DNA of 64,000 bases from Planctomycetes bacterium MalM25 (lineage in GTDB: Bacteria; Planctomycetota; Planctomycetia; Pirellulales; Lacipirellulaceae): assembly GCA_007745835.1 (NCBI GenBank), contig CP036424.1:2653968-2717967 (forward strand), written 5' to 3'. Below the pieces are notes generated by a model. That model searched no databases, had not been told where the DNA came from, and saw only the letters and a list, made by a program, of their open reading frames with translations. Positions 1-64,000 of this stretch are shown piece by piece. Both the position numbers and the translations under genes were made by a program. The stretch's first letter is position 1. The number at the start of each line of letters is the position of its first letter.

Positions 1-1
1 T

Positions 2-2545
2 TGCCTCCTCACCTCAGCCCTGTCACTGGGTTGCGGGTGGTTGCTAGCGGTCGCCACCGCGGAAGAAAGGGTCTCCTTCAACCGCGAAATCCGTCCGATC
101 CTCTCGGACCGGTGCTACTACTGCCACGGCTTCGACGAGCACACCCGCGAGGCCGACCTGCGGCTTGACCGGGAAGCCGACTCGCGGGCAGTGATCGAGC
201 CGGGCGTGCCAGAAGAGTCGGAACTCCTGCGGCGCGTGCTGAGCGATGACGAGTACGAGGTCATGCCGCCTCCCGACTCGCACAAGGCGGCGCTCTCTAC
301 GGAAGAGATCGACGTGCTCCGTCGTTGGATCAGCGAAGGAGCTCGTTACGAACCGCACTGGGCCTTCGTCGCGCCGGCGCGTCCCGACCTCGACCTGTCC
401 GTGGCCGAAGGCTCAACGAAGTCCTCCACCGCGATCGATCACTACGTTGCCAAGCAGCAAGAGTCGCGAGGCCTCCAGCCAGCGAAGCCAGCCGCCCCCG
501 CCAAGTGGCTGCGGCGTGTGAGCCTCGATCTCACCGGGCTGCCGCCCACGTCGGGTGAGCTCGTCGCGTTCGAGAATGAAGTCGCCGAGCGCGGCGAGGC
601 GGCCTACGCCGACGCCGTCGACCGCTTGCTCGCCTCGCCCCACTACGGCGAGCGGATGGCGCTCGACTGGCTCGACGTGGCGCGTTACGCGGACACCAAC
701 GGCTTCCAGCACGACGCCCACCGCATGAACTGGCCGTGGCGAGACTGGGTGACCCGCGCCTTCAACGAGAACATGCCGTTCGATCAGTTCACGATCGAAC
801 AGCTCGCGGGCGACCTGCTCGAAGAACCAACGACCGACCAACTGGTCGCCACCGCGTTCAATCGCAACCACATGATCAATGGCGAGGGGGGCGCGATCCG
901 AGAAGAGAACCTCGCGAAGACCGCCTTCGACCGCGTCGAAACCACGGGGACGGCCTGGCTCGGATTAACCGTCGGCTGCTGCCAATGCCACGACCACAAG
1001 TTCGACCCGATCAAGCAGAGTGACTACTACCAGCTGTTCGCGTTCTTCAATCAGACCAGCGAGAAGGCGGGAGTCGACAAGCAGTTCTCTTCCAAACGGC
1101 CCGGGGCCAAACGATCGACGCCCTACATGGTCGATCGCCCCTACATCTCGCTGGCGAGCGACGACGAAAAGCAGCGGCTCAAGGAGCTGCAACTTGAGGT
1201 CAAGCACGCCGAGCAAGCGCTCGAAGCGGAGCGCCCCGAGTTCGAGCCCCTCTTCATCAAGTGGGTCGAAGAGATGCGAGAGGACCCTTCGCTCATCGAA
1301 GAGCGAGTGACGGTCAATTATCTGCACCGCTTCGTGAACACGGTACCGCTCGATAAACCGAGCAACGGTAACAACAAGAAGCTGACCCGCAATTTCCTCG
1401 AACAGTCCGAACGCTGGAGACCGTTCACGAAGAGAATCGACGACGCCAAGCGCGCCGCGTCGAATCTCGAGGGGAAGAGCCCACTGGTGATGATCATGCG
1501 GGACGACAAGCCCCGCGACACCTTCATCCTGCTGCGGGGCAATTACGAGACTCCCGGCGATCAGGTCACCGCCGGCGTGCCGGGGTTCCTCCCACCGTTG
1601 CCCCAGGACGCAAAGGCCGACCGCCTGGCGCTGGCGCGTTGGTTGGTGTCCGAAGAGCAGCCGCTCACGACACGCGTGACCGTCAACCGGCTCTGGCAGC
1701 TCATGTTCGGCCGCGGCCTAGTCCCCACACCCGACGACTTCGGCCTGCAGGGCGACCTGCCAACGCACCCCGATCTTCTAGAATGGCTCGCTTGCGAGTT
1801 CCGCACGAGCGGCTGGGACGTGAAGGCGATGCTGAAGGGAATCGCCCTGTCGAAGGCCTACCGGCAATCCTCTGAAGTCAGCCCCGACTCCATCGACGCC
1901 GACCCGGACAACCGCTGGCTCACCCGAGGCCCTCGCCGGCGCCTCGACTCGCGCCTGCTGCGTGATCAGACGCTCGCCCTCTCAGGGCTGCTGAACCGCG
2001 AGCAGGGTGGCCCCCCCGTCTTCCCGTACCAACCGCCCGGCATCTGGGAAGAGATGAGCCTCGGCAAGAACCACTACGAGCAGGACCACGGCGAAGCGCT
2101 TTACCGCCGGAGCCTCTACACCGTGTGGAGGCGTGTCGTGGCGCCCGCCAATTTCTTCGACGTGCCCAGCCGCCAGGTCTGCTCGGTGAAGCCGCAGCTC
2201 ACGAGCACCCCGCTGCACGCCCTGACGCTGCTGAACGACCCGACCTACGTCGAGGCCGCCCGCGTATGGGCCGGCAGCCTGCTCGGGCTCTCCGACGACG
2301 ACTCGCGTTTGCGAGAGGCTTTCTTCGCGGCGACCGCCCGACGGCCCGAGGCACGCGAGCTAGAGACCCTGCAGGCCACGCTCGACGACGCCCGGCGCCG
2401 CTTTGCCCAGGCGCCCGAAGAGTCCATCAAGCTGCTAGCCGTCGGCGAGGCGGAGACCTCCGCGGACGCTGCCGCCGAAGAGCACGCCGCCTGGACCACC
2501 GTCTGCCTGCTTATCCTGAATCTCGACGAGACCCTCTCGAAGTGA
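2..2545 (+). CDS. DUF1549/DUF1553 planctomycete cytochrome-domain protein (5' truncated)
   Basis: The frame is open to the left edge, so the true start lies outside the window. At least 847 residues are visible. The first residues (LLTSALSLGCGWLLAVATA) look like the end of a signal peptide. A PSCyt1-type segment follows with a c-type heme motif CYYCH, then DUF1549 (LDWLDVARYADTNGFQ, and CCQCHDHKFDPI as a second CxxCH), then DUF1553 (RVTVNRLWQLMFGRGLV). This family is strongly expanded in Planctomycetes and usually sits before a DUF1501 gene, as here. Its stop overlaps a possible GTG start of that gene. The biochemical role is not established. Polysaccharide or sulfated-glycan catabolism is often suggested from context only. 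Confidence 0.92.
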   Translation, partial: CLLTSALSLGCGWLLAVATAEERVSFNREIRPILSDRCYYCHGFDEHTREADLRLDREADSRAVIEPGVPEESELLRRVLSDDEYEVMPPPDSHKAALSTEEIDVLRRWISEGARYEPHWAFVAPARPDLDLSVAEGSTKSSTAIDHYVAKQQESRGLQPAKPAAPAKWLRRVSLDLTGLPPTSGELVAFENEVAERGEAAYADAVDRLLASPHYGERMALDWLDVARYADTNGFQHDAHRMNWPWRDWVTRAFNENMPFDQFTIEQLAGDLLEEPTTDQLVATAFNRNHMINGEGGAIREENLAKTAFDRVETTGTAWLGLTVGCCQCHDHKFDPIKQSDYYQLFAFFNQTSEKAGVDKQFSSKRPGAKRSTPYMVDRPYISLASDDEKQRLKELQLEVKHAEQALEAERPEFEPLFIKWVEEMREDPSLIEERVTVNYLHRFVNTVPLDKPSNGNNKKLTRNFLEQSERWRPFTKRIDDAKRAASNLEGKSPLVMIMRDDKPRDTFILLRGNYETPGDQVTAGVPGFLPPLPQDAKADRLALARWLVSEEQPLTTRVTVNRLWQLMFGRGLVPTPDDFGLQGDLPTHPDLLEWLACEFRTSGWDVKAMLKGIALSKAYRQSSEVSPDSIDADPDNRWLTRGPRRRLDSRLLRDQTLALSGLLNREQGGPPVFPYQPPGIWEEMSLGKNHYEQDHGEALYRRSLYTVWRRVVAPANFFDVPSRQVCSVKPQLTSTPLHALTLLNDPTYVEAARVWAGSLLGLSDDDSRLREAFFAATARRPEARELETLQATLDDARRRFAQAPEESIKLLAVGEAETSADAAAEEHAAWTTVCLLILNLDETLSK

Positions 2546-2556
2546 GCGAGCCCGGC

Positions 2557-4002
2557 ATGAACCCCTTCAATCTCGATCGACGCCAGTTCCTCGGCGGAGG
2601 CCTCTCCCTGTCGATTGGCGCCCCCGCCTTGAGCGCGTTGCTGGCCGGCGAGGCGTCGGGCGCAAGCGAATCGAAGAACCATCTCGCCGGGCTGCCCCAC
2701 TTCGCGCCCAAGGCGAAGCGGATCATCTACCTGATGCAGTCGGGCGGGCCGTCGCACGTCGATCTGTTCGACGACAAGCCGATGCTGCGCAAGATGCAGG
2801 GCGAGCAGATGCCCAAGAGCGTGCTCGGCGACCTCCGGCAGACGGGCATGACCTCCGGGCAGAACTTCAAGCCCTGCCTGCCATCCAAGTGGGGAGGGAG
2901 CCAGCGCGGCGAGTCGGGCATGTGGGTCAGCGACCTGCTCCCCCACACGGCGGAGATCGTGGACGACCTCTGCTTTGTCCGCTCGATGCACGGCGAGCAG
3001 ATCAATCACGCCCCCGCGATGACCCAGATGCTCACGGGGCACAACCTGCCGGGCCGCCCCAGCATCGGCGCGTGGTTGAATTACGGCCTCGGGACGATGA
3101 CCGAGGAGCTGCCCTCCTACGTCGTGATGACCTCTCAAGACCGCGGCGGCAGCTGCGGCCAGCTCTTCTACGACTTCTACTGGGGCGCCGGTTTCCTGCC
3201 CGGCAAGCATCAGGGCGTGCCCTTCCGCGGCGCGGGCGATCCGGTGCTCTATCTCAGCAACCCGGACGGCGTCGATCGCGAGGCGCGGCGAGCGATGCTC
3301 GACCGCCTCGGAGAGATGAACCACTTCGCCCACGAGCGGTACGCCGACCCCGAGATCGCGACCCGCATCGCTCAGTACGAGATGGCGTTCCGCATGCAGG
3401 CCAGCGTGCCGGAGTTGACCAGCTTCGACCAAGAGCCCGAGTCCGTGCTCGAGATGTACGGCCCCGATGTAAATCGCAAAGGGAGCTACGCCTACAACTG
3501 CCTCATGGCCCGGCGGCTGGTCGAGCGGGGCACCCGGTACATCCAGCTCATGCACGCCGGCTGGGACCAGCACGGCAACCTGCCGAACCAGCTGCCGATC
3601 CAGTGCCGCGACACCGACCAGCCGAGCGCGGCGCTGGTCAAGGACCTCAAGGCCCGCGGGCTGCTCGACGACACCCTCATCATCTGGGCGGGGGAATTCG
3701 GCCGCACGCCCTTCGTGCAGGGCGACATCAACAACGAGAAGGCGCACGGGCGCGACCACCACCCGCGGGCGTTCACTCTCTGGATGGCGGGCGGCGGCGT
3801 GAAGCCGGGCTGCGTGTACGGCGGGAGTGACGAGTTTGCCTTCCACGCGGTCGACAACCCCGTCCACATCCGCGACCTCCAGGCGACCCTCCTGCACCTA
3901 TGCGGCATCGAGCACGAACGGTTCACCTACCGCCACCAAGGCCTCGACTTCCGCCTGACCGGCGTCGAGCCGGCGCGGGTCATCGACGATCTCCTGGCCT
4001 GA
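2557..4002 (+). CDS. DUF1501 family secreted protein
   Basis: This 481-residue protein begins with a Tat-like signal (NLDRRQFLGGG followed by a hydrophobic stretch), which is typical of DUF1501. The core carries the family motifs LMQSGGPSHVDLFDDKP, HAGWDQHGNLP and WAGEFGRTPFVQG, plus the metal-site-like GRDHHPRAF near the C terminus. The fold resembles sulfatases and alkaline phosphatases. I chose the ATG at 2557 because it places the twin arginine near the N terminus. A GTG at 2542 overlapping the upstream stop (GTGA) would add five residues and imply translational coupling. The pairing with the preceding DUF1549/1553 gene is the standard planctomycete arrangement. Substrate is unknown. Confidence 0.93.
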   Translation: MNPFNLDRRQFLGGGLSLSIGAPALSALLAGEASGASESKNHLAGLPHFAPKAKRIIYLMQSGGPSHVDLFDDKPMLRKMQGEQMPKSVLGDLRQTGMTSGQNFKPCLPSKWGGSQRGESGMWVSDLLPHTAEIVDDLCFVRSMHGEQINHAPAMTQMLTGHNLPGRPSIGAWLNYGLGTMTEELPSYVVMTSQDRGGSCGQLFYDFYWGAGFLPGKHQGVPFRGAGDPVLYLSNPDGVDREARRAMLDRLGEMNHFAHERYADPEIATRIAQYEMAFRMQASVPELTSFDQEPESVLEMYGPDVNRKGSYAYNCLMARRLVERGTRYIQLMHAGWDQHGNLPNQLPIQCRDTDQPSAALVKDLKARGLLDDTLIIWAGEFGRTPFVQGDINNEKAHGRDHHPRAFTLWMAGGGVKPGCVYGGSDEFAFHAVDNPVHIRDLQATLLHLCGIEHERFTYRHQGLDFRLTGVEPARVIDDLLA

Positions 4003-4027
4003 TACGCCCCCGCACAGCAGACGCTGG

Positions 4028-4639
4028 CTACTCAAGCCGTTGTGCAAGTTCCTCGGGCGTGTTGGCTTGCGGCGGGCCCGGCCCATCACGCCATGGCGTG
4101 GCGACGACCTGCGAGCCCTCCAACGCCGCTTGCAGGGAACGCAGCCCCTGGGACGGCAACGCCCGCAGCTTCTCTAGCCAACGCGTGTGAACCACTGAGG
4201 GGAAGGGCTGCCAGCGATCGGCGGCATGGTAAGCCGCCGCATCGAGATCGCTGTTCGCGAGGTGGCTAGCCAACAGCGGTTCCAGCCACGCCCTCTCGGG
4301 TCGCACCAAGTCGCACGAAGCGAGGCACAGTAAACCAGGCCCCCAGCGGTCACGCCGGTCATCGAGAGCGGCCAGAAGGCCACCCAAGGGGCCGGGGGCG
4401 TCCGGGGCGTCGGGAACGACGGTGACGCCCTCCAACGTGCCTCCGGTGGGAGAATCGCCAACCAGAACGACCGGGGCGGGCGGAGCCGCGAGCCGATTCC
4501 CGACGTGGAGCGCCCAGGGTTCGCCGTCGATGAAATGGGTCGCTTTGTCAGCGCCAAAACGCTGGCTCCCGCCGCCGATCAGCACGTAGACGGGCAGGGC
4601 GTTGGCTCGATCAGGCGCGGGGTCCATGGTAGATTGCAT
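4028..4639 (-). CDS. mobA: molybdenum cofactor guanylyltransferase MobA
   Basis: This predicted 203-residue cytoplasmic enzyme attaches GMP to molybdopterin. The N-terminal nucleotide-binding signature VYVLIGGGSQRFGADKA matches the LAGGxSxRMGxDK motif of MobA, and PGPLGGLLAAL and CLASCDLVRP (the position of the metal-binding Asp) fit the family. It is divergent from moaA, with about 57 bp between the chosen starts, and convergent with the DUF1501 gene. ATG at 4627 is an equally plausible start; the longer open frame up to 4738 overlaps moaA and is unlikely. The Leu-Ile-Gly-Gly-Gly start of the loop is slightly unusual, but the neighbouring moa genes make the call secure. Confidence 0.85.
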   Translation of the reverse strand: MQSTMDPAPDRANALPVYVLIGGGSQRFGADKATHFIDGEPWALHVGNRLAAPPAPVVLVGDSPTGGTLEGVTVVPDAPDAPGPLGGLLAALDDRRDRWGPGLLCLASCDLVRPERAWLEPLLASHLANSDLDAAAYHAADRWQPFPSVVHTRWLEKLRALPSQGLRSLQAALEGSQVVATPWRDGPGPPQANTPEELAQRLE

Positions 4640-4696
4640 CGTACCCGAGCCCGCCTCCGCCGACCGCCCCGGTCGGCCCCCCTGCGGAGAATTCGC

Positions 4697-5692
4697 TTGC
4701 CTCTGCCCGCCCTGGTCGATCGCTTCGGCCGACACCACACGAAGCTTCGCGTTAGCGTCACCGACCGGTGCAACCTGAGGTGCCGCTACTGCATGCCCGC
4801 CGAAGGGGTGCCGGTCGCGCCGCGCGACGAGTTGCTGACGTTCGAAGAGATCGAGCGCGCGGTGCGGGTCGCCGTCGGCCTCGGCGTGAAGCAGATCCGC
4901 CTCACCGGGGGCGAGCCCCTCGTGCGGCGCGAGCTGCCCCGTCTGGTTGAGAAGCTGGCAAGACTAGAGGGGCTCGACGACCTGGCGCTCACAACCAACG
5001 GCGTGCTGCTAGCCGAGCAGGCCGAAGCCCTCTACACCGCCGGCCTGCGGCGCGTGAACATCAGCCTCGACGCGATCGATGCGGGCGCTTTCAAGCGGCT
5101 CACTCGCCGCGACGACTACGACCGCGTTGTCGCCGGCATCGCGGCGGCTCAGCGGGTCGGCTTCGAGCCGATCAAGATCAACGCGATCGCGATGCGGGGC
5201 TTCACCGAAGAGCAGATCGTCCCTTTCGGCCGATTCGCCCGCGACACGGGCCTGGAGGTCCGCTTCATCGAGTACATGCCGCTCGACGCGTCGAACGCCT
5301 GGGAACGCGATCGCGTCCTCTTCGCCGAGGCGATCCGCGACCGCCTGACGAGCGACCTCCTGCCGTTGCGCCCCGTCCGCGAGCCGACAGGCGGGCCGGC
5401 GACCGAGTACGAGTTCGTCGACGGCGTGGGCCGCCTCGGCTTCATCCCGACGGTGAGCGAGCCGTTCTGTGCGTCGTGCGACCGCTTCCGATTGACCGCC
5501 GACGGCAAGCTGCGGAGCTGCCTCTTCAGCCTCGACGAGACCGACCTCCGCGAAACCCTCCGCAACGGCGCCAGCGACCAGCAGGTCGCCGAGGTCCTCG
5601 GGCGGAGCATCGCGGGCAAGTGGGCGGGGCACCGGGTTAACGCGGACGACTTCGTCCAGCCCGCACGAAGCATGTCGGCGATCGGGGGTTAG
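4697..5692 (+). CDS. moaA: GTP 3',8-cyclase MoaA (radical SAM)
   Basis: MoaA converts GTP to 3',8-cyclo-GTP with MoaC in the first step of molybdopterin synthesis. The protein has the radical-SAM cluster CNLRCRYC near residue 25, the TGGEPLVR SAM-binding motif, and the C-terminal second-cluster cysteines CASCDRFRL...LRSCLF. It ends in RSMSAIGG, and the C-terminal Gly-Gly tail is characteristic and functionally important in MoaA. The start is set at TTG 4697 because GGAG lies at 4686-4689 with 7-nt spacing and the length (331 aa) is then normal. The open frame extends to 4505, but that part is antisense to mobA. It is the first gene of a moaA-moaD-moaE run. Confidence 0.95.
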   Translation: MPLPALVDRFGRHHTKLRVSVTDRCNLRCRYCMPAEGVPVAPRDELLTFEEIERAVRVAVGLGVKQIRLTGGEPLVRRELPRLVEKLARLEGLDDLALTTNGVLLAEQAEALYTAGLRRVNISLDAIDAGAFKRLTRRDDYDRVVAGIAAAQRVGFEPIKINAIAMRGFTEEQIVPFGRFARDTGLEVRFIEYMPLDASNAWERDRVLFAEAIRDRLTSDLLPLRPVREPTGGPATEYEFVDGVGRLGFIPTVSEPFCASCDRFRLTADGKLRSCLFSLDETDLRETLRNGASDQQVAEVLGRSIAGKWAGHRVNADDFVQPARSMSAIGG

Positions 5693-5718
5693 CCATCGGC
5701 AACAGCCAAGCCATCACC

Positions 5719-5949
5719 GTGCTGCTGTTTGGGCCGCAAGCCGCCCTGGCTGGCGAGCGCGAGATCATCGTGACGGCCGAAGAACCGACCGCGGGGCGTG
5801 TGCTTGAGGCGTTGGCTCAGGCCTCCGAGACCCTCGCGCCGTCCCTGGCCGCCAGCCGGCTGGCCGTGAACCACAAGTTCGTCGGCGACGAGCACCCGAT
5901 TCGCCCCGGCGATGAGGTCGCTCTTATTGGGATGGTGTCGGGCGGATGA
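5719..5949 (+). CDS. moaD: molybdopterin synthase small subunit MoaD
   Basis: This is a ubiquitin-like sulfur carrier of about 76 residues ending in VSGG, the Gly-Gly tail that is adenylated and thiocarboxylated. PIRPGDEVALIGMVSGG is the classic C-terminal strand. The start is uncertain. GTG at 5719 is the only standard start codon here, but it cuts into the first beta strand. The preceding in-frame codons read ...QAIT before VLLFGPQ, and family members usually begin MITVLLFG. A non-standard start such as ATC upstream is possible. The stop overlaps the moaE start (ATGA), implying coupled translation and 1:1 production of the two synthase subunits. Confidence 0.88.
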   Translation: MLLFGPQAALAGEREIIVTAEEPTAGRVLEALAQASETLAPSLAASRLAVNHKFVGDEHPIRPGDEVALIGMVSGG

Positions 5950-6329
5950 GCGTTGCCATCGAGCTAATCGAGGGCCCACTGCCGCCGGCCGAAAGCTGGG
6001 GCGTGGAGGGCGCCGGCGCGTTGCTCATCTTCGAGGGGATCGTGCGCCCGACCGAGGAGGGCCGCGAGCTGGCCGCACTGGTCTACGAAGCGTACCCGCC
6101 GATGACCGAGCAAGAGCTGACCCGCCTCGCCGAGCGCACCGCCGAGGAGCACGGCCTGCTAGCGTTCCGCGTCGAGCACAGCACGGGGCGCGTGCCCGTA
6201 GCGGCGTGCTCATTCCGCCTCTGGGTCGCCAGCCGCCACCGCGCCGAAGGCATCGCGGCGACCGACGCGTTTATCCGTGAAATGAAACGCGACGTTCCGC
6301 TATGGAAGGTGGCAGAATATCAGTCGTGA
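5946..6329 (+). CDS. moaE: molybdopterin synthase catalytic subunit MoaE
   Basis: MoaE is the large subunit that uses the MoaD thiocarboxylate to build the dithiolene of molybdopterin. The 127-residue protein has GALLIFEGIVRPTEEGRELAAL (family: GAxxxFxGxVRxxxxG), the LxYEAYPPMTEQEL segment, VEHSTGRVPV (family: HRxGxLxxGE) and the catalytic region SRHRAEGIAATDAFIREMKRDVPLWKVA, where a lysine close to VPLWK is essential in known enzymes. The start ATG overlaps the moaD stop by 4 nt. It is convergent with the nuclease gene that follows. Confidence 0.94.
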   Translation: MSVAIELIEGPLPPAESWGVEGAGALLIFEGIVRPTEEGRELAALVYEAYPPMTEQELTRLAERTAEEHGLLAFRVEHSTGRVPVAACSFRLWVASRHRAEGIAATDAFIREMKRDVPLWKVAEYQS

Positions 6330-6345
6330 GGCCCTGGCTGCGAAG

Positions 6346-7059
6346 CTACCACATGCTCCGAACTCGCTTCTTCTCATGGGCGATCTTGCTGCCCTTGAGA
6401 CGATCCCACAGTTGGATGCCGGTGTATTGTTCGATCTTTGTGGTAGGCACCCTGAACGACTCCAACGGCTCCTCGGTCTCTTCATTCGGCAGCAGGAAGG
6501 ACCACATGTTCAGCGCGCCGCGGTTATTCTCCGCCAAGACTGACTTGAAATAGGCATTCGGGATGGGGATCGTGACTTCGTTCTCATCCTCGGCCCCGAT
6601 GCTCAGGACCGGCTGGTCAAAGTAAAAAACAGGGCCACAGATCACGTAGGTTTCATAGATCCTCTCTTTCGCATCGAGCCTTCGCACTTCCGCTTCGAGC
6701 TCCTTCCAGACTCGACGGTTGAACCCCGGCGCCTGGGGACACATATTCGACAGCAAGAAGGTCTCACTGTTTTGCAGTTCGGTCTCCCTTTGGTTCGCGC
6801 TCGCAACCAGATGCCCGCGGTCCATTCCCGAGCCCCGATAATCCACGAGGTCTGCGCGAAACATCGCCGGCACGCGATAATCGGGGCGGAAGTTGTCCGT
6901 CCGTTCAAGCCGAGGGTTATCCGGATCGACGATCTCCAGCGCCCACTTCGCCTGACGAAAGTAGTAGGAGTAGCCGATCACGTAGTGCCGGTTCACCAGC
7001 ACTTGGTCCGCGGCAGGCATTCCGTACCTGGTCTGACGTATTGAGTTGGGCAACTCCAT
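6346..7059 (-). CDS. DNA/RNA non-specific endonuclease (NUC1 family)
   Basis: This 237-residue protein belongs to the beta-beta-alpha metal nucleases. It contains DRGHLVASAN (the DRGH motif whose His is the general base) near residue 80 and LLSNMCPQAPGFNRRVWKELE, whose Asn coordinates the catalytic magnesium. N-terminal segments (RHYVIGYSYYFRQAKWALEIVD and DYRGSGMDRGH) match the family. No signal peptide or membrane segment is visible, so unlike Serratia nuclease it appears cytoplasmic, or exported without a cleaved signal. It interrupts the molybdenum cofactor genes, and no immunity-like neighbour is seen. Its role could be nucleotide scavenging or defence; the sequence does not decide. Confidence 0.88.
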   Translation of the reverse strand: MELPNSIRQTRYGMPAADQVLVNRHYVIGYSYYFRQAKWALEIVDPDNPRLERTDNFRPDYRVPAMFRADLVDYRGSGMDRGHLVASANQRETELQNSETFLLSNMCPQAPGFNRRVWKELEAEVRRLDAKERIYETYVICGPVFYFDQPVLSIGAEDENEVTIPIPNAYFKSVLAENNRGALNMWSFLLPNEETEEPLESFRVPTTKIEQYTGIQLWDRLKGSKIAHEKKRVRSMW

Positions 7060-7199
7060 ATCGCTCCACCAGCGGCATGATCCCGGGTCAGTGAACTCTC
7101 ACAAACAAGCTGACGCAACCAACACAGCCAACCCGAGCAGGCTAACTACCCGATCGAGTTGAGTGCAAGCAAACCGACACAATGTGGGTGCATTCTCCT

Positions 7200-7742
7200 A
7201 TGCCAACGATTCTCCCTTACCGCGGCGTCTGGCCGCAGATCCATAAAACCGCCTTCCTCGCCGACGGGGCGCGCGTGATCGGCGACGTGGTGATCGGGGC
7301 GTCTTCGAGCGTCTGGTTCAACGCGGTCGTCCGGGGCGATGTCTGCCCGATCCGCATCGGCGAGCGGACCAACGTGCAGGACAACGTGACGCTGCACGTC
7401 ACGCACGACACGGGGCCGCTCACGATCGGCGACCGGGTGACCATCGGCCACGGCGCTGTGCTGCACGCTTGCACGGTCAAGGAGCACGTGCTCATCGGCA
7501 TGAACGCGACCGTGCTGGACGACGCGGTCCTCGAACCCCACACGCTGGTCGGGGCGGGCTCGCTCGTTCGGCCTGGGTTCACCGCCCCGAGTGGCTCGCT
7601 CATCGCCGGCGTGCCCGCGACGGTTAAACGCGAGCTGACCGACGCCGAGCGGCGGATGATCGAAGAATCGCCCGACAATTACGTCCGCTACTTCGAGGCC
7701 TACCGCGAAGGGGGCTACTCGGGCAAGGTAGCGAGGATGTAG
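7200..7742 (+). CDS. gamma-carbonic anhydrase family protein
   Basis: This 180-residue left-handed beta-helix protein is of the gamma-CA/YrdA/PaaY type. Hexapeptide repeats run from ARVIGDVVIGASSSVW to about residue 120. The expected zinc histidines are present in QDNVTLH and IGHGAVLH, and RGD in NAVVRGDVCPIRIG matches the conserved Arg-Gly-Asp segment. A C-terminal helix follows (ERRMIEESPDNYVRYF). Family members form trimers with zinc or iron at the interfaces; some are carbonic anhydrases, others are orphan enzymes. ATG 7200 is preferred over ATG 7182. The stop lies in the left arm of the inverted repeat at 7740-7822. Confidence 0.92.
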   Translation: MPTILPYRGVWPQIHKTAFLADGARVIGDVVIGASSSVWFNAVVRGDVCPIRIGERTNVQDNVTLHVTHDTGPLTIGDRVTIGHGAVLHACTVKEHVLIGMNATVLDDAVLEPHTLVGAGSLVRPGFTAPSGSLIAGVPATVKRELTDAERRMIEESPDNYVRYFEAYREGGYSGKVARM

Positions 7743-7822
7743 GAGGTGTCTCCCGACGCCGATGGCGGCACACCAGCCCGAGCGGCTGGCAGCGCGTCAT
7801 CGGCGTCGGGAGACGCCTCCTA
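7740..7822. repeat. near-perfect 25-bp inverted repeat between convergent genes
   Basis: Arms at 7740-7764 and 7798-7822 are reverse complements with one mismatch, separated by 33 bp. Each contains the core GTCTCCCGACGCC or its complement. It lies between the converging carbonic-anhydrase and moaCB genes and contains the stop codon of the former. No T-run follows on either strand, so it is not a classic intrinsic terminator, although it could form a strong RNA hairpin at both 3' ends. It resembles a dispersed palindromic intergenic unit, but no second full copy was seen in this window. Confidence 0.8.
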
Positions 7823-7847
7823 CAGAGTCCATTTCAGTCATCGCCAA

Positions 7848-8840
7848 TCACGCGGTTGGGTGGTCATCCCCGGCGCCGGCGAGGGTCTCCAGGGCGTGCG
7901 GCAGCACGTCGGACATCAGGCGGAGCGTGTCGACGGCGCCTTTGGGTGACCCCGGCAGGTTGATAATCAGCGACCGCCCCGCGACCCCCGCGACGGCTCG
8001 CGACAGGAAGGCGTGCGGCTTACCCGGCAGACAACGCGTTCGGGCCAATTCCAGGAGGCCGGGGTGCGGGCGTTCGATCACGGCGGCGGTCGCCTCGGGC
8101 GTGACGTCGCGCGGGCCAACGCCCGTGCCGCCTGTCGTGAGGATCAGGGCAGGGGAGGGCGCCCCGTCGAGCCACTCACGCAGCTGAGCGACGATCCCGT
8201 GATGATCATCGGGGACGAGCGCGGTCGCCGCCACCTGCGAGCCCAGGAATTGCTCCGCCGCCTCGACAAGAAGCGGGGTCGCACGATCTTCGTTCTCGCC
8301 CGCCGAACGACTGTCGCTGACGGTGAGGATCGCGGTCCGCGGGCTGCCGCTGCGTGGCTTGGCGTTGGGGCCCGACTTTCCGCCTGTCTTCTCGACGACT
8401 CGGATCGACTCGATCACGATCGCCGGGTTCAGCGCCTTGCCCATATCGACGACGTTCAGCGCGGCGCCGGCGACGGCCGTGAGGGCCTCCATCTCGACGC
8501 CGGTCTGCCCCGCGGTGCGGGTTGAGGCTTCGAGCACGACCGTCTCGCCTTCGAGGCGGGCCTGAACCTCGATGTGGGAGAGGGGCAACGGGTGGCAGAG
8601 CATCACCAGGTCCGAGGTCTTTTTGGCCGCCTGGATGCCTCCCAACCGAGCGACTTGGAGCAGATCCCCCTTCTTGAGCTCGTTCGAACGGATGGCGGCG
8701 GCGACCTCGGGACCGACCAGCACGCGTCCTTCAGCGACCGCCCGGCGGTTGGTGATCGGCTTGCCACCCACATCGACCATGCGGGCTTGGCCCTGGGAAT
8801 CGACGTGCGAGAGGCACGGCGCTGGTTCTTCTGAGGGCAT
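7848..8840 (-). CDS. moaCB: bifunctional MoaC-MoaB molybdenum cofactor protein
   Basis: Two enzymes are fused in about 330 residues. The N-terminal half is MoaC (cyclic pyranopterin monophosphate synthase): MVDVGGKPITNRRAVAEG, KTSDLVMLCHPLPLSH and TAGQTGVEMEALTAV are its signatures. After a linker (KPRSGSPR), the C-terminal half is MoaB/MogA-like (molybdopterin adenylyltransferase type): AILTVSDSRSAGENEDRATP, ILTTGGTGVGPRDVTPEAT and INLPGSPKGAVDTL. ATG 8840 is the chosen start, 5 nt after the moeA stop; a GTG at 8858 would overlap moeA by 13 nt. The fusion joins step 1 and a late step of the pathway. MoaCB fusions are known in other bacteria. Confidence 0.93.
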   Translation of the reverse strand: MPSEEPAPCLSHVDSQGQARMVDVGGKPITNRRAVAEGRVLVGPEVAAAIRSNELKKGDLLQVARLGGIQAAKKTSDLVMLCHPLPLSHIEVQARLEGETVVLEASTRTAGQTGVEMEALTAVAGAALNVVDMGKALNPAIVIESIRVVEKTGGKSGPNAKPRSGSPRTAILTVSDSRSAGENEDRATPLLVEAAEQFLGSQVAATALVPDDHHGIVAQLREWLDGAPSPALILTTGGTGVGPRDVTPEATAAVIERPHPGLLELARTRCLPGKPHAFLSRAVAGVAGRSLIINLPGSPKGAVDTLRLMSDVLPHALETLAGAGDDHPTA

Positions 8841-8845
8841 GCTCG

Positions 8846-10042
8846 CTAGATCGTCCACGGGTAGAAGGCGTACGGGCCGACGCCGTCCGAACCGGGCGGC
8901 GCCTCGATAAACCCATCCGACGAGGCGGGACCACAGACATCTCCCGAGCCGCGGAGCGGAACCAAGCGGACGAGCCCCTCGGCAGCACGCTCAACCGGCC
9001 GCCACCAGGCGACCTTCTGCGGCTTTCCGCTCCATGCTTCGAGCTTCACCATCGTAGCGGGCGGGTCGGGCGTATCGAAGCCGGCCCGCTTACGGAGAAT
9101 CGGGGCCACCATCCGGCGAGCCGTGCAAAGGACCGACAGGGGATTACCAGGGAGTCCCAGGACCGGCGTCACTCCAACCATCGCCCCGAGCATTGGCTGG
9201 CCGGGGCGGGCCGCGATGCGGTGAAAGATGATCTCACCCCCCAGGCCGCGGACCGCGTCGGGGACAAAGTCGTATGCCCCCTTAGAGACCCCGCCGGTCA
9301 GGATCACGATATCGGCCGATGCAGCCATCTTTCCGAGTTTTTCATTCAACGCTTCGAGCGTATCGACCGCGTGCTCTCTCGAGACGTCAGCAACCCAGGG
9401 CAGGGGGGTGAACATCGAGGACAATACCGGGCCGTTGGAATCCCTTAGCCGCCAGCTCGGCAGCTCTGAGGGTGGCTCTTCGGCTCTCACGAGCTCGTCT
9501 CCGGTCGTCAGCACGGCGACCCGAAGCGGGCGGAAAACCTCGACGCTCGGCGGGCCGATCGTCGCCAAGGCGCCGATCGCTGCGGGAGTGAGCTGGCGGC
9601 CCGCGGCGAGCACTTGATCGCCCGCCCGGGCGTTCTCACCGCCACAGCGTATGTCGGCGCCCTCGGTTAGTTCGGCTTCCGGCAGCAGAGCGAGTCGTTC
9701 TTGATCGACCTCGCCACGCTCAAGCCGGACCACGGTGTCGGCCGCGGGCGGCAGAGGACTGCCGGTGTAGATCCTCCGAACGACGCCTGGCGGGAGCGGC
9801 TCAGGGGGCTGGCCAATGCGGCACTCGCCCCGGATCGGAAGCGGCTGCTCACGAAGCTCCGCCAACCGGACGGCGAAGCCATCCATCGCGCTGACATCGC
9901 ACGCCGGGCTGTCGCGATCGAGCCGCAACGGTTCGGACAGAACCCGCCCCCCCAGCAGATCAGTGGCTGGGGCCCGTTTCTCAGCGCCTACCGGACCGAT
10001 GCGAGCCAGCAGGTCGGCCAACGCTTGACGGTGATCGTTCAT
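8846..10042 (-). CDS. moeA: molybdopterin molybdotransferase MoeA
   Basis: MoeA inserts molybdate into adenylylated molybdopterin. This 398-residue protein shows the MoeA domain order: the N-terminal segment (ACDVSAMDGFAVR), the linker (RIYTGSPLPPAADTVVRLE), the MoCF-binding core (PLRVAVLTTGDELV, ILTGGVSKGAYDFVPDAV, LGLPGNPLSVLCT) and a C-terminal beta domain. The conserved Asp of AMDGFA and the GGVSxGxxD motif are intact. ATG 10042 (MNDHRQALADLL) is chosen because upstream codons run into tRNA-Phe. The gene is co-directional with moaCB 5 nt downstream, forming a moeA-moaCB operon. Confidence 0.94.
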   Translation of the reverse strand: MNDHRQALADLLARIGPVGAEKRAPATDLLGGRVLSEPLRLDRDSPACDVSAMDGFAVRLAELREQPLPIRGECRIGQPPEPLPPGVVRRIYTGSPLPPAADTVVRLERGEVDQERLALLPEAELTEGADIRCGGENARAGDQVLAAGRQLTPAAIGALATIGPPSVEVFRPLRVAVLTTGDELVRAEEPPSELPSWRLRDSNGPVLSSMFTPLPWVADVSREHAVDTLEALNEKLGKMAASADIVILTGGVSKGAYDFVPDAVRGLGGEIIFHRIAARPGQPMLGAMVGVTPVLGLPGNPLSVLCTARRMVAPILRKRAGFDTPDPPATMVKLEAWSGKPQKVAWWRPVERAAEGLVRLVPLRGSGDVCGPASSDGFIEAPPGSDGVGPYAFYPWTI

Positions 10043-10147
10043 GCGGGGAGAGGGGAAACTACCGCCTTCCACGCCCCAGCTCGCGAGCCGAGGCGACCCG
10101 GCTGGCCTGCCGGCGAAAGGGCTGGAGATTCCAAGCCCCATAAGAAG

Positions 10148-10220
10148 TGGGCAGAGGCGGATTTGAACCGCCGACACCCGCATTTTCAGTGCGGTGCTCT
10201 ACCAACTGAGCTATCTGCCC
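10148..10220 (-). tRNA. tRNA-Phe (GAA)
   Basis: Read on the minus strand, the 7-bp acceptor stem GGGCAGA/TCTGCCC, a D-loop GCTCAGTTGGTAGAGC, the anticodon stem-loop CCGCA-CTGAAAA-TGCGG and GGTTCAAATCC form a complete cloverleaf. The anticodon is GAA. The discriminator is A and the genomic sequence continues CTT, so CCA is not encoded. It lies upstream of moeA on the same strand. Confidence 0.96.
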
Positions 10221-10238
10221 CCACTCGGTAGACTCTCG

Positions 10239-10266
10239 ATCTTAGCTAACCGAGCGCCGTTGTAAA
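10239..10266 (-). promoter_or_regulatory. sigma-70-type promoter of tRNA-Phe
   Basis: On the minus strand, TTTACA (10266-10261) and TAAGAT (10244-10239) are separated by 16 nt, about 18 nt before the tRNA. Position and sequence fit a -35/-10 pair; this is inferred from sequence only. Confidence 0.5.
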
Positions 10267-10416
10267 CGGGGGCAGGGCAACCAGTTAGGGGACCGGGACG
10301 CCGAGGGGTCGGTTCGGGAGGCTCGCAAGGGATGCACGGGCATGCTTGACCTGTGAACAACCTCTGTTAGGACTTTGACCACACCCGATCGCCTGCCAGC
10401 CCCCTTGAGTACGCCG

Positions 10417-11769
10417 ATGTCCCGCGTCTGCCGCCTCGCCCTCACGTCCTTCCTGATAGCCCCCATCGCCTCGGTGGTCGAAGGGCACCCCGCCGGGGAA
10501 CACGCCCCCGAACCGTACGCCCCTGCCGAGCAGCACCGCCCCACGCCGCTGCCCGATCGCCTCGTGCTGACCTGGAGCGACGCACCCGCCACCTCGATCG
10601 ACATCACTTACCGCACCGAACCGGGCGTGGGACCGACGGTCGGTGAGTGGATCGAGGCGAGCCGCGTCCTCGGTGACCACAAGCGGGGCGATATCAAGGA
10701 GGCCGAGCGTCTGGAGGGCTCTAGCGAGCCTTTTACCAGCGATCTGGGCGGCGCCCGGATGCACACGGTCAAACTGCGAGGGCTTAAGCCGACGACCAAG
10801 TACGCCTACCGTGTGGGCGACGGGGTAAACTGGAGCCCTTGGGGCCACTTCACGACGGCGAGCAACAAGCCGGCCCCCTTTGAGTTCCTCTACTTCGGCG
10901 ACGCCCAGAACGCCGTCAGGGCCCTCTGGTCGCGGGTTCGTCGCGAGGCGCACGCCGAGTCGCCCCGGGCCGCCTTCGCGGTGCATGCGGGCGACCTGAT
11001 CAACCGCTCGGAGTCCGACGCCGAGTGGGGCGAGTGGCACGAGGCGGCTGGCTGGCTGAACGGAACCATCCCGACCGTCGCGGTACCTGGCAACCACGAG
11101 TACCGCGTGAAGGGCCTCTGGCCGACCGTCTCGGGGCACTGGCGGCCCTCTTTCAGCTTCCCGGAGAACGGCGTCCGTGGCCTCGAAGAGACTTGCTACT
11201 GGTTCGACTACCAAGGCGTCAGGTTCCTCGCCCTCGACTCGAACACCAAGCACCAAGAACAGGCCGAGTGGCTCGACCGGACGCTATCCGATTTACCGCC
11301 CACTAAATGGACGATCGCAACGTTCCACCATCCGATGTACTCGGCGGCGAAGAACCGAGACAACGCGACGCTCCGCAAGATCTGGAAGCCGGTCTTCGAT
11401 AAGCACGGGATTGACCTCGCGCTGACGGGGCACGACCATGCGTACGCCCGCTCGGGGCTCGGGGGGCCGCTTGACTCAGACCGCGAGGAAAACCTCGCCA
11501 CGGGCTTACGCGACCAGCAGGGCAAGACCGTTTATGTCGTGAGTGTCAGCGGCCCCAAGAGCTACCCACTCAGCCAAGCTTGGGACGTGAGCCGCAGCGG
11601 CTCGGGCGTGCAGCTCTATCAAGTTATCCGCGTGGAAGACGACCGAATCGAGTACCGAGCGCACCGCGCGTCTGGAGAGCTCTACGACGCCTTCTCGCTT
11701 ACCAAAGACGCCATGGGACAAGTTCGCCTAACGGAAGAGGCGCCGGACTTACCCGAGATTCACGAATGA
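10417..11769 (+). CDS. secreted metallophosphoesterase with N-terminal fibronectin-like domain (purple acid phosphatase type)
   Basis: The 450-residue protein starts with a signal peptide (RLALTSFLIAPIASVVEG). It then has a fibronectin-III-like domain (LVLTWSDAPATSIDITYRTE ... VKLRGLKPTTKYAYRVGDG), as in purple acid phosphatases. The calcineurin-type metal motifs follow in order: YFGDAQ, HAGDLIN, VPGNHEYR, TFHHPMYS and TGHDHAYAR. Known members hydrolyse phosphate esters or anhydrides with a two-metal centre outside the cytoplasm. ATG 10417 is preferred; TTG 10405 is an in-frame alternative. It stands alone between tRNA-Phe and a convergent two-component operon. Substrate unknown. Confidence 0.9.
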   Translation: MSRVCRLALTSFLIAPIASVVEGHPAGEHAPEPYAPAEQHRPTPLPDRLVLTWSDAPATSIDITYRTEPGVGPTVGEWIEASRVLGDHKRGDIKEAERLEGSSEPFTSDLGGARMHTVKLRGLKPTTKYAYRVGDGVNWSPWGHFTTASNKPAPFEFLYFGDAQNAVRALWSRVRREAHAESPRAAFAVHAGDLINRSESDAEWGEWHEAAGWLNGTIPTVAVPGNHEYRVKGLWPTVSGHWRPSFSFPENGVRGLEETCYWFDYQGVRFLALDSNTKHQEQAEWLDRTLSDLPPTKWTIATFHHPMYSAAKNRDNATLRKIWKPVFDKHGIDLALTGHDHAYARSGLGGPLDSDREENLATGLRDQQGKTVYVVSVSGPKSYPLSQAWDVSRSGSGVQLYQVIRVEDDRIEYRAHRASGELYDAFSLTKDAMGQVRLTEEAPDLPEIHE

Positions 11770-11794
11770 CTCCTGCGGCAGACCTCGCCGACGG

Positions 11795-12712
11795 CTAATC
11801 GGCCATGACGAACTGGCCGCCGATATCGTAGAAGGGTCCGCACGGCTTGCAGCGGCGAATGCGGCAGACAACCCGGATCTGCTTGGCGACGACTTGGGTG
11901 GCGTTCCAGCAGATCGCGACGTAGTCAGCGTTGGTGGCCCGGGTGTGGAGGAATCGCCCCCCGCTCTCCGACAGGTCACGCAACGCGATCTTGAAAGGGT
12001 CGCCGGTGCGATTCCAGTCACGATCGACCGGGACGGCGTCGGCGATCGTGTAGCACGTGACGCGGTCGTTGCCGCGTGCCTGATGCCCGGGCAAGGGCAC
12101 ACTCTGCGGCTTGTCCGTTTCCGTCACCTCGCTCTCAGCGAGTCGACGAATAAAGTCACGAACCGCTTTGGGCGGGTCAGGGATGTCCTCGGCGAAATCG
12201 AACACCGCCTCAAGCCGGTCATCAAACAGTTCGGTCAGCTCCACGAGGGTGGTCTCGATCTGATGGAGCAGGTTGATCTTTTTCGCCGCATTGCTCTTGG
12301 CTTTCTTGGGCGGCTCGGGGGCGACGCGTTTCGTGCGCCCCGTGTTCTCGATCATCGCCTGGACCTTGGTGGCGACGACGTCGTAGTTGATCGGCTTGTG
12401 CAAAACGTCGTAAACGCCTCGCGACATCAGATCGCGGACCAGCCGAGCGTCGGAGAGAGCCGTGAGCACCATGACGTTAGGCGCTTCGGGCAGTTTCAGC
12501 AGGTCCGCGCAGAGGGCGTGCCCGTGACGGTTGGGCATCCTCAAATCGGTGACAACCGCGTCGTAAGACCTCTCACTAGCCTTCTTAATTGCGTCGGCTC
12601 CGTCCACCGCCAAGTCGCACTGAATCCCGCTAGCAAGCAATGCGCGGCTCGTGAGCTCGCGAACTTGCGGCTCATCGTCGACAACCAGAACATTGCGCTT
12701 AGTGCTAGCCAT
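11795..12712 (-). CDS. response regulator with C-terminal PilZ-like domain
   Basis: The N-terminal receiver domain (about 1-125) has the acidic pair VVDDEP, the phospho-acceptor Asp in VVTDLRMPNRHG, the switch Thr in VLTALSD and the Lys in HKPI. A charged linker (RVAPEPPKKAKSNAAKK) and a helical segment follow. The last ~90 residues (FKIALRDLSESGGRFLHTR ... RVVCRIRRCKPCGPFYDIGGQFV) resemble a PilZ-type beta barrel by pattern (DxSxxG, then a strand ending near the C terminus), but the N-terminal RxxxR motif needed for c-di-GMP is not clear. It follows the histidine kinase gene by 4 nt. The nearby diguanylate cyclase makes a c-di-GMP link attractive but unproven. Confidence 0.85.
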   Translation of the reverse strand: MASTKRNVLVVDDEPQVRELTSRALLASGIQCDLAVDGADAIKKASERSYDAVVTDLRMPNRHGHALCADLLKLPEAPNVMVLTALSDARLVRDLMSRGVYDVLHKPINYDVVATKVQAMIENTGRTKRVAPEPPKKAKSNAAKKINLLHQIETTLVELTELFDDRLEAVFDFAEDIPDPPKAVRDFIRRLAESEVTETDKPQSVPLPGHQARGNDRVTCYTIADAVPVDRDWNRTGDPFKIALRDLSESGGRFLHTRATNADYVAICWNATQVVAKQIRVVCRIRRCKPCGPFYDIGGQFVMAD

Positions 12713-12716
12713 GACT

Positions 12717-13556
12717 TTAAAACGGGGCGGCTACGGCCAGGAGCTCGTCGGGGTCAAAATCATCGTCATCCTCAGCGAGAAGGCTCATCACGGGGAGAAT
12801 CAGCTCGAACCGGGCGCCCTCGTCAACGGCGCTCGTGAAACGGATCGCCCCCGAGGAACCCGACACGAACGAGGCGACCATCGACAAGCCGAGGCCGGTC
12901 CCCTTGCCAACCGCTTTGGTCGTGAAGAAGGGCTCGAACAATCGCTGCTGGGTCTCGGGGTCGATGCCTTCGCCGTCGTCTTCGACGGAAACCGCCACGT
13001 ACTGCCCCGCTTCCACCTTCCCGAGATCCAACTCCAGAGGCTCGGCGAACTCCAGCAGCCGTGTCCGCAGGCGGATGACGCCCCCTTCCGACATTGCATC
13101 GCGAGCGTTCACGCACAGATTCAGCAGCGCCTGACGCAGCAAGCCATCGGCGGCCGCGACCATCGGCAGATCATCCGCGCAATCGACTTCGACCCGCACC
13201 TCCTCGCCTAGGATCGGGCCCAGAAGCAGCCGCAAAGACTCAACAGCGTCGTTCGCGTCGGCGGGCCCGTCGTGATCTTCATCGGCGCGGGCGAGTTGGA
13301 GAAGCCGCGAGGCGAGCGTCGCCGCTCGATCGGCAGCGTTGAGGGCGTTCGTCAGATCATCGCGTGTCGCACTCCCTTCCGGCAGGCTGTCGCGGGCGAA
13401 AGTGACGTAGCCGCACACAATCTGCAGGACGTTATTGAACTCGTGGGACACCCCCGCGGCGAGACGATTGATCGCCTCCATCCGCTGGTTGGTCGCGTAG
13501 CCGAGCGATTCGTTGGCGGCTTGGTTCACGTCGTCAGCGTTGGGGTTTGAATTCAC
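12717..13556 (-). CDS. cytoplasmic sensor histidine kinase
   Basis: This 279-residue kinase has no transmembrane or obvious sensor domain. It begins with a dimerisation/phosphotransfer helix whose H-box is RLAAGVSHEFNNVLQIVCG. The HATPase domain follows with N-box LLNLCVNARDAM, G1 VEDDGEGIDPE, F-box LFEPFFTTKAVGKGTGLGLSMV and G2 GLGLS. The EFNN variant of the H-box is typical of NtrB-like and hybrid cytosolic kinases. The C terminus is acidic (AEDDDDFDPDELL). It precedes the response regulator gene on the same strand by 4 nt, so the two are an operon and probable partners. The stimulus is unknown. Confidence 0.93.
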   Translation of the reverse strand: MNSNPNADDVNQAANESLGYATNQRMEAINRLAAGVSHEFNNVLQIVCGYVTFARDSLPEGSATRDDLTNALNAADRAATLASRLLQLARADEDHDGPADANDAVESLRLLLGPILGEEVRVEVDCADDLPMVAAADGLLRQALLNLCVNARDAMSEGGVIRLRTRLLEFAEPLELDLGKVEAGQYVAVSVEDDGEGIDPETQQRLFEPFFTTKAVGKGTGLGLSMVASFVSGSSGAIRFTSAVDEGARFELILPVMSLLAEDDDDFDPDELLAVAAPF

Positions 13557-13860
13557 TGCGAGGCAGGGCGGGCACTGAAAGATTACGTCGCGCCGCAGGC
13601 TGTACCCCCAAACGGACGGTAAACCACACTCGGACTACCAGTGGGTCGCCATAACCCGCCCAAGCCGCACAGGCGTCGCTCCTTCGCCTGGGTGTCCGCT
13701 CTCCTCCGGGCCATAGCAGCACTCGGGTTTTCTGAAAACCGAAAAGATTTGGCATTTCGTTGCGTCCCCACCAGAGCGTCCTACATTTTCCGGCCGGGAC
13801 TACGCCGCTGAAAATCTGCCCGCGCCTGCCCCCCACCGCATCGCCAAGCTGTACACCACC
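13557..13860. other. divergent intergenic region, kinase operon / diguanylate cyclase
   Basis: This 304-bp spacer must hold divergent promoters. No convincing -35/-10 pair was found on either strand. A TGGCA...TTGC element at 13750-13762 resembles a sigma-54 site but has one base too few between GG and GC. Confidence 0.5.
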
Positions 13861-15333
13861 ATGGAATTGCTCCTAGCTACGACCGGAACGCCACTGCTGC
13901 TCGTGAACCTCGTCTTCGCCGTGATCGCCCTGGCGGTCGGGTTTGCGGCGGGGGCCTGGGTGTGCGGGGGGAAAAGCTCCAACGACTCATCCCGCGAAGA
14001 AGAAGCGGCGTCCGCAGCCGAAAGATTGATCGAGCTCGAACGCGCCATGATGGCGAGCGATCGCTTGCGAGATTTGGCCGCCAGCGTCGCGTCCGATGTC
14101 GGCACCCACAACGCCAGCATCGGAGCCATCGAGCAACAACTCGCCCAAGCCAAAGCCTCCGACAGCCCCAACGAAGAGGCCGTCACCGAGGCCATGGTTC
14201 AGATCGAAGGCGCCAACGCGGCTCTGCAAGCCAAGCTGGCCAAGGCCGAGCAGCAGATCCAGGCGCAGGCTGAGCAGATCAAGACCCACGAGTCCGAGGC
14301 TCGCACCGACTCGCTCACAAAGCTCTCCAACCGCCGAGCCTTCGACGACGAACTCGCCCGCCGATTCTCGGAGTGGGAGCGCAAGAACACCCCGTTCTCG
14401 CTGCTCATCTTGGACGTCGATCACTTCAAGAAGTTCAACGACACCCACGGGCACCAGGCGGGGGATGAAGTGCTTCGCAAAGTGGGCGCTGCCATCGCCA
14501 AATGCGCACGCGACATGGACCTCCCTTGCCGCTACGGAGGCGAGGAATTCGCCATCGTGATGCCCGCCACGAAAGACGCCGATGGCAACGCCCTGGCCGA
14601 ACGGGTCCGCACCACCATTGAGGGAATGCGCATCCAGTTCGAGGGGAAGACGCTTAGCGTGACAACCAGCCTGGGCCTCGCAACCGTCGAAAGGGACGAC
14701 GACGTCACCCGCCTTATCAAGCGTGCCGACGAGGCCCTTTACGTCGCCAAGGACGCCGGACGGAACAACGGGCAACGCCACACGGGGTCCGGCTGCGTGC
14801 CAATCACGGCCAGGAAGGCCAAGCCGAAGCAGGCCGCAGCCCCCGCAGAAATGCCCGCGACCGCCGTGCTGGACCGGCTCCCCAACCGGACCCGATTCCT
14901 CGAGATCCTCCGCAACGAAGTCCGAAGCTCTCAGGATTCCGGAAACCCGCTCTCGGTAATCACTGCCGAGCTAGACGGCTACAAGAAGCTGGAAGACGAA
15001 TTCGGCGAAGCGGTCGCCAAGCTGACGCTCGACTCGATCGCTCAGTTTCTTGACAGCTCGCTCCAGGCGAGCGACCAGCTTGGTCGCCTGAACGATGGCC
15101 AGTTCATCTTGCTCCTACCGAGCCAACGGGCTGAAGAGGCACAGCAGGTCAGGGACCGTGTCACCTCCGCTCTGTCAAACTGTACGATCCCACTGGGCGA
15201 TAACCAAATGCGGCTCACCACCGCCATGAGTGTCACTCAGCTGACCCAGGAAGACTCGGCGGTCTCGTTCATGCAACGTGCTGAACGGCTACTCAAAACT
15301 GCCGTACCGTCCTCCCCCATGTCCGCAGTCTGA
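13861..15333 (+). CDS. membrane-anchored diguanylate cyclase with tandem GGDEF domains
   Basis: The 490-residue protein has an N-terminal membrane helix (LLLVNLVFAVIALAVGFAAGAWV) and an Ala/Glu-rich coiled coil to about residue 150. A complete GGDEF domain follows (DSLTKLSNRRAFDDEL, LILDVDHFKKFNDTHGH, RYGGEEF near 226). RDMD sits five residues before GGEEF, matching the RxxD inhibitory I-site, so product inhibition by c-di-GMP is likely. A second GGDEF-like domain follows (VLDRLPNRTRFLEIL ... GRLNDGQFILLLPS near 412) in which the signature is NDGQF; it is expected to be catalytically dead. The first domain should make c-di-GMP. It faces the 23S unit and is divergent from the kinase operon. 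Confidence 0.94.
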   Translation: MELLLATTGTPLLLVNLVFAVIALAVGFAAGAWVCGGKSSNDSSREEEAASAAERLIELERAMMASDRLRDLAASVASDVGTHNASIGAIEQQLAQAKASDSPNEEAVTEAMVQIEGANAALQAKLAKAEQQIQAQAEQIKTHESEARTDSLTKLSNRRAFDDELARRFSEWERKNTPFSLLILDVDHFKKFNDTHGHQAGDEVLRKVGAAIAKCARDMDLPCRYGGEEFAIVMPATKDADGNALAERVRTTIEGMRIQFEGKTLSVTTSLGLATVERDDDVTRLIKRADEALYVAKDAGRNNGQRHTGSGCVPITARKAKPKQAAAPAEMPATAVLDRLPNRTRFLEILRNEVRSSQDSGNPLSVITAELDGYKKLEDEFGEAVAKLTLDSIAQFLDSSLQASDQLGRLNDGQFILLLPSQRAEEAQQVRDRVTSALSNCTIPLGDNQMRLTTAMSVTQLTQEDSAVSFMQRAERLLKTAVPSSPMSAV

Positions 15334-15380
15334 GACACGCGAGACCTCCCCTCGTAACGCAAAATCGGCTCCGCGAATCG

Positions 15381-15410
15381 CGGCCGAGCGGCCCCACGGC
15401 CGCTCGGCCG
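15381..15410 (+). terminator. perfect 13-bp hairpin after the diguanylate cyclase gene
   Basis: Arms at 15381-15393 and 15398-15410 (CGGCCGAGCGGCC and its complement) enclose a 4-nt loop CCAC, about 48 nt after the stop. The following sequence TAAATCGTTT is only weakly T-rich, so this is a probable rather than textbook intrinsic terminator. Confidence 0.6.
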
Positions 15411-15544
15411 TAAATCGTTTGGAACAACCCCTTGTGTCTTGCTCAAGACACCGTAACATCTGGGCCGAAGCTATGGTTCCCGGCGGCCAGTTCGACGGCT
15501 CTCCAGCCCTCGACAGGTTCTTCAGGAAATCTTCAAAACCCCCT

Positions 15545-15573
15545 TTGACAGCCCCTCCCCCCCCGGATATTAT
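15545..15573 (+). promoter_or_regulatory. consensus sigma-70 promoter of the 23S-5S rRNA unit
   Basis: TTGACA at 15545-15550 and TATTAT at 15568-15573 are separated by exactly 17 bp, a near-ideal housekeeping promoter. The predicted start near 15580 gives a leader of roughly 460 nt before 23S rRNA. It explains how a 23S-5S unit without an adjacent 16S gene is transcribed. Confidence 0.75.
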
Positions 15574-15675
15574 TCTGAGCTCGCGAGTGACGGAGCGAGC
15601 GAAGCAGTCAGCAGCACGGCGGCGAATGACGCCCCCCGACTGATTTCTTCGTGCGTCCCGTTTCTCGCGACGCCC

Positions 15676-15719
15676 CACCACGAGGCCTAGCATTTCCTTC
15701 AGGAATGCCTCGCGTGGTG
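15676..15719 (+). other. long imperfect hairpin in the rRNA leader
   Basis: An outer stem (CACCACGAGGC with GCCTCGCGTGGTG, 2-nt bulge) and an inner stem (GCATTTCC/GGAATGC) enclose a small TTCA loop. It lies between the promoter and the boxA-like site. It is probably a structural element of the leader transcript; function unknown. A second hairpin at 15940-15965 (8-bp arms GCCACCGG/CCGGTGGC) lies closer to 23S. Confidence 0.55.
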
Positions 15720-15743
15720 AACCCCGGCAGCTTGTGGCCGGAG

Positions 15744-15773
15744 CTGGCATTTGCCAGTGATCTTTGACAATTT
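15744..15773 (+). promoter_or_regulatory. boxB/boxA-like rRNA antitermination site
   Basis: A small hairpin (CTGGC-ATTT-GCCAG, 15744-15757) is directly followed by TGATCTTTGACAATTT (15758-15773). The E. coli rrn boxA reads TGCTCTTTAACAATTT, so 14 of 16 positions match. Hairpin followed by boxA is the arrangement bound by the NusB/NusE antitermination complex in rRNA leaders. Confidence 0.65.
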
Positions 15774-16023
15774 GGTTCGAGCAAGAGTGGCATCTTAATT
15801 TGAGGATGTCCGACTCGACGGTCAGTCGATGTGACTGATCCAAGAGGAGGGCAGTCCTCAGTCGAGCTCCTTTGGCTCCCGGCAACAAGTTGGGCCGTCT
15901 AGCCCCACGAGTCGCCAGGAGCACATTGAAGCGTTACTCGCCACCGGTCTTCGCCGGCCGGTGGCAAAGTAGCAACCATTCTTCGATCGCGATAATACGG
16001 CGTCGGGTTCGCCCGCCGCTGCT

Positions 16024-16042
16024 CTTGGAGCGTTCGATTAAT

Positions 16043-16048
<6 letters not shown>
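16024..16048 (+). other. 5' half of the 23S pre-rRNA processing stem
   Basis: These 25 nt pair with 18841-18865 with only two mismatched positions, which are allowed as G-U pairs in RNA. The duplex brackets the mature 23S rRNA and is the expected RNase III substrate. Confidence 0.7.
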
Positions 16049-18848
<2,800 letters not shown>

Positions 18849-18981
18849 TAATCAAACGCTTCAAGCGTGCGAGCGAGTGACCATTCTCAATAGAATGTTC
18901 ACTCTGTTGCTCTTGCTCGAGCCTCGTCAAAGACAAGCACTGAACGTGCAGGCGGGTGTGACCTAGCGGTCACACCCGGCT

Positions 18982-19091
18982 TTCTGGCGACCATATCCGA
19001 AAGGAAATACCTGTTCCCATTCCGAACACAGTAGTCAAGCTTTCGGAGCCGATGATAGTGCCTACCAGCGTGAAAGTAGGTATCGCCAGTT
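18982..19091 (+). rRNA. rrf: 5S ribosomal RNA
   Basis: The terminal stem CTGGCGA/TCGCCAG, the CCGAACACAG loop and the GAAAGTAGG segment identify 5S rRNA of about 106-110 nt. It follows 23S by about 133 nt, with no tRNA in the spacer. A short hairpin (GGTGTGACC/GGTCACACC) precedes it. Confidence 0.95.
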
Positions 19092-19095
19092 TTTT

Positions 19096-19130
19096 AACCC
19101 TCTTGGGCCTCGGCCCAAGAGGGTTTTTTT
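19096..19130 (+). terminator. strong intrinsic terminator of the rRNA unit
   Basis: A 14-bp stem (AACCCTCTTGGGCC with its complement) is followed by seven T residues, immediately after 5S. Transcription from the rRNA promoter should end here. Confidence 0.93.
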
Positions 19131-19160
19131 ATGCGATGACCACTACCAAAGATTGGCCAA

Positions 19161-19616
19161 TCAACTCGAGAGTTTCCCTTGGAAACCAGCTGAGTCAAAG
19201 ACCGGCTGCTTTAGTGGGTCAGTGAATTTGAGAGTCGCCATCTCGGCGAACGGGACGAGCAGGAATCGCCCGCCCATGGAGTCGGGGCTCGTCCTCTCCA
19301 GCAGGGCGAACTCGCCTCGTAACATGAAGGCCTTGAAGGCGATCGGTTCGTTGAGCTGCGTAATGACGACGCCTCGACGGGGCAGATCACCTGGCCAATC
19401 ATTGAAAAACTGCCGCCAGCAAGACCCCGCTTGAGAGGCCTGTGAAGCTGGTGGCTGGGCCGTTTGCCTAGAAGGTTGATTTGACGCCGTAGGCTTGGGC
19501 GATAGAGCGTTTGCGACGCCCAGCTTGGGAGGTGCTGCCGAAGTCGCACCCGGCTTGCCCGGCGTGACTGGGGCTGCGGGAGAAACAGCTACAGACGGGG
19601 CAGCGACGTTGTCCAT
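19161..19616 (-). CDS. conserved planctomycete protein of unknown function
   Basis: I do not recognise a named family. The 151-residue protein (from ATG 19616) has a Pro/Ala/Ser-rich N-terminal half (SVAVSPAAPVTPGKPGATSAAPP) followed by a compact globular C-terminal half (WPGDLPRRGVVITQLNEPIAFKAFMLRGEFALLERT ... GRFLLVPFAEMATLKFTDPLK). The second half suggests a small beta-rich domain. There is no clear signal peptide or membrane segment. It lies after the rRNA terminator and is followed on the same strand by the RimK-like ligase, separated by its own upstream region. The open frame extends 19 codons further upstream, but that part lacks support. Confidence 0.65.
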   Translation of the reverse strand: MDNVAAPSVAVSPAAPVTPGKPGATSAAPPKLGVANALSPKPTASNQPSRQTAQPPASQASQAGSCWRQFFNDWPGDLPRRGVVITQLNEPIAFKAFMLRGEFALLERTSPDSMGGRFLLVPFAEMATLKFTDPLKQPVFDSAGFQGKLSS

Positions 19617-19707
19617 CACACATACTCGGGAATGCTTGTCGTACGGAGGGGAAACAGGCCCCTGCCCGCACAACTCTAGGTCACCCTGGCAGGTCTAGTC
19701 GTGCCCC

Positions 19708-20667
19708 TCAAAGATCCGAGGGGGCTGTGCCCATCTCTTCGATAAGCTGCCAGCGTGATTCCCCGGTGATCCTCTCTTCAGAGAGAGCCTCGATTCGCTC
19801 CAACCTGGGTCGTAATCCGGCCCGATTGGCGACCTGAATCGCCAGTCCAGGTCGGGCGTTGGCTTCCAGGATGACCGGGCCGTTCTCGGCGTCGATGACG
19901 AAATCAACTCCCAGGTAGCCGAGTTCAAGGGCGTCTCCAAGACGCATGGCCGAGTCGAGCAGTCGCTGCCAGTCCGGCATCTCGATTCCGGCTATTGGCT
20001 GACGCGTGTCGGGGTGCTCGTCCAGCACCCGGTTCTGGCATACGCCTCCATAGGTCCGGCCCGTTGAGAGATCCACGGCGGCGGCGATGGCGCCTTGATG
20101 CAGATTCGCCCGGCCCCCAGAAGCGTGCGTTGGCAACCGCAGCATCGCCATCACGGGCACTCCGCGATAAAGAATGACCCGGATGTCAGGCGTGCCGCCA
20201 ACCGAAACCGTATCGAGAGCGGGGTGGGTGACGATTCGCTTCTCGATGATTGCGTGGTCCGGGCGACCACCGAGGGAATGCAGCCCGGATATCACCGTCG
20301 AGAGGTGGTATCGTACCTCACTCCAACGTAAACCGTTCCCGCTGGGCGTCACGAAGACATCGCCGACGTGCTCGGCAATGACCATCACACCGCGGCCCGC
20401 GGCCCCACAGGCGGGCTTAATGACGAAGTCGTCGATCTCTTTAACCATCTCAGGGAAACCACGCACGTCCCCAATTGAGTACAGAACGCCGTAAGTCTCT
20501 GGGACCGGGATGCCGTGCTCCTCGCAGATTTCCTTGGTCCGCAGCTTGTTGTCCACGCGCGGGTAGTGGCAGCGTGGGTTCGACTCCATGATGTAGCTCA
20601 AGTTCCTGCGGTTGATCCCCAGGATCCCGCTCTCTCGCAGTTCAGAGGGCCAAGCTATCCAGGCCAT
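19708..20667 (-). CDS. alpha-L-glutamate ligase-like protein (RimK-related ATP-grasp)
   Basis: This predicted 319-residue ATP-grasp enzyme is related to RimK, which adds glutamates to protein or peptide C termini. ATP-grasp elements are VIKPACGAAGRGVMVI (ATP-binding loop), DIRVILYRGVPVMAMLRLPT and YLGVDFVIDAENGPVILEANARPG (magnesium-binding Asp/Glu/Asn). ATG 20667 gives the usual family start (WPSELRESGILGINRRN). It follows the inactive transglutaminase by 11 nt on the same strand. The same ligase, membrane transglutaminase-like protein and divergently encoded retropepsin-like protease recur together in other bacteria such as Pseudomonas. A role in peptide or envelope modification is inferred. 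Confidence 0.9.
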   Translation of the reverse strand: MAWIAWPSELRESGILGINRRNLSYIMESNPRCHYPRVDNKLRTKEICEEHGIPVPETYGVLYSIGDVRGFPEMVKEIDDFVIKPACGAAGRGVMVIAEHVGDVFVTPSGNGLRWSEVRYHLSTVISGLHSLGGRPDHAIIEKRIVTHPALDTVSVGGTPDIRVILYRGVPVMAMLRLPTHASGGRANLHQGAIAAAVDLSTGRTYGGVCQNRVLDEHPDTRQPIAGIEMPDWQRLLDSAMRLGDALELGYLGVDFVIDAENGPVILEANARPGLAIQVANRAGLRPRLERIEALSEERITGESRWQLIEEMGTAPSDL

Positions 20668-20678
20668 AGCGGGGTGGC

Positions 20679-22427
20679 TCAGTTCTTGTTGACGAGGTCG
20701 CGGAAACGCCAAAGCTCGATCAGCCGGTAGCCGGCGTACCGGCCAATCGCGATGAACAGGGCGATCGTGATCAGGTGGGCTTCGGGGTAAACGAGGATCG
20801 CCTTGCCGACGTCGTCCCAGCCGAGCACCAAATAGCAGACCGCCGAGACACATACGGTCCCCGCCGCCAGCTGGGCGGCGTAGCCGGCTCCGTCTTCTTC
20901 GGTGGTCACGTAGAACCGCTCGATCAGAATGGTGACGATCACCAACGGCAACAGCACAGCGTTCGCGCTAGGGGTCCAATTGATGTAGTCCAAGGCGGAG
21001 ACGCCAAAGACGACGCACAGGATGATCGTCGTTAGGATGATGCTCAGACGCGGCACCATCAGCAGTCTTAGCCGGCCCACCACGGCCCGCCCCGCCAAGC
21101 CGGCTGCGAGCACCACCGCCAGGATCACGAGGCCCGAGTCCCAGTCGGCGTAGATGAAGCTCACCGCGAACAGAGCGGGGGCGAACGTCCCGAAGGTTGG
21201 GATCCCCACAATGTTACGGAAAAACGCCGTAATCAGGGCGCCCAGAGGCAGCAAGAGGAGTAGCGCGAGTACCTCGTGCATCTCGATCGGCAAGCGGGTC
21301 AGGTCGAAGACAACCGACGGGCTCTGCTTCTCGTTATGGCGAATCGACTCTTTGGCGTTGTCGCGAACGATTGAGTAATCGGATCTCAGATTCTCCGCCG
21401 GGGCCGACTGGCGGGTCCACACAACCTGTTCCCCATCAATCCGGACCGGCACAAAACTCTCCGGCATGCGGCGCGTATGGCCGTTGTGGGGATCAAAGGG
21501 CCACCAGCGGGAGTCCGAGTCCTCGAACACTTCAACCCAAGTGTGAGGCACGACTTTCGACTGCTGCTTCAGCTCGAAGCCGGTGACCAACCGAGCCGGA
21601 ATCCCCCTCGCACGGCACAGAGTGACCATGAGTCGGGCTTTTCCGAGCGGCGTCGTGACTTCGTCTTTGAGGGCCCCTAGCACGGTGTCGTTCGCGCTCT
21701 TGCCAGGAACCTCCGTCGGCAATTCGTGGGAGCAGTACTCGAAAATCCAGTGGAGAATGGCGGCCTTGGAATCGGGGCCGACCTTCCCCTCGGCGGCTCG
21801 GAGCTTCTCCTGGACGGCACTGCTATGGATCGGAATGACTGTCCGCTCTTCGCGGAGGTATCTCGCTCGTGCGTCTCCCGAGAGATTCGTCATCGGGGGC
21901 CGCCCCCAGCCCCCCGAGGGGCGGAGACGGATCAAGAACTGGATACGGGCCCAGAGTTTATCAGCCGTTTGGCTCGTTGAGGCTTGCAGCAGGCGTGTCC
22001 CGCTGGGGCGGAGCACCGTCCGCGACTCTTTCAGTGAGTTCGAATGCGTGAATCCGATGCTCTCGACCCGGACTCGATCCCCATCAGCGGGACGAGCAAA
22101 ACGGACCACGGTGTCCTCTGCCGTGGCCTGGAACTCAACGTTGTAGGTCAGCCGCCAGAGGCTGTCCTCTAGCGCAAGCCGCTCCGACTGTCTCGCCGAG
22201 TACCGGGCGATAAGCCCGATCCCGCCGATCAGCAAGAGTGCCAGGATGGCGATTTGACTGAGCGAGCGACTGCTCACGGCGGGACTCAGCAAGCGGTATA
22301 AAGAAGGGCGGATTCGGCTGTTCGTGGGGGGACGCAAGTTGGCGTACCCCCGCAGCGAGGGATCGATAGAATATAGCTCGAAAATGTGCTTTAGACCCTT
22401 CCCCGGCCTGCTATTCTGCCCAATCAC
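20679..22427 (-). CDS. inactive transglutaminase family membrane protein (UUP1-like, 7TM)
   Basis: The 582-residue protein has one N-terminal membrane helix (LSQIAILALLLIGGIGLIARY), a large extracytoplasmic part containing a transglutaminase fold (about 230-350), and a C-terminal bundle of about seven helices starting near ALLLLLPLGALITAFF. In the fold, the usual His (VPHTWVEVF) and Asp (WWPFDPHNG) of the triad are present, but the position of the nucleophilic Cys reads LGKARLM, with no Cys. Catalysis is therefore unlikely and the domain may bind peptide. The start is GTG 22427; no better in-frame start is seen before the first helix. It is divergent from the protease gene by 49 bp and leads an operon with the ATP-grasp ligase. 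Confidence 0.9.
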   Translation of the reverse strand: MIGQNSRPGKGLKHIFELYSIDPSLRGYANLRPPTNSRIRPSLYRLLSPAVSSRSLSQIAILALLLIGGIGLIARYSARQSERLALEDSLWRLTYNVEFQATAEDTVVRFARPADGDRVRVESIGFTHSNSLKESRTVLRPSGTRLLQASTSQTADKLWARIQFLIRLRPSGGWGRPPMTNLSGDARARYLREERTVIPIHSSAVQEKLRAAEGKVGPDSKAAILHWIFEYCSHELPTEVPGKSANDTVLGALKDEVTTPLGKARLMVTLCRARGIPARLVTGFELKQQSKVVPHTWVEVFEDSDSRWWPFDPHNGHTRRMPESFVPVRIDGEQVVWTRQSAPAENLRSDYSIVRDNAKESIRHNEKQSPSVVFDLTRLPIEMHEVLALLLLLPLGALITAFFRNIVGIPTFGTFAPALFAVSFIYADWDSGLVILAVVLAAGLAGRAVVGRLRLLMVPRLSIILTTIILCVVFGVSALDYINWTPSANAVLLPLVIVTILIERFYVTTEEDGAGYAAQLAAGTVCVSAVCYLVLGWDDVGKAILVYPEAHLITIALFIAIGRYAGYRLIELWRFRDLVNKN

Positions 22428-22476
22428 GGCTTTTTTACCCAGCCCAACAAGGCGGATTTATCCCCCTTAGCTCGCC

Positions 22477-23064
22477 ATGTGCTATTCGTCCTCCACAACC
22501 TCAGTCCGGCCCTTGCTGATGGGGCTGCTCATTGCTGGGCTCGCCGGCTCCCCGTGCTCGGCTGACACGCCGAAAGAGGCGAGTAATGCCAGCGATAAGC
22601 GAGTCATTGGAGCCACCGCCGAGGTGGTGGAGACCCTCTCTGGGCTCAAGTACCAATCCCGGATCGACACCGGCGCGACGACCTGCTCGATCCACGCAGA
22701 GAACCTGAAGGTCGAAGAGGGCGAGAAATCGATGCTCAAAAACATCGGCAAGAAGGTCGCCTTCGACCTGATTGACCGTGAGGGCAAGCGAAAGCGGGTC
22801 GAGGCGGTTATCGCCGACACGGTGCGGGTCAGGACTTCCGACGGGAAAGAACGCCGCTACAAGGTCTGGCTGACATTACGGCACGCTGGATTCGAGCGTC
22901 GCGTCCACGTAACGCTGAACGATCGCAAGCACATGGATTACCGTCTGCTGATCGGGAGGAACTTCTTGTGCGGCAAGTTCCTGGTGGACGTCGAGCAGAA
23001 GACGACCCCCATGAAGGTCGCCTCGGCCGAGAAGAAAGAGACCGAGCAAGACGACGCCGGCTGA
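22477..23064 (+). CDS. retropepsin-like aspartic/ATP-dependent zinc protease family protein
   Basis: This 195-residue exported protein has a signal peptide (VRPLLMGLLIAGLAGSPCSA) and the single retropepsin-like motif IDTGATTCSIHAENL, in which DTGA carries the putative catalytic Asp. YRLLIGRNFLCGKFLVDV matches the second conserved block (LIGRxFL) of the family once called RimK/LysX-type zinc proteases. The C-terminal tail is Lys/Glu-rich. The gene is transcribed away from the transglutaminase/ligase operon, from a 49-bp shared spacer, and completes the conserved three-gene set. The zinc-protease name comes from annotation history; an aspartic protease mechanism fits the motif better. Confidence 0.9.
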   Translation: MCYSSSTTSVRPLLMGLLIAGLAGSPCSADTPKEASNASDKRVIGATAEVVETLSGLKYQSRIDTGATTCSIHAENLKVEEGEKSMLKNIGKKVAFDLIDREGKRKRVEAVIADTVRVRTSDGKERRYKVWLTLRHAGFERRVHVTLNDRKHMDYRLLIGRNFLCGKFLVDVEQKTTPMKVASAEKKETEQDDAG

Positions 23065-23182
23065 AGCACGCTAGCCACCACTTGTTGATGGGCATTGTGC
23101 GGGTTAAGTTCCTGCCGCGTTTGGCTTTACGCCCTGCGCCTTCCTCTTCTTTCTTCTCCAAGAACTATCTCGGCAGGCGACC

Positions 23183-24955
<1,773 letters not shown>

Positions 24956-24962
24956 GCGCCGT

Positions 24963-26315
24963 TCACGCCCCGAACTGCCGTAGCACGATTTCGCAGAGAT
25001 CGACGTCGGCCGCCGGCTGCTCGATGAACGTCCCCTTGCGGCTGGACAGCACGACCCCGCGTTGGGCGTCGGTCCGGGCCGGGGCGCCGTGCGAGCCTTT
25101 GACGCGCGTCGCGTCGAGCGGCACGCCCCCGCCGTGCTCCTTTGCGGCGGCGGGGTCCCAGTACTGCTCGCAAGGGTCGTAACCCGGCTTGTTGTGGATA
25201 TCGACACCGCGTGCGTAGCGCGGGGCGAGGGCGTCGTCGTTCCACCAGTAGTACGCCTGCCAGCTGTGTGGCTCGGAGATCAGCACCAGGTCGCCGCTCC
25301 GTTCATGACCAACCCCTTGCTTGGCTTGTTCCTCGGCGTCCCAGACCTCGGCGATCCCCTCGACGCCCTCGAACAAGGCCTTCGCTTGCGCGACGACGCT
25401 CTGGTCACGGTCTCGCACAAAGACGTGCCCGTGCTGATGGTCCACGAGGCACCACGCCCGGCTCGCGGCGAAGTCGATCCGCTCGCGTCCCTCTTCATCG
25501 GTCCGCACCGCCAACAAGCCCGCGTCGCGCAGCCGCCGGTTCGGGTAGCTCACATGCGAAACCGGTGCAATCGCGTACTCCGAGGCGAACAGCCACAGAG
25601 GTTCGGCATCTTGAGAACGCTCGGCCCCCTCGGCGAAACGGCCGATCTCGAAGTCCAGTTCCTCGCACGCTTTCACCGCCTCGGGCGAATCGGGACCGTG
25701 TTTCTGCGCGGCGTAGTCGAGGTGAGGCAGGTAAACATACATAAACGCCGGCCGCTCGTGCTCGAGCAGCTGCAGCAGCGACGAAACAATCCAGCGGCTC
25801 CCCTCAATGTTGGCCATCGGGCCCCAGAAGTGCTGAAGGGGGAAGTGCCCCAACGCGTCGCGAAGCTCGCCGTACAGCGGCTCGGGCTTCGTGTAGCACC
25901 AGAGCGACTCGCTCCCGTCCGGGTTGTGGATCGGGGCGGGGGTGCAGATGAAGTCGGCCCCGCATCCCTTCGCCAACAGCGGGAACCAGACGGCCGACTG
26001 GAGCGCCGGGTTGTGCTCCTTCAGGCGATCCCAAATCTGCGGTCGCTCGACGGCGTCGTTCCAAGCGGTCCACATCTCGACCCCCTCGTGCTCGCCCCGG
26101 CCGTCACGCCAGTAGAAACCGTTAGCAACCACGCCGTGCTCGGCTGGGGGGAGGCCGGTCGTCATGTTGACCTGCACCGGACAGGTCACTGCCGGCGTGC
26201 TCGGCACGAGGGGGGCGCGGTCGCCCGATTCGGTAAGGCGGCGCAGACGCGGCATATGCGCCAGGTCGCGTTCGCGGAGGCCGGGGATCGAAACGAGGGC
26301 GACTTGGTCGGGCAT
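24963..26315 (-). CDS. EboF-like alkaline phosphatase/nucleotide pyrophosphatase family protein
   Basis: The 450-residue protein belongs to the alkaline-phosphatase superfamily branch found in ebo clusters. Motifs include [31 protein letters not shown] (predicted nucleophile Thr in PAVTC), [56 protein letters not shown] and [27 protein letters not shown]. The usual first metal Asp (IDG) is replaced by SIPG, and SDH by SEY, which appears normal for this branch. No signal peptide is seen. ATG 26315 is chosen. It is the last gene of a minus-strand run with TIM-barrel and UbiA-like proteins. Substrate unknown. Confidence 0.88.
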
Positions 26316-26374
26316 CGGGGCGTGGCGTTGGGAATCGAGGAAAGCGTTCTGCCCTCTTCCTACCACCCGGACGC

Positions 26375-27226
26375 TCAGCCGTCCTCCCCCACCCGCTGTA
26401 AGAAATCGAACGCCCGCTGCGCTACCTGCGGGGCGGCGTGGCTGTGCCGGCTGAGCTCGACGCAGACCGGGCCCGTGTAACCGATCGCCTTAAAAGCCGC
26501 GAAGACTGGCGGGAAGTCGATCTCCCCCTCGCCGAACATCAGGTGCTCATGGACGCCCTCGCGCATGTCCTCAAGGTGAACGTTCACCAGGTCATCGGCG
26601 TGACGGGTGATCTGCTCGTCGAGGGGCGTCTCGCCGTTGCAGTGCAGGTGGCCGACGTCGATCGTGAGCCGCAGCGCGTCGATCGGGGCGCCGGCGACCA
26701 GCAGCCTTTCACGCAGCTCGCGCCAGTCGGCCAGGGTTGCCACCAGCATGCCGGGCTCCGGCTCGAAAGCGACCCGCACGCCGCACTGCTCGGCCCGCCG
26801 GAGCACCGGGATCATGCCGCCGACGAGCCGCTCCCAAGCCTCCGCTGCGCCAGCGCCATCGTGGACGACGCCCGACCAGAGCGAGACGCACTCCGCCCCG
26901 ACCTCCTTGGCCGTGTCGATCGCCTGCTCGTAGAAGAAGCCTCGCGAGGAGCGGCGCTCGGGGTCAGCCGACACGAGCGTCGGCTCGTGCTTCTCCCACG
27001 GGTCCAGCAGGTACCGGGCGCCCGTTTCAACGACGAGCGTCAGGCCGAGCTTCTTCGCGAGCCGCCGGAGTTTGCCCGCCTCGTCGCCGAGCCGGGCGTC
27101 GCGCGGGTTGAGCACGCCGTGGTCGATCGTGAGCCCAACCGCCCGGTAGCCGATCTTCGCCAGCACCTCCATCGCCTCGGCGGGGTCGTGGTGGGCGAAG
27201 CCGTTGGTGTTGTAGCCGAGCAGCAT
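26375..27226 (-). CDS. sugar-phosphate isomerase/epimerase-like TIM barrel protein (ebo-like cluster)
   Basis: The 283-residue xylose-isomerase-like/AP-endonuclease-2 fold protein begins [14 protein letters not shown]. Expected metal and active-site segments are IDHGVLN (strand 2), VETGARY (strand 3), AFEPEPGML (metal Glu), [13 protein letters not shown] (metal Asp/His), NVHLEDMR and [34 protein letters not shown] (C-terminal Glu and His). A divalent-metal isomerase or epimerase is likely. ATG 27226 is preferred; ATG 27301 would overlap the upstream UbiA-like gene. It is shorter than the EboE proteins I know of, so EboE identity is only possible. Confidence 0.87.
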
Positions 27227-27282
27227 GCGCGAGTCGCCGGTGGTCGGTGGCCAGAGGTCAGTAGGGTACGGGGAAACCGCAT

Positions 27283-28188
27283 CTAGGTTTGCGGGATCCA
27301 TCTGGCTAGCAACATCGTAACCGGCAGCAGCGCGAGAATCGCGAGCCCCGCCATCGGGCCGGCGTAGAGGGCGGCGAGCGTGGCGTCGAGGATCACCAGC
27401 CCCTGAATGGCGATCCCCACACCGCGGCCGAGGTTGCGGGGGGTGGGCTGGAGGATGGCGGCGGCCATGCCGCGGGTCGCCATGAGGGCGACCGCGATCC
27501 AGAAACCGATTGTTGCGATGGGCTTGGCACTCACCGCGTCTGACAGGGACGAGCAAGTCGCGAGCCAGGCAATCCCAACGAGCGCCATGGCGGCGCCCGC
27601 AGCGAGCAGCGATCGCTTCGGCGTCCCGGCCTCGTCACGCGCGTAGAGGGTGACGCCGGTGATATAGAGAAACTGACCGACCGGGACGCCGTCCCCGGCA
27701 GTTCCGATGGTCGTTCCCCCCGCAACCGCCATTCCGAGCATGATGTTCAAGCCTCGACACGCCCCCATAAGCGGCGGGCCGGCTAGCGTTGATTTCAAGC
27801 GTGAGTTGTATAGAACGATCGCTATCGCGAGTAGCAACGTTACGTTCTGACCCGAGAACGACCCCGCAGAGGCGCTGGCTGCAATCCCAAGGCCGAGTCC
27901 CGAGAACAAGAGGCTCCGCGCGACCCATGTCGCCACGCTTGGCGTGATCAGCCCCTCAGCAATCGGCCGCCCTCGGTTCTCCGCGGTGTCCTTCTCCGCA
28001 TCGTTGGCGTCGTTCAACGCCATCCCGCCATGATAGAGGGCAAGCGAAGCGAGGCTCGCTAGCAGCAAAGGCCAACTTGGCGCCAGCGAACCACTCACGA
28101 CCGCGTAGCCCATCCACACGTCAGCGAGCGCCGTCGGCCCGTTGGAGAGCCGCAGAAGCCGCGCGTACGCCAGGGCCTTTTCAAACAT
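27283..28188 (-). CDS. EboC-like UbiA family prenyltransferase
   Basis: The 301-residue membrane protein has about eight to nine helices. The first aspartate motif is NDANDAEKDTAENRGRPIAEG (NDxxDxxxD with the following RP), the second is less clear around YARDEAGTPKRSLLAAG, which resembles DExxGxxxR of EboC/SCO-type members. UbiA enzymes transfer prenyl chains to aromatic or sugar acceptors at the membrane. The start overlaps the stop of the upstream TIM-barrel gene by 8 nt, indicating coupled expression. In ebo clusters the EboC prenyltransferase acts with TIM-barrel and phosphatase-like proteins in moving a metabolite across the membrane. Confidence 0.9.
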   Translation of the reverse strand: MFEKALAYARLLRLSNGPTALADVWMGYAVVSGSLAPSWPLLLASLASLALYHGGMALNDANDAEKDTAENRGRPIAEGLITPSVATWVARSLLFSGLGLGIAASASAGSFSGQNVTLLLAIAIVLYNSRLKSTLAGPPLMGACRGLNIMLGMAVAGGTTIGTAGDGVPVGQFLYITGVTLYARDEAGTPKRSLLAAGAAMALVGIAWLATCSSLSDAVSAKPIATIGFWIAVALMATRGMAAAILQPTPRNLGRGVGIAIQGLVILDATLAALYAGPMAGLAILALLPVTMLLARWIPQT

Positions 28189-29026
28189 CGGCCAGCAGCG
28201 GCTGGAGGTGCGCGAGCGCCTCGGAGGCGGCGGCGTCGGGGCTGTCGCCGTACGGGTACAACTCGACGGTGAGCCAGCCGTCGTAGCCCGTGGCGGTGAT
28301 CGCCTTGAGGGTAGCGGCCAGGTCGATCGCGCCGTGGCCCGGGATCAGGTGCTGGTGGACGCGCGTCGCCGCGATGTCCTCGAGGTGGTAATGCACCGTG
28401 TGCGGCGCCATCCGTTCGACCCAGTCCTGCGGGTCCTCGTTCACGCAGTAGGCGTGCCCAACGTCGAAGTTAAGGCCAACTCGCGCCGAGTCGAGCCCTT
28501 CCACGAACGCGAGGTACTCGTCGAACCGCTCGATCAGCAGTTCGGGCTCGGGTTCGATTAGAAGGCCAACCCCCAGGGATTCCGCCACCTCAACACAGGG
28601 GAGCAGTTCCTCCCGGAACAGCCGGAACGCCTCCGCACGCGACTGCCCCTCGAACGCGGGTCCGCCCGGCTCCGTGCTGATGTGCGGCGCGCCGAGGTAA
28701 GCGGCCAGTTCGAGCGACCGCTTCGTGTGCTCGCGGCGGATCGTGCGGTAGTGCGGGTCGGGGTCGGTCCAGCTCGGGTGCCAGTACGGCTGCCGCGGGT
28801 CGGCGACCGCGTTCATCATGAAGGCGTTGATGTTCGAGATCGTTAGGCCGGTCGCTTCGAGCGCCGCGAGGATCGCGTCCTTCTGCACGTCGAGCAGCCC
28901 GGCGGGCCACGCGTGTGGGACGTCGGCCAGCAGCTCGACCCCCGAGTACCCCGCTGCCGCAATGCGGCGCAGGGTCTCCTCGACCGGGTAGGCGAGGTAG
29001 GCGTTGGAACTGAAAGCGAGCTTCAC
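28181..29026 (-). CDS. sugar-phosphate isomerase/epimerase-like TIM barrel protein
   Basis: The 281-residue protein starts at GTG 29026 (VKLAFSSNAYLAYPVEETLRRI). Conserved xylose-isomerase-like elements are GVELLADVPH, STEPGGPA (strand 4), LLIEPEPELLIE (metal Glu), LNFDVGHAYCV (metal Asp/His), YHLEDIAATRVHQHLIPGHGAID and GYDGWLTVELYPYGD (last metal Glu). All metal positions look intact. It is the first gene of the run TIM barrel, UbiA-like, TIM barrel, EboF-like and overlaps the UbiA-like gene by 8 nt. It may supply or modify the sugar-like moiety handled by the prenyltransferase; this is inference from context. Confidence 0.9.
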   Translation of the reverse strand: MKLAFSSNAYLAYPVEETLRRIAAAGYSGVELLADVPHAWPAGLLDVQKDAILAALEATGLTISNINAFMMNAVADPRQPYWHPSWTDPDPHYRTIRREHTKRSLELAAYLGAPHISTEPGGPAFEGQSRAEAFRLFREELLPCVEVAESLGVGLLIEPEPELLIERFDEYLAFVEGLDSARVGLNFDVGHAYCVNEDPQDWVERMAPHTVHYHLEDIAATRVHQHLIPGHGAIDLAATLKAITATGYDGWLTVELYPYGDSPDAAASEALAHLQPLLADV

Positions 29027-29070
29027 GGTAGGCCTCTTCGTAAGGGGGAGCCCCCCATTGTGACGCCTAG

Positions 29071-29092
29071 CCCCGACCTAGCTAGGTCGGGG
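29071..29092. repeat. 22-bp perfect palindrome at the methyltransferase 3' end
   Basis: CCCCGACCTAG and its complement abut with no spacer and overlap the TAG stop at 29078-29080. There is no T-run on the minus strand, so it is a hairpin candidate (RNA stability or attenuation) rather than a classic terminator. Confidence 0.6.
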
Positions 29093-30283
29093 TTGCTTGC
29101 CCAACGCTTCGCGGCGCTCGGCAATGACGGCTTGCAGCTTGCCCGCTTGGTTAGGGAAGACCAGCAAGGTTGCCCCCTCGCTCCCCTTCGGCTTGAGCTC
29201 CCTCCGCAACGCTTCGGGCCGGAGATCGACCCCACGGCACTTGATCTCCAAGCGGCCCACACTCCGCTCTCGAAGCCAACCGGCGAGCCGCTTGCGATCG
29301 AGCGGCATGATTCCGATCACCCGGAAAGAAGCAACCAGCGGGTCTTCGACCGGGGCGTCGCTCGTGAGGTAGGGCAGGGGGGAAGTGGCCGCGTGCAGGC
29401 CGTGGTGACTGGCGAGGGCCCCGGTCAGGCCGGCGGCGAGCACCGCCGGGTCGGGCTCGTGGAGCCAATCCCCCAAGCGCTCCGCCGCGACGAGCGGGGC
29501 GTCCGGCTCGCCTACGAACGTGGACGCTAAGCCGTCCGCGTCGAGTCGCGTCGCGACACACGCGCCCGCTTGCCCGGCGAGCGGGCCGCACCAAGCGATC
29601 AACTGCCGGCATTCACCGCCTCGGCTGATCCACTCTCGCTCGACCGACTCGCACCATGCCTCCGGCAAGCGGGCGGCGGGGGCGAGCTTCACGGCGGCCG
29701 CGGGCGTTCGCTCGCGCCAAGCGTCGAGCACACCGAGCGAGGGGTCGTGCCGATCGGGCTGACTCGTGCGCCGGCCGGCGGGGCGGCGATCGGGGTCGGC
29801 GTGCCAAGCGTCGCCGTCGGGAAGATTCGTCGCGTCCAGTTCTTGGGGAGCTATCTCGAGTTCGTGCCCGTGCACGGCGGCGTTGCGTTGGGCGAAAGCG
29901 GCGACCACCGGGTCCGCATCAACCCCAAGGCAACGCCCCGCCACCCGGGCAAGCCCGATCAAGTCGCCCCCCACGCCGCAGCAAGCATCGACGACCACTC
30001 CGGCGCCGCGGAACCGCTCCGCCTTGTACCGGGCGAGGTGCTCGTCAGTCGCCTGCTCGTACCCCTTGCGGGTGAAGAACATTCGCTGGGCCTGCGCAAA
30101 CTTCGCGACACCGCGGCTCCGCAGCTCGGCAAGCTCCAAAACGGCCGCGGCGTGGGTCGCTTCGCCCCCCAGACGCGTGCGAAGCGCGGCCACCAGAGCG
30201 GGCGTCGCCGCCTCACCGGCAACCGACGCGAGTGCGTCGTTAGCTTCGTCGGTCAGCAGCCAGCGGAGCGCGTCGGGAGTCAT
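29078..30283 (-). CDS. class I SAM-dependent methyltransferase with C-terminal THUMP-like domain
   Basis: The 401-residue protein has an alpha-helical N-terminal third (AALRTRLGGEATHAAAVLELAELRSRGVAKF), then a Rossmann methyltransferase core: VVDACCGVGGDLIGLARVAG is motif I and LGVDADPVVAAFAQRNAAVHG is motif II. The C-terminal part (GRLEIKCRGVDLRPEALRRELKPKGSEGATLLVF) matches the THUMP-like domain of a conserved bacterial family. Motif IV is not a clear NPPY; DPDRRPAGRR is the likely equivalent, which suggests RNA rather than adenine-N6 specificity. An RNA substrate is inferred. Divergent from the next gene by about 140 bp. Confidence 0.88.
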   Translation of the reverse strand: MTPDALRWLLTDEANDALASVAGEAATPALVAALRTRLGGEATHAAAVLELAELRSRGVAKFAQAQRMFFTRKGYEQATDEHLARYKAERFRGAGVVVDACCGVGGDLIGLARVAGRCLGVDADPVVAAFAQRNAAVHGHELEIAPQELDATNLPDGDAWHADPDRRPAGRRTSQPDRHDPSLGVLDAWRERTPAAAVKLAPAARLPEAWCESVEREWISRGGECRQLIAWCGPLAGQAGACVATRLDADGLASTFVGEPDAPLVAAERLGDWLHEPDPAVLAAGLTGALASHHGLHAATSPLPYLTSDAPVEDPLVASFRVIGIMPLDRKRLAGWLRERSVGRLEIKCRGVDLRPEALRRELKPKGSEGATLLVFPNQAGKLQAVIAERREALGKQPRPS

Positions 30284-30424
30284 CGCCGGGTCGTGAGGGT
30301 TGGGTCGAGTTCAGCAGCTAGCAGCATCGGAGCGGGGCGCCTGTTTCGGCGGGCCTTGGTTGCTAATTCAGGTCGATCTCATCCGATGAGGCCCATTTAT
30401 TGTCTGTCGGATGAGGAGCTTGCG

Positions 30425-31387
30425 ATGAACACCCGCCCCGTCGCTTTGGCCGGCCTGATGGGCGCCGCGGTTGGCGGTCCCTACCTGGCAACGCAAGCCC
30501 CCGACGACTGGAGCAACCCGTGGGGCGGGCAAACGCCCCCCGCCGCCGTTGCGCCCGGCCAGCCCTCGTCGGCCTTCGACCCGTTGAGCCCCCCCGACCT
30601 GAGCGGCCCGCAAGGGCCCGGCGCCGAGATCTACCGAGGGGCGGCGGCGATCGAGGGCCCGATCGGCATGCCGTTAGAGCAAGCGCTCGATTGGAACGTC
30701 ACCAAGAACTGGGTTTACAGCCAGTGGGCCCGCAAGTCGACCGGCCTCGCCGATCCAACGCTCTTCGGAGTCCGCGTGCCGTTGGTCACCGGCAGCGGCA
30801 TGACCGACCTCGCCGGCTCGCTCACCTACTACTTCGACCACGCCGGCGTACTGCAACGGATGCGGTTGTCTGGCCGAACGGCAGACACCTCACTGGTTGT
30901 GAGCCTAGCGACCCGTCGGTTCGCCATGGCGCCCCGCACGGGGCACATCGCCGGCGACCAGCTCTTCCAAGCCGTGCAAGAAAATAAGCTGCGGGGCGAA
31001 CTCCGGACGCGGCCGCGCGGCGTGCTGTGGAACACCTCGCCTCACGACAGCTTCTCGGTGGACCTGGAGGTCACCCGGCCCGGGAGCCCTTATGTCGTGA
31101 CCCCCTATCAAGCCAAGTTCGAGGCGCCGGGCGGGGCGGCGGCTGAGGTCGCCTCGAAGCCGGGCGGCGCGGGTGAGGCAGACCCGATCTTCCCAGCGCG
31201 CTCGGTCGTGCCAGACGCGAATCCCGCCGATCAAGCCGCCGCGTCTTCGGCTGCAAAGGCCTCGTCCGACGCCGTAGGGGGCCCTCCCTCTCCAGCGTTG
31301 CCATCGGTCGGTTCGCCGCAGGCGGCTCCGCCCCCCGCATTGGCGCCGCTCGACGGGTACCGAGACCGGTTCCGCTGGCCCGGGTAA
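30425..31387 (+). CDS. conserved planctomycete exported or membrane-associated protein of unknown function
   Basis: The ATG at 30425 has a good Shine-Dalgarno GAGGAG at 30413-30418 with 6-nt spacing, which decides the start. The 320-residue product begins with a weak signal-like segment (VALAGLMGAAVGGPYLATQA). It continues with a Pro/Gly-rich region, a globular core (EQALDWNVTKNWVYSQWARKS ... VPLVTGSGMTDLAGSLTYYFD ... LRMRLSGRTADTS-like) and a Pro/Ala-rich tail. The core shows no catalytic motif I recognise. A related family may be common in Planctomycetes. The open frame upstream (from 29570) is antisense to the methyltransferase and is not real coding. The GNAT gene follows by 18 nt. Confidence 0.8.
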   Translation: MNTRPVALAGLMGAAVGGPYLATQAPDDWSNPWGGQTPPAAVAPGQPSSAFDPLSPPDLSGPQGPGAEIYRGAAAIEGPIGMPLEQALDWNVTKNWVYSQWARKSTGLADPTLFGVRVPLVTGSGMTDLAGSLTYYFDHAGVLQRMRLSGRTADTSLVVSLATRRFAMAPRTGHIAGDQLFQAVQENKLRGELRTRPRGVLWNTSPHDSFSVDLEVTRPGSPYVVTPYQAKFEAPGGAAAEVASKPGGAGEADPIFPARSVVPDANPADQAAASSAAKASSDAVGGPPSPALPSVGSPQAAPPPALAPLDGYRDRFRWPG

Positions 31388-31405
31388 TCGGGCTAGGCTG
31401 CGAGC

Positions 31406-32359
31406 ATGGCTTCTCCCAACACCACGATCCGAGTCGCCCACGAGTCGGAGCGCCGCCAGTCGCTGGAACTCGTGCTGCGTCCCCTCGCGCCCGAGGCACG
31501 GGGGCCGTTGCTCGACGCGGTCGGAGCAGCGGAGCCGCAGCGGCTGGGGCCATTGGATGCGCTGCTTGTCGCCGAGCAGGGTGGTCGAATCCAGGCGGCT
31601 ACCTGGGCACAGCCCGCACCGGGCCGAGCCGCCGCCCTGTGGGCCCCCGAGTGGTCGTCTAAACGGCCGGCCGACGCGGAGGGCGTCGAGTCCTCCTTAG
31701 TCGCCGCAGCCACCCAAGCTTGCGACGCGGCTCACGTCGGGATGGCCCAGGCGTTGTTCGAGAGCCCGTCCGATCCACGTTACGCTGCGCTCGAGGCGAA
31801 CGGGTTCTTTCGCATCGCCGAATTGGAGTATTTGGGCCGTGCGGCGCCACACAGCCTGCCGGAAGAGCGGCCGAATATGAACGCCGCCCTCGTCTTCGAA
31901 CCGTACGAGCCACCTCAGCACGAACGGCTGAAACGCCTGCTGAAAACGACCTATGTCGACAGCCTCGACTGCCCAGGGCTCGATGGCATCCGCAATCTGG
32001 AAGACGTCCTGGCGGGCTACCGGGCCACGGGACGCCACGATCCGGGGCACTGGTTCTTCGCGGTCGAGGACGGGGTCGATCTCGGCGTCCTCCTGATGGC
32101 GGATCACCCCGATTCGGCACAGGCGGAGCTGGTGTATATGGGCGTCACCCCCGCCGCCCGGGGGAGGGGGCTGGGTAGGCGGCTTATCGATCAGGCGCTG
32201 TGCGCTGCGATTCAGATGGGGGCGGATCACCTCATGGTGGCCGTGGATCGCCAGAACGAGCCCGCACGTCGGCTCTACTTGAAAGCTGGCATGGCGGCCT
32301 GGGCGAGGCGATTCGTCTACGTTCGCGCCCGCGGCGGCGCGAATCCGCGATGCGCGTGA
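31406..32359 (+). CDS. GNAT acetyltransferase with two GNAT-like halves
   Basis: The 317-residue protein has a degenerate N-terminal half (to about 150) and an intact C-terminal GNAT domain with LVYMGVTPAARGRGLGRRLIDQAL (acetyl-CoA binding motif A, RGxGxG variant) and MVAVDRQNEPARRLYLKAGM (motif B, NxPARxLY). The architecture and length resemble mycothiol synthase-like tandem GNATs, but mycothiol is not expected in Planctomycetes, so the substrate is open. It begins 18 nt after the preceding gene on the same strand and may share its transcript. The next gene, dnaA, has its own promoter. Confidence 0.88.
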   Translation: MASPNTTIRVAHESERRQSLELVLRPLAPEARGPLLDAVGAAEPQRLGPLDALLVAEQGGRIQAATWAQPAPGRAAALWAPEWSSKRPADAEGVESSLVAAATQACDAAHVGMAQALFESPSDPRYAALEANGFFRIAELEYLGRAAPHSLPEERPNMNAALVFEPYEPPQHERLKRLLKTTYVDSLDCPGLDGIRNLEDVLAGYRATGRHDPGHWFFAVEDGVDLGVLLMADHPDSAQAELVYMGVTPAARGRGLGRRLIDQALCAAIQMGADHLMVAVDRQNEPARRLYLKAGMAAWARRFVYVRARGGANPRCA

Positions 32360-32489
32360 CGCCTTTTGCACCGACGGACGTTCGGCTGCGCGCCACTGTC
32401 GACAAAGCCCTAATCGAGGGTTTCGTCCGGTTAAGAGGGCGTTAAGAAAGCGATCTCGCGCGGGTTTTCCCCAGTCGTCGCCGCAGCGT

Positions 32490-32517
32490 TTGACAGCAAC
32501 GCCAGCACTCTTAGAAT
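32490..32517 (+). promoter_or_regulatory. sigma-70-type promoter upstream of dnaA
   Basis: TTGACA at 32490-32495 and TAGAAT at 32512-32517 are separated by 16 bp, giving a leader of about 220 nt. The remainder of the 382-bp spacer (32360-32741) shows no gene. Two weak DnaA-box-like sequences (TGTGGATTC at 32669-32677 and TGTGGATAT at 32753-32761) flank the start codon and could mediate autoregulation. Confidence 0.55.
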
Positions 32518-32741
32518 CGGCCCCTCGGGTGATGGGAGAGCCGAGCCATCGACGCCAAGGGCGCACGGTTGGCGAGGGCTTTCAACCACGACTCTTGCTA
32601 CGGCGTTTCGGGCCTCGCCAAGACGGCAGGCCGACGACCGAGAAGGGCGTGACGCGTCACCCCACGGGTGTGGATTCTCGCCTCGGGATGCGGCCTCACG
32701 GCCGACCGGGGCTTCAGGACGAGGGCACGGAAGGCTTTTTC

Positions 32742-34196
32742 ATGGAAGGTCGTGTGGATATCGGGCGTCGAGAAGAGTCACGGTCAAGCGGCGCGTTCTG
32801 CGAGGCGCTCCGCCGTCGGATCGGCGCTCAACGCTACGCGACTTGGTTCGAAGGGGCCGTTTCCATCGCCATCAGTCCGGGTCCCGCCGACGACGCCCCC
32901 CAAGTGGCGGTCACCACCGGCTCGACTTTCGAGCAAGGCCTGATCCGCAAGCAGTTCCAGGCCGATCTGCTCGCCGCCGCCGCCGAATCGGGCGCCGCCG
33001 CCGATCGGATCGACTTCCGCGTGAAGGCCGGCGGTTCAAACTCACCGGCGAAGCCCGCTAGCCGCCCCGCCCGGCCAAAGCAGGCACACGCCGCATCGGC
33101 ATCCGCTCGCCCGCAGACTGCCCCTTCTGCTCAAACGGTCTCGTCCGTACCAACGGCCCCTCCTTTGTCGGCAACTCGGCTGCGACCGATGCGGGGCTGG
33201 GTGGTTGGCGAAAGCAACGCCGCAGCTACCCGCCTCTGCCAACGCCTCGTGCGCGGTGAACCGGGGCCCTCGCCGGTGCTGCTGTGGGGTCCCTCCGGTG
33301 TGGGTAAGACTCAGCTGCTTAAGGGCGTGGCCGACGGCTACCGCGCTCGTAAGAAGCGGGTCCTGGCCATCACCGCAGAGCAGTTCCTGCGGGGCTTCGT
33401 CGAAGCGGCGCGTGGGGGCGGGTTCCCCAGCTTCCGGCAGAAGTATCAGGGGGTCGATCTGCTTCAGATCGACGATGTTCAGCTGCTGCTCGGGAAAGCG
33501 CGAACCCTCGAGGAGCTTCGCCAGACGATCGACTCCCTAATCGAAGCGGGAGCTCAGATTGTGCTGACCGCCGATCGTGGCCCGAACGAACTCCGTGAGC
33601 TCGGCCCCGAGATCAGCTCGCGTTTGGCCGGTGGGCTCTCGGTCGAAGTCGCGATGCCCAATGTCGAGATGCGTCAGCAACTGGCCCTCGACGCCGCGGA
33701 GCGCATCGACCTGCAACTGAGCAAAGAGGCCGCCCGCGCCCTCGCCTGCCGGCTCATCGGCGGGGGACGCGAGATCTCCGGTGCGATCAACCGGATGGCC
33801 CTCCTGCACGAGACCTTCGACACCCCGCTCGACCAACGCCTCGCCACGAAAGTGGCAGACGAAACCAACCGGCTCTCCACTCCGCCCGTGAGGATGAGTG
33901 ACATCCAGCGGGCGGTGTGCGGCGTGTTTGGCGTCGACTCCAAGACCCTGCGCTCGGACAAACGGACCAAGTCGGTCACCGAGCCGCGAATGCTCGCGAT
34001 GTTCCTCGCCCGAAAGCTGACGGGCAACCCCTGGAGCGAGATCGGCGAGTTCTTCGGTCGCAGGAGCCACAGCACGGTGATCGCCGCCCACCGCCGAGTC
34101 GAAACGCTGCTCGCCTCGGACGAGCCGACCCGCTTGGTCGCCGGCGAACTGGGCGAGACGATCCGCCGCGTCGAGGCGGCGCTCCGTAGCGCCTGA
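32742..34196 (+). CDS. dnaA: chromosomal replication initiator protein DnaA
   Basis: This 484-residue DnaA has all four domains. The N-terminal domain I is FCEALRRRIGAQRYATWFEG. A Pro/Ala/Ser-rich linker runs to about residue 160. The AAA+ domain has Walker A GPSGVGKTQLL near 183 and Walker B LLQIDDVQLL near 242, with EISSRLAGGLSVEVAMPNVEMRQ (sensor/arginine-finger region). The C-terminal helix-turn-helix has GRRSHSTVIAAHRRV, the DnaA-box recognition signature. ATG 32742 is supported by GGAAGG at 32729-32734 with 7-nt spacing; upstream in-frame codons are leader. No dnaN, gyrB or clear oriC box cluster adjoins it, so dnaA appears solitary here. Whether other dnaA copies exist cannot be seen. 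Confidence 0.95.
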   Translation: MEGRVDIGRREESRSSGAFCEALRRRIGAQRYATWFEGAVSIAISPGPADDAPQVAVTTGSTFEQGLIRKQFQADLLAAAAESGAAADRIDFRVKAGGSNSPAKPASRPARPKQAHAASASARPQTAPSAQTVSSVPTAPPLSATRLRPMRGWVVGESNAAATRLCQRLVRGEPGPSPVLLWGPSGVGKTQLLKGVADGYRARKKRVLAITAEQFLRGFVEAARGGGFPSFRQKYQGVDLLQIDDVQLLLGKARTLEELRQTIDSLIEAGAQIVLTADRGPNELRELGPEISSRLAGGLSVEVAMPNVEMRQQLALDAAERIDLQLSKEAARALACRLIGGGREISGAINRMALLHETFDTPLDQRLATKVADETNRLSTPPVRMSDIQRAVCGVFGVDSKTLRSDKRTKSVTEPRMLAMFLARKLTGNPWSEIGEFFGRRSHSTVIAAHRRVETLLASDEPTRLVAGELGETIRRVEAALRSA

Positions 34197-34217
34197 TGGC
34201 GCTGCCGTGTTAGCCGC

Positions 34218-34940
34218 TCAGCGGCCGCCCGATCCGCTTCCCGACCCGGCGGGCACTCTGCCCGACCCGACGGGCGAAGCCGTCAGGGGCGTGACGGCGT
34301 ACCGCCTCGGGTTGCTATCAAACAGCTGCTTCTGCTGAGCTCCGGCAAACTGGTACCGCAGTCCGTTGTGCAAAGTCGTGAACTGCGCAGCGCCCGCCAT
34401 GCTGGCATTCATATCGACTCGACAGACGGCGCACTCTCCGCCGAGAGCCAAGTCGGCGTTGGCGAATTGAGCCGGGTTCGCGCGGAACGCTTCTTTGTTC
34501 GCTTCGGTGCCGAAGAAGTACAGCCGGTCCAGGTAGCGGGCTCCGTAGGCCGTCTTGCCGGGCGTGCGTCTTCCGGTGCGGGCGTAGGCGACCACGTCGT
34601 CCCCGGCAAGCGCCGGGGCGTACTTGGCCGGATCGGCCTGGAACATCGCCTTCTGCTCGGCGCCAGGGAAGCGGTAGATGACGCCATCGTACGCCGCTTG
34701 GTGCTGGGACGACCCCGCCATCCATTGCTTCATGTTGACCTGGCAGACGGGGCAGTAGCCGTCGAGGCCAACCTTGCTCGCGGCCATCACCGTTCCGCTC
34801 CCCGGCGGCGTCGCCGAGGCAGCCGATCCCGATCCCGAGTCGACCCGTCGAGGCGCCGTGCTCGAACCAGACTGAGCAGGCGCCTGCCCTCCGAAGGCGA
34901 GGCAAGCGAGCAGAGAGAGCGCAACGTTTACACGGGGCAT
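34218..34940 (-). CDS. secreted protein with tandem YHS/TRASH-like metal-binding repeats
   Basis: The 240-residue product has a signal peptide (VNVALSLLACLAFGGQAPAQ) and a Ser/Gly-rich linker. Two similar repeats of about 75 residues follow: GYCPVCQVNMKQWMAGSSQH...YRFPGAEQKAMFQADPAKYAPAL and GECAVCRVDMNASMAGAAQF...YQFAGAQQKQLFDSNPRRYAV. Each starts with CxVCxVxM, and each ends with the FxxxPxKY element of YHS domains. These folds often bind copper or other soft metals. The C-terminal tail is Gly/Ser-rich. It is convergent with dnaA. A periplasmic metal-binding or metal-storage role is inference from the fold. Confidence 0.82.
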   Translation of the reverse strand: MPRVNVALSLLACLAFGGQAPAQSGSSTAPRRVDSGSGSAASATPPGSGTVMAASKVGLDGYCPVCQVNMKQWMAGSSQHQAAYDGVIYRFPGAEQKAMFQADPAKYAPALAGDDVVAYARTGRRTPGKTAYGARYLDRLYFFGTEANKEAFRANPAQFANADLALGGECAVCRVDMNASMAGAAQFTTLHNGLRYQFAGAQQKQLFDSNPRRYAVTPLTASPVGSGRVPAGSGSGSGGR

Positions 34941-35006
34941 GGTCGTTTACAGGCATGTAAGAGGGAGTGTGCCGTCCACCTATTCTGACGAATCGTAGAG
35001 GGCCGG

Positions 35007-36689
35007 TCATGCCGAGTCAGTGCGTCTGCCCACACATTCGGGAGGCATCCTTCTACAGCTAATGAGTTGCTCATAACCAAGCCAAGCGAAGATCGGTCCG
35101 TACTCCAACCAGGGGAGCACGTAGTAGAAAAAGTACTCGCCATTGTAAGGGGTCCCCATCACACCGGGATGCGGGAGGTGCGTCTGCAGCCAGAAACGTA
35201 GGTAATACAGCAGGGCGAAGGCCCCCATGGCCAGCCAAGCTCGCGACCCCGCCCAGGGCAACAGGGGCGCCGCCCAGCACCAGTACCAAGGGTTCTGTGT
35301 TGGCGCTAGCAACCAGAACCAGGCCAGTGTTAGGAAGGCGGCGCGGAGCCAGGTGCGGAGGCTCTTCGTCGAGCCATCGAGGCGTGAAGCGGCACGCCAC
35401 GCTAGGACGATCGCCACGAGAGCGAATAGAGCCCCGGTAACCGCGCGGGTCAGGGCGAAGGCTTGATCGTCGCGTCCTTGGTATCGTTCCGACCACACCG
35501 CGGGAGTGACGTCGAACCACGGGGTTGTCGCATGCGGCGTGTCGTCGGGGCGCCAGCGGACGTTCTCGTAGACCAGCATAAAGAGCAGGTCGTTCATCTC
35601 CCACTGCGTGAGGAACGCGTTCAGCCCCGACGGGCTCGCCTCTTCCGCGTCTGGCGGCGGTGGGATCGACTCGGCGTCGGAGTCCTGCATCGCCACCGGC
35701 CCCGGCGGGGCAATCAGCATCGGCGCGAGCGTCAACGCCGTCACGGCGACGAACACCACCGTGCCCCACAGCGCGACACGCCAGCCGCCCCGACGCAGGA
35801 AGGCGAACGCCAAGAGGGGGGCCAGCACGACCGGGTAGAGCTTCGCACCAACCCCGAACGCCAACAGAGTGGTCGACGAGATAGCGATCCCCCACCGCTC
35901 CGGCTCACGCAACGCCCGGGCCGCCAAGGCAAGGGCGAGCGCTGTTAGTCCGATGGCGATCGAATCGAGGTGCCCGCTGCCTGCGATCTCCTTCAACACC
36001 AAAGGACACCAGCCGTAGGCGAGCGCCCACCCGGCCGGGAGGCGGCAGGTCCTTAGCAGGTCGATGACGGCGAGCAACGTCGCTACGTCGAACAGCGTTA
36101 GCCACGCTTTCAACCAGACGAGCCGCCAGCGGGCGTCCCAGGCACGAGGCGACGTCATTGCTGCGGCGGCGAACACCCCTTGGCTCACCGGGGGGTAGGG
36201 CGAGGTCAGTTCGCCGTAGTGGATCGTGCGAGCAATCTCGCCGAGCGCGGGCTCCTCTTGCGCCACGACGACCAGTCGCTCCAGGCTGCTGTCTCCACCT
36301 TTGGTTTGCGACTCATTCAAGGCCGCGACGATTCGCTCCGGTGTATAGGCGTAAGGATTCTCCCCCTCCGCGACGACGGCGCCGTCCCACAGGTAGCGGT
36401 AGATGTCGATCTCCTGGTAAGGCGGCGTTGGCGCCAACAGCAGCCGGAAGATCAACGAGGTCCCGATCACCCAACCCGCGACACCCCGGGGCGCCCGGAT
36501 CGCGAGCGGTAAAGCGACAAAGTAGATCGCGTAGGCTAGGAAGTAGAGTCCGAGCACGGTCAATAAGGGGCGCTCGGCCACCGGCACGGGCAAGTCGTAG
36601 CGCGGCCCCATCGCGAGCAACAACGAGTAGACCGCCGCACTCCCCGCGAAGGCGAGCCACAGACCGGCAGGGACGCTTGTTGGCTTCAT
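35007..36689 (-). CDS. GT-C type integral membrane glycosyltransferase (GT87/mannosyltransferase-like)
   Basis: The 560-residue protein has about 11-13 predicted membrane helices. The first extracytoplasmic loop includes PTPPYQEIDIYRYLWDGAVVAEGENPYAY, the acidic-residue loop (DIYRYLWDG...NPY) typical of polyprenyl-phosphate-sugar-using GT-C enzymes such as GT87. The C-terminal loop has LLAPTQNPWYWCWAAPLLP. Such enzymes use lipid-phosphate sugars on the outer face of the membrane. ATG 36689 overlaps the stop of the upstream GT2 gene (ATGA), so the pair is coupled: GT2 probably makes the lipid-linked sugar and this enzyme uses it. Acceptor unknown. Confidence 0.88.
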   Translation of the reverse strand: MKPTSVPAGLWLAFAGSAAVYSLLLAMGPRYDLPVPVAERPLLTVLGLYFLAYAIYFVALPLAIRAPRGVAGWVIGTSLIFRLLLAPTPPYQEIDIYRYLWDGAVVAEGENPYAYTPERIVAALNESQTKGGDSSLERLVVVAQEEPALGEIARTIHYGELTSPYPPVSQGVFAAAAMTSPRAWDARWRLVWLKAWLTLFDVATLLAVIDLLRTCRLPAGWALAYGWCPLVLKEIAGSGHLDSIAIGLTALALALAARALREPERWGIAISSTTLLAFGVGAKLYPVVLAPLLAFAFLRRGGWRVALWGTVVFVAVTALTLAPMLIAPPGPVAMQDSDAESIPPPPDAEEASPSGLNAFLTQWEMNDLLFMLVYENVRWRPDDTPHATTPWFDVTPAVWSERYQGRDDQAFALTRAVTGALFALVAIVLAWRAASRLDGSTKSLRTWLRAAFLTLAWFWLLAPTQNPWYWCWAAPLLPWAGSRAWLAMGAFALLYYLRFWLQTHLPHPGVMGTPYNGEYFFYYVLPWLEYGPIFAWLGYEQLISCRRMPPECVGRRTDSA

Positions 36690-37474
36690 CGCGACCAACC
36701 GTACCGTGCCAGCGTCAGCAGGATCTTGGTCCCGGCGGCGAGCGAACCACGCACCGTCCCGCTGATCTTGCTCCGACCGATCCGCCGCCTGTACGGGACC
36801 GGGATCTCGCGAACGCGTAGGCCGTGTCGGAGCGCTTTCATCTGCATTTCGATCGTCCAACCGTAGTCGCGATCGATCATGCCGAGGGCAATCAAACTCT
36901 CGTAGCGGATCGCCCGGAAGGGGCCCAAGTCCGTGTAGGACGCTTTCCAAAAAGTGCGCATCAGCCAACTGGCGAAGTGGTTACCGAAGGCGGCGACCGG
37001 GGGCATGGCGCCCGGTTCGCGTTCACCGCGCATCCGCGAGCCGAGGACGAAGTCGGCTTCGCCCGCCAGGATCGGCTCGACGAGCAGAGGCAGCAACCCG
37101 GGGTCGTCGCTCGCATCGGCGTCGAGGAACACGACGACCGCCGGCTTCGCCTCCCCACGCTCGATCTCCGCCATCCCCGCGAGGCAGGCGCTGCCGTAGC
37201 CGCGACGCGGCTCCGCCACGACCTCCGCGCCCGCGTCGGCAGCAATCTGTGCGGTCGCGTCGGTGGAACCGTTATCGACCACGATCACGCGCCCAACCGG
37301 CGGCAAGGCTTCGAGCACGCGGCGGATACTTTCCTCCTCGTTGAGCGCGGGCAGGATCACCGCCACCGAGTGCAGCGGTTCGCTCGACGAGGGGCCCTCC
37401 TGGTCTTCCATAGCGTCAGCCTGCGCGGGGAGTTCCCCTTCCGCAAGAGATGATCGGGTTTCTGGTATCGGCAT
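36686..37474 (-). CDS. family 2 glycosyltransferase (polyprenyl-phosphate sugar synthase-like)
   Basis: This GT-A enzyme has VAVILPALNEEESIRRVLEALPPVGRVIVVDNGSTDATAQIA (nucleotide-sugar site), VVFLDADASDDPGLLPLLV (DxD-like), and DYGWTIEMQMKALRHGLRVREIPVPYRRRIGRSKISG (acceptor region), close to dolichol-phosphate mannosyl/glucosyl transferases. There are no C-terminal membrane helices, so it is probably peripheral. The start is uncertain: ATG 37474 (262 aa) and ATG 37411 (241 aa) both keep the whole domain. It is divergent from the uronate isomerase gene. It overlaps the GT-C gene by 4 nt. Confidence 0.88.
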   Translation of the reverse strand: MPIPETRSSLAEGELPAQADAMEDQEGPSSSEPLHSVAVILPALNEEESIRRVLEALPPVGRVIVVDNGSTDATAQIAADAGAEVVAEPRRGYGSACLAGMAEIERGEAKPAVVVFLDADASDDPGLLPLLVEPILAGEADFVLGSRMRGEREPGAMPPVAAFGNHFASWLMRTFWKASYTDLGPFRAIRYESLIALGMIDRDYGWTIEMQMKALRHGLRVREIPVPYRRRIGRSKISGTVRGSLAAGTKILLTLARYGWSR

Positions 37475-37611
37475 CCCCTTCCAGCGGTAGCTCGGGTGGG
37501 CCTGGGAGCCGAAACTGTACTTCCTTGCCAGCGAGCCATGGCAAGGACGGTACCTCTCGGACCGCCCCGCGGATACGCTTGCAGTTGGCCCGGAGCCTCT
37601 ACGCACCTCCC

Positions 37612-38907
37612 ATGAAGATGAACGACGCCGCGATCCGCCAGACCGTTGAGCAAGCCGTCCTCACCGCGCCGGTGTGGGACCTGCACACGCACCTGTTCCC
37701 GCCCGCTTTCGGGTCGCGATTCGGGCGGGGCGTGACGCCCGACCCGGAGGGGCTGATGCTGTGGGGGATCGATGATCTCCTCACGTACCACTACCTCATC
37801 GCCGAGGTTCTGCGGGAAGCGGCGCCTGAAGGGCTCACCGCCAACCGTTTCTTCGAGCTGTCACAGAGCGAGCAGGCCGACCTGATCTGGCGCAAGCTCT
37901 TCGTCGAGGCGACGCCCCTCTCCGAGGCGTGTCGGGGCGTGCTCACCACGCTGACGAAGCTCGGGCTCGACCCGAACGCCGCGGACCTCACCGGCTACCG
38001 CAAGTGGTTCGCGGAGCAGACGCCCGAGGAGCAGATCGATCGCGTGCTCGGGCTGGCGGGGGTCGAGAAGGTCACGATGACCAACGACCTGTTCGACGAG
38101 GGCGAACGCCGCCGCTGGTTCGAGACCCCGAACATCGCCCACGACTCCCGCTTCCCGGCGGTGCTCCGCTTCGACCAGTTGGTCGTCGATTGGCCGCTCG
38201 CGGCGGAGCACCTGCGTTCTTGGGGGCACGAGGTGCAAGACACGCCAACGGCCGCCTGTGTCGATGAGGTCAAACGCTGCCTCAACGAATGGGTCGAGCG
38301 GATGCGGCCCGCCTACTGCGCTATGAGTCTCCCTCCCGACTGGCGTTACCCCAACGAAGGCGACGCCGGCTCGCGGATGCTCACCGAGGCGATCCTGCCC
38401 GCCTGCGCCGAGCACGGCCTGCCACTCGCGCTGATGATCGGCGTCACGCGGCAGATCAACCCGGCCGTGCGGATGGCGGGCGACACGATGGGCCTGGCCG
38501 ATGTCCGCTCGGTCGCCTATCTCTGCCGTGACTTCCCCGATATCAACTTCCTGATCACGATGCTGTCACGCGAGGACCAGCACCACCTGATCGTGACGGC
38601 CCGCAAGTTCGCCAACCTCACGCCCTTCGGTTGCTGGTGGTTCCTCAACAACCCATCGCTGATCGATGAGATCACGCGAATGCGGCTTGAGCTCCTCGGG
38701 CCAACCTTCATCCCGCAGCACTCCGACTGCCGCATCCTGGAGCAGCTGATTTACAAGTGGGAGCACTCGCGGGCGCTGATCGCCGCGGCGCTCGCCGACC
38801 AGTACGAATCCATCGCCGCCACCGGCAGGACGATCACCGCCGACGCCATCGAGCGCGACGTCGACCGCCTGCTGCGTGGCAACGTGAAGAGGTTGTTGAA
38901 GCTATGA
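37612..38907 (+). CDS. uronate isomerase (UxaC)-like amidohydrolase-superfamily protein
   Basis: The 431-residue protein has the amidohydrolase metal motif VWDLHTHLFPPAFG (HxH) near residue 25, KVTMTNDLFDEGERR, and the late LNNPSLIDEITRMRLELLGPTFIPQHSDCRILEQLIYKWEHSR, which resembles the C-terminal part of glucuronate isomerases (HSDxRxLxYxKWxH). UxaC interconverts D-glucuronate/D-galacturonate with fructuronate/tagaturonate. Overall similarity is to planctomycete paralogues rather than to E. coli UxaC, so the exact uronate is unknown. ATG 37612 is used; ATG 37618 is an alternative. It overlaps the LarA-like gene by 4 nt (ATGA), pointing to a shared sugar-acid pathway. Confidence 0.85.
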   Translation: MKMNDAAIRQTVEQAVLTAPVWDLHTHLFPPAFGSRFGRGVTPDPEGLMLWGIDDLLTYHYLIAEVLREAAPEGLTANRFFELSQSEQADLIWRKLFVEATPLSEACRGVLTTLTKLGLDPNAADLTGYRKWFAEQTPEEQIDRVLGLAGVEKVTMTNDLFDEGERRRWFETPNIAHDSRFPAVLRFDQLVVDWPLAAEHLRSWGHEVQDTPTAACVDEVKRCLNEWVERMRPAYCAMSLPPDWRYPNEGDAGSRMLTEAILPACAEHGLPLALMIGVTRQINPAVRMAGDTMGLADVRSVAYLCRDFPDINFLITMLSREDQHHLIVTARKFANLTPFGCWWFLNNPSLIDEITRMRLELLGPTFIPQHSDCRILEQLIYKWEHSRALIAAALADQYESIAATGRTITADAIERDVDRLLRGNVKRLLKL

Positions 38908-40208
38908 GCACGATCGACCCCGCCGACCAGCCGTACCTGCTCGCCGAAGAGGGCGGGGCAGGGGGGCTCTCCGATTGCGACCTCGACGACATCATCGAAC
39001 GGATCGCCGATCAGTGGGTCTTGAAGCCGGGCGTCGAACGCCTGCTCATCCTCCCGCCTGACCACACGCGGCTGTACTCGCAAGCGGGCAAGATCACCGC
39101 TTCGCTGTGGCGGCTGCTGAGCGAACGGGTGAAGATCGACGTGCTCCCCGCACTCGGCACCCACCACGCGATGAAGCCCGAGCAGCTCCGCATGATGTTC
39201 GGCGAGACGATCTCGCTGGATCGCTTCATCGCCCACGACTGGCGCAACGACCTCGAGCCGCTGGGCACAATCCCGGGGGAACGGCTCTCCGAACTGTCCG
39301 AGGGCCGTATGACCGACCCGGTCGAGGTGGCCGTCAACAAGCGGCTCGTGTCGGGCGACTACGACCTGACGCTCTCGATCGGCCAGGTCGTGCCGCACGA
39401 GGTGATCGGCTTCGCCAACCACTCGAAGAACGTCTGCATTGGCTGCGGCGGCGGCGGCATGCTGCACCAGTCGCACTTCCTCGGCGCCGTGTGCGGAATC
39501 GAAAAGGTGCTCGGCGTGGCCGACACGCCGGTCCGCCGGCTGATGGACCAGGGCTTCTACGACTACGTCCGCCCGAAGACCGACCTGCGCTTCGTGCTCA
39601 CCGTCGTGGAAGACACCGCCGAGGGGCCGCAACTCGCCGCGGCGGGTGCGGGGGCGGGAAAGGACTGTTTCCGCTGGGCGGCGACGATCTCCGCGGAGAA
39701 GAACCTCACGAAGGTCGATAAACCGATCGATCGCGCCGTTGTCTGGCTCGACCCGCGCGAGTTCACCAGCACCTGGCTCGGTAACAAGGCGGTCTATCGG
39801 ACACGCAAGGCGATGGCTGATGGGGGCGAGCTGATCATCCTCGCGCCGAACGTTGACACCTTCGGCGAGGATAAGGAGATCGACCGCCTCATCCGCAAGC
39901 ACGGCTACCGCGGCACGCCGGCGACGCTCGACGCCCTGAAGAGCGACCCCGACCTCGCCGCAAACCTCTCCGCTGCCGCGCACCTGATCCACGGCTCGTC
40001 CGAGGGGCGGTTCCGCGTGACCTACGCGACCGGCAAGGGGCTCTCGAAAGAGGAAGTGACCGGCGTCGGCTACGGGTGGGCGGACCATGACCAGACCGCC
40101 ACGCGACTCGGCGTAACCGACGCCACGCCCAACGGCTGGCAAGAGGGCGCCGACGGCAAGCCCTTCTTCTTCATCCGCAACCCCGCCCTCGGGCTGTGGA
40201 CCGTTTAG
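38904..40208 (+). CDS. LarA-like (DUF2088) nickel-pincer-dependent racemase/epimerase family protein
   Basis: The 434-residue protein matches the LarA fold. PDHTRLYSQAGKI (DxTR) and PALGTHHAMKPEQLRMMFG correspond to the first catalytic His block. VVPHEVIGFANHSKNVCIG corresponds to the second His and the Lys that carries the nickel-pincer nucleotide in LarA. Family members racemise lactate, malate or epimerise sugar acids such as gluconate at C2. Coupling by ATGA to the uronate isomerase suggests a hexonate or hexuronate 2-epimerase, for example acting on mannonate; that is inference. LarB/LarC/LarE cofactor genes are not in the window. The stop is 1 nt from that of the convergent TIM-barrel gene. 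Confidence 0.87.
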   Translation: MSTIDPADQPYLLAEEGGAGGLSDCDLDDIIERIADQWVLKPGVERLLILPPDHTRLYSQAGKITASLWRLLSERVKIDVLPALGTHHAMKPEQLRMMFGETISLDRFIAHDWRNDLEPLGTIPGERLSELSEGRMTDPVEVAVNKRLVSGDYDLTLSIGQVVPHEVIGFANHSKNVCIGCGGGGMLHQSHFLGAVCGIEKVLGVADTPVRRLMDQGFYDYVRPKTDLRFVLTVVEDTAEGPQLAAAGAGAGKDCFRWAATISAEKNLTKVDKPIDRAVVWLDPREFTSTWLGNKAVYRTRKAMADGGELIILAPNVDTFGEDKEIDRLIRKHGYRGTPATLDALKSDPDLAANLSAAAHLIHGSSEGRFRVTYATGKGLSKEEVTGVGYGWADHDQTATRLGVTDATPNGWQEGADGKPFFFIRNPALGLWTV

Positions 40209-40209
40209 C

Positions 40210-41052
40210 CTACGTGTCCGCGGCGACGAGGTTCGCAAAGCTCGTCCGTGCCACCGCCTCGCCGGTCGGTTCGTAGCGGAAGACCTCGACCGAGACCCAG
40301 CCGTCGTAGCCGGTCTCCTTGAGCGCCTTCAGGATCGGCGGAAAATCGACCTCGCCCATGCCGGGGCCCAGCAGGTTCGGATCGTTAGCATGGAAGTGGG
40401 CCGTGTGAGCAGCGTTTGCGCGGACGACCTCGACGATCGGCTCCGCTTCGCTCGCCATCGCCTTGATGTCGAGGTGCAGCCGGCACGCCGGCGAGTCGAT
40501 CCGCTCCATGAGGGCCATTCCCTCGGCGGCCGTGTTTAGGAAGTCCCCCTCGGCGGGGCCGAGCGGCTCGAGCGCGAGCGTCACCCGTCGCTCCTCGCAA
40601 CGCCGGACCGCCGGCTTCAGGACGCTCACGGCGTGGTCGGTCGCCTCCTCGAGCGTCACGCCCGGCAGCAGGTTCCGCTGCTGGGGAGAGCCGAGCACCA
40701 GCACCTTGCCGCCCACCTCGGCGCAACAATCGACGAGCGCCGTGAAGTAGTCGCTCGTCACGCGCTGCACCTCCGGGTCGGGCGTCGTCAGATGGAAACC
40801 GCTCGTCTTCGCGAGGATCCAATGCAGCCCGATCACCTCGAGGCCGGCCCCTTCGGCCCAGCCACGAATCCGGTGGCGGTCGTCTGCTGACAGCTCGCGG
40901 ACATCGGCGAGCTCACGCCCTCCGGGCGCCGCTGGGTCACCGAGCATGAAGGGGGCCAGCTCGATCCCCTTGTAGCCGATCTCCGCGGCGAGGCGGAATC
41001 CGGCCTCCAGTGTGAGATCGGCGAAGGTCTCATTGCAGATCGCGAACTTCAC
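40210..41052 (-). CDS. sugar-phosphate isomerase/epimerase-like TIM barrel protein
   Basis: The 280-residue protein starts at GTG 41052 (VKFAICNETFADLTLEAGFRLAAEIGYKGIELAPF). Xylose-isomerase-like metal positions are ALEPLGPAEGDF (Glu), RLHLDIKAMAS (Asp), TAHFHANDPN (His/Asp) and GEVDFPPILKALKETGYDGWVSVEVFRYEP (last Glu). A metal-dependent ketose epimerase or related enzyme is likely; families include tagatose 3-epimerase and hydroxypyruvate isomerase. It is convergent with the LarA-like gene, so it is not co-transcribed, but a role in the same sugar pathway is plausible. A 130-bp spacer separates it from the divergent transporter gene. Confidence 0.88.
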   Translation of the reverse strand: MKFAICNETFADLTLEAGFRLAAEIGYKGIELAPFMLGDPAAPGGRELADVRELSADDRHRIRGWAEGAGLEVIGLHWILAKTSGFHLTTPDPEVQRVTSDYFTALVDCCAEVGGKVLVLGSPQQRNLLPGVTLEEATDHAVSVLKPAVRRCEERRVTLALEPLGPAEGDFLNTAAEGMALMERIDSPACRLHLDIKAMASEAEPIVEVVRANAAHTAHFHANDPNLLGPGMGEVDFPPILKALKETGYDGWVSVEVFRYEPTGEAVARTSFANLVAADT

Positions 41053-41180
41053 GGCAGTCCAAAAAAACGGAATGAGGATGTATTCGGGAGAGTAGACGAC
41101 ATCAATTAGGCCCCCTAGGTTATCAGTTTCCTGCAAGCCGGGCACGACGCCCCGGCCAACTCCTCTTGCGATATCGCCAA

Positions 41181-42866
41181 ATGGCCGAAGCCAACGCACG
41201 CTTGGAACGAGACCGCGCCGCCCTTGAGGCTGTCGCCGACAAAGGCGGCGGAGCCAAGCTCGGGACCTACCTCAAGCTCTCGGGGCCGGGTTGGCTGCAG
41301 AGCGCCATCACGCTGGGGGGCGGCTCGCTCGCCGGCGGGCTCTACCTGGGCGTGCTGAGCGGCTACGGCATGATGTGGCTCCAACCGCTCGCCATGTTCC
41401 TCGGCGTGGCCATGCTCTGCGCTATCGCTTACGTAACCCTTTCGACCGGCCGTCGGCCCTTCCGACTGGTCGTCGATGAGGTGAACCCGGTGCTCGGCTG
41501 GGGCTGGGCGATCGCCACGCTGCTGGCGAACGTCGTCTGGTGCCTCCCGCAGTTCGCCCTCGGCATGGCGGCGCTCCGCCAGAACCTCCTGCCAAGTGTT
41601 CTAGGCGACAGCGCCGAGGGCTCCCTGGGGGGAGAGACTGGCGTGTGGGTTGCGATCACGGGGCTCGCCGTCTGTGCCTTGCTAACGATCATCTCGTACG
41701 AACGGGGTGGCCGTGGGTTAGCGATCTTCGAGGGCATTCTCAAAGTGCTCGTCGGGCTGATTGTCCTGTCGTTCGTCGGAGTGGTGATCAAGCTGACCGG
41801 CAGCGAGGGTGGCATCGACTGGGGACGCGTCTTCTCGGGATTCATCCCCGACCTGAACGCCCTCAGCAAACCGCCGGCCGCCTTCGACGAGGCGCTAGCG
41901 GCGACCAGCGAGACGGGCCGTTCCTTCTGGTCCGGCCTGATCCTCGGCAACCAGCGCGACGTGATGCTGACCGCCGCCGCCACTGCGGTCGGCATCAACA
42001 TGACCTTCCTGCTGCCCAACTCGCTGCTCGACCGGGGCTGGGACCGCGGCTTCCGCGGCCTCTCGATCTTCGACCTCGCGACCGGCCTCTTCGTGCCGTT
42101 CCTGATCGCCACGGCGTGCGTTGTCATCGCCTCGGCGGCTCGCTTCCACGGCGAGTACGACGCCGCGATGCTCGAAGGCGAGCCCTCCGGCCAGTACGCC
42201 AGCCTGCTCGATCAACGTCTTGCCGCCGAGTACCCCGGCGAAGCCTCTGGATGGTCGGCCGAAGAACTCGCGTCCAAACGGGCCGAACTGACCGACGGCG
42301 ATCGCCAGCTCGCCGCCATGCTCGTGAAACGCGACGCCTTCGATTTGGCCAACGCCCTGGCGCCCCTCACGGGCAAAGGCTTCGCCCAGTACATCTTCGG
42401 TGGCGGCGTGCTCGCGATGGCGCTATCGACGATCGTCGTGCTGATGCTGATCAACGGCTACGTCTTCTCGGAGGTGTTCGGCGCCCCCCGGCGTGGGCTC
42501 GTCCACTTTGTAGGCACGCTTATCCCGCTCGCCGTTGGCGTCCTGGCGCCGATCCTTTGGCAAGGCGAGTCGAAGGTCGCCCTCGCGATCCCGACCAGCG
42601 TGATTGGCTTCATCCTCTTGCCGATCGCCTACGTGACCTTCCTGATGCTGATGAACAACCGCCGGCTGCTGGGCGACGCCATGCCGACCGGCATGACGCG
42701 GCTGCTGGTCAACGCCTTGCTCGGACTCGCGGTGGTGCTGGCGACCGTCGGCGCCGCGATCAGCATTCAGAGCAAGGCGCCCTTCTGGGGATTCGTGGGT
42801 GCGGGCGCCGTGGTTCTCCTAGCCCTCGTCTTCCGGCGCAAGCCGACCGAACCGGCCGCCGCCTGA
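41181..42866 (+). CDS. Nramp-related divalent metal transporter
   Basis: The 561-residue membrane protein has about 11 helices. The start of TM1 reads LSGPGWLQSAITLGGGSLAGGLYLGVLSGYG, which matches the planctomycete Nramp-like group (GPGW...AxTxGGGSL) rather than the canonical DPGN. The usual TM6 MPHN is replaced by the GINMTFLLPNSLLDRGWD region. A long insert (about residues 325-390, charged) follows TM7. Because both canonical metal-ligand motifs differ, the substrate may not be manganese or iron; magnesium or another ion is possible. ATG 41181 is used; an ATG at 41166 is five codons upstream. The tmRNA gene follows on the same strand. Confidence 0.86.
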   Translation: MAEANARLERDRAALEAVADKGGGAKLGTYLKLSGPGWLQSAITLGGGSLAGGLYLGVLSGYGMMWLQPLAMFLGVAMLCAIAYVTLSTGRRPFRLVVDEVNPVLGWGWAIATLLANVVWCLPQFALGMAALRQNLLPSVLGDSAEGSLGGETGVWVAITGLAVCALLTIISYERGGRGLAIFEGILKVLVGLIVLSFVGVVIKLTGSEGGIDWGRVFSGFIPDLNALSKPPAAFDEALAATSETGRSFWSGLILGNQRDVMLTAAATAVGINMTFLLPNSLLDRGWDRGFRGLSIFDLATGLFVPFLIATACVVIASAARFHGEYDAAMLEGEPSGQYASLLDQRLAAEYPGEASGWSAEELASKRAELTDGDRQLAAMLVKRDAFDLANALAPLTGKGFAQYIFGGGVLAMALSTIVVLMLINGYVFSEVFGAPRRGLVHFVGTLIPLAVGVLAPILWQGESKVALAIPTSVIGFILLPIAYVTFLMLMNNRRLLGDAMPTGMTRLLVNALLGLAVVLATVGAAISIQSKAPFWGFVGAGAVVLLALVFRRKPTEPAAA

Positions 42867-42973
42867 CCGCGTAGACGACTTAGCCGCTCGATTTGGGCTG
42901 GCTTCTCTCGGCGTCCGTCGCCGATTAAGATGTGAGCTTGACGGCTCAGGCCGCCAAGCGGCTTCTACTCCCT

Positions 42974-43352
42974 GGGGGCGAACTGGGTTCGACCGGGTTG
43001 TCGAAGCGTAAGTGGCGTGTCGTGGTTGATCGGTGGCCCACGTAAAAAGCCGATTACAACCTTCAATTGCCGAAGGTAACTACGCTTTGGCTGCCTAGTT
43101 TTAATTAACTAGGACTCCCAGTCACGTACCCCTGTGGGCCGCCGGAGCCTGCAGACGGAACGTATAACCCCCTCCGGATCGCTTGCGGGTCAACCCTCCG
43201 GGCACGCCCGCTGCTAACTGAAGTACTCGGATAGTCCGTCGGTAGCCGTGTCAGGAAGGGCGCCCGTCGTACGAAACCAAATCGCCTGACTACACACGTA
43301 GAAGCTTGCGTGGAGCGATCGCGGGACGCGGGTTCGATTCCCGCCGCCTCCA
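42974..43352 (+). ncRNA. ssrA: transfer-messenger RNA (tmRNA)
   Basis: A one-piece tmRNA of about 379 nt. The 5' end GGGGGCGAACTGGGTTCGAC pairs with the 3' CGCCTCC followed by discriminator A; GGGTTCGATTCCCG is the T-arm. CCA is not encoded. GTAAAAAGCCG matches the pre-tag pseudoknot region of E. coli. The open tag reads GCC GAA GGT AAC TAC GCT TTG GCT GCC TAG, giving AEGNYALAA, with the usual ALAA degron end. It rescues stalled ribosomes together with SmpB, which is not in the window. A weak promoter candidate (TTGACG at 42938-42943) lies upstream. Confidence 0.95.
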
Positions 43353-43395
43353 CTTTTGCCGCCTTCGGACGGCGATGGACTCTCACTTGCTGAAG

Positions 43396-43435
43396 ACGCC
43401 GAAGTCCCTTCTTTTTACGGGTTTCGGCGTTTTTC
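43396..43435 (+). terminator. intrinsic terminator of tmRNA
   Basis: ACGCCGAA (43396-43403) pairs with TTCGGCGT (43423-43430), extended by inner C/G pairs, and a run of T follows. It is 44 nt after the tmRNA 3' end. Confidence 0.85.
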
Positions 43436-43846
43436 TTTGGGCTCGCGAGATTGTCGAGGACTGACAGCAGCCGACCCAGTTTGCCTAGCTGCGACGCCGG
43501 AATCGCGAGCAATATGGAGGCGCCCCCACCGGCCGCCTCCGTGGGTCACTGGGGCTCGGCAGTTCGCTGCCCCATTCGACAGGCCGTTAAAGCCCGATGT
43601 GTCCGAACGGCGCCACGCCTAGCCAGTTCGCGAGACTTAACGACCGGTTCGCCAGACTCAACGGCCTGACGCCACAGCGAAGCAGGCGGGGATTATGCGT
43701 AGACTGAACGGAGCGGCTTCAGCACGAAGCCTTCGGCGATGGTGATCCAACGCAACCGACAAGGAAAGCCAACTCAGGTCGCCCACGCGGGGTCGCCCAA
43801 CGCAAATAGAAACCGTCGCGCCGTCCTAAGCCGTGTGCCCCTGCCA
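43436..43846. other. intergenic region without recognised gene
   Basis: About 410 bp between the tmRNA terminator and the PEP-CTERM gene terminator. Short open frames here lack start context and homology. No RNA gene or repeat was recognised. Confidence 0.6.
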
Positions 43847-43886
43847 TAAAAAACCGGGGCCGTGTGATGATCACACGGCCCCGGTT
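43847..43886 (-). terminator. strong intrinsic terminator of the PEP-CTERM gene
   Basis: Perfect 16-bp arms at 43852-43867 and 43871-43886 enclose a 3-nt loop. Read on the minus strand, the stem is followed by a T-run (the A-run at 43847-43853). It lies 26 nt after the stop of the PEP-CTERM gene. Confidence 0.92.
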
Positions 43887-43912
43887 CGTACGAAAACTAA
43901 TCGGCTGCCAGC

Positions 43913-45358
43913 TTAGGCGCGACGCCGTGAACGAAGCAGCGTTGCCGAGCCTAGCAGGCCGAGGCAAACCAGGACGCTGGCCGGCTCGGGAACGGCGACA
44001 CCGCTCTGAGAAGCACCCCAGGTGCCAAGCAACGCGGTGAGCTCATCGTCACCAACGCCAGGCGCCGTCGGCTGAGCCCCGTCCCAACCAGCCGGGACGG
44101 GGGGCACAGCGCCGCCCCAGTTGCTGAGCAGCAAGGTCAGGTCACCGTCGCCAACCGATCCGTTTCCATCGAAGTCGCCTTCGAGGAACATGGGATCATC
44201 GGGAGCCGTGAAGCCCATCGTCAGCGAGTTCACCGGGGCGGTGCTACCATTGCCCGAGCCGCCGTTCGGGGCGACAAAGAACACCGGGTAGGCGTTCTCC
44301 CAATCAAAGAAACCATCGTCGAAGGCGGTTGAGTTCTGGCTCGGGTTCGGGACGACATCGTCGGCCGTGCTGCCGAGATCGGTTCCACCCGGATCGAACA
44401 CTTGGCTGTAAGTCAGGTTGCCGAACTGGATGCTGAACTTGACCTCACGCGCGAGAACCGGGTCGGCGTTCTCGCCGTCGTTGAGCTCCATCCACCAATC
44501 GACCGAGACGTTGTCCTCGTAAGCCACACCAGTGTCCAGCGAGGTGCCGAGACCGTTGCCCGTGAGCTCCAGGTTGAGCTCAGGCTGCGACTCGTCCACA
44601 ACGGTGGGCGCTCCGGTCGAGATGCCCTGCTCGTTCTTGAACCAGCGATCGCGGTTGCGTTCGTCGCCAAGCGTACCGTCGCCGCCCGCTTGGCCCATCA
44701 AGCTCTGGTTGATGTAGACGAACTTGTTGTCGGCCGCGACCAAGTTGCCTCCGTTGGCGGTGTCGGCTACTGGAGCGTCGGCCACGCTGTCGGTCGATCC
44801 CAGCTGAGTCTGCAAGTAGATCGTGTCACTACCGTGATCGCCGGTCCAGAGGTCGAAAGCCCCCGAATCGGCGGCCTTGCCACTGATCCAGTCGCTCGGG
44901 CTCTCGGTGAAGCCGAAACGCAAGTCGAAGCGTCGGTGACCATTGGAGTCGTTCTCCTGGGCGTTGCCAACTTCGATGTTGTTGCCCAGGAACAACTGGG
45001 CGTCGGCGTACGAGCTGCTCGAAGCGCTCTCACCAAAGAACATGCCCGGGTTGCCGCAGCAGGGGAGGCCGCCGCCGTGGCTCAGGTTAACCCACGTGGC
45101 GCTCGTCCCGTTCCCGTCGTCCGAGACCGTCGGCAGGCCGGGGGGCGTGTTGGCGCCACCCTTGCGGTAGTTGTTGTAGGAGCTGCTCGGAGGGGTGCTG
45201 GCGTCGGCGTTGCCGGCGCCCCAGTTCGCGTAGTAGCCGGTGCCGGCGTTGTGATCGACATCGACCACCAATTGGGCCGAGGCCACCGAACCGATGGACA
45301 GGGCTGTGACCGCGAATGCGGTCGGTACAAAACGAGAGCGGGACAGGAGCCTAAGCAT
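43913..45358 (-). CDS. secreted dockerin-like PEP-CTERM protein
   Basis: The 481-residue exported protein has a signal peptide (FVPTAFAVTALSIGSVASAQ), an extended Ser/Gly/Asp/Asn-rich beta region with no recognised enzyme motif, a dockerin-like calcium-binding segment (EGDFDGNGSVGDGDLTLLLSNWG ... GVGDDELTALLGTWG) near 390-455 and the sorting tail VPEPASVLVCLGLLGSATLLRSRRRA. PEP-CTERM tails are processed by exosortase, and the dockerin-like repeat is very common in planctomycete surface proteins. It has its own strong terminator and a 389-bp upstream region. Function unknown; a structural or extracellular-matrix role is possible. Confidence 0.92.
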   Translation of the reverse strand: MLRLLSRSRFVPTAFAVTALSIGSVASAQLVVDVDHNAGTGYYANWGAGNADASTPPSSSYNNYRKGGANTPPGLPTVSDDGNGTSATWVNLSHGGGLPCCGNPGMFFGESASSSSYADAQLFLGNNIEVGNAQENDSNGHRRFDLRFGFTESPSDWISGKAADSGAFDLWTGDHGSDTIYLQTQLGSTDSVADAPVADTANGGNLVAADNKFVYINQSLMGQAGGDGTLGDERNRDRWFKNEQGISTGAPTVVDESQPELNLELTGNGLGTSLDTGVAYEDNVSVDWWMELNDGENADPVLAREVKFSIQFGNLTYSQVFDPGGTDLGSTADDVVPNPSQNSTAFDDGFFDWENAYPVFFVAPNGGSGNGSTAPVNSLTMGFTAPDDPMFLEGDFDGNGSVGDGDLTLLLSNWGGAVPPVPAGWDGAQPTAPGVGDDELTALLGTWGASQSGVAVPEPASVLVCLGLLGSATLLRSRRRA

Positions 45359-45747
45359 TGGCTGACCTCCAGGACACGTCAGGGGCGGAAAACGACGAGG
45401 TGAAAAACAAGAGAAGCAGGAAGCGACCGCTACAAATGAATGAGCGGTTGCGACACTATCTAGATGTCCCCTTGGCGATAAAAACGCCCAGGCTGATCAA
45501 GAAAGAGAGTCGGGTTGAGAGAAGTACTGCTGGAAAAGGTGGAAGCGGTAATCTCCATGGAATAGGCCCAAGAAGAAGAATCCGCGTCACTTGGCACTAC
45601 GTTACCAAGCCCTCGGTCAATTGTCTACATTCGCCATTTCGAATCCGCCGGTCATTCGTTCGGACCTGATTGACGGAGGGGCGTTCTAGCCAAGGTTTAT
45701 CCAGATCGAGAGTTCGTACTATCGGCCGCCGGCACGCCATTCAGGCT
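45359..45747. other. upstream region of the PEP-CTERM gene
   Basis: 389 bp between the PEP-CTERM gene start and the selA stop. It contains a hairpin (arms 45423-45431 and 45443-45451, 8 of 9 paired) in the probable 5' leader of the PEP-CTERM transcript. No gene and no convincing promoter pair were found. Confidence 0.5.
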
Positions 45748-47178
45748 TCAGGACTCCAAAGACCGCCATGCCGAGACCACCGAAGAGAGCAGCAGGCTGT
45801 CCTCTTCGGGATGAACGGCGTGCAAACCGAGGACCAACCGCCCCTGGCTGAGCCGACCTACGACCGGGGGCGATCCCGCGCGGAGTCGCTGCGCAAAGGC
45901 GTCCTCAGAACTCTCATCTGAGGGCTTCAGGGCGACCGACCAACTGGCCAAGGACCGATGGGGCAGGGCGCCGCCGCCTACGTAAGCCTCGTCGCAGATT
46001 GCTGTTACGTCCCACCCTGAAAGCGATCGTCTTAACTCACAGGCCAATCCCTCCGCTCGCCGACGCAGCTCCCCCAAGGGGGCGTTCAGCATTCTCAGCA
46101 GGGGCACACGCTGTTTTGCAGTTTCGGGGTCGGCGTAGAGAGCCAAGGTCGCCTGCAGCGCGGCCAGGGTCACCTTATCGACCCGCAGCGCGCGACAAAG
46201 CGGGTGGCGAAGCATCTTCTCGACGAGCCGACGCTTGCCGACGGCGATCCCGCACTGTGGCCCGCCCAAGAGCTTGTCGCCGCTAAAAAGCACGAGGTCG
46301 GCGCCGGCGAGGACGCTGCTGCCCACAACCGGTTCGCCTTCGCAGCCGAACGGTGCGAAATCGATCAAGGCGCCCGACCCGACGTCATGAACCAAGGGAA
46401 CGTCGTGAGCCGCCGCGACCTTGGCGAGGTCTTCCAACGCTGGCCGCTGGGTGAAACCGGAGACCTCGTAGTTGCTCGGGTGAACCACCAGCAGGGCGCC
46501 CGTCTTCTCGTCGATGGCGTTCTCGTAGTCAGCGACACGGGTTTTGTTCGTTGTGCCAACCGCCCGCAGCTCCGCCCCGTAGGCGGTGACCACTTCCGGC
46601 ATGCGGTAGCCGCCACCGATCTCGATCAACTCGCCGTGCGAGACGACCACCTCACGACCCGCGGCCAAAGCGGCGACGGCCAGCCCCGTGGCGCCGGCGT
46701 TGTTGTTCACCACGAGCGCCGCCTCGGCTCCGGTCAGGCCTCCGAGCATTTTCGCGACGGCGTGAGAACGCTGCGACCTTTCCCCGCTTTCCAGATCGAC
46801 CTCAACGTTGCAGTACCCCCGGCTGACGGCGGCGGCGGCTTCGATCGCCTCCTCCGCGAGGGGCGCTCGACCGAGGCCGGTGTGCAGCAAGATGCCGGTC
46901 GCGTTGATCACCGGGCGGAGCCGCGGTTTCGCTTCGGCGCCAAGCCTCGCCAGGCAACGCTCGGCGAGCTCGGCGTCGGGGGGCGTTGGCAGCTGACTCT
47001 CGCCGTCACGGATCTCCCGACGCGTCTCCTCAAGGACCGAGCGCACCGCCTCCGTGACCGGGCTGACTCCGCGCGCCCCGAGCGCGGCCTGCAGCGCGGG
47101 CTCTTTCAGCAGGGCATTGACGCTGGGCAACCCGCGTAGCGCGGCTTGGGTTGATGGGGGCAACGACTCGGACATCAT
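45748..47178 (-). CDS. selA: L-seryl-tRNA(Sec) selenium transferase SelA
   Basis: SelA converts Ser-tRNA(Sec) to selenocysteinyl-tRNA(Sec) using selenophosphate. The 476-residue PLP enzyme has VINATGILLHTGLGRAPL, NVEVDLESGERSQR, VNNNAGATGL and FSGDKLLGGPQCGI, where the Lys near residue 300 should form the PLP Schiff base. The length fits bacterial decameric SelA. The start ATG overlaps the selB stop by 4 nt (ATGA), so selB and selA form one operon. selD and selC are just beyond the divergent spacer. Its presence together with selB, selC and selD shows that the organism decodes UGA as selenocysteine. Confidence 0.96.
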   Translation of the reverse strand: MMSESLPPSTQAALRGLPSVNALLKEPALQAALGARGVSPVTEAVRSVLEETRREIRDGESQLPTPPDAELAERCLARLGAEAKPRLRPVINATGILLHTGLGRAPLAEEAIEAAAAVSRGYCNVEVDLESGERSQRSHAVAKMLGGLTGAEAALVVNNNAGATGLAVAALAAGREVVVSHGELIEIGGGYRMPEVVTAYGAELRAVGTTNKTRVADYENAIDEKTGALLVVHPSNYEVSGFTQRPALEDLAKVAAAHDVPLVHDVGSGALIDFAPFGCEGEPVVGSSVLAGADLVLFSGDKLLGGPQCGIAVGKRRLVEKMLRHPLCRALRVDKVTLAALQATLALYADPETAKQRVPLLRMLNAPLGELRRRAEGLACELRRSLSGWDVTAICDEAYVGGGALPHRSLASWSVALKPSDESSEDAFAQRLRAGSPPVVGRLSQGRLVLGLHAVHPEEDSLLLSSVVSAWRSLES

Positions 47179-49109
47179 GCGTCTTGGGGAGTAGGAGGGG
47201 ACACGATATCGCGAAGGTCTCCACGGCGACGCGTGAACCCGATTGCGTCGAGATGCTCGCAGAGCGGCACCGCGACCTTGCGGGGGATGCCCAGTGCCTC
47301 ACGGATCTCACTAACGGTCAGCGGCGCCTCAGCGGCCGCCAGTTCGAACAAAAGGACCTTCGCTGATTCGATCGCCTCACAGGCCACGTAAAGCCCTCCC
47401 TCTAGCTTAACCAGCCATCCTTGGTCCACGCCGAGTTCGAGCAGCGGCAGGAGGGAGTCGGGAGTTTGGCCGACTTCTTCGCCCAGCACCGTGGGGCTCG
47501 GGGGTCGCAGACCCCCAGCAAGAAGCAGCCTCTCGATCTCGCTGAGCGTCTGCTGCTGCTTGTCGGTTAGCTGAGGAGTCCACCCGTCCCGAGCGAGGCC
47601 CCTCGCGCCGGCGACGATCGCCCCGCTGCGGACCAAGCTTCTTAGCAGGGACATGAACAAGGAGGGATCGATCCCCTCAAACCGGGCCATCAGCCGGGAT
47701 CGCTCGACCCACAGCTTCAAGCTTGTTGATCGATGAGCGGCCAGCAGCTCGTTCAGGAAGCGTTCCGCCAACTCGGAGTAGATCGCCTCGTGCAGCCGCC
47801 ACGGTTCGTCTCCCTCGGCGGGAAGTTCCCTCAGCGTCTGGTTCTCTAGCAAGGCTCGGACCACCTCGCCGGAATCGGCCACGCCGGTTGTTGCGAAGAG
47901 CCGAGAAGACCGCAAACGTTCCGTCCCGCGCAAGAGATAGGCGCCAGCAACACGCCGGCTCGGCTCCTCGCTGGCGAGGTCTTCGATGGCGGCTCGCTGC
48001 TCGGTGGACAGTCGCTTCCTGCGCTTGGCCGACACCTCCAGAACACGCCCTCCTCCCAGGGTCACCACGGGGGACACACCACGCAGCACATAGGGTTGGC
48101 CCCAAGCCACGGCGATCTCGTCCTGCAAAACAATCTGGGCGTACGCCGGCTCGTCCGGGGGCAACGTTCGCTGGCCGAGCAACTTGATCCGCCCAAGGTG
48201 TTCCGCGGTCCCGAGGTGGATCCTCACCATGGCGTCGTGCTTCAACGGCTTGAGGACGCTGGAGTTCAGCCGAACTTCCACCGTGATCAAGCGGCTCCGC
48301 TCGTAGGCGCCCGGGGCGCACAAGGACTGACCGCGGGCGATCTGGTCGTAGGCTACCCCAGCGAGGTTGATGGCCGCCCGTTGGCCGCTCCGCAGCTGCT
48401 CAGCGGGGGAGTCGTGGTTCTGCAGATCACGCACCCGCACCGACACGCCCTGGGGCAGCAACTCGAGCTCGTCGCCGATCGCCACTCGCCCGCTCGCGAT
48501 GCTGCCCGTGACAACCGTCCCTTGGCCCGTGGCGGTGAACGCCCGATCGATCGCCATGCGGAACGGCTGGCCGGTCCGTTGCGCCGCCTGCCCTTCGGCG
48601 GCGTCGGCCGCACGGTCGAGCGCCTCACGCAGGTCCCCCAAACCTTGGCCGCCGCGGGTGCTGACCCGCACCACCTCGGCCCTCTGGAGGAAGGTGCCCG
48701 CGGTGAGCTCGGCGACTTCCGCCTCGACCAAGTCGATCCAATCGGGCTCGGCGAGGTCACACTTGGTGAGAGCGACCACACCGGAAGCCAGCCTCATGTG
48801 CTGCAGGATCTGTAGGTGCTCGCGCGTCTGCGGCTTCACCGAGTCATCCACCGCGACCACGAGCAAAGCGAGATCGATCCCGGTTGCGCCGGCGAGCATG
48901 TTCTTCACGAAACGCTCGTGCCCCGGCACGTCGATCACGCCGAGCGTGTGCCGGTCGAGCTCGAGCGGAGCGAAGCCGAGGTCGATGGTGATCCCGCGTC
49001 GTTTCTCCCCGGGCAGGCGGTCGGTGTCGCACCCGGTGAGTGCCTTGACGAGCGCCGTCTTGCCGTGGTCGATATGACCCGCCGTGCCGAGCAAGAGGGG
49101 AGGCTTCAT
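47175..49109 (-). CDS. selB: selenocysteine-specific elongation factor SelB
   Basis: SelB delivers Sec-tRNA(Sec) to ribosomes stalled at a UGA followed by a SECIS hairpin. The 644-residue protein has an EF-Tu-like GTPase domain: G1 GHIDHGKTALVKALTG, switch GEKRRGITIDLGF, G3 DVPGHE and G4 TKCD. Beta-barrel domains II/III follow, with LTVExRLNSSVLKPLKHDAMVRIH-like strands. The C-terminal half contains repeated winged-helix modules (SLKLWVERSRLMARFEG ... TPQLTDKQQQTLSEIERLL ... PLTVSEIREALGIPRKVAVPLCEHLDAIGFTRRRGDLRDI), the part that binds SECIS RNA. ATG 49109 is chosen because the GTPase core starts there. Upstream codons belong to the spacer. Confidence 0.96.
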   Translation of the reverse strand: MKPPLLLGTAGHIDHGKTALVKALTGCDTDRLPGEKRRGITIDLGFAPLELDRHTLGVIDVPGHERFVKNMLAGATGIDLALLVVAVDDSVKPQTREHLQILQHMRLASGVVALTKCDLAEPDWIDLVEAEVAELTAGTFLQRAEVVRVSTRGGQGLGDLREALDRAADAAEGQAAQRTGQPFRMAIDRAFTATGQGTVVTGSIASGRVAIGDELELLPQGVSVRVRDLQNHDSPAEQLRSGQRAAINLAGVAYDQIARGQSLCAPGAYERSRLITVEVRLNSSVLKPLKHDAMVRIHLGTAEHLGRIKLLGQRTLPPDEPAYAQIVLQDEIAVAWGQPYVLRGVSPVVTLGGGRVLEVSAKRRKRLSTEQRAAIEDLASEEPSRRVAGAYLLRGTERLRSSRLFATTGVADSGEVVRALLENQTLRELPAEGDEPWRLHEAIYSELAERFLNELLAAHRSTSLKLWVERSRLMARFEGIDPSLFMSLLRSLVRSGAIVAGARGLARDGWTPQLTDKQQQTLSEIERLLLAGGLRPPSPTVLGEEVGQTPDSLLPLLELGVDQGWLVKLEGGLYVACEAIESAKVLLFELAAAEAPLTVSEIREALGIPRKVAVPLCEHLDAIGFTRRRGDLRDIVSPPTPQDA

Positions 49110-49240
49110 TTGGGAGGCGTGCGAGACACACGGGGGTTCGGAGGATCGGGGGCGACAGGCGACGAGTGGCCGCCGGCTTCCGCACGCCCTGTGCTTGCAT
49201 GATACTGTAGAGAACAATCGCAGCGTGAGCCGGTAGGCCG

Positions 49241-51442
49241 ATGCAGGAACAACTCCCCAAGCACGATCTTGTGCTCCTCGGCGCAGGCCACACCAATGCG
49301 CATCTTATTCGCATGTGGCGGATGAATCCGCTACCCGGGATTCGCTTGACGTGCGTCTCGAATCACGGGACGGCGGCCTACTCGGGCATGTTGCCGGGGG
49401 TCTTGGCCGGGGACCACCAGCCAGACGAGTCTCAGATTGACTTGGTGCGGCTCAGCGCCGCGACGGGGGTGCGATTCCTCCGAGCGGAAGTGAGCGGTCT
49501 CAACCTCCCCGAACGCCGGCTGCTCTTCGAGGACCGCCCCCCGCTCAGCTACGACTACTTGTCGGTCGGCATCGGCTCGCTCCCCACGCGTCCCCCGGGC
49601 TGCGACGCCCTGGGCCTCTCGATCAAGCCGATGCAAACGTTCCTCGAACGCTTGAACCGGCGGCTCGATGCGCTAGCCGAAACCGTGGGCGGCCCAATAC
49701 GCCTGGTGGTTGCGGGCGGAGGGGCTGGGGGCGTTGAGATCGCGTGCTGCCTGAAACAGCATCTCACCGGTAGGTCACCTGGATCTCGTTTCGAGCTATC
49801 GTTGGTCGAGGCGGGCGACGACCTCCTCTCTGGCATGCCCTTGGCGACACGCCGCTTGGCTCGCCGGGCGCTCGAGAAGCATGGGATCGAGATCGTGGTG
49901 GGTCGGCGTATCGTGGCGACCGACGCCGCGGGGAGGCTCCGCTTCGAGTCGGGCGAAGAGCGCGAAGCCGATCTGATCCTGTGGGCCACTTCGGCATCCG
50001 CCCCCCCCCTGCTGGGACGGCTCGGCTTGGACGTCGATGAAAGAGGGTTTATCCGCACGCACAACACCCTTCAGACCGTGACGTCCGACCGTGTCTATGC
50101 GGTCGGTGATGCGGGGAGTCCCGTCAACGGACCGACCACCAAGGCGGGCGTCTACGCGGTGAGGCAGGGGCCCGTGCTGTGGCGGAACCTTCGCAATCAG
50201 CTCCAGGGGCGGCCGCTCGAAACCTGGCGACCACAGCCTTCGTTCCTGAGCCTGCTCAACACGGGAGACGGACGGGCGATCCTGACCTACAAGGGCCTCA
50301 GCACCCACGCCCGATGGTGCCGCCGATTGAAAGCCAGGATCGATCGCCGGTTCATGCTCAAGCACCAGGACTACACCCCCGCCTCAATGGCCGCGCCACC
50401 CTCTCCTAGCAAGGAAGAGGCCATGCATTGTGGCGGCTGCGGTTGCAAGCTGCCCGGCGACATCCTTTCAAGGGTGCTCAAGCGACTCGAAGTCCCGCTA
50501 TCGCCCCGAGTCGTTGTCGGCTTAGAACCGCCAGACGATGTCGCCATGCTGCGACCGACTGCTGGGAAACTGCTGGGGGTCTCCACTGATTTCTTTTCAT
50601 CGTTCCTAGACGATCCTTACGCCCTGGGTCGGATCGCGGCGCTCAACGCTCTGAGCGATCTCTACGCCAAGCGGGTCCAGCCAACAGCCGCTTTGGCGAT
50701 CGCCACGGTGCCGTACGGGGGGGCCCCACAGCAAGAAGAGCACCTGACCCAACTGCTCGCCGGCGGGCTCCGCGAGCTCCGGGAGGCTGGCGCCGACCTC
50801 GTTGGTGGTCACACCACCGAGGGCCCGCAGACCACAGTCGGCTTCACGCTCTTGGGAGACGTCGAAGAAGCGGCCACCAAGCAGATGGCTCAGCTAAAAC
50901 CGGGCGACTTGTTGATGCTGACCAAGGCCATCGGGACCGGGGCCCTGCTCGCCGGCGACCGCCTAGCGCGATGCCAGCACGATTGGATGGAAGCTCTCCT
51001 GCGAAGCATGCTGACAAGCAACCGGCAGGCGAGCGAGACCGCGAGCCGACTGGGGGCCTCCGCAATGACCGACGTGACCGGCTTCGGGCTTGCGGGTCAC
51101 TTGCTAGAACTCCTGCGACAATCAGGCGTCGGCGCCGAGCTCTCTCTCGACCGGCTCGTCTTGCTGCCGGGCGCCGAGCACCTCATCAGCCAAGGGGTCG
51201 AGAGCACCTTGGCGCCAGGCAACCGGTCGGTTGAAGGCTCGATCGATCGAGCCGCCGCGCTGCAAGGGGATCCACGCTACCGATCGCTCTTCGACCCGCA
51301 GACCTCGGGGGGGCTGCTCGCCGGCGTCCCCGAGGCCAACCTCCCCGTCGGCCCGGACGGGCCTGAGGAGACCGACGGCTGGGTTCGGATCGGACGCGTC
51401 GTTGATCGCGCGGACGGCAAGTCGGTCATCCGAGTGCGCTGA
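49241..51442 (+). CDS. selD: SelD fused to an N-terminal FAD/NAD(P)-dependent oxidoreductase
   Basis: The 733-residue fusion begins with an NDH-2/pyridine-nucleotide-disulfide oxidoreductase-like domain (about 1-380): LVLLGAGHTNAHL is the FAD-binding Rossmann motif, LVVAGGGAGGVEIAC the NAD(P) motif and VYAVGDAGSPVNGPTTKAGVYA the C-terminal FAD motif. The second part (about 395-733) is selenide, water dikinase: MHCGGCGCKLPGDIL carries the catalytic Cys/Lys segment, ending near 733 after LFDPQTSGGLLAGV. SelD makes selenophosphate for SelA. The residue at the catalytic position is Cys, not Sec. Such fusions are known; the oxidoreductase may reduce or supply selenium. It is divergent from selB. 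Confidence 0.95.
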   Translation: MQEQLPKHDLVLLGAGHTNAHLIRMWRMNPLPGIRLTCVSNHGTAAYSGMLPGVLAGDHQPDESQIDLVRLSAATGVRFLRAEVSGLNLPERRLLFEDRPPLSYDYLSVGIGSLPTRPPGCDALGLSIKPMQTFLERLNRRLDALAETVGGPIRLVVAGGGAGGVEIACCLKQHLTGRSPGSRFELSLVEAGDDLLSGMPLATRRLARRALEKHGIEIVVGRRIVATDAAGRLRFESGEEREADLILWATSASAPPLLGRLGLDVDERGFIRTHNTLQTVTSDRVYAVGDAGSPVNGPTTKAGVYAVRQGPVLWRNLRNQLQGRPLETWRPQPSFLSLLNTGDGRAILTYKGLSTHARWCRRLKARIDRRFMLKHQDYTPASMAAPPSPSKEEAMHCGGCGCKLPGDILSRVLKRLEVPLSPRVVVGLEPPDDVAMLRPTAGKLLGVSTDFFSSFLDDPYALGRIAALNALSDLYAKRVQPTAALAIATVPYGGAPQQEEHLTQLLAGGLRELREAGADLVGGHTTEGPQTTVGFTLLGDVEEAATKQMAQLKPGDLLMLTKAIGTGALLAGDRLARCQHDWMEALLRSMLTSNRQASETASRLGASAMTDVTGFGLAGHLLELLRQSGVGAELSLDRLVLLPGAEHLISQGVESTLAPGNRSVEGSIDRAAALQGDPRYRSLFDPQTSGGLLAGVPEANLPVGPDGPEETDGWVRIGRVVDRADGKSVIRVR

Positions 51443-51453
51443 GGCACGGCTGT

Positions 51454-51482
51454 TTGTAGCCATCCGGGGCGTCTGATAACAT
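51454..51482 (+). promoter_or_regulatory. possible promoter of tRNA-Sec
   Basis: TTGTAG (51454-51459) and TAACAT (51477-51482) are 17 bp apart and about 34 bp before the tRNA 5' end. Weak match, supported mainly by position. Confidence 0.35.
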
Positions 51483-51515
51483 GGGATTTATCGTGGCGTG
51501 ATCAAACGCCGCTTA

Positions 51516-51613
51516 GGAAGTGTTTGTCACCTGGTGGCGGCCTCGGTCTTCAAAACCGATGTGCGGTGCGGCGACGCTCCGCAGGTGGGTTCGATTCCCA
51601 TACACTTCCGCCA
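51516..51613 (+). tRNA. selC: tRNA-Sec (UCA)
   Basis: Acceptor stem GGAAGTG/CACTTCC is extended into the T-stem, as usual for tRNA-Sec. A long variable arm (GCGGTGCGGCGACGCTCCGC) and the anticodon loop CTTCAAA place TCA at 51550-51552. Discriminator G is followed by encoded CCA. Length of about 98 nt including CCA is typical. It lies directly downstream of selD. Confidence 0.96.
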
Positions 51614-51741
51614 CGCCGCGTCGTCTTCGGCCCCGAAACTGAAGCGATCTTTTCAACCGTCTGAGGCGAGGCACGCGGACACGCATGGCGCCGGAACGCC
51701 ATGGGAACGGAAGAGCCAACCCCCTGAATGAGCCACTCCCG

Positions 51742-53475
51742 ATGAGCCAATCCTTCACCGCCGCGATCGATCGAACCCGTTCACTCCCCGCCGCCGTGTC
51801 GGCCACCCTCTTGGCCCTGCTCGCAGCCGCGGCGCCGTCGATAGCGCAGACACTCCCCGCAGCGAACCCGATCTCGGCGGTGCTTCCTTCGACTTCCTTC
51901 TCCCTGCAGCTTGAGGAAGTGATCCGCATCCCGGACAGCTCTTCGGGCAACAACCGTTTCGCCCGGATCGAGCAGATCTCACCGGCGATCGACGGCAGCG
52001 GCGAGATCTTCGTCTCGGACCAACGCGGCAAGGTCTACACGTTCACGCCGGGCGACACCAACCCGTCGGAGTTTTTCAACTTCGCGGCGGTCATCCCGAG
52101 CTTCAAGAACAACAACAACCAATCCGGCCTGCGAGGGTTCGCCTTCCACCCCAACGCGTTTGGCGACTCGAACGCCCCCGGGTACCGGAAGATGTACACC
52201 GCCCACGAGATCGACACCAACGCGAACGAAAGCCACCTGTCGGTCGTCAGCGAGTGGAGCCTCAACGGGTCCGGCGTGCCGATCGTGAGCAGCCGCCGCG
52301 ACGTGCTGACGCAATCGCAACCGCGCGGCGACCACAACATCGGCAAGGTCGGCTTCAACCCGAACCTCTCGCCGGGCGACGCGGACTACGGCAACCTGTA
52401 CATCTCGTTCGGCGACGGCGGCAACTACCGCACCGACGCCGGCGACACGACGCTCAACCCGAACGGACAGAACACCACGAACTTTTTGGGCTCGATGCTC
52501 CGCATCAACCCGTTGCAGGACGGAGGCAGTCCCTACTCGGTCCCCGCCGACAACCCGTTCGTGAATCAGGGCGGGATCGACAATGAGATCTGGGCCTACG
52601 GACTCCGCAACCCGCACCAGTTCAGCTGGGACACCGGCGGCAACGGCGACCTGCTGATCGCCGACATCGGCCAGAGCAACATCGAAGAGGTCAATCTCGG
52701 CGTCGCCGGCGCCAACTACGGGTGGTCGACCCGCGAGGGGACGTTCGACATGACCGGCAAACTGCCCGGCAACCCGATCCAGGCCGACGTGCTGCCCGGC
52801 AACCACCCGAACGACGCGTTCACCTACCCCGTGGCTCAGTACGACCACGACTTCAACAACGCCGGCCAGGACAACGCCGCGATCGCGGGCGGTTTCGTTT
52901 ATCGGGGTTCGCTGGTCCCCGAGCTGAAGGGGAAGTACATCTTCGGCAACTTCGGCTCCTCGACCCAGTTCCAGGACATCTACGTCGTCGATGTCGATCA
53001 GCTCCAGCTGCAAGACGACTTCACGAACCTCGACCGCACCTCGACGGACGCCTTCCTGGCGCCGATGGAGATACTGAGCCTCGTCGACGATCAGGACAAC
53101 CCGGTCCAGCTGCTCGACTTGGTCCGCGACGCCAGCGGCATCGGCAACCAAAGCCGCACCGACATGCGTTTCGGTATCGGCAGCGACGGGGAGATCTACA
53201 TCAGCAGCAAGAAGGACGGCTGGATCCGGCGTTTCACTTCGACGCTCAAGCCGGGTGACTACAACCGCGATGGCGTTGTCGATGCCGCGGACTACACCGT
53301 TTGGCGTGACGGCGACAGCCCGGACAACTCGCAAGCCGGCTACGAGCTGTGGCGGGACAACTACGGCGCGGCGAACGCCGCCGCGAACTCGGCCGCGATC
53401 CCCGAACCGGGCTCCGCCCTGCTGCTTGGCTTCGCCACACTGCTCCTCGCGATGCGGCGAAGCAACGCCACTTGA
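51742..53475 (+). CDS. secreted glucose/sorbosone dehydrogenase-like beta-propeller with dockerin-like repeat and PEP-CTERM tail
   Basis: The 577-residue exported protein has a signal peptide (LPAAVSATLLALLAAAAPSIAQ). A PQQ-dependent sugar dehydrogenase-like propeller follows: RIEQISPAIDGSGEIFVSDQRGKVY, GLRGFAFHPNAF, YGNLYISFGDGGNYRTD, EIWAYGLRNPHQFSWD, GDLLIADIGQSNIEEVNLGVAGANYGW and GGFVYRGSLVPELKGKYIFGNFG. The C terminus has a dockerin-like segment (GDYNRDGVVDAADYTVWRDG) and the PEP-CTERM tail IPEPGSALLLGFATLLLAMRR. Catalytic His and PQQ-binding residues cannot be confirmed by eye. ATG 51742 is used. It lies between selC and the selenoprotein gene, but shows no Sec signature. Confidence 0.9.
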   Translation: MSQSFTAAIDRTRSLPAAVSATLLALLAAAAPSIAQTLPAANPISAVLPSTSFSLQLEEVIRIPDSSSGNNRFARIEQISPAIDGSGEIFVSDQRGKVYTFTPGDTNPSEFFNFAAVIPSFKNNNNQSGLRGFAFHPNAFGDSNAPGYRKMYTAHEIDTNANESHLSVVSEWSLNGSGVPIVSSRRDVLTQSQPRGDHNIGKVGFNPNLSPGDADYGNLYISFGDGGNYRTDAGDTTLNPNGQNTTNFLGSMLRINPLQDGGSPYSVPADNPFVNQGGIDNEIWAYGLRNPHQFSWDTGGNGDLLIADIGQSNIEEVNLGVAGANYGWSTREGTFDMTGKLPGNPIQADVLPGNHPNDAFTYPVAQYDHDFNNAGQDNAAIAGGFVYRGSLVPELKGKYIFGNFGSSTQFQDIYVVDVDQLQLQDDFTNLDRTSTDAFLAPMEILSLVDDQDNPVQLLDLVRDASGIGNQSRTDMRFGIGSDGEIYISSKKDGWIRRFTSTLKPGDYNRDGVVDAADYTVWRDGDSPDNSQAGYELWRDNYGAANAAANSAAIPEPGSALLLGFATLLLAMRRSNAT

Positions 53476-53639
53476 ATTGAGCCAAGATGGCGAAGCGTGG
53501 GGCGGTCCGCTACGATGCGAACCGTCCTAAAACCAAGGCAAGGCGCCGAGATTTGAACCCGACGACCAGCCCGCCGCGGACCGCCAATCCACACAGGCGC
53601 TCTGGTGCGCCGAACTGGACTTGGATCGGTCGGGTTTGG

Positions 53640-56600
53640 ATGGATCGGGCATGGGCGGGCATGGCTCTCGCGGTCTGCTTGATGCTGCCCGGGTGCCAGC
53701 GTTCCACCAACGCCGCGCCCGACGCCAAACCCGCTACGACGAAAGCAACCGAGCCGTCCGGCCCGGCCGTCTCAGAAGGCTCCTCGACCAAGCCCCCCGC
53801 CCCCCAGGTGGAGACGCAGGTCGAGACGGCCCGTGTCCCCACCTCCGGCCAGACGCGTGAGACCGTCGAGAAGCTCGCCGAGTTGCTCGACCCCAACAGC
53901 ACCGGCTGGCAAACCGAGGCCTTCAACGAAGCCGCCGGCAAGCGGCTCAAGAAGCTCGCCGCCTCCATGCTGAAACCGGATGGGGCGGCGCGGTCCGATT
54001 TGAAGAAGCTCATCGCCGAGGGCTTCGTTTGCGGCGCGTTCAATCCCCAAGAGGACGCCGAGTCCGTCAAGCTCGCGGGCATCGGTGTCAGGCGAACGGG
54101 CGCCGCTATCGGGACGCCGCTCGAAGGGCTCGACGGCTTGCTCAAAGCGATCCAAACGCTGCCCACCCCCACGGCGGACTTCCACGTGAAGTTCAAGATC
54201 GTCGGCGTTCAGCCGGGCGACGGAATCGTGGTCACCCCCGCGTACGTCGAGGGGGGCGGCGTCTCCCGCCAGGGGCGCGTTCAGTGGAAGGCCGATTGGA
54301 GATGCACCTGGACCACCGGCAAGGACGCCACCCCGTTGCTGTCTTCCATCGAGGTGAAAAACTACGAGCAGGTCATCACCCCCGAGCGCTCGGCGCCCTG
54401 GTTCGTCGATGAGACGGCAGCCGTCCTCGGCGACGAGCCCAGTTACCGCGAGCAGATGCTCCAGAGCATGGACTACTGGGCGGGGCGTATCGAAGGCCGC
54501 CTCGGCATCAACCGCCTCGGGCATCACGGGCTCGCGGTGGGCGACGTCAACAACGACGGCCGCGAAGACCTGTACGTCTGCCAGGCCGGCGGCCTCCCCA
54601 ATCGCCTCTACGTGACCCAGCCCGACGGAACCGCCCGCGACATCGCCGCCTCCGCGGGCGTCGATTATCTGGACGACTCGACGTGCGCCCTGCTGGTCGA
54701 TCTGGACAACGACGGCGATCAGGACCTGGTGGTCGTATCGGTCTCCGCGGCGGTGGTGCTGTCGAATGATGGACGGGCCAAGTTCACCGCCCAGGCCATT
54801 ATCCCCGAGTGCCGCAACGCCTTCTCCCTGACCTCGGCGGACTACGACGGGGACCGCCTGCCCGACCTCTATGTCGGCAGGTACTGGCCGAGCGACAAGA
54901 CCCGCGGCGAGATCGCGATCCCGGTCCCCTACTACGACGCCGAGAACGGTGGTCGCAACATGCTGCTCCGCAACACGGGGGAGTGGCGGTTCGAGGACAC
55001 GACCGACGCGGCGGGTCTCGACGAGAGCAACACCCGCTTCACCATGGCGGCGGCCTGGGACGACATCGACCAGGACGGCGATTCCGACCTGTACGTCGCG
55101 AACGACTTCGGCCGCAACTGCCTCTACCGCAACGACGGGGGGCGGTTCGTCAACACGGCCGTCGAAGCGGGTGTCGAGGACATCGCCTCGGGGATGTCGG
55201 TGTCGTTCTCCGACTTCGACCACAACGGGCACGATGACATCTACATCAGCAACATGTTTTCGTCGGCCGGCAACCGGATCACCTACCAAGGCCGGTACAG
55301 CGAGCGTTTCGGAGCGAACTCCCTCGCCAAAATCCAGCGGATGGCCCGCGGCAACACGCTGTTCAAGAACCGTGGCGACGGCGCCTTTGAGGACGTGAGC
55401 GTCTCCGCGGACGTGACCATGGGCCGCTGGGCCTGGGGCTCGCTCTTCGCCGACTTCAACAACGACAGTTGGGACGATCTGGTGGTGATGAACGGCTTCA
55501 TCACCACCGAAGACTCCGGCGATTTGTGAAGTTTCTATTGGCGGCAGGTCGTGTCGCAATCACCTCAAGAGGCGTCGCAGGTTGATGCCCAGCATCCCTA
55601 CGCCGAGGCGACCAACCAGCTGAACCAGCTGGTCCGCCAGGGCCGCGCCTTCAGCGGCCACGAGCGCAACTGTTGCTACCTCAACACGGGCGACGGCCGC
55701 TTCGCCAACGCGTCCGCCGTCAGCGGGTTCGACTTCCCGGAGGACGGCCGCTGCGTCGTGCGGACCGACTGGGACTTCGACGGCGACCTCGACTTCTGGG
55801 TCTCGAACCGGACGGGTCCGAGGCTCCGGTTCCTACGCAACAAGAACCCCCCTGGGAAGAGCTTCGTCGCCTTCCGGTTGGTCGGCACGGATTCGAACCG
55901 CGACGCCATCGGCGCCACGGTCACGCTTCAGCTGGGCTCCGGGGCGGAGAGCCCCCCCCTGACCAAGTCGGTTCGGCGTGGGGAGGGCTTCCTCGGACAG
56001 AGCAGCAGCTGGATCCACTTCGGTCTCGGCGAACAACCAGCGATTGGCAAGCTGCGGGTGCTCTGGCCGACCGGCGAGGTGGAAACGTTCGAGCCGCCAC
56101 AGCCAGGCGGCTACTACCAGCTGGTGGAAGGGAGCGGCGAAGCAACCCCCTGGTCGCCACCTCACACCGAAGCCATAACGATCGCCGAAGCCCCCTCTCG
56201 GCCGAAGGAGGTCGGGTTGACTCAACACCTTCTGAGTCAGTCGATGCCGCTGCCACCGCTGCGGTACGAGACCTTTACGGGCGAGAGCGGCGACGCCACG
56301 CAAGCGGCCGGCGGGCCGGTCTTGCTGAACCTTTGGGCGAGCTGGTGCCGGCCCTGCCTCGTCGAGATGAAGGAGTGGTCGAAGCAGGCCGACGAGTTCG
56401 ACTCTTTGGGCTTGCGCGTGATCGCTCTCTCGGTGAACGGCCTTGGGGACCCCAAGCAGCGTGACGAGGCCGCGCCGCGCGAGCTCCTGGAGCGTCTCGG
56501 CTTCAAGCACCCCGCCGGGATGGCCTCACCACAGACGGTCGAGCTGCTACAGCTTGTCAACAACCTCATCTACCTGCACGACCACCGACCGCTGCCCGTG

Positions 56601-57899
56601 CCAACCAGCTTCCTCCTCGACGGAGAGGGAAGGCTCGCCGCCGTGTACAAGGGCCCGGTCTCACTCGAACGCCTGTCGCGTGATGTCGAGGCGATCGGCC
56701 TCGGCAGCGAACAACGGATGGGACGCTCGCTTCCGTTTGCCGGCAGGTGGATCGGCGGGCAAGGCCCGCATCGCCTCAGGAAACTGGCGGCCACGATGTG
56801 GGACGCCGGATACGGCGCCGAGGCGGTTGCGTTGGCGGACCGCCTCGAGGACCCGGGCTACCAAAAACTCCGAGGCCAACTGCACCTGGACAACGCGTCG
56901 CACCTGAAGGAAGACGAGCAACGCCTGCCGGAGGCGCTCGCCCAGCTCCGGGCGGCCATCCGCCTGGACCCTCAGAACGCCGACGCCCTCATGGAGCTGG
57001 GGGTAGCGGCCGCTCAGCAGGGAGACGTGCCCCAAGCGATCGAGTTACTCGAAAGATCGGTTCGGCACGCCGACCCGCCCAGCGCGGCGGCCCACTTCAA
57101 TCTCGGCAAAGCGCTCCGCCTGGCGGGCCGCCCCGCCGAGGCGAAGCGTCAGCTAGAACTCTCCCTCGAAGCCGATCCGAAGCAGTCGCCGGCTCACGAG
57201 ACACTCGGGCACCTGGCCGTCGGCGAGCGAGACTTCAAGTCGGCCGCCACGTCTTTCGCCGCCGCGTGGAAGCTGGACTCGACAAACAAGAACCACCTGA
57301 CCAACCTCGTCGCCGCGTTGATGCAGACGGGAGAGGCAACCAAGGCAACAGAGGCCTTAGAAGCGGCCCTCCGACGCGAACCGCGCGACGCCGCCCTGAG
57401 AGCGTTTCTGGCCCAGGTGCTGTTGCAACAAGGCCGGATCGATGACGCGGTCGACCAACTGGAGCAAGTCGCCGAGCAGCAACCCCAAGCGCCCAAGGTC
57501 TGGTACCAACTCGGCCAGCTGGCCCAGCAACGCGGGGAGTGGGGGCAAGCGATCCAGCACCTCGGGCAAGTCGCCAAGCTCGTCCCCGATGACCCGGCAA
57601 TCGCTACCGACTTGGCGTGGGTGCTGGCGACGGCCCCCGATGAGTCGCTGCGCGACGGCGCGCGAGCGGTGAGGCTCGCCGAGAAGGCCGCCACCGCCAC
57701 CAAGGGGCGCGACTGGCGTGTGCTCGATGTCCTGGCGGCAGCCTACGCCGAGCGAGGCGACTTCGAGCGGGCCGTCCAAGCCGAGTCCAAAGCAATCGAT
57801 CGGCTCCCACCCGGCGACACGCAGCGGCGTGGCCTCCTCAGGGCGAGGCAGGAACGGTACCGCCAGGGCCAGCCCTTCCACCAAACCGCGGTGCGATGA
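53640..57899 (+). CDS. predicted selenoprotein: FG-GAP/VCBS, ASPIC/UnbV, thioredoxin-like and TPR lipoprotein (Sec at residue 630)
   Basis: I read this as one gene of 1,420 codons with TGA at 55527-55529 decoded as selenocysteine. The start ATG 53640 gives a lipoprotein signal (MDRAWAGMALAVCLMLPGC, lipobox LPGC). After a low-complexity linker and an unknown domain (to about 290), VCBS/FG-GAP repeats run from about 296 to 720, e.g. VGDVNNDGREDLYV and ANDFGRNCLYRNDGG. The TGA falls inside the propeller: ...FITTEDSGDL, Sec, SFYWRQVVSQSP..., and the next blade (RTDWDFDGDLDFWV) lies beyond it. ASPIC/UnbV follows at about 740-830, then a TlpA-like redoxin with CRPC (Cys 903/906), then about nine TPR repeats to the C terminus. 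Without readthrough the first product ends mid-domain and the second would start mid-domain with no signal peptide. A SECIS-like hairpin follows the TGA directly. selB, selA, selD and selC lie 2-8 kb upstream. Confidence 0.88.
55527..55560 (+). promoter_or_regulatory. bacterial SECIS element
   Basis: UGA at 55527-55529 is followed by a stem-loop. GCGGCA (55541-55546) pairs with UGUCGC (55552-55557) around the loop GGUCG (55547-55551), extended by AUU/AAU (55537-55539 with 55558-55560) past one bulged G. The UGA-to-loop distance is 17 nt, against 18 in E. coli fdhF, whose apical part is also GCA-GGUC-UGC. Loop GGU is what SelB recognises in fdhF. This supports UGA decoding as Sec. Confidence 0.85.
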
Positions 57900-57909
57900 G
57901 CCCGAAGGC

Positions 57910-59541
57910 CTAGCCCGCGTCGTCGCCGGCCTCACCGGGCAGCGAGTTGGTCTCGAACCCCAGAGCGGCGGCGTAATCCGCCAAGGCGACGTGGTAGTCA
58001 CGCAGCGCGTCGACCCGTTCGGCGGCGGCTTCGGCGGCCTGTTTCTCGCGGATGTTGAGGTTGAACAGCTCGCTCTGCCCCGCCTCGAAAAGCCGCCGCT
58101 CGGCGGTCTTCATCTGCTCAGCGAGCTCGACCGCTTCAGTCGTCTGCTCGACGCGGCGGGCGGCCGCCTCGAGGGCCGCCTTGGCGACCCGGACGTCGAT
58201 GGCGATCTTGTCGAGCGTCAACCGTTGCTTGGCCCGCACCTGGGCGATCTTGCCACGGATCTGACGCACCTTGCCGAACGCCTTACGCCGTTCGAGCGGC
58301 ACACTGAGGGTGAGCCTCGCCTCGAGTTCGAACTCCGACTTGTCCCGTTTGGAACTCGTCGGCTCGCCGACGTCTTGGCCGACGAGCAGGCCCGCGTCGA
58401 CATCGGGCCAGGTCTCGTTGCACGCTTGCCGCAACGCGATGCGGAGCTGTTGGTTGACCAGGTCGAGCTCGCGCGGCTCGGGGCGGTTCGTCTGCGCCAA
58501 CGCGATGTCGCTCTCGTCGAGCCCGAAGGTGGCGGCCCCGATCGTGTTGAACGGATCGGGAGAGGGGAGTCCCGTTATCAGCAGGGGACGGCCGTCGGTC
58601 CCGCGGAGGTAGAGGGAGAGCTTCGCCGCCGCCTGCCGGAGCTTCCGCTCGGCGTCGACGACCTTCGCCTCACGCGAGACGATGATCCTCCGGTTGTCGA
58701 CACGGTCGATCTTCTTCTTCTCGCCGGCGGTGATCTGCTTCTCGAGGAAGTCTCGTCGTTCGATGCCCAGATCAAGAACGTCCTGAGCGATGCGGAGTTT
58801 CTCTCCGGCGGCAACCCACTCCCAGTAGGCGACCGAGCCGTCGCGGGTCGCGCCGATGACGGCCATCTGGATGAGCGCCTCGATCCGGGTCCGCTCCACC
58901 TGGGCCTGCCACAGCTCGGCGCGGTTGGCGTCGATAACGCGGTCGCGAACCAGCGGCGCCATGAAGCCCGCTTTGAACTCGCCCCCCTTGTTGGTCTCGC
59001 GTTCTAAGTACCAAGGTTCGTAGACGCCACGGCCGATCCGGTAGCCGGCGAACGTCTGGCCACCCCAAGTCGTGTCCCGCTTGATTCCGAGGCTGCCGCG
59101 GTGGTTCTCGTAGAAATCGAGCGGCTGCGATTCATAAAACCCTTCGAGCTTGTGATCGAACGCTCCGGAGGCCTCCAACACCTGGCCACTGGCGATGCCC
59201 CGCCCGGCGGCCGCTTGCTGGATCACCGGGAAGTACTCGATCACCGAGCGAACCACCTCCTCGAGTGTCGTCGTGTCGAACGAGACCAACTCCTCAGGCG
59301 GGGGGACGACTTCAACGGGCTGCAGCAACCCATCGGCAACCGCCATCTCAGCGTCCGTTGCGGGCAGCGGCTTCGGCTGTGTCGCCTCCGCTTCGTAGGC
59401 CGCCGGCTCAACCGCTGGCGCCGGCGTCGGCTTATCAACCCGCGGGGACTTGCTAGCAAGCCGTGAGCCTGACGACTGGCACCCTGGTAAACCCAAGAGG
59501 ATCGCCAGCAGTAGGGCGGCGGCGGGCTTGGTTTGATACAC
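57910..59541 (-). CDS. TolC-family outer membrane lipoprotein
   Basis: The 543-residue protein has a lipoprotein signal (LLLAILLGLPGC, Cys 21), a Pro/Ala/Glu-rich linker and two outer-membrane-efflux-protein repeats with long helices, e.g. AELWQAQVERTRIEALIQMAVIGATRDGSVAYWEWVAAGEKLRIAQDVLDLG and TLDKIAIDVRVAKAALEAAARRVEQTTEAVELAEQMKTAERRLFEAGQSELFNLNIREKQ; the latter is the conserved C-terminal helix with GxS. TolC proteins form the outer-membrane channel of tripartite exporters. It is encoded after the HlyD- and ABC-like genes on the same strand (gap 146 bp), completing a type I secretion-like set. Convergent with the selenoprotein gene. Confidence 0.9.
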   Translation of the reverse strand: MYQTKPAAALLLAILLGLPGCQSSGSRLASKSPRVDKPTPAPAVEPAAYEAEATQPKPLPATDAEMAVADGLLQPVEVVPPPEELVSFDTTTLEEVVRSVIEYFPVIQQAAAGRGIASGQVLEASGAFDHKLEGFYESQPLDFYENHRGSLGIKRDTTWGGQTFAGYRIGRGVYEPWYLERETNKGGEFKAGFMAPLVRDRVIDANRAELWQAQVERTRIEALIQMAVIGATRDGSVAYWEWVAAGEKLRIAQDVLDLGIERRDFLEKQITAGEKKKIDRVDNRRIIVSREAKVVDAERKLRQAAAKLSLYLRGTDGRPLLITGLPSPDPFNTIGAATFGLDESDIALAQTNRPEPRELDLVNQQLRIALRQACNETWPDVDAGLLVGQDVGEPTSSKRDKSEFELEARLTLSVPLERRKAFGKVRQIRGKIAQVRAKQRLTLDKIAIDVRVAKAALEAAARRVEQTTEAVELAEQMKTAERRLFEAGQSELFNLNIREKQAAEAAAERVDALRDYHVALADYAAALGFETNSLPGEAGDDAG

Positions 59542-59687
59542 GGCGTGCTAGCGTCGAGATGGCGAGGGAACCGAGCGCAGGATTCTCTGGTTCAATCGTC
59601 ACCTCCGCGCCAAGCCGTCGAACCGGATCGACCGGACGGCGGCAAACGTCCTTATCGGGCGCCGGTCGTGCGGGTCAGGCAAGATGG

Positions 59688-61136
59688 CTAGATCTTGATC
59701 TTGGGCGGCTTGGCCGCTTTGGTCTCCGCTTCGATGTCTTGCAACGAGGGGGGGAAGCCGTTCATCCGGCGCCAGACCTCGTAGCCGAGGGGGACCTGGT
59801 CGAGCAGGACCCAGCCGTTGGCCCGTCCCCCCTGGCGCAGGTAGCCGCCCTCGGGCCAAGGGTCGCTCTCGGGGTCGGGCGTGACGAGGACGCGGAACTT
59901 CCCCTTGCCGTTGTCGGTCGGGTCGACGAGCGCCACCGAGCCGCCGAAGGTGCCGACCGCGACCGAGGGCCACCCGCTGAACTGGACGGCGGGCCAGCCC
60001 TCAAACTGCAGGCGGACGTGGTCCCCCTTGTGAATGAGCGGGGCGTCGTTGCCGGCGACCCACACCTGCACGGCGGGGGTCTCGGTCTTCGGCACAATGC
60101 GACAGAGCGTGTCCATCGGCTTGACCGGCATGCCGTCGAAGACCGCGAGGTTCATGATGTAGCCGCTGCGTGGCGCGGTCACTTCCTGTGTCTTCTGCGC
60201 CTCGAAGGCGCGCTCGGCCTTCTGGAGCTTGGTCTGCTTCTCCGCCACCTCGCCGGCGACCTTGTCGATGTCGATCCGCGACTTGCCGACGTCGGCATCG
60301 GCCTTCTGCACCGCGGCATCGACCTTGTTGATCTTGGCCTGCCACTCTTGCCACTTGCTCTTCCGCTCGCGCTGCTTACCCGTGATGGCGTTCTCGGCCT
60401 CGGAGACCAACTCGGTCGCCTCGCCGACCTTCGCCCTCGCGTCGCGGAATCCCTGTTCCGCCTTCTGGAAGGTGAGTTCCGAGACCAGCCCGTCGTCGAA
60501 GAGCTGCTTCTTGCGGAGGTAGTCGGCGTCGGCCTGCTCGAGTTTGGCTTCGGCGGCGGTGAGCTTGTTCTTCTGCGCCGCCAGCTTGTTCTCCGCCTGA
60601 CGCACGAACTGTTCGTACGCCGAATCGAGTTCGCTCTGCGCCGCCTGAAACGCGGACAGCTCCTCTTTCGTGACATCGACCACCCTCTGATTGATCTCCG
60701 GCAGCAACTTCGCTTGCTCGAAGCGGCTTTCCGAGGCCATCAAGTCGTTACGGGCGTTGCTGACCAGCTGCTCGAGTCGGTTGAGGTACAGGGGGTCTTG
60801 GTCTCGGATGATAAAGAGGGTCTGCCCCTTCTCAACGTAAGCGTTCTCGAAGATCCCCTCGCCCCGCATCGAGACCAGCCCTTTGACCTGCGCCTGCACC
60901 GGCTGCGGGCGCTCGAACGGATCGAACGCTACAACGGTCCCCTCGCCACGTATCGATTGCTGCCACGGGACGAAAAATGCGGCCAAGACGCACAGCCCCA
61001 ACAGCACCAGCAGCTGCTTGCCCAAACGCTTTGCGAAGCGGGACGAGCGCGTGAGGTGCAGCGCCGGGAACTGCTCTTCGAGGTCCGCCAAGCGGCCCGT
61101 GAGGCGGTTCTTGGTCTCAAGCACTTGGGGCTTCAT
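59688..61136 (-). CDS. HlyD-type membrane fusion (periplasmic adaptor) protein
   Basis: The 482-residue protein has one N-terminal membrane helix (LLVLLGLCVLAAFFVPW), a biotinyl-lipoyl-like segment (VVAFDPFERPQPVQAQVKGLVSMRGEGIFENAYVEKGQTLFII), a very long alpha-hairpin coiled coil (about 110-330; ANDLMASESRFEQAKL ... KADADVGKSRIDIDKVAGEVAEKQTKLQKAERAF) and beta-barrel strands at the end (TPAVQVWVAGNDAPLIHKGDHVRLQFEG). It should bridge the ABC component and TolC. The start overlaps the ABC gene stop by 4 nt. It is longer than typical HlyD hairpins, which fits a wide planctomycete periplasm; that last point is speculation. Confidence 0.93.
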   Translation of the reverse strand: MKPQVLETKNRLTGRLADLEEQFPALHLTRSSRFAKRLGKQLLVLLGLCVLAAFFVPWQQSIRGEGTVVAFDPFERPQPVQAQVKGLVSMRGEGIFENAYVEKGQTLFIIRDQDPLYLNRLEQLVSNARNDLMASESRFEQAKLLPEINQRVVDVTKEELSAFQAAQSELDSAYEQFVRQAENKLAAQKNKLTAAEAKLEQADADYLRKKQLFDDGLVSELTFQKAEQGFRDARAKVGEATELVSEAENAITGKQRERKSKWQEWQAKINKVDAAVQKADADVGKSRIDIDKVAGEVAEKQTKLQKAERAFEAQKTQEVTAPRSGYIMNLAVFDGMPVKPMDTLCRIVPKTETPAVQVWVAGNDAPLIHKGDHVRLQFEGWPAVQFSGWPSVAVGTFGGSVALVDPTDNGKGKFRVLVTPDPESDPWPEGGYLRQGGRANGWVLLDQVPLGYEVWRRMNGFPPSLQDIEAETKAAKPPKIKI

Positions 61137-63283
61137 GGCGAGTCCTCCGCGCCGAGCGGGGCGGGCGCCTTGCTCTCTTGCGGGTCGAGCGTGACAAACC
61201 GGCCAACCGACTCGGCGATCGAAGCCCGGCCGGTCGTTACGACCAGCGTCCAGGGCTGCTTCGGATCGGTAAGAGAATCGAGGACCCGCCGCAAACCGTC
61301 ATCGGGCAGCCCGTCCAGCACGCCATCAACCAGCAACAGGCGGGGGGCGCCCGCCATCGCCCGCGCGATCATGAGCAGCCGCTGCTGGGTTAATGACAAG
61401 GGGTTTCCCGAGGCGTTGAGGCCGGTCTCCAGACCGTCTGGGAAACGGAGCGCCGCGTCGAGCAAGCCGACGGAGAACAGAGCCCCCCGCACATCGTTCG
61501 AGGTCACTCCGGGGCGGTGCAAGTGAACGTTCTCGGCGAGCGTCCCCTCGAACAACTCCGGCTCCGCCGCGAGCGCGACGTGCTCGCGGAGCACCTCGGG
61601 CCTGAGGTCGCGTGGATCGGCGTGCTCGATCTCGACGTGTCCGCTCGTGGGGCGTTCGAGGCCGTAGAGGATCCGCATGATCGTGGTCTTACCGCTGCCC
61701 GAGGGGCCCAAGACAGCAAGCCGGTCGCAAGGTTCGGCCGCGTGCGTGACGCCACTCTGCAGGCTCTTGCCGCCGTGCGGATGGGTGACGCCGGCGAACC
61801 GGACGCGGGCGCCGCGGCCCTCTGGCAAGGTGAGGAGACCGTCGGCGCGTTCGGTCGGCAGATCGAACAGGGCGCCGAGCTTATCGACCGCGGCGACGAC
61901 ATCGTAGAAGCCGTCCAGGTGCTTTCCGAGCTTCGCCAGCGAGCTGAGGATTGTCGCCACGATCAGCTCGGCGGCGACGAGTTGGCCAAGGGTGAGCTGC
62001 CCCTGAATCACCAGCCAGCCGCCGCCGCCGAGCAGGACCGTGCCGGCGATCGCTTGCAGAGTCAGCACGAACACCAGCTGACGGAAGAAGACGTCGAAGT
62101 GGTCCTGGCGGTGCGCGAGGTAACGCGAGGTGAGTTGGCTCGCCCGGTCGTTTGCGAACGCCGCCCCGCCCGAAGACTTGAAGCCGTTCTGACAGCGCGC
62201 GATGTCCTCGAACCAGGCCACGAGTCCATACTTCAGCTTCGACTCCTTGATCGCCGCCGGGATGGCGCCGCGGCCCAGCACGATCAGACCGCTGACCACC
62301 AGCAGCAAGAGCAGCACATCGAAACCGAGCAGCCACGGGTGGTAGAAGGCGAGCACCGTCATGCCGACGATCGTCGCCAGCACGATGCCGATGCCGTCGG
62401 TCAGCAGCTGAGCCGTGACTTTCTGAAGGGTAACAACGTCGAGGAAGCGGTTCACGAGCTCGGGGCCGTACGCCCCGGACCACCCGGACGCTTCGACACG
62501 CGGCAAGCGATATGCCAAGTCGCCGGCGACCCGTGCAAACAGCCTCCGTTGGATGATTTCCACGACGAACGTTTGCACGCCCTGCATGACGCCCGCGAAC
62601 GCCAAGAAGCCAAAGAGCAAGGCCGCCAGCACCACCACCGGCTGGAGCATCCGCCCAAAGGCGACCGTGTTGACGAGCGCCTCGACCGCGATTGGCGTGG
62701 CGAGGCTCAGCAGACCGGCGAAGAAGGCGAAGGTCAGGATGATCCCGATGTCGCTCCACTCGGGGCGCAACAGTCGCAAGAACCGGCGGACCGGCTTGCG
62801 CGCAAGCCCCTCTCCCAAAACCGACCCACTCATCTGCGGCCGATCGAGCATGATCCAGGTGCGAGACTCTCCGGCATCGATCCCATCGCTTGCGAGCGAA
62901 CGCAGGGTGACTTTCTGGACCCCATCGATCTCGTTGGTCGCGAAGGCGGCCACGCCCCGCTCAGCGCCCACCAGCACCGCGACCCGCTCGCCCGATTGGT
63001 CACAGCCGACCAGTTTCGCCCCGTCCGCGGCGAGCTGGGTCGCCTCGTCGAGCGAGAGTTCGAACAGGCGGCAACGCAGCGAGACACTCTCCAGGGCGCG
63101 ACTCATCCAGTCGGACCAGCGATCCGCGACCTGGCCGGGCCAGGTCGACTCGGCGTCGCGCAACGACTGCTCCGCACGGAGGCGCTCCACCGCGACCCCG
63201 CTCTCATGCCCGAGCCGCACCACCGCCGCCGGCAGGGGCAACGTGGCGATCGAGGAATCGAGATCGGCAGTCGAAGACGACAT
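61133..63283 (-). CDS. type I secretion-like ABC transporter with degenerate ATPase site
   Basis: The 716-residue protein has an unrecognised N-terminal domain (1-150, not a C39 peptidase), a six-helix exporter-type membrane domain (about 180-450; IGIILTFAFFAGLLSLATPIAVEALVNTV ...) and an ATP-binding domain (about 490-700). Walker A GPSGSGKTT (near 526) is intact. However, the signature reads LSLTQQ instead of LSGGQ, Walker B reads LLLVDGV, with Gly at the catalytic Glu position, and the H-loop region reads VVTTGRAS, without His. ATP binding with little hydrolysis is expected unless another subunit helps. It is first in the ABC-HlyD-TolC operon. Cargo unknown. Confidence 0.9.
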   Translation of the reverse strand: MSSSTADLDSSIATLPLPAAVVRLGHESGVAVERLRAEQSLRDAESTWPGQVADRWSDWMSRALESVSLRCRLFELSLDEATQLAADGAKLVGCDQSGERVAVLVGAERGVAAFATNEIDGVQKVTLRSLASDGIDAGESRTWIMLDRPQMSGSVLGEGLARKPVRRFLRLLRPEWSDIGIILTFAFFAGLLSLATPIAVEALVNTVAFGRMLQPVVVLAALLFGFLAFAGVMQGVQTFVVEIIQRRLFARVAGDLAYRLPRVEASGWSGAYGPELVNRFLDVVTLQKVTAQLLTDGIGIVLATIVGMTVLAFYHPWLLGFDVLLLLLVVSGLIVLGRGAIPAAIKESKLKYGLVAWFEDIARCQNGFKSSGGAAFANDRASQLTSRYLAHRQDHFDVFFRQLVFVLTLQAIAGTVLLGGGGWLVIQGQLTLGQLVAAELIVATILSSLAKLGKHLDGFYDVVAAVDKLGALFDLPTERADGLLTLPEGRGARVRFAGVTHPHGGKSLQSGVTHAAEPCDRLAVLGPSGSGKTTIMRILYGLERPTSGHVEIEHADPRDLRPEVLREHVALAAEPELFEGTLAENVHLHRPGVTSNDVRGALFSVGLLDAALRFPDGLETGLNASGNPLSLTQQRLLMIARAMAGAPRLLLVDGVLDGLPDDGLRRVLDSLTDPKQPWTLVVTTGRASIAESVGRFVTLDPQESKAPAPLGAEDSP

Positions 63284-63328
63284 GCTCGCACGAGCCTAAA
63301 TGAGAGGGGAACGGGGGGGGGGGCGGAG

Positions 63329-63715
63329 TCAATTCGCAGGGGCTTCTTTGCAGATCAGTTCCAACAAGGCCTCGATGCTGCAATGCGACTCGACCGGATG
63401 ACGCAGGCGCCGCTGGAGTGTGATCGTGTAGTTGTTTCGCCTGCCAACCCGTTGCTTCTTAAGGTAGCCCGCCCCCTCGAGCTCTTGGACGATCCGCTGG
63501 ACCGCTCTCTCGGTGATGCCGACCCGAGTGGCCACCTCTCGCAGCACCAGCGTTGGTTCTTGGTGCAGAAGCACAAGCACGTGCGTGTGGTTGGTGAAGA
63601 ACGTCCACCGCGACTCGATAGGCGGGCTGATCGGACGCGACAACGCCTCGCCCGATGCCAAATTGGCATCGGGCTTCGCTTCGTCAGTTCCGTCAGTGGC
63701 TTGCGAGCGGGGCAT
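63329..63715 (-). CDS. winged-helix (MarR/ArsR-like) transcriptional regulator
   Basis: The 128-residue protein has a wHTH core: [64 protein letters not shown], where [19 protein letters not shown] is the recognition helix region and [10 protein letters not shown] the wing. The N-terminal 30 residues are polar and look disordered. No ligand-binding domain is seen. It precedes the exporter operon on the same strand (45 bp), so it may control it or be controlled with it. A dyad (63766-63795) in its upstream AT-rich region is a candidate operator. ATG 63715 is the start. Confidence 0.85.
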
Positions 63716-63755
63716 ATCAGCTTGTTTCGGCGGTATGGCGTCTTACTATTGGCAA

Positions 63756-63795
63756 ATCATAGTACGCGAATTTTATTTCGTGTATTTTAATTCGC
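63756..63795. promoter_or_regulatory. AT-rich promoter/operator region with dyad upstream of the regulator
   Basis: GCGAATT (63766-63772) and AATTCGC (63789-63795) form a 7-bp perfect dyad with a 16-bp centre in an unusually AT-rich patch of an otherwise GC-rich window. TATGAT (minus strand, 63761-63756) next to it could be the -10 element. An autoregulatory operator for the winged-helix protein is a reasonable guess. Confidence 0.45.
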
Positions 63796-64000
63796 CATTT
63801 TCTCCCAATGCTTCACCCACCCGACAGAGGGGGAATCGACAGTCCCCGTGGACGCCTCCTGCGCGTCAGGTCATGCGGCGGCTGGCTATTCGAGGCCCTC
63901 CGATGAGATTGTTGAGAAACCGCGACAGCATGGGACGTTGAATGGTGCGAGGGGGAGAGTGCGTCGGCGGATTCGCCTACTCACAACTCCATCGCCTCTC
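63796..64000. other. right edge of the window without recognised gene
   Basis: About 200 bp of GC-rich sequence beyond the regulator's upstream region. Short open frames here have no recognisable product; a neighbouring gene may begin outside the window. Confidence 0.5.

Follow-up and report, generated by a model that had tools for sequence, protein, structure and literature searches.

A candidate selenoprotein family of Planctomycetes combining an FG-GAP propeller, an UnbV domain and a redoxin

Introduction

The window considered here, a 64,000-nucleotide stretch of the genome of Planctomycetes bacterium MalM25 (contig CP036424.1), contains two long open reading frames in the same phase with a single TGA between them. 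The locus raises the question of whether these are two genes, one broken gene, or one gene in which UGA is decoded as selenocysteine (Sec), and in the last case what a selenocysteine would do in such a protein. An initial annotation had proposed a selenoprotein.

Results and Discussion

Gene and Domain Architecture

If the TGA at 55527-55529 is counted as a codon for an amino acid, translation can run uninterrupted from ATG 53640 to the terminal TGA at 57897-57899, a length of 1,419 residues, so that the two frames are indeed joined in phase; the second frame "from 55551" merely marks the first GTG downstream of the TGA. Another in-frame ATG lies upstream at 53487, but 53640 was kept as the start because the N-terminus then reads, by eye, as a lipobox-like MDRAWAGMALAVCLMLPGC. 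The features of the gene are as follows.

53640..57899, + strand: whole candidate selenoprotein gene, 1,419 residues with Sec630 (frame analysis, domains, homologues)
53694..53696, + strand: Cys19 of a lipobox-like LPGC (by eye)
55527..55529, + strand: in-frame UGA, putative Sec630, context DL[U]SFYWRQVVSQSP, at the start of a predicted helix
55905..56111, + strand: UnbV_ASPIC domain, residues 756-824 (Pfam)
56280..56639, + strand: redoxin (AhpC-TSA, residues 881-1000; TlpA/ResA type) (Pfam and structure matches)
56346..56357, + strand: redoxin active site C903-R-P-C906, within WASWCRPC
56913..57824, + strand: TPR repeats within residues 1092-1395 (domain search)

The protein thus runs from a lipoprotein-like signal and an N-terminal region through an FG-GAP/CRTAC1-type propeller, UnbV_ASPIC and a TlpA/ResA-like redoxin to the TPRs, and the domains named in the initial annotation, including the CRPC redoxin, were all recovered. 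The propeller (FG-GAP_3, 125.3 bits) and UnbV_ASPIC (52.8 bits) scored above the curated Pfam cut-off, as did AhpC-TSA (34.1 bits, cut-off 26), with the Redoxin model at 25.1 under its cut-off of 26.6. The lipobox-like start at Cys19 suggests a lipid-anchored envelope protein, and, judged by eye from this N-terminus, it probably resides as a lipoprotein in the periplasm or at the surface.

Conservation of the UGA Codon Across Homologues

In a search at the level of the order, exactly one TGA was present in 46 of the 49 matches listed (window included), two of these also having a TAG. If the UGA were functional, homologues should align across residue 630 with Cys or Sec there. Of 77 further loci read, each listed with a TGA, 76 had UGA at the identical alignment column (630), the exception being L100. 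Such agreement goes far beyond chance. In every one of these 76 loci the two halves share a phase, rather than forming two separate genes. Sharing of the UGA column by 76 loci of other genomes, together with a conserved downstream frame, makes a sequencing error or pseudogene, in whose favor nothing was found, vanishingly unlikely. In comparison with the nearest relative, L021, amino-acid identity was 0.57 just after the Sec and 0.51 in the redoxin, and identity at codon positions 1 and 2 was 0.56-0.76 vs 0.36 at position 3. The frame downstream of the TGA therefore looks constrained in this sequence comparison, for which no dN/dS is given because the synonymous distance is partly saturated.

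A second reading is that translation stops at the UGA and restarts at GTG 55551, giving two genes. This GTG lies 22 bases past the TGA and is preceded by a GGCAGG stretch, as a start codon might be, but the codon is Ala, Leu or Thr in 14 of the 77 UGA genes and falls inside a predicted conserved helix. The common phase of the halves in all 76 loci likewise argues against a restart, as does the second half itself, on which, as first described, no signal peptide was seen by eye. We regard two genes as extremely improbable.

Homologues were gathered with a Sec-containing query, and the 22 non-UGA rows comprise 20 picked by us from the homologue listing and two neighbors of Sec genes; L044 and L100, without a comparable site, stand outside these rows. 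The site residue was D, E, A, Q, S, R, H or N in 20 of the 22 and Cys in two, which belong to a sister group only; Trp was found in none of the 22. Scanning the genome contigs returned one distant relative (L050, with Val at the aligned site), and distant relatives of less than 30% identity occurred in eight plasmid records. Homologues of a selenoprotein usually, though not necessarily, have Cys where it has Sec, and the near-absence of Cys partners at the site is unusual and counts against the Sec reading. Our explanation for it is that Sec and the redoxin CxxC are lost jointly.

A SECIS Hairpin Downstream of the UGA

A hairpin follows the UGA in the window.

55541..55557, + strand: putative SECIS hairpin with a stem of 6 bp, in which nt 15-20 pair with nt 26-31 (counting the T of TGA as 1), and loop GGUCG at 55547-55551

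The 5-bp core stem was complete in 71 of 77 UGA genes vs 0 of 22 non-UGA homologues; it was absent in this register in the other six UGA genes (L043, L084, L091, L097, L098 and L099). Replacing codons while preserving the protein weakened folding strongly in UGA genes (z −14.4), as opposed to z −1.4 in non-UGA homologues; when codons were replaced in the flanks of the UGA genes instead, folding was likewise weakened somewhat, both upstream (z −2.1, 1/100) and downstream (z −2.9, 0/100). Pairs were counted in 71 of the 77 rows, leaving out L043, L081, L084, L091, L097 and L099, all of which break the stem except L081, which forms it. In this set 98.6% of cells were paired vs 91.3% after shuffling, four of the six stem pairs had changed on both sides (1/500 shuffles as high), and stem covariation was 0.289 vs 0.133 for shuffled rows (0/500 as high), falling to 0.095 or less when the stem was slid.

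The hairpin also leaves its mark on the protein. Among the 71 Trp-Arg rows, Q/H occurred with V/L/M in 59, R with A/T in nine, R with V in one and Q/H with A/T in none (others, two), while R was accompanied by V/I in 7/7 cases among the non-UGA homologues. On this comparative evidence the stem is forcing amino-acid pairs in the protein.

Two other lines of evidence were rejected. The bSECIS model calls for a loop of 3-9 nt, 4-16 bp, a G in the first two loop bases, a spacing of 16-37 nt and an MFE of −7.5 or lower (PMC13188914), and the window hairpin agrees with it (loop GGUCG, 6 bp, 17 nt, −8.7 kcal/mol). The model was passed by 75 of 77 UGA genes, but also by 15 of 22 non-UGA homologues and 471 of 1,000 background window TGAs, and is thus non-discriminating. 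Single-sequence folding energy was not significant either (window hairpin vs shuffles, z −0.23 and −1.49). The weight of the SECIS case, as read from the alignment, is in stem conservation and covariation, not in the bSECIS model.

Selenocysteine Machinery

The machinery for selenocysteine insertion is encoded nearby, as the initial annotation had noted, with selA, selB, selC and selD all in the window, the last as an Ndh-SelD-type fusion recognized by its Pfam AIRS domains.

45748..47178, − strand: selA
47175..49217, − strand: selB, with SelB winged-helix domain
49241..51442, + strand: pyridine-nucleotide oxidoreductase fused to an AIRS pair (Ndh-SelD type; Pfam), the presumed SelD
51516..51609, + strand: selC, tRNA-Sec, 76.5 bits in Rfam (ARAGORN end points 51516-51613)

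Across genomes, selC was counted only at 62 bits or more, a threshold of our own that was reached in 56 of 196 genomes with Infernal's stricter filters. Rfam tRNA-Sec hits of 47-55 bits were attributed to other tRNAs, since some hit occurs in each of the 196 genomes and in 14/14 control genomes and a gap separates 54.8 from 62.2 bits. With this threshold, a clear selC was present in 20 of the 24 genomes of the order Pirellulales having a UGA homologue vs 36 of 172 other genomes. Three of the four without a clear selC contained selB, which brings the genomes with selC or selB to 23 of 24; neither was found in genome G057, which is 70% complete and carries the gene. In addition, selC was present in 15/15 further genomes of the phylum, chosen by us among those with a UGA match. 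Formate dehydrogenase was considered as another selenoprotein of the genome and rejected, there being no TGA inside the three molybdopterin-domain matches of this genome.

These data bear on a third reading, in which a residue other than Sec is inserted at the UGA, or in which the codon is a leaky or regulated terminator yielding two products, one short and one long. In its favor, translation of any selenoprotein gene is expected to end at the UGA some of the time. It is opposed by the conservation, covariation and codon constraint of the stem in UGA genes, not seen in non-UGA homologues, by the Sec machinery that accompanies the gene, by the lack of Trp at the site in the 22 non-UGA homologues and by the gene's own terminator, which is TGA. 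This reading is very improbable. Selenocysteine decoding, proposed originally from the neighboring sel genes, is supported by the UGA column (76/77), the covarying hairpin, the Sec machinery in the genomes and the absence of Trp in the 22 non-UGA homologues, and on this sequence evidence Sec is almost certainly inserted at the UGA.

Predicted Structure and Coupling of Sec to the Redoxin CxxC

The AlphaFold model (pLDDT 92.6, pTM 0.94) places the Sec, model residue 565, at the start of a helix (565-575). The Sec had been assigned to a propeller loop; the propeller region holds, but in the predicted model the residue opens one of two helices between propeller strands instead of lying in a loop. 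We read these two helices, from the predicted secondary structure, as a putative helical insertion in the propeller. The alignment used for the model omitted L043, L061, L081, L087, L090, L094, L095, L097, L098 and L099, and the "invariant" CxxC in it is partly due to this selection.

Across the family, the redoxin CxxC, about 270 residues downstream of the Sec, occurred in 70 of the 76 Sec proteins in which it could be determined vs 1 of 22 homologues without Sec. The redoxin domain itself is often retained: the family redoxin profile matched 15 of the 22 non-UGA rows (E 5e-10 to 3e-41, search of 22), and 14 of these 15 had no CxxC. One of the non-UGA proteins, L101, the only one tried in Pfam, had no Pfam redoxin but was matched by the family profile. 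Each of the six Sec rows lacking CxxC has a Cys between −1 and +5 of the Sec; in the 70 rows that have CxxC, no Cys lies in −5 to +6. On the tree, Sec and CxxC changed jointly in four to five of six independent pairs and oppositely in none, with a sign test of 0.06-0.125, independent events being few. L081 and L087 were outside the tree, and the motif search of the tree script missed the CxxC of L098, which is visible in the alignment. L111 has lost the Sec and kept the CxxC; in L094 a redoxin-like tail lacks the motif.

The main competitor for the role of the residue is that Sec is inserted as a metal ligand or binding residue while the redoxin serves other proteins, the link between the two being statistical only. 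FG-GAP motifs bind cations, and the propeller has many invariant Asp, Asn and Gly columns; a richness in these residues is expected of such motifs. Set against this are the loss of CxxC in 14 of the 15 non-UGA homologues with a retained redoxin domain, and the Cys near the Sec in all six Sec forms without CxxC. A metal ligand is therefore unlikely, and functional coupling of Sec and CxxC is probable; that the coupling takes the form of a direct intramolecular relay is somewhat favored. We infer that Sec and CxxC act together as a single redox relay within a lipoprotein of the envelope.

Gene neighbors gave no guide to function: among 10 neighbors from nine of 12 fetched loci, no family occurred more than twice. 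They comprised DUF1559 (two), PEP-CTERM (two), COX1, DUF4185, 3keto-disac_hyd, a spermine-synthase-like hit below cut-off, one more FG-GAP/UnbV protein and one without a hit.

Proposed Mechanism

In the mechanism that we propose, SelB and tRNA-Sec would recognize the hairpin just 3' of the UGA and insert Sec630, a step with strong comparative support. The putative product of about 155 kDa would be a CRTAC1-type beta-propeller with Sec at the start of a helix, followed by UnbV, the TlpA/ResA-like redoxin with its CxxC and the TPRs, in a fold predicted with high confidence. The selenol may be the reacting group toward an oxidized substrate, such as a disulfide, a peroxide or a similar compound, and the oxidized Sec may then be re-reduced by the CxxC of the protein itself; in short members without redoxin, the Cys near the Sec could play the role of the CxxC. 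Once the Sec is lost, the CxxC would decay too. One large selenoprotein, with SECIS-directed Sec630 and the CxxC as its redox partner, is the likely overall explanation. More broadly, we lean toward a large and old selenoprotein family, with multiple copies in some genomes, in which the propeller selenol and a fused or adjacent-Cys thiol may form one envelope redox machine that evolves as a unit, Sec and CxxC being lost together rather than Sec changing to Cys, and in which the SECIS dictates part of the protein sequence.

Comparison With Known Selenoproteins and Related Proteins

The 119 prokaryotic selenoprotein families of the 2026 inventory (Table 1 of PMC13188914) include no entry named FG-GAP, UnbV, CRTAC1 or propeller, those called hypothetical proteins being compared by name only. 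Among the best 25 of 36 NCBIfam hits there was no hypothetical-protein model of the inventory, and the sole hit to reach its cut-off was a 56-residue TPR end domain. The initial statement that no selenoprotein with this architecture is known thus agrees with the inventory, by name and by architecture, and this is apparently a widespread bacterial selenoprotein family, undescribed so far. Its putative Sec lies in a propeller protein and not in a thioredoxin-like motif or a known metal enzyme. Cys/Sec pairs underlie one of the two main search strategies described in PMC13188914 and are a filter of deep-Sep (PMC12013277), and searches of this kind could miss such genes because these have few Cys partners; ordinary annotation, in our view, would split them in two. 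The family further offers a clean case of RNA structure forcing covarying amino acids, and makes a Sec-CxxC relay directly testable.

The hairpin shares a GGUC loop with the SECIS of E. coli fdhF, at nt 22-25 from the UGA in fdhF and nt 21-24 here, but belongs to another protein and has another stem sequence. The closest known protein is CRTAC1/ASPIC-UnbV, with the same FG-GAP propeller and UnbV domain: murine CRTAC1 (PDB 9etn) was both the best profile match (E 3.9e-39) and the best fold match (E 5.8e-26, TM 0.71 by target length). In the profile alignment with CRTAC1, however, positions 359-644, which hold the Sec (profile 565), were unaligned, and the Sec, redoxin, TPRs and lipobox fall outside the match. 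The redoxin resembles the TlpA/ResA thiol-disulfide oxidoreductases (1jfu, 1st9, 4txo) with their WASWCxPC, but is here a fused module tied to the Sec of another domain. Thioredoxin-fold selenoproteins (UGC-containing TlpA, redoxin family UxxC; Table 1, PMC13188914) have in common with the present family a UGA with a 3' SECIS, the SelB route and likely redox chemistry; their Sec is inside the thioredoxin-like motif, whereas here the redoxin keeps its CxxC and the Sec would be in the propeller region.

The probable selenocysteine gene and its surroundings

The frame running from ATG 53640 to TGA 57899 is open except for a single TGA at 55527-55529, which bears out the initial annotation of two in-phase frames parted by one stop codon. 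Pfam analysis of the joined product recovered the proposed architecture of FG-GAP repeats, UnbV_ASPIC, redoxin and TPRs, and the sel genes claimed to lie nearby were all located, SelD as an Ndh-SelD-type fusion. The features concerned are:

53640-57899 (+), Sec gene, 1,419 residues
55527-55529, in-frame UGA (Sec630)
55541-55557, candidate SECIS hairpin, loop GGUCG
2-8 kb upstream of the Sec gene, selC, selA, selB and the Ndh-SelD-type fusion
49241-51442, within the sel locus, fusion protein with a pyridine-nucleotide oxidoreductase part and AIRS domains of SelD type
51685-53475 (+), between selC and the Sec gene, glucose/sorbosone dehydrogenase-like protein whose end resembles, by eye, a PEP-CTERM tail
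16045-19091, 23S and 5S rRNA; 16S rRNA was not reported anywhere in the 64-kb window

None of the neighbours examined at homologous loci points to a substrate. The occurrence of DUF1559 among neighbours and the 23S-5S pair lacking a 16S suggest that the phylum is Planctomycetota.

Conservation of the UGA codon

Matches at E ≤1e-60 were found in 25 of 196 genomes of the order, and 46 of the 49 order-level matches listed (window included) contained exactly one TGA, two of these 46 also having a TAG. Across the phylum, at least 116 of 392 genomes had a match at E ≤1e-30. Homologues had been expected to carry Sec or Cys at residue 630. The Sec part of this expectation held, with UGA aligned to residue 630 in 76 of the 77 other TGA loci read (28 order-level, 29 phylum-level and 20 more remote), in most of them within the motif D-[LTG]-U-S-x-x-W-R; the exception, L100, has its TGAs elsewhere. 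The Cys alternative was seen only in a sister gene adjoining the Sec gene in loci L039 and L040, in AKDYCTRYWCHD or AKDYCTRFWCHD. At the same site, 20 matches without TGA had Glu (6), Ala (4), Gln (3), Arg (3), Asp, Ser, His or Asn (1 each). Taken together, the sequence comparison supports a single polypeptide that would be made by Sec-type decoding.

The sister proteins with Cys at the Sec position (parts after the site, L039:4645-5292 and L040:534-1130) are short, with a second Cys at W-C and without a redoxin. Several genomes had at least three copies in the order-level search, and one locus (L132, G080:C105:26000-43000) holds two adjoining copies with the same split frame, together with at least one further FG-GAP/UnbV protein.

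A conserved hairpin downstream of the UGA

The codons CGR CAG GTC GTG TCG were strongly favoured after the UGA (CGA/CGG in 61/77, GTC in 59/77, TCG in 58/77), but not in the 22 non-UGA homologues, 16 of which have CGC at the CGR codon. The 5-bp core stem formed from these codons was complete in 71/77 UGA genes versus 0/22 non-UGA homologues; of the six exceptions (L043, L084, L091, L097, L098 and L099), several could pair in another register, as judged by eye. Swapping synonymous codons drawn from the same genes weakened mean folding in 100/100 trials (z −14.4), and the controls gave z −1.4 (non-UGA homologues), −2.1 (upstream region) and −2.9 (region further downstream, also 100/100). Pairs were counted on 71 of the 77 rows, leaving out five stem-breaking rows and L081: both sides had changed in 4 of 6 stem pairs, a number as high in 1/500 shuffles, and the covariation score was reached by no shuffle and no slid version. 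The hairpin fits the generic published bSECIS model, yet this model does not discriminate in the GC-rich DNA here, and the decoding case is therefore carried by conservation and covariation. Numbered from the UGA, the loop GGUC occupies nt 21-24, compared with nt 22-25 in E. coli fdhF. The SECIS pattern gave 67 sites, spread over 46 of the 392 genomes, versus 2 for the reversed pattern.

By this pattern there are up to 4 copies per genome. AG directly follows the UGA (from 55530) in 69/77 UGA genes and also in 18/22 non-UGA homologues, so that it may simply reflect a Ser codon.

In the stem, the middle base of codon 636 pairs with that of codon 638, and residues 636 and 638 are therefore linked. 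Of the 71 Trp-Arg rows, 59 combine Gln/His with Val/Leu/Met, 9 have Arg and Ala/Thr, 1 has Arg and Val, and 2 carry other residues; non-UGA homologues had Arg with Val/Ile in 7/7. This amino acid covariation (Gln/Val versus Arg/Ala or Arg/Thr) is explained by the RNA stem, and is a warning for protein coevolution methods.

Selenocysteine machinery

Clear selC (at least 62 bits) was present in 56 of 196 order genomes: 20/24 with a UGA homologue versus 36/172 others (p 3e-9, uncorrected for relatedness). Three of the four UGA-homologue genomes without clear selC had selB over the cut-off; the other, G057 (70% complete), had neither, and in the genus mates G058, G081 and G091 the gene was absent at 1e-60 and selB absent over the cut-off. 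Further genomes chosen from those with a UGA match had selC in 15/15 cases. Since all five genomes chosen for non-UGA copies also have selC, the missing Sec in these copies is not explained by a missing machinery. Comparative evidence could hardly make Sec decoding more certain.

Probable coupling of Sec with the redoxin

The redoxin CxxC (C903, C906 here) was found in 70/76 Sec rows (70/77 with L081, whose sequence was covered only in part). Five of the six rows without it end 195-216 residues past Sec and have no redoxin, and in the sixth, L094, the tail resembles a redoxin by eye but lacks the Cys pair. All six have a Cys near Sec (USC, URC, UNC, CU and twice U-x-x-x-W-C); none of the 70 rows with CxxC has a Cys from −5 to +6. 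The family redoxin profile matched 15/22 non-UGA rows, the domain being absent in the other 7; L101, the sole non-UGA row run against Pfam, gave no redoxin there although the family profile matches it. The Cys pair is gone in 14 of the 15 redoxin-bearing rows (e.g., WAGWDDPS, WATWDAPS) and kept only in L111. A tree of 97 rows had at least six Sec-state changes, and in six independent pairs CxxC followed the same direction in 4-5 and the opposite in 0, below formal significance. The comparison thus supports a probable link between Sec and either CxxC or a Cys close by.

An internal Sec-redoxin relay is the mechanism with best support. The product would be exported and lipidated, a selenolate at a helix start would be the reacting group, and Sec may be recycled by the protein's own redoxin.

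Comparison with known proteins

The initial annotation knew of no described selenoprotein with this architecture, and none of the families in Table 1 of a 2026 inventory of 119 prokaryotic selenoprotein families (PMC13188914) is named for one. Full-text literature searches gave no match for selenocysteine with FG-GAP and only two papers, listed as dealing with peroxiredoxin 6, for selenocysteine with CRTAC1; further searches held no description of such a protein among the matches listed. The protein is unmentioned in the main-text selenoprotein section of the Porphyra planctomycete paper (PMC4807772), and the terms CRTAC, propeller, VCBS, redoxin and planctomyc are absent from the portion consulted of deep-Sep (PMC12013277). 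The selenoprotein family described here is very probably both real and new.

An AlphaFold2 model of residues 66-1050, with 67 rows (pLDDT 92.6, pTM 0.94), predicts Sec as the first residue of helix 565-575 (model numbering). The best solved match to the propeller is murine CRTAC1, in whose profile alignment the Sec region stays unaligned, and the best solved matches to the redoxin are ResA/TlpA.
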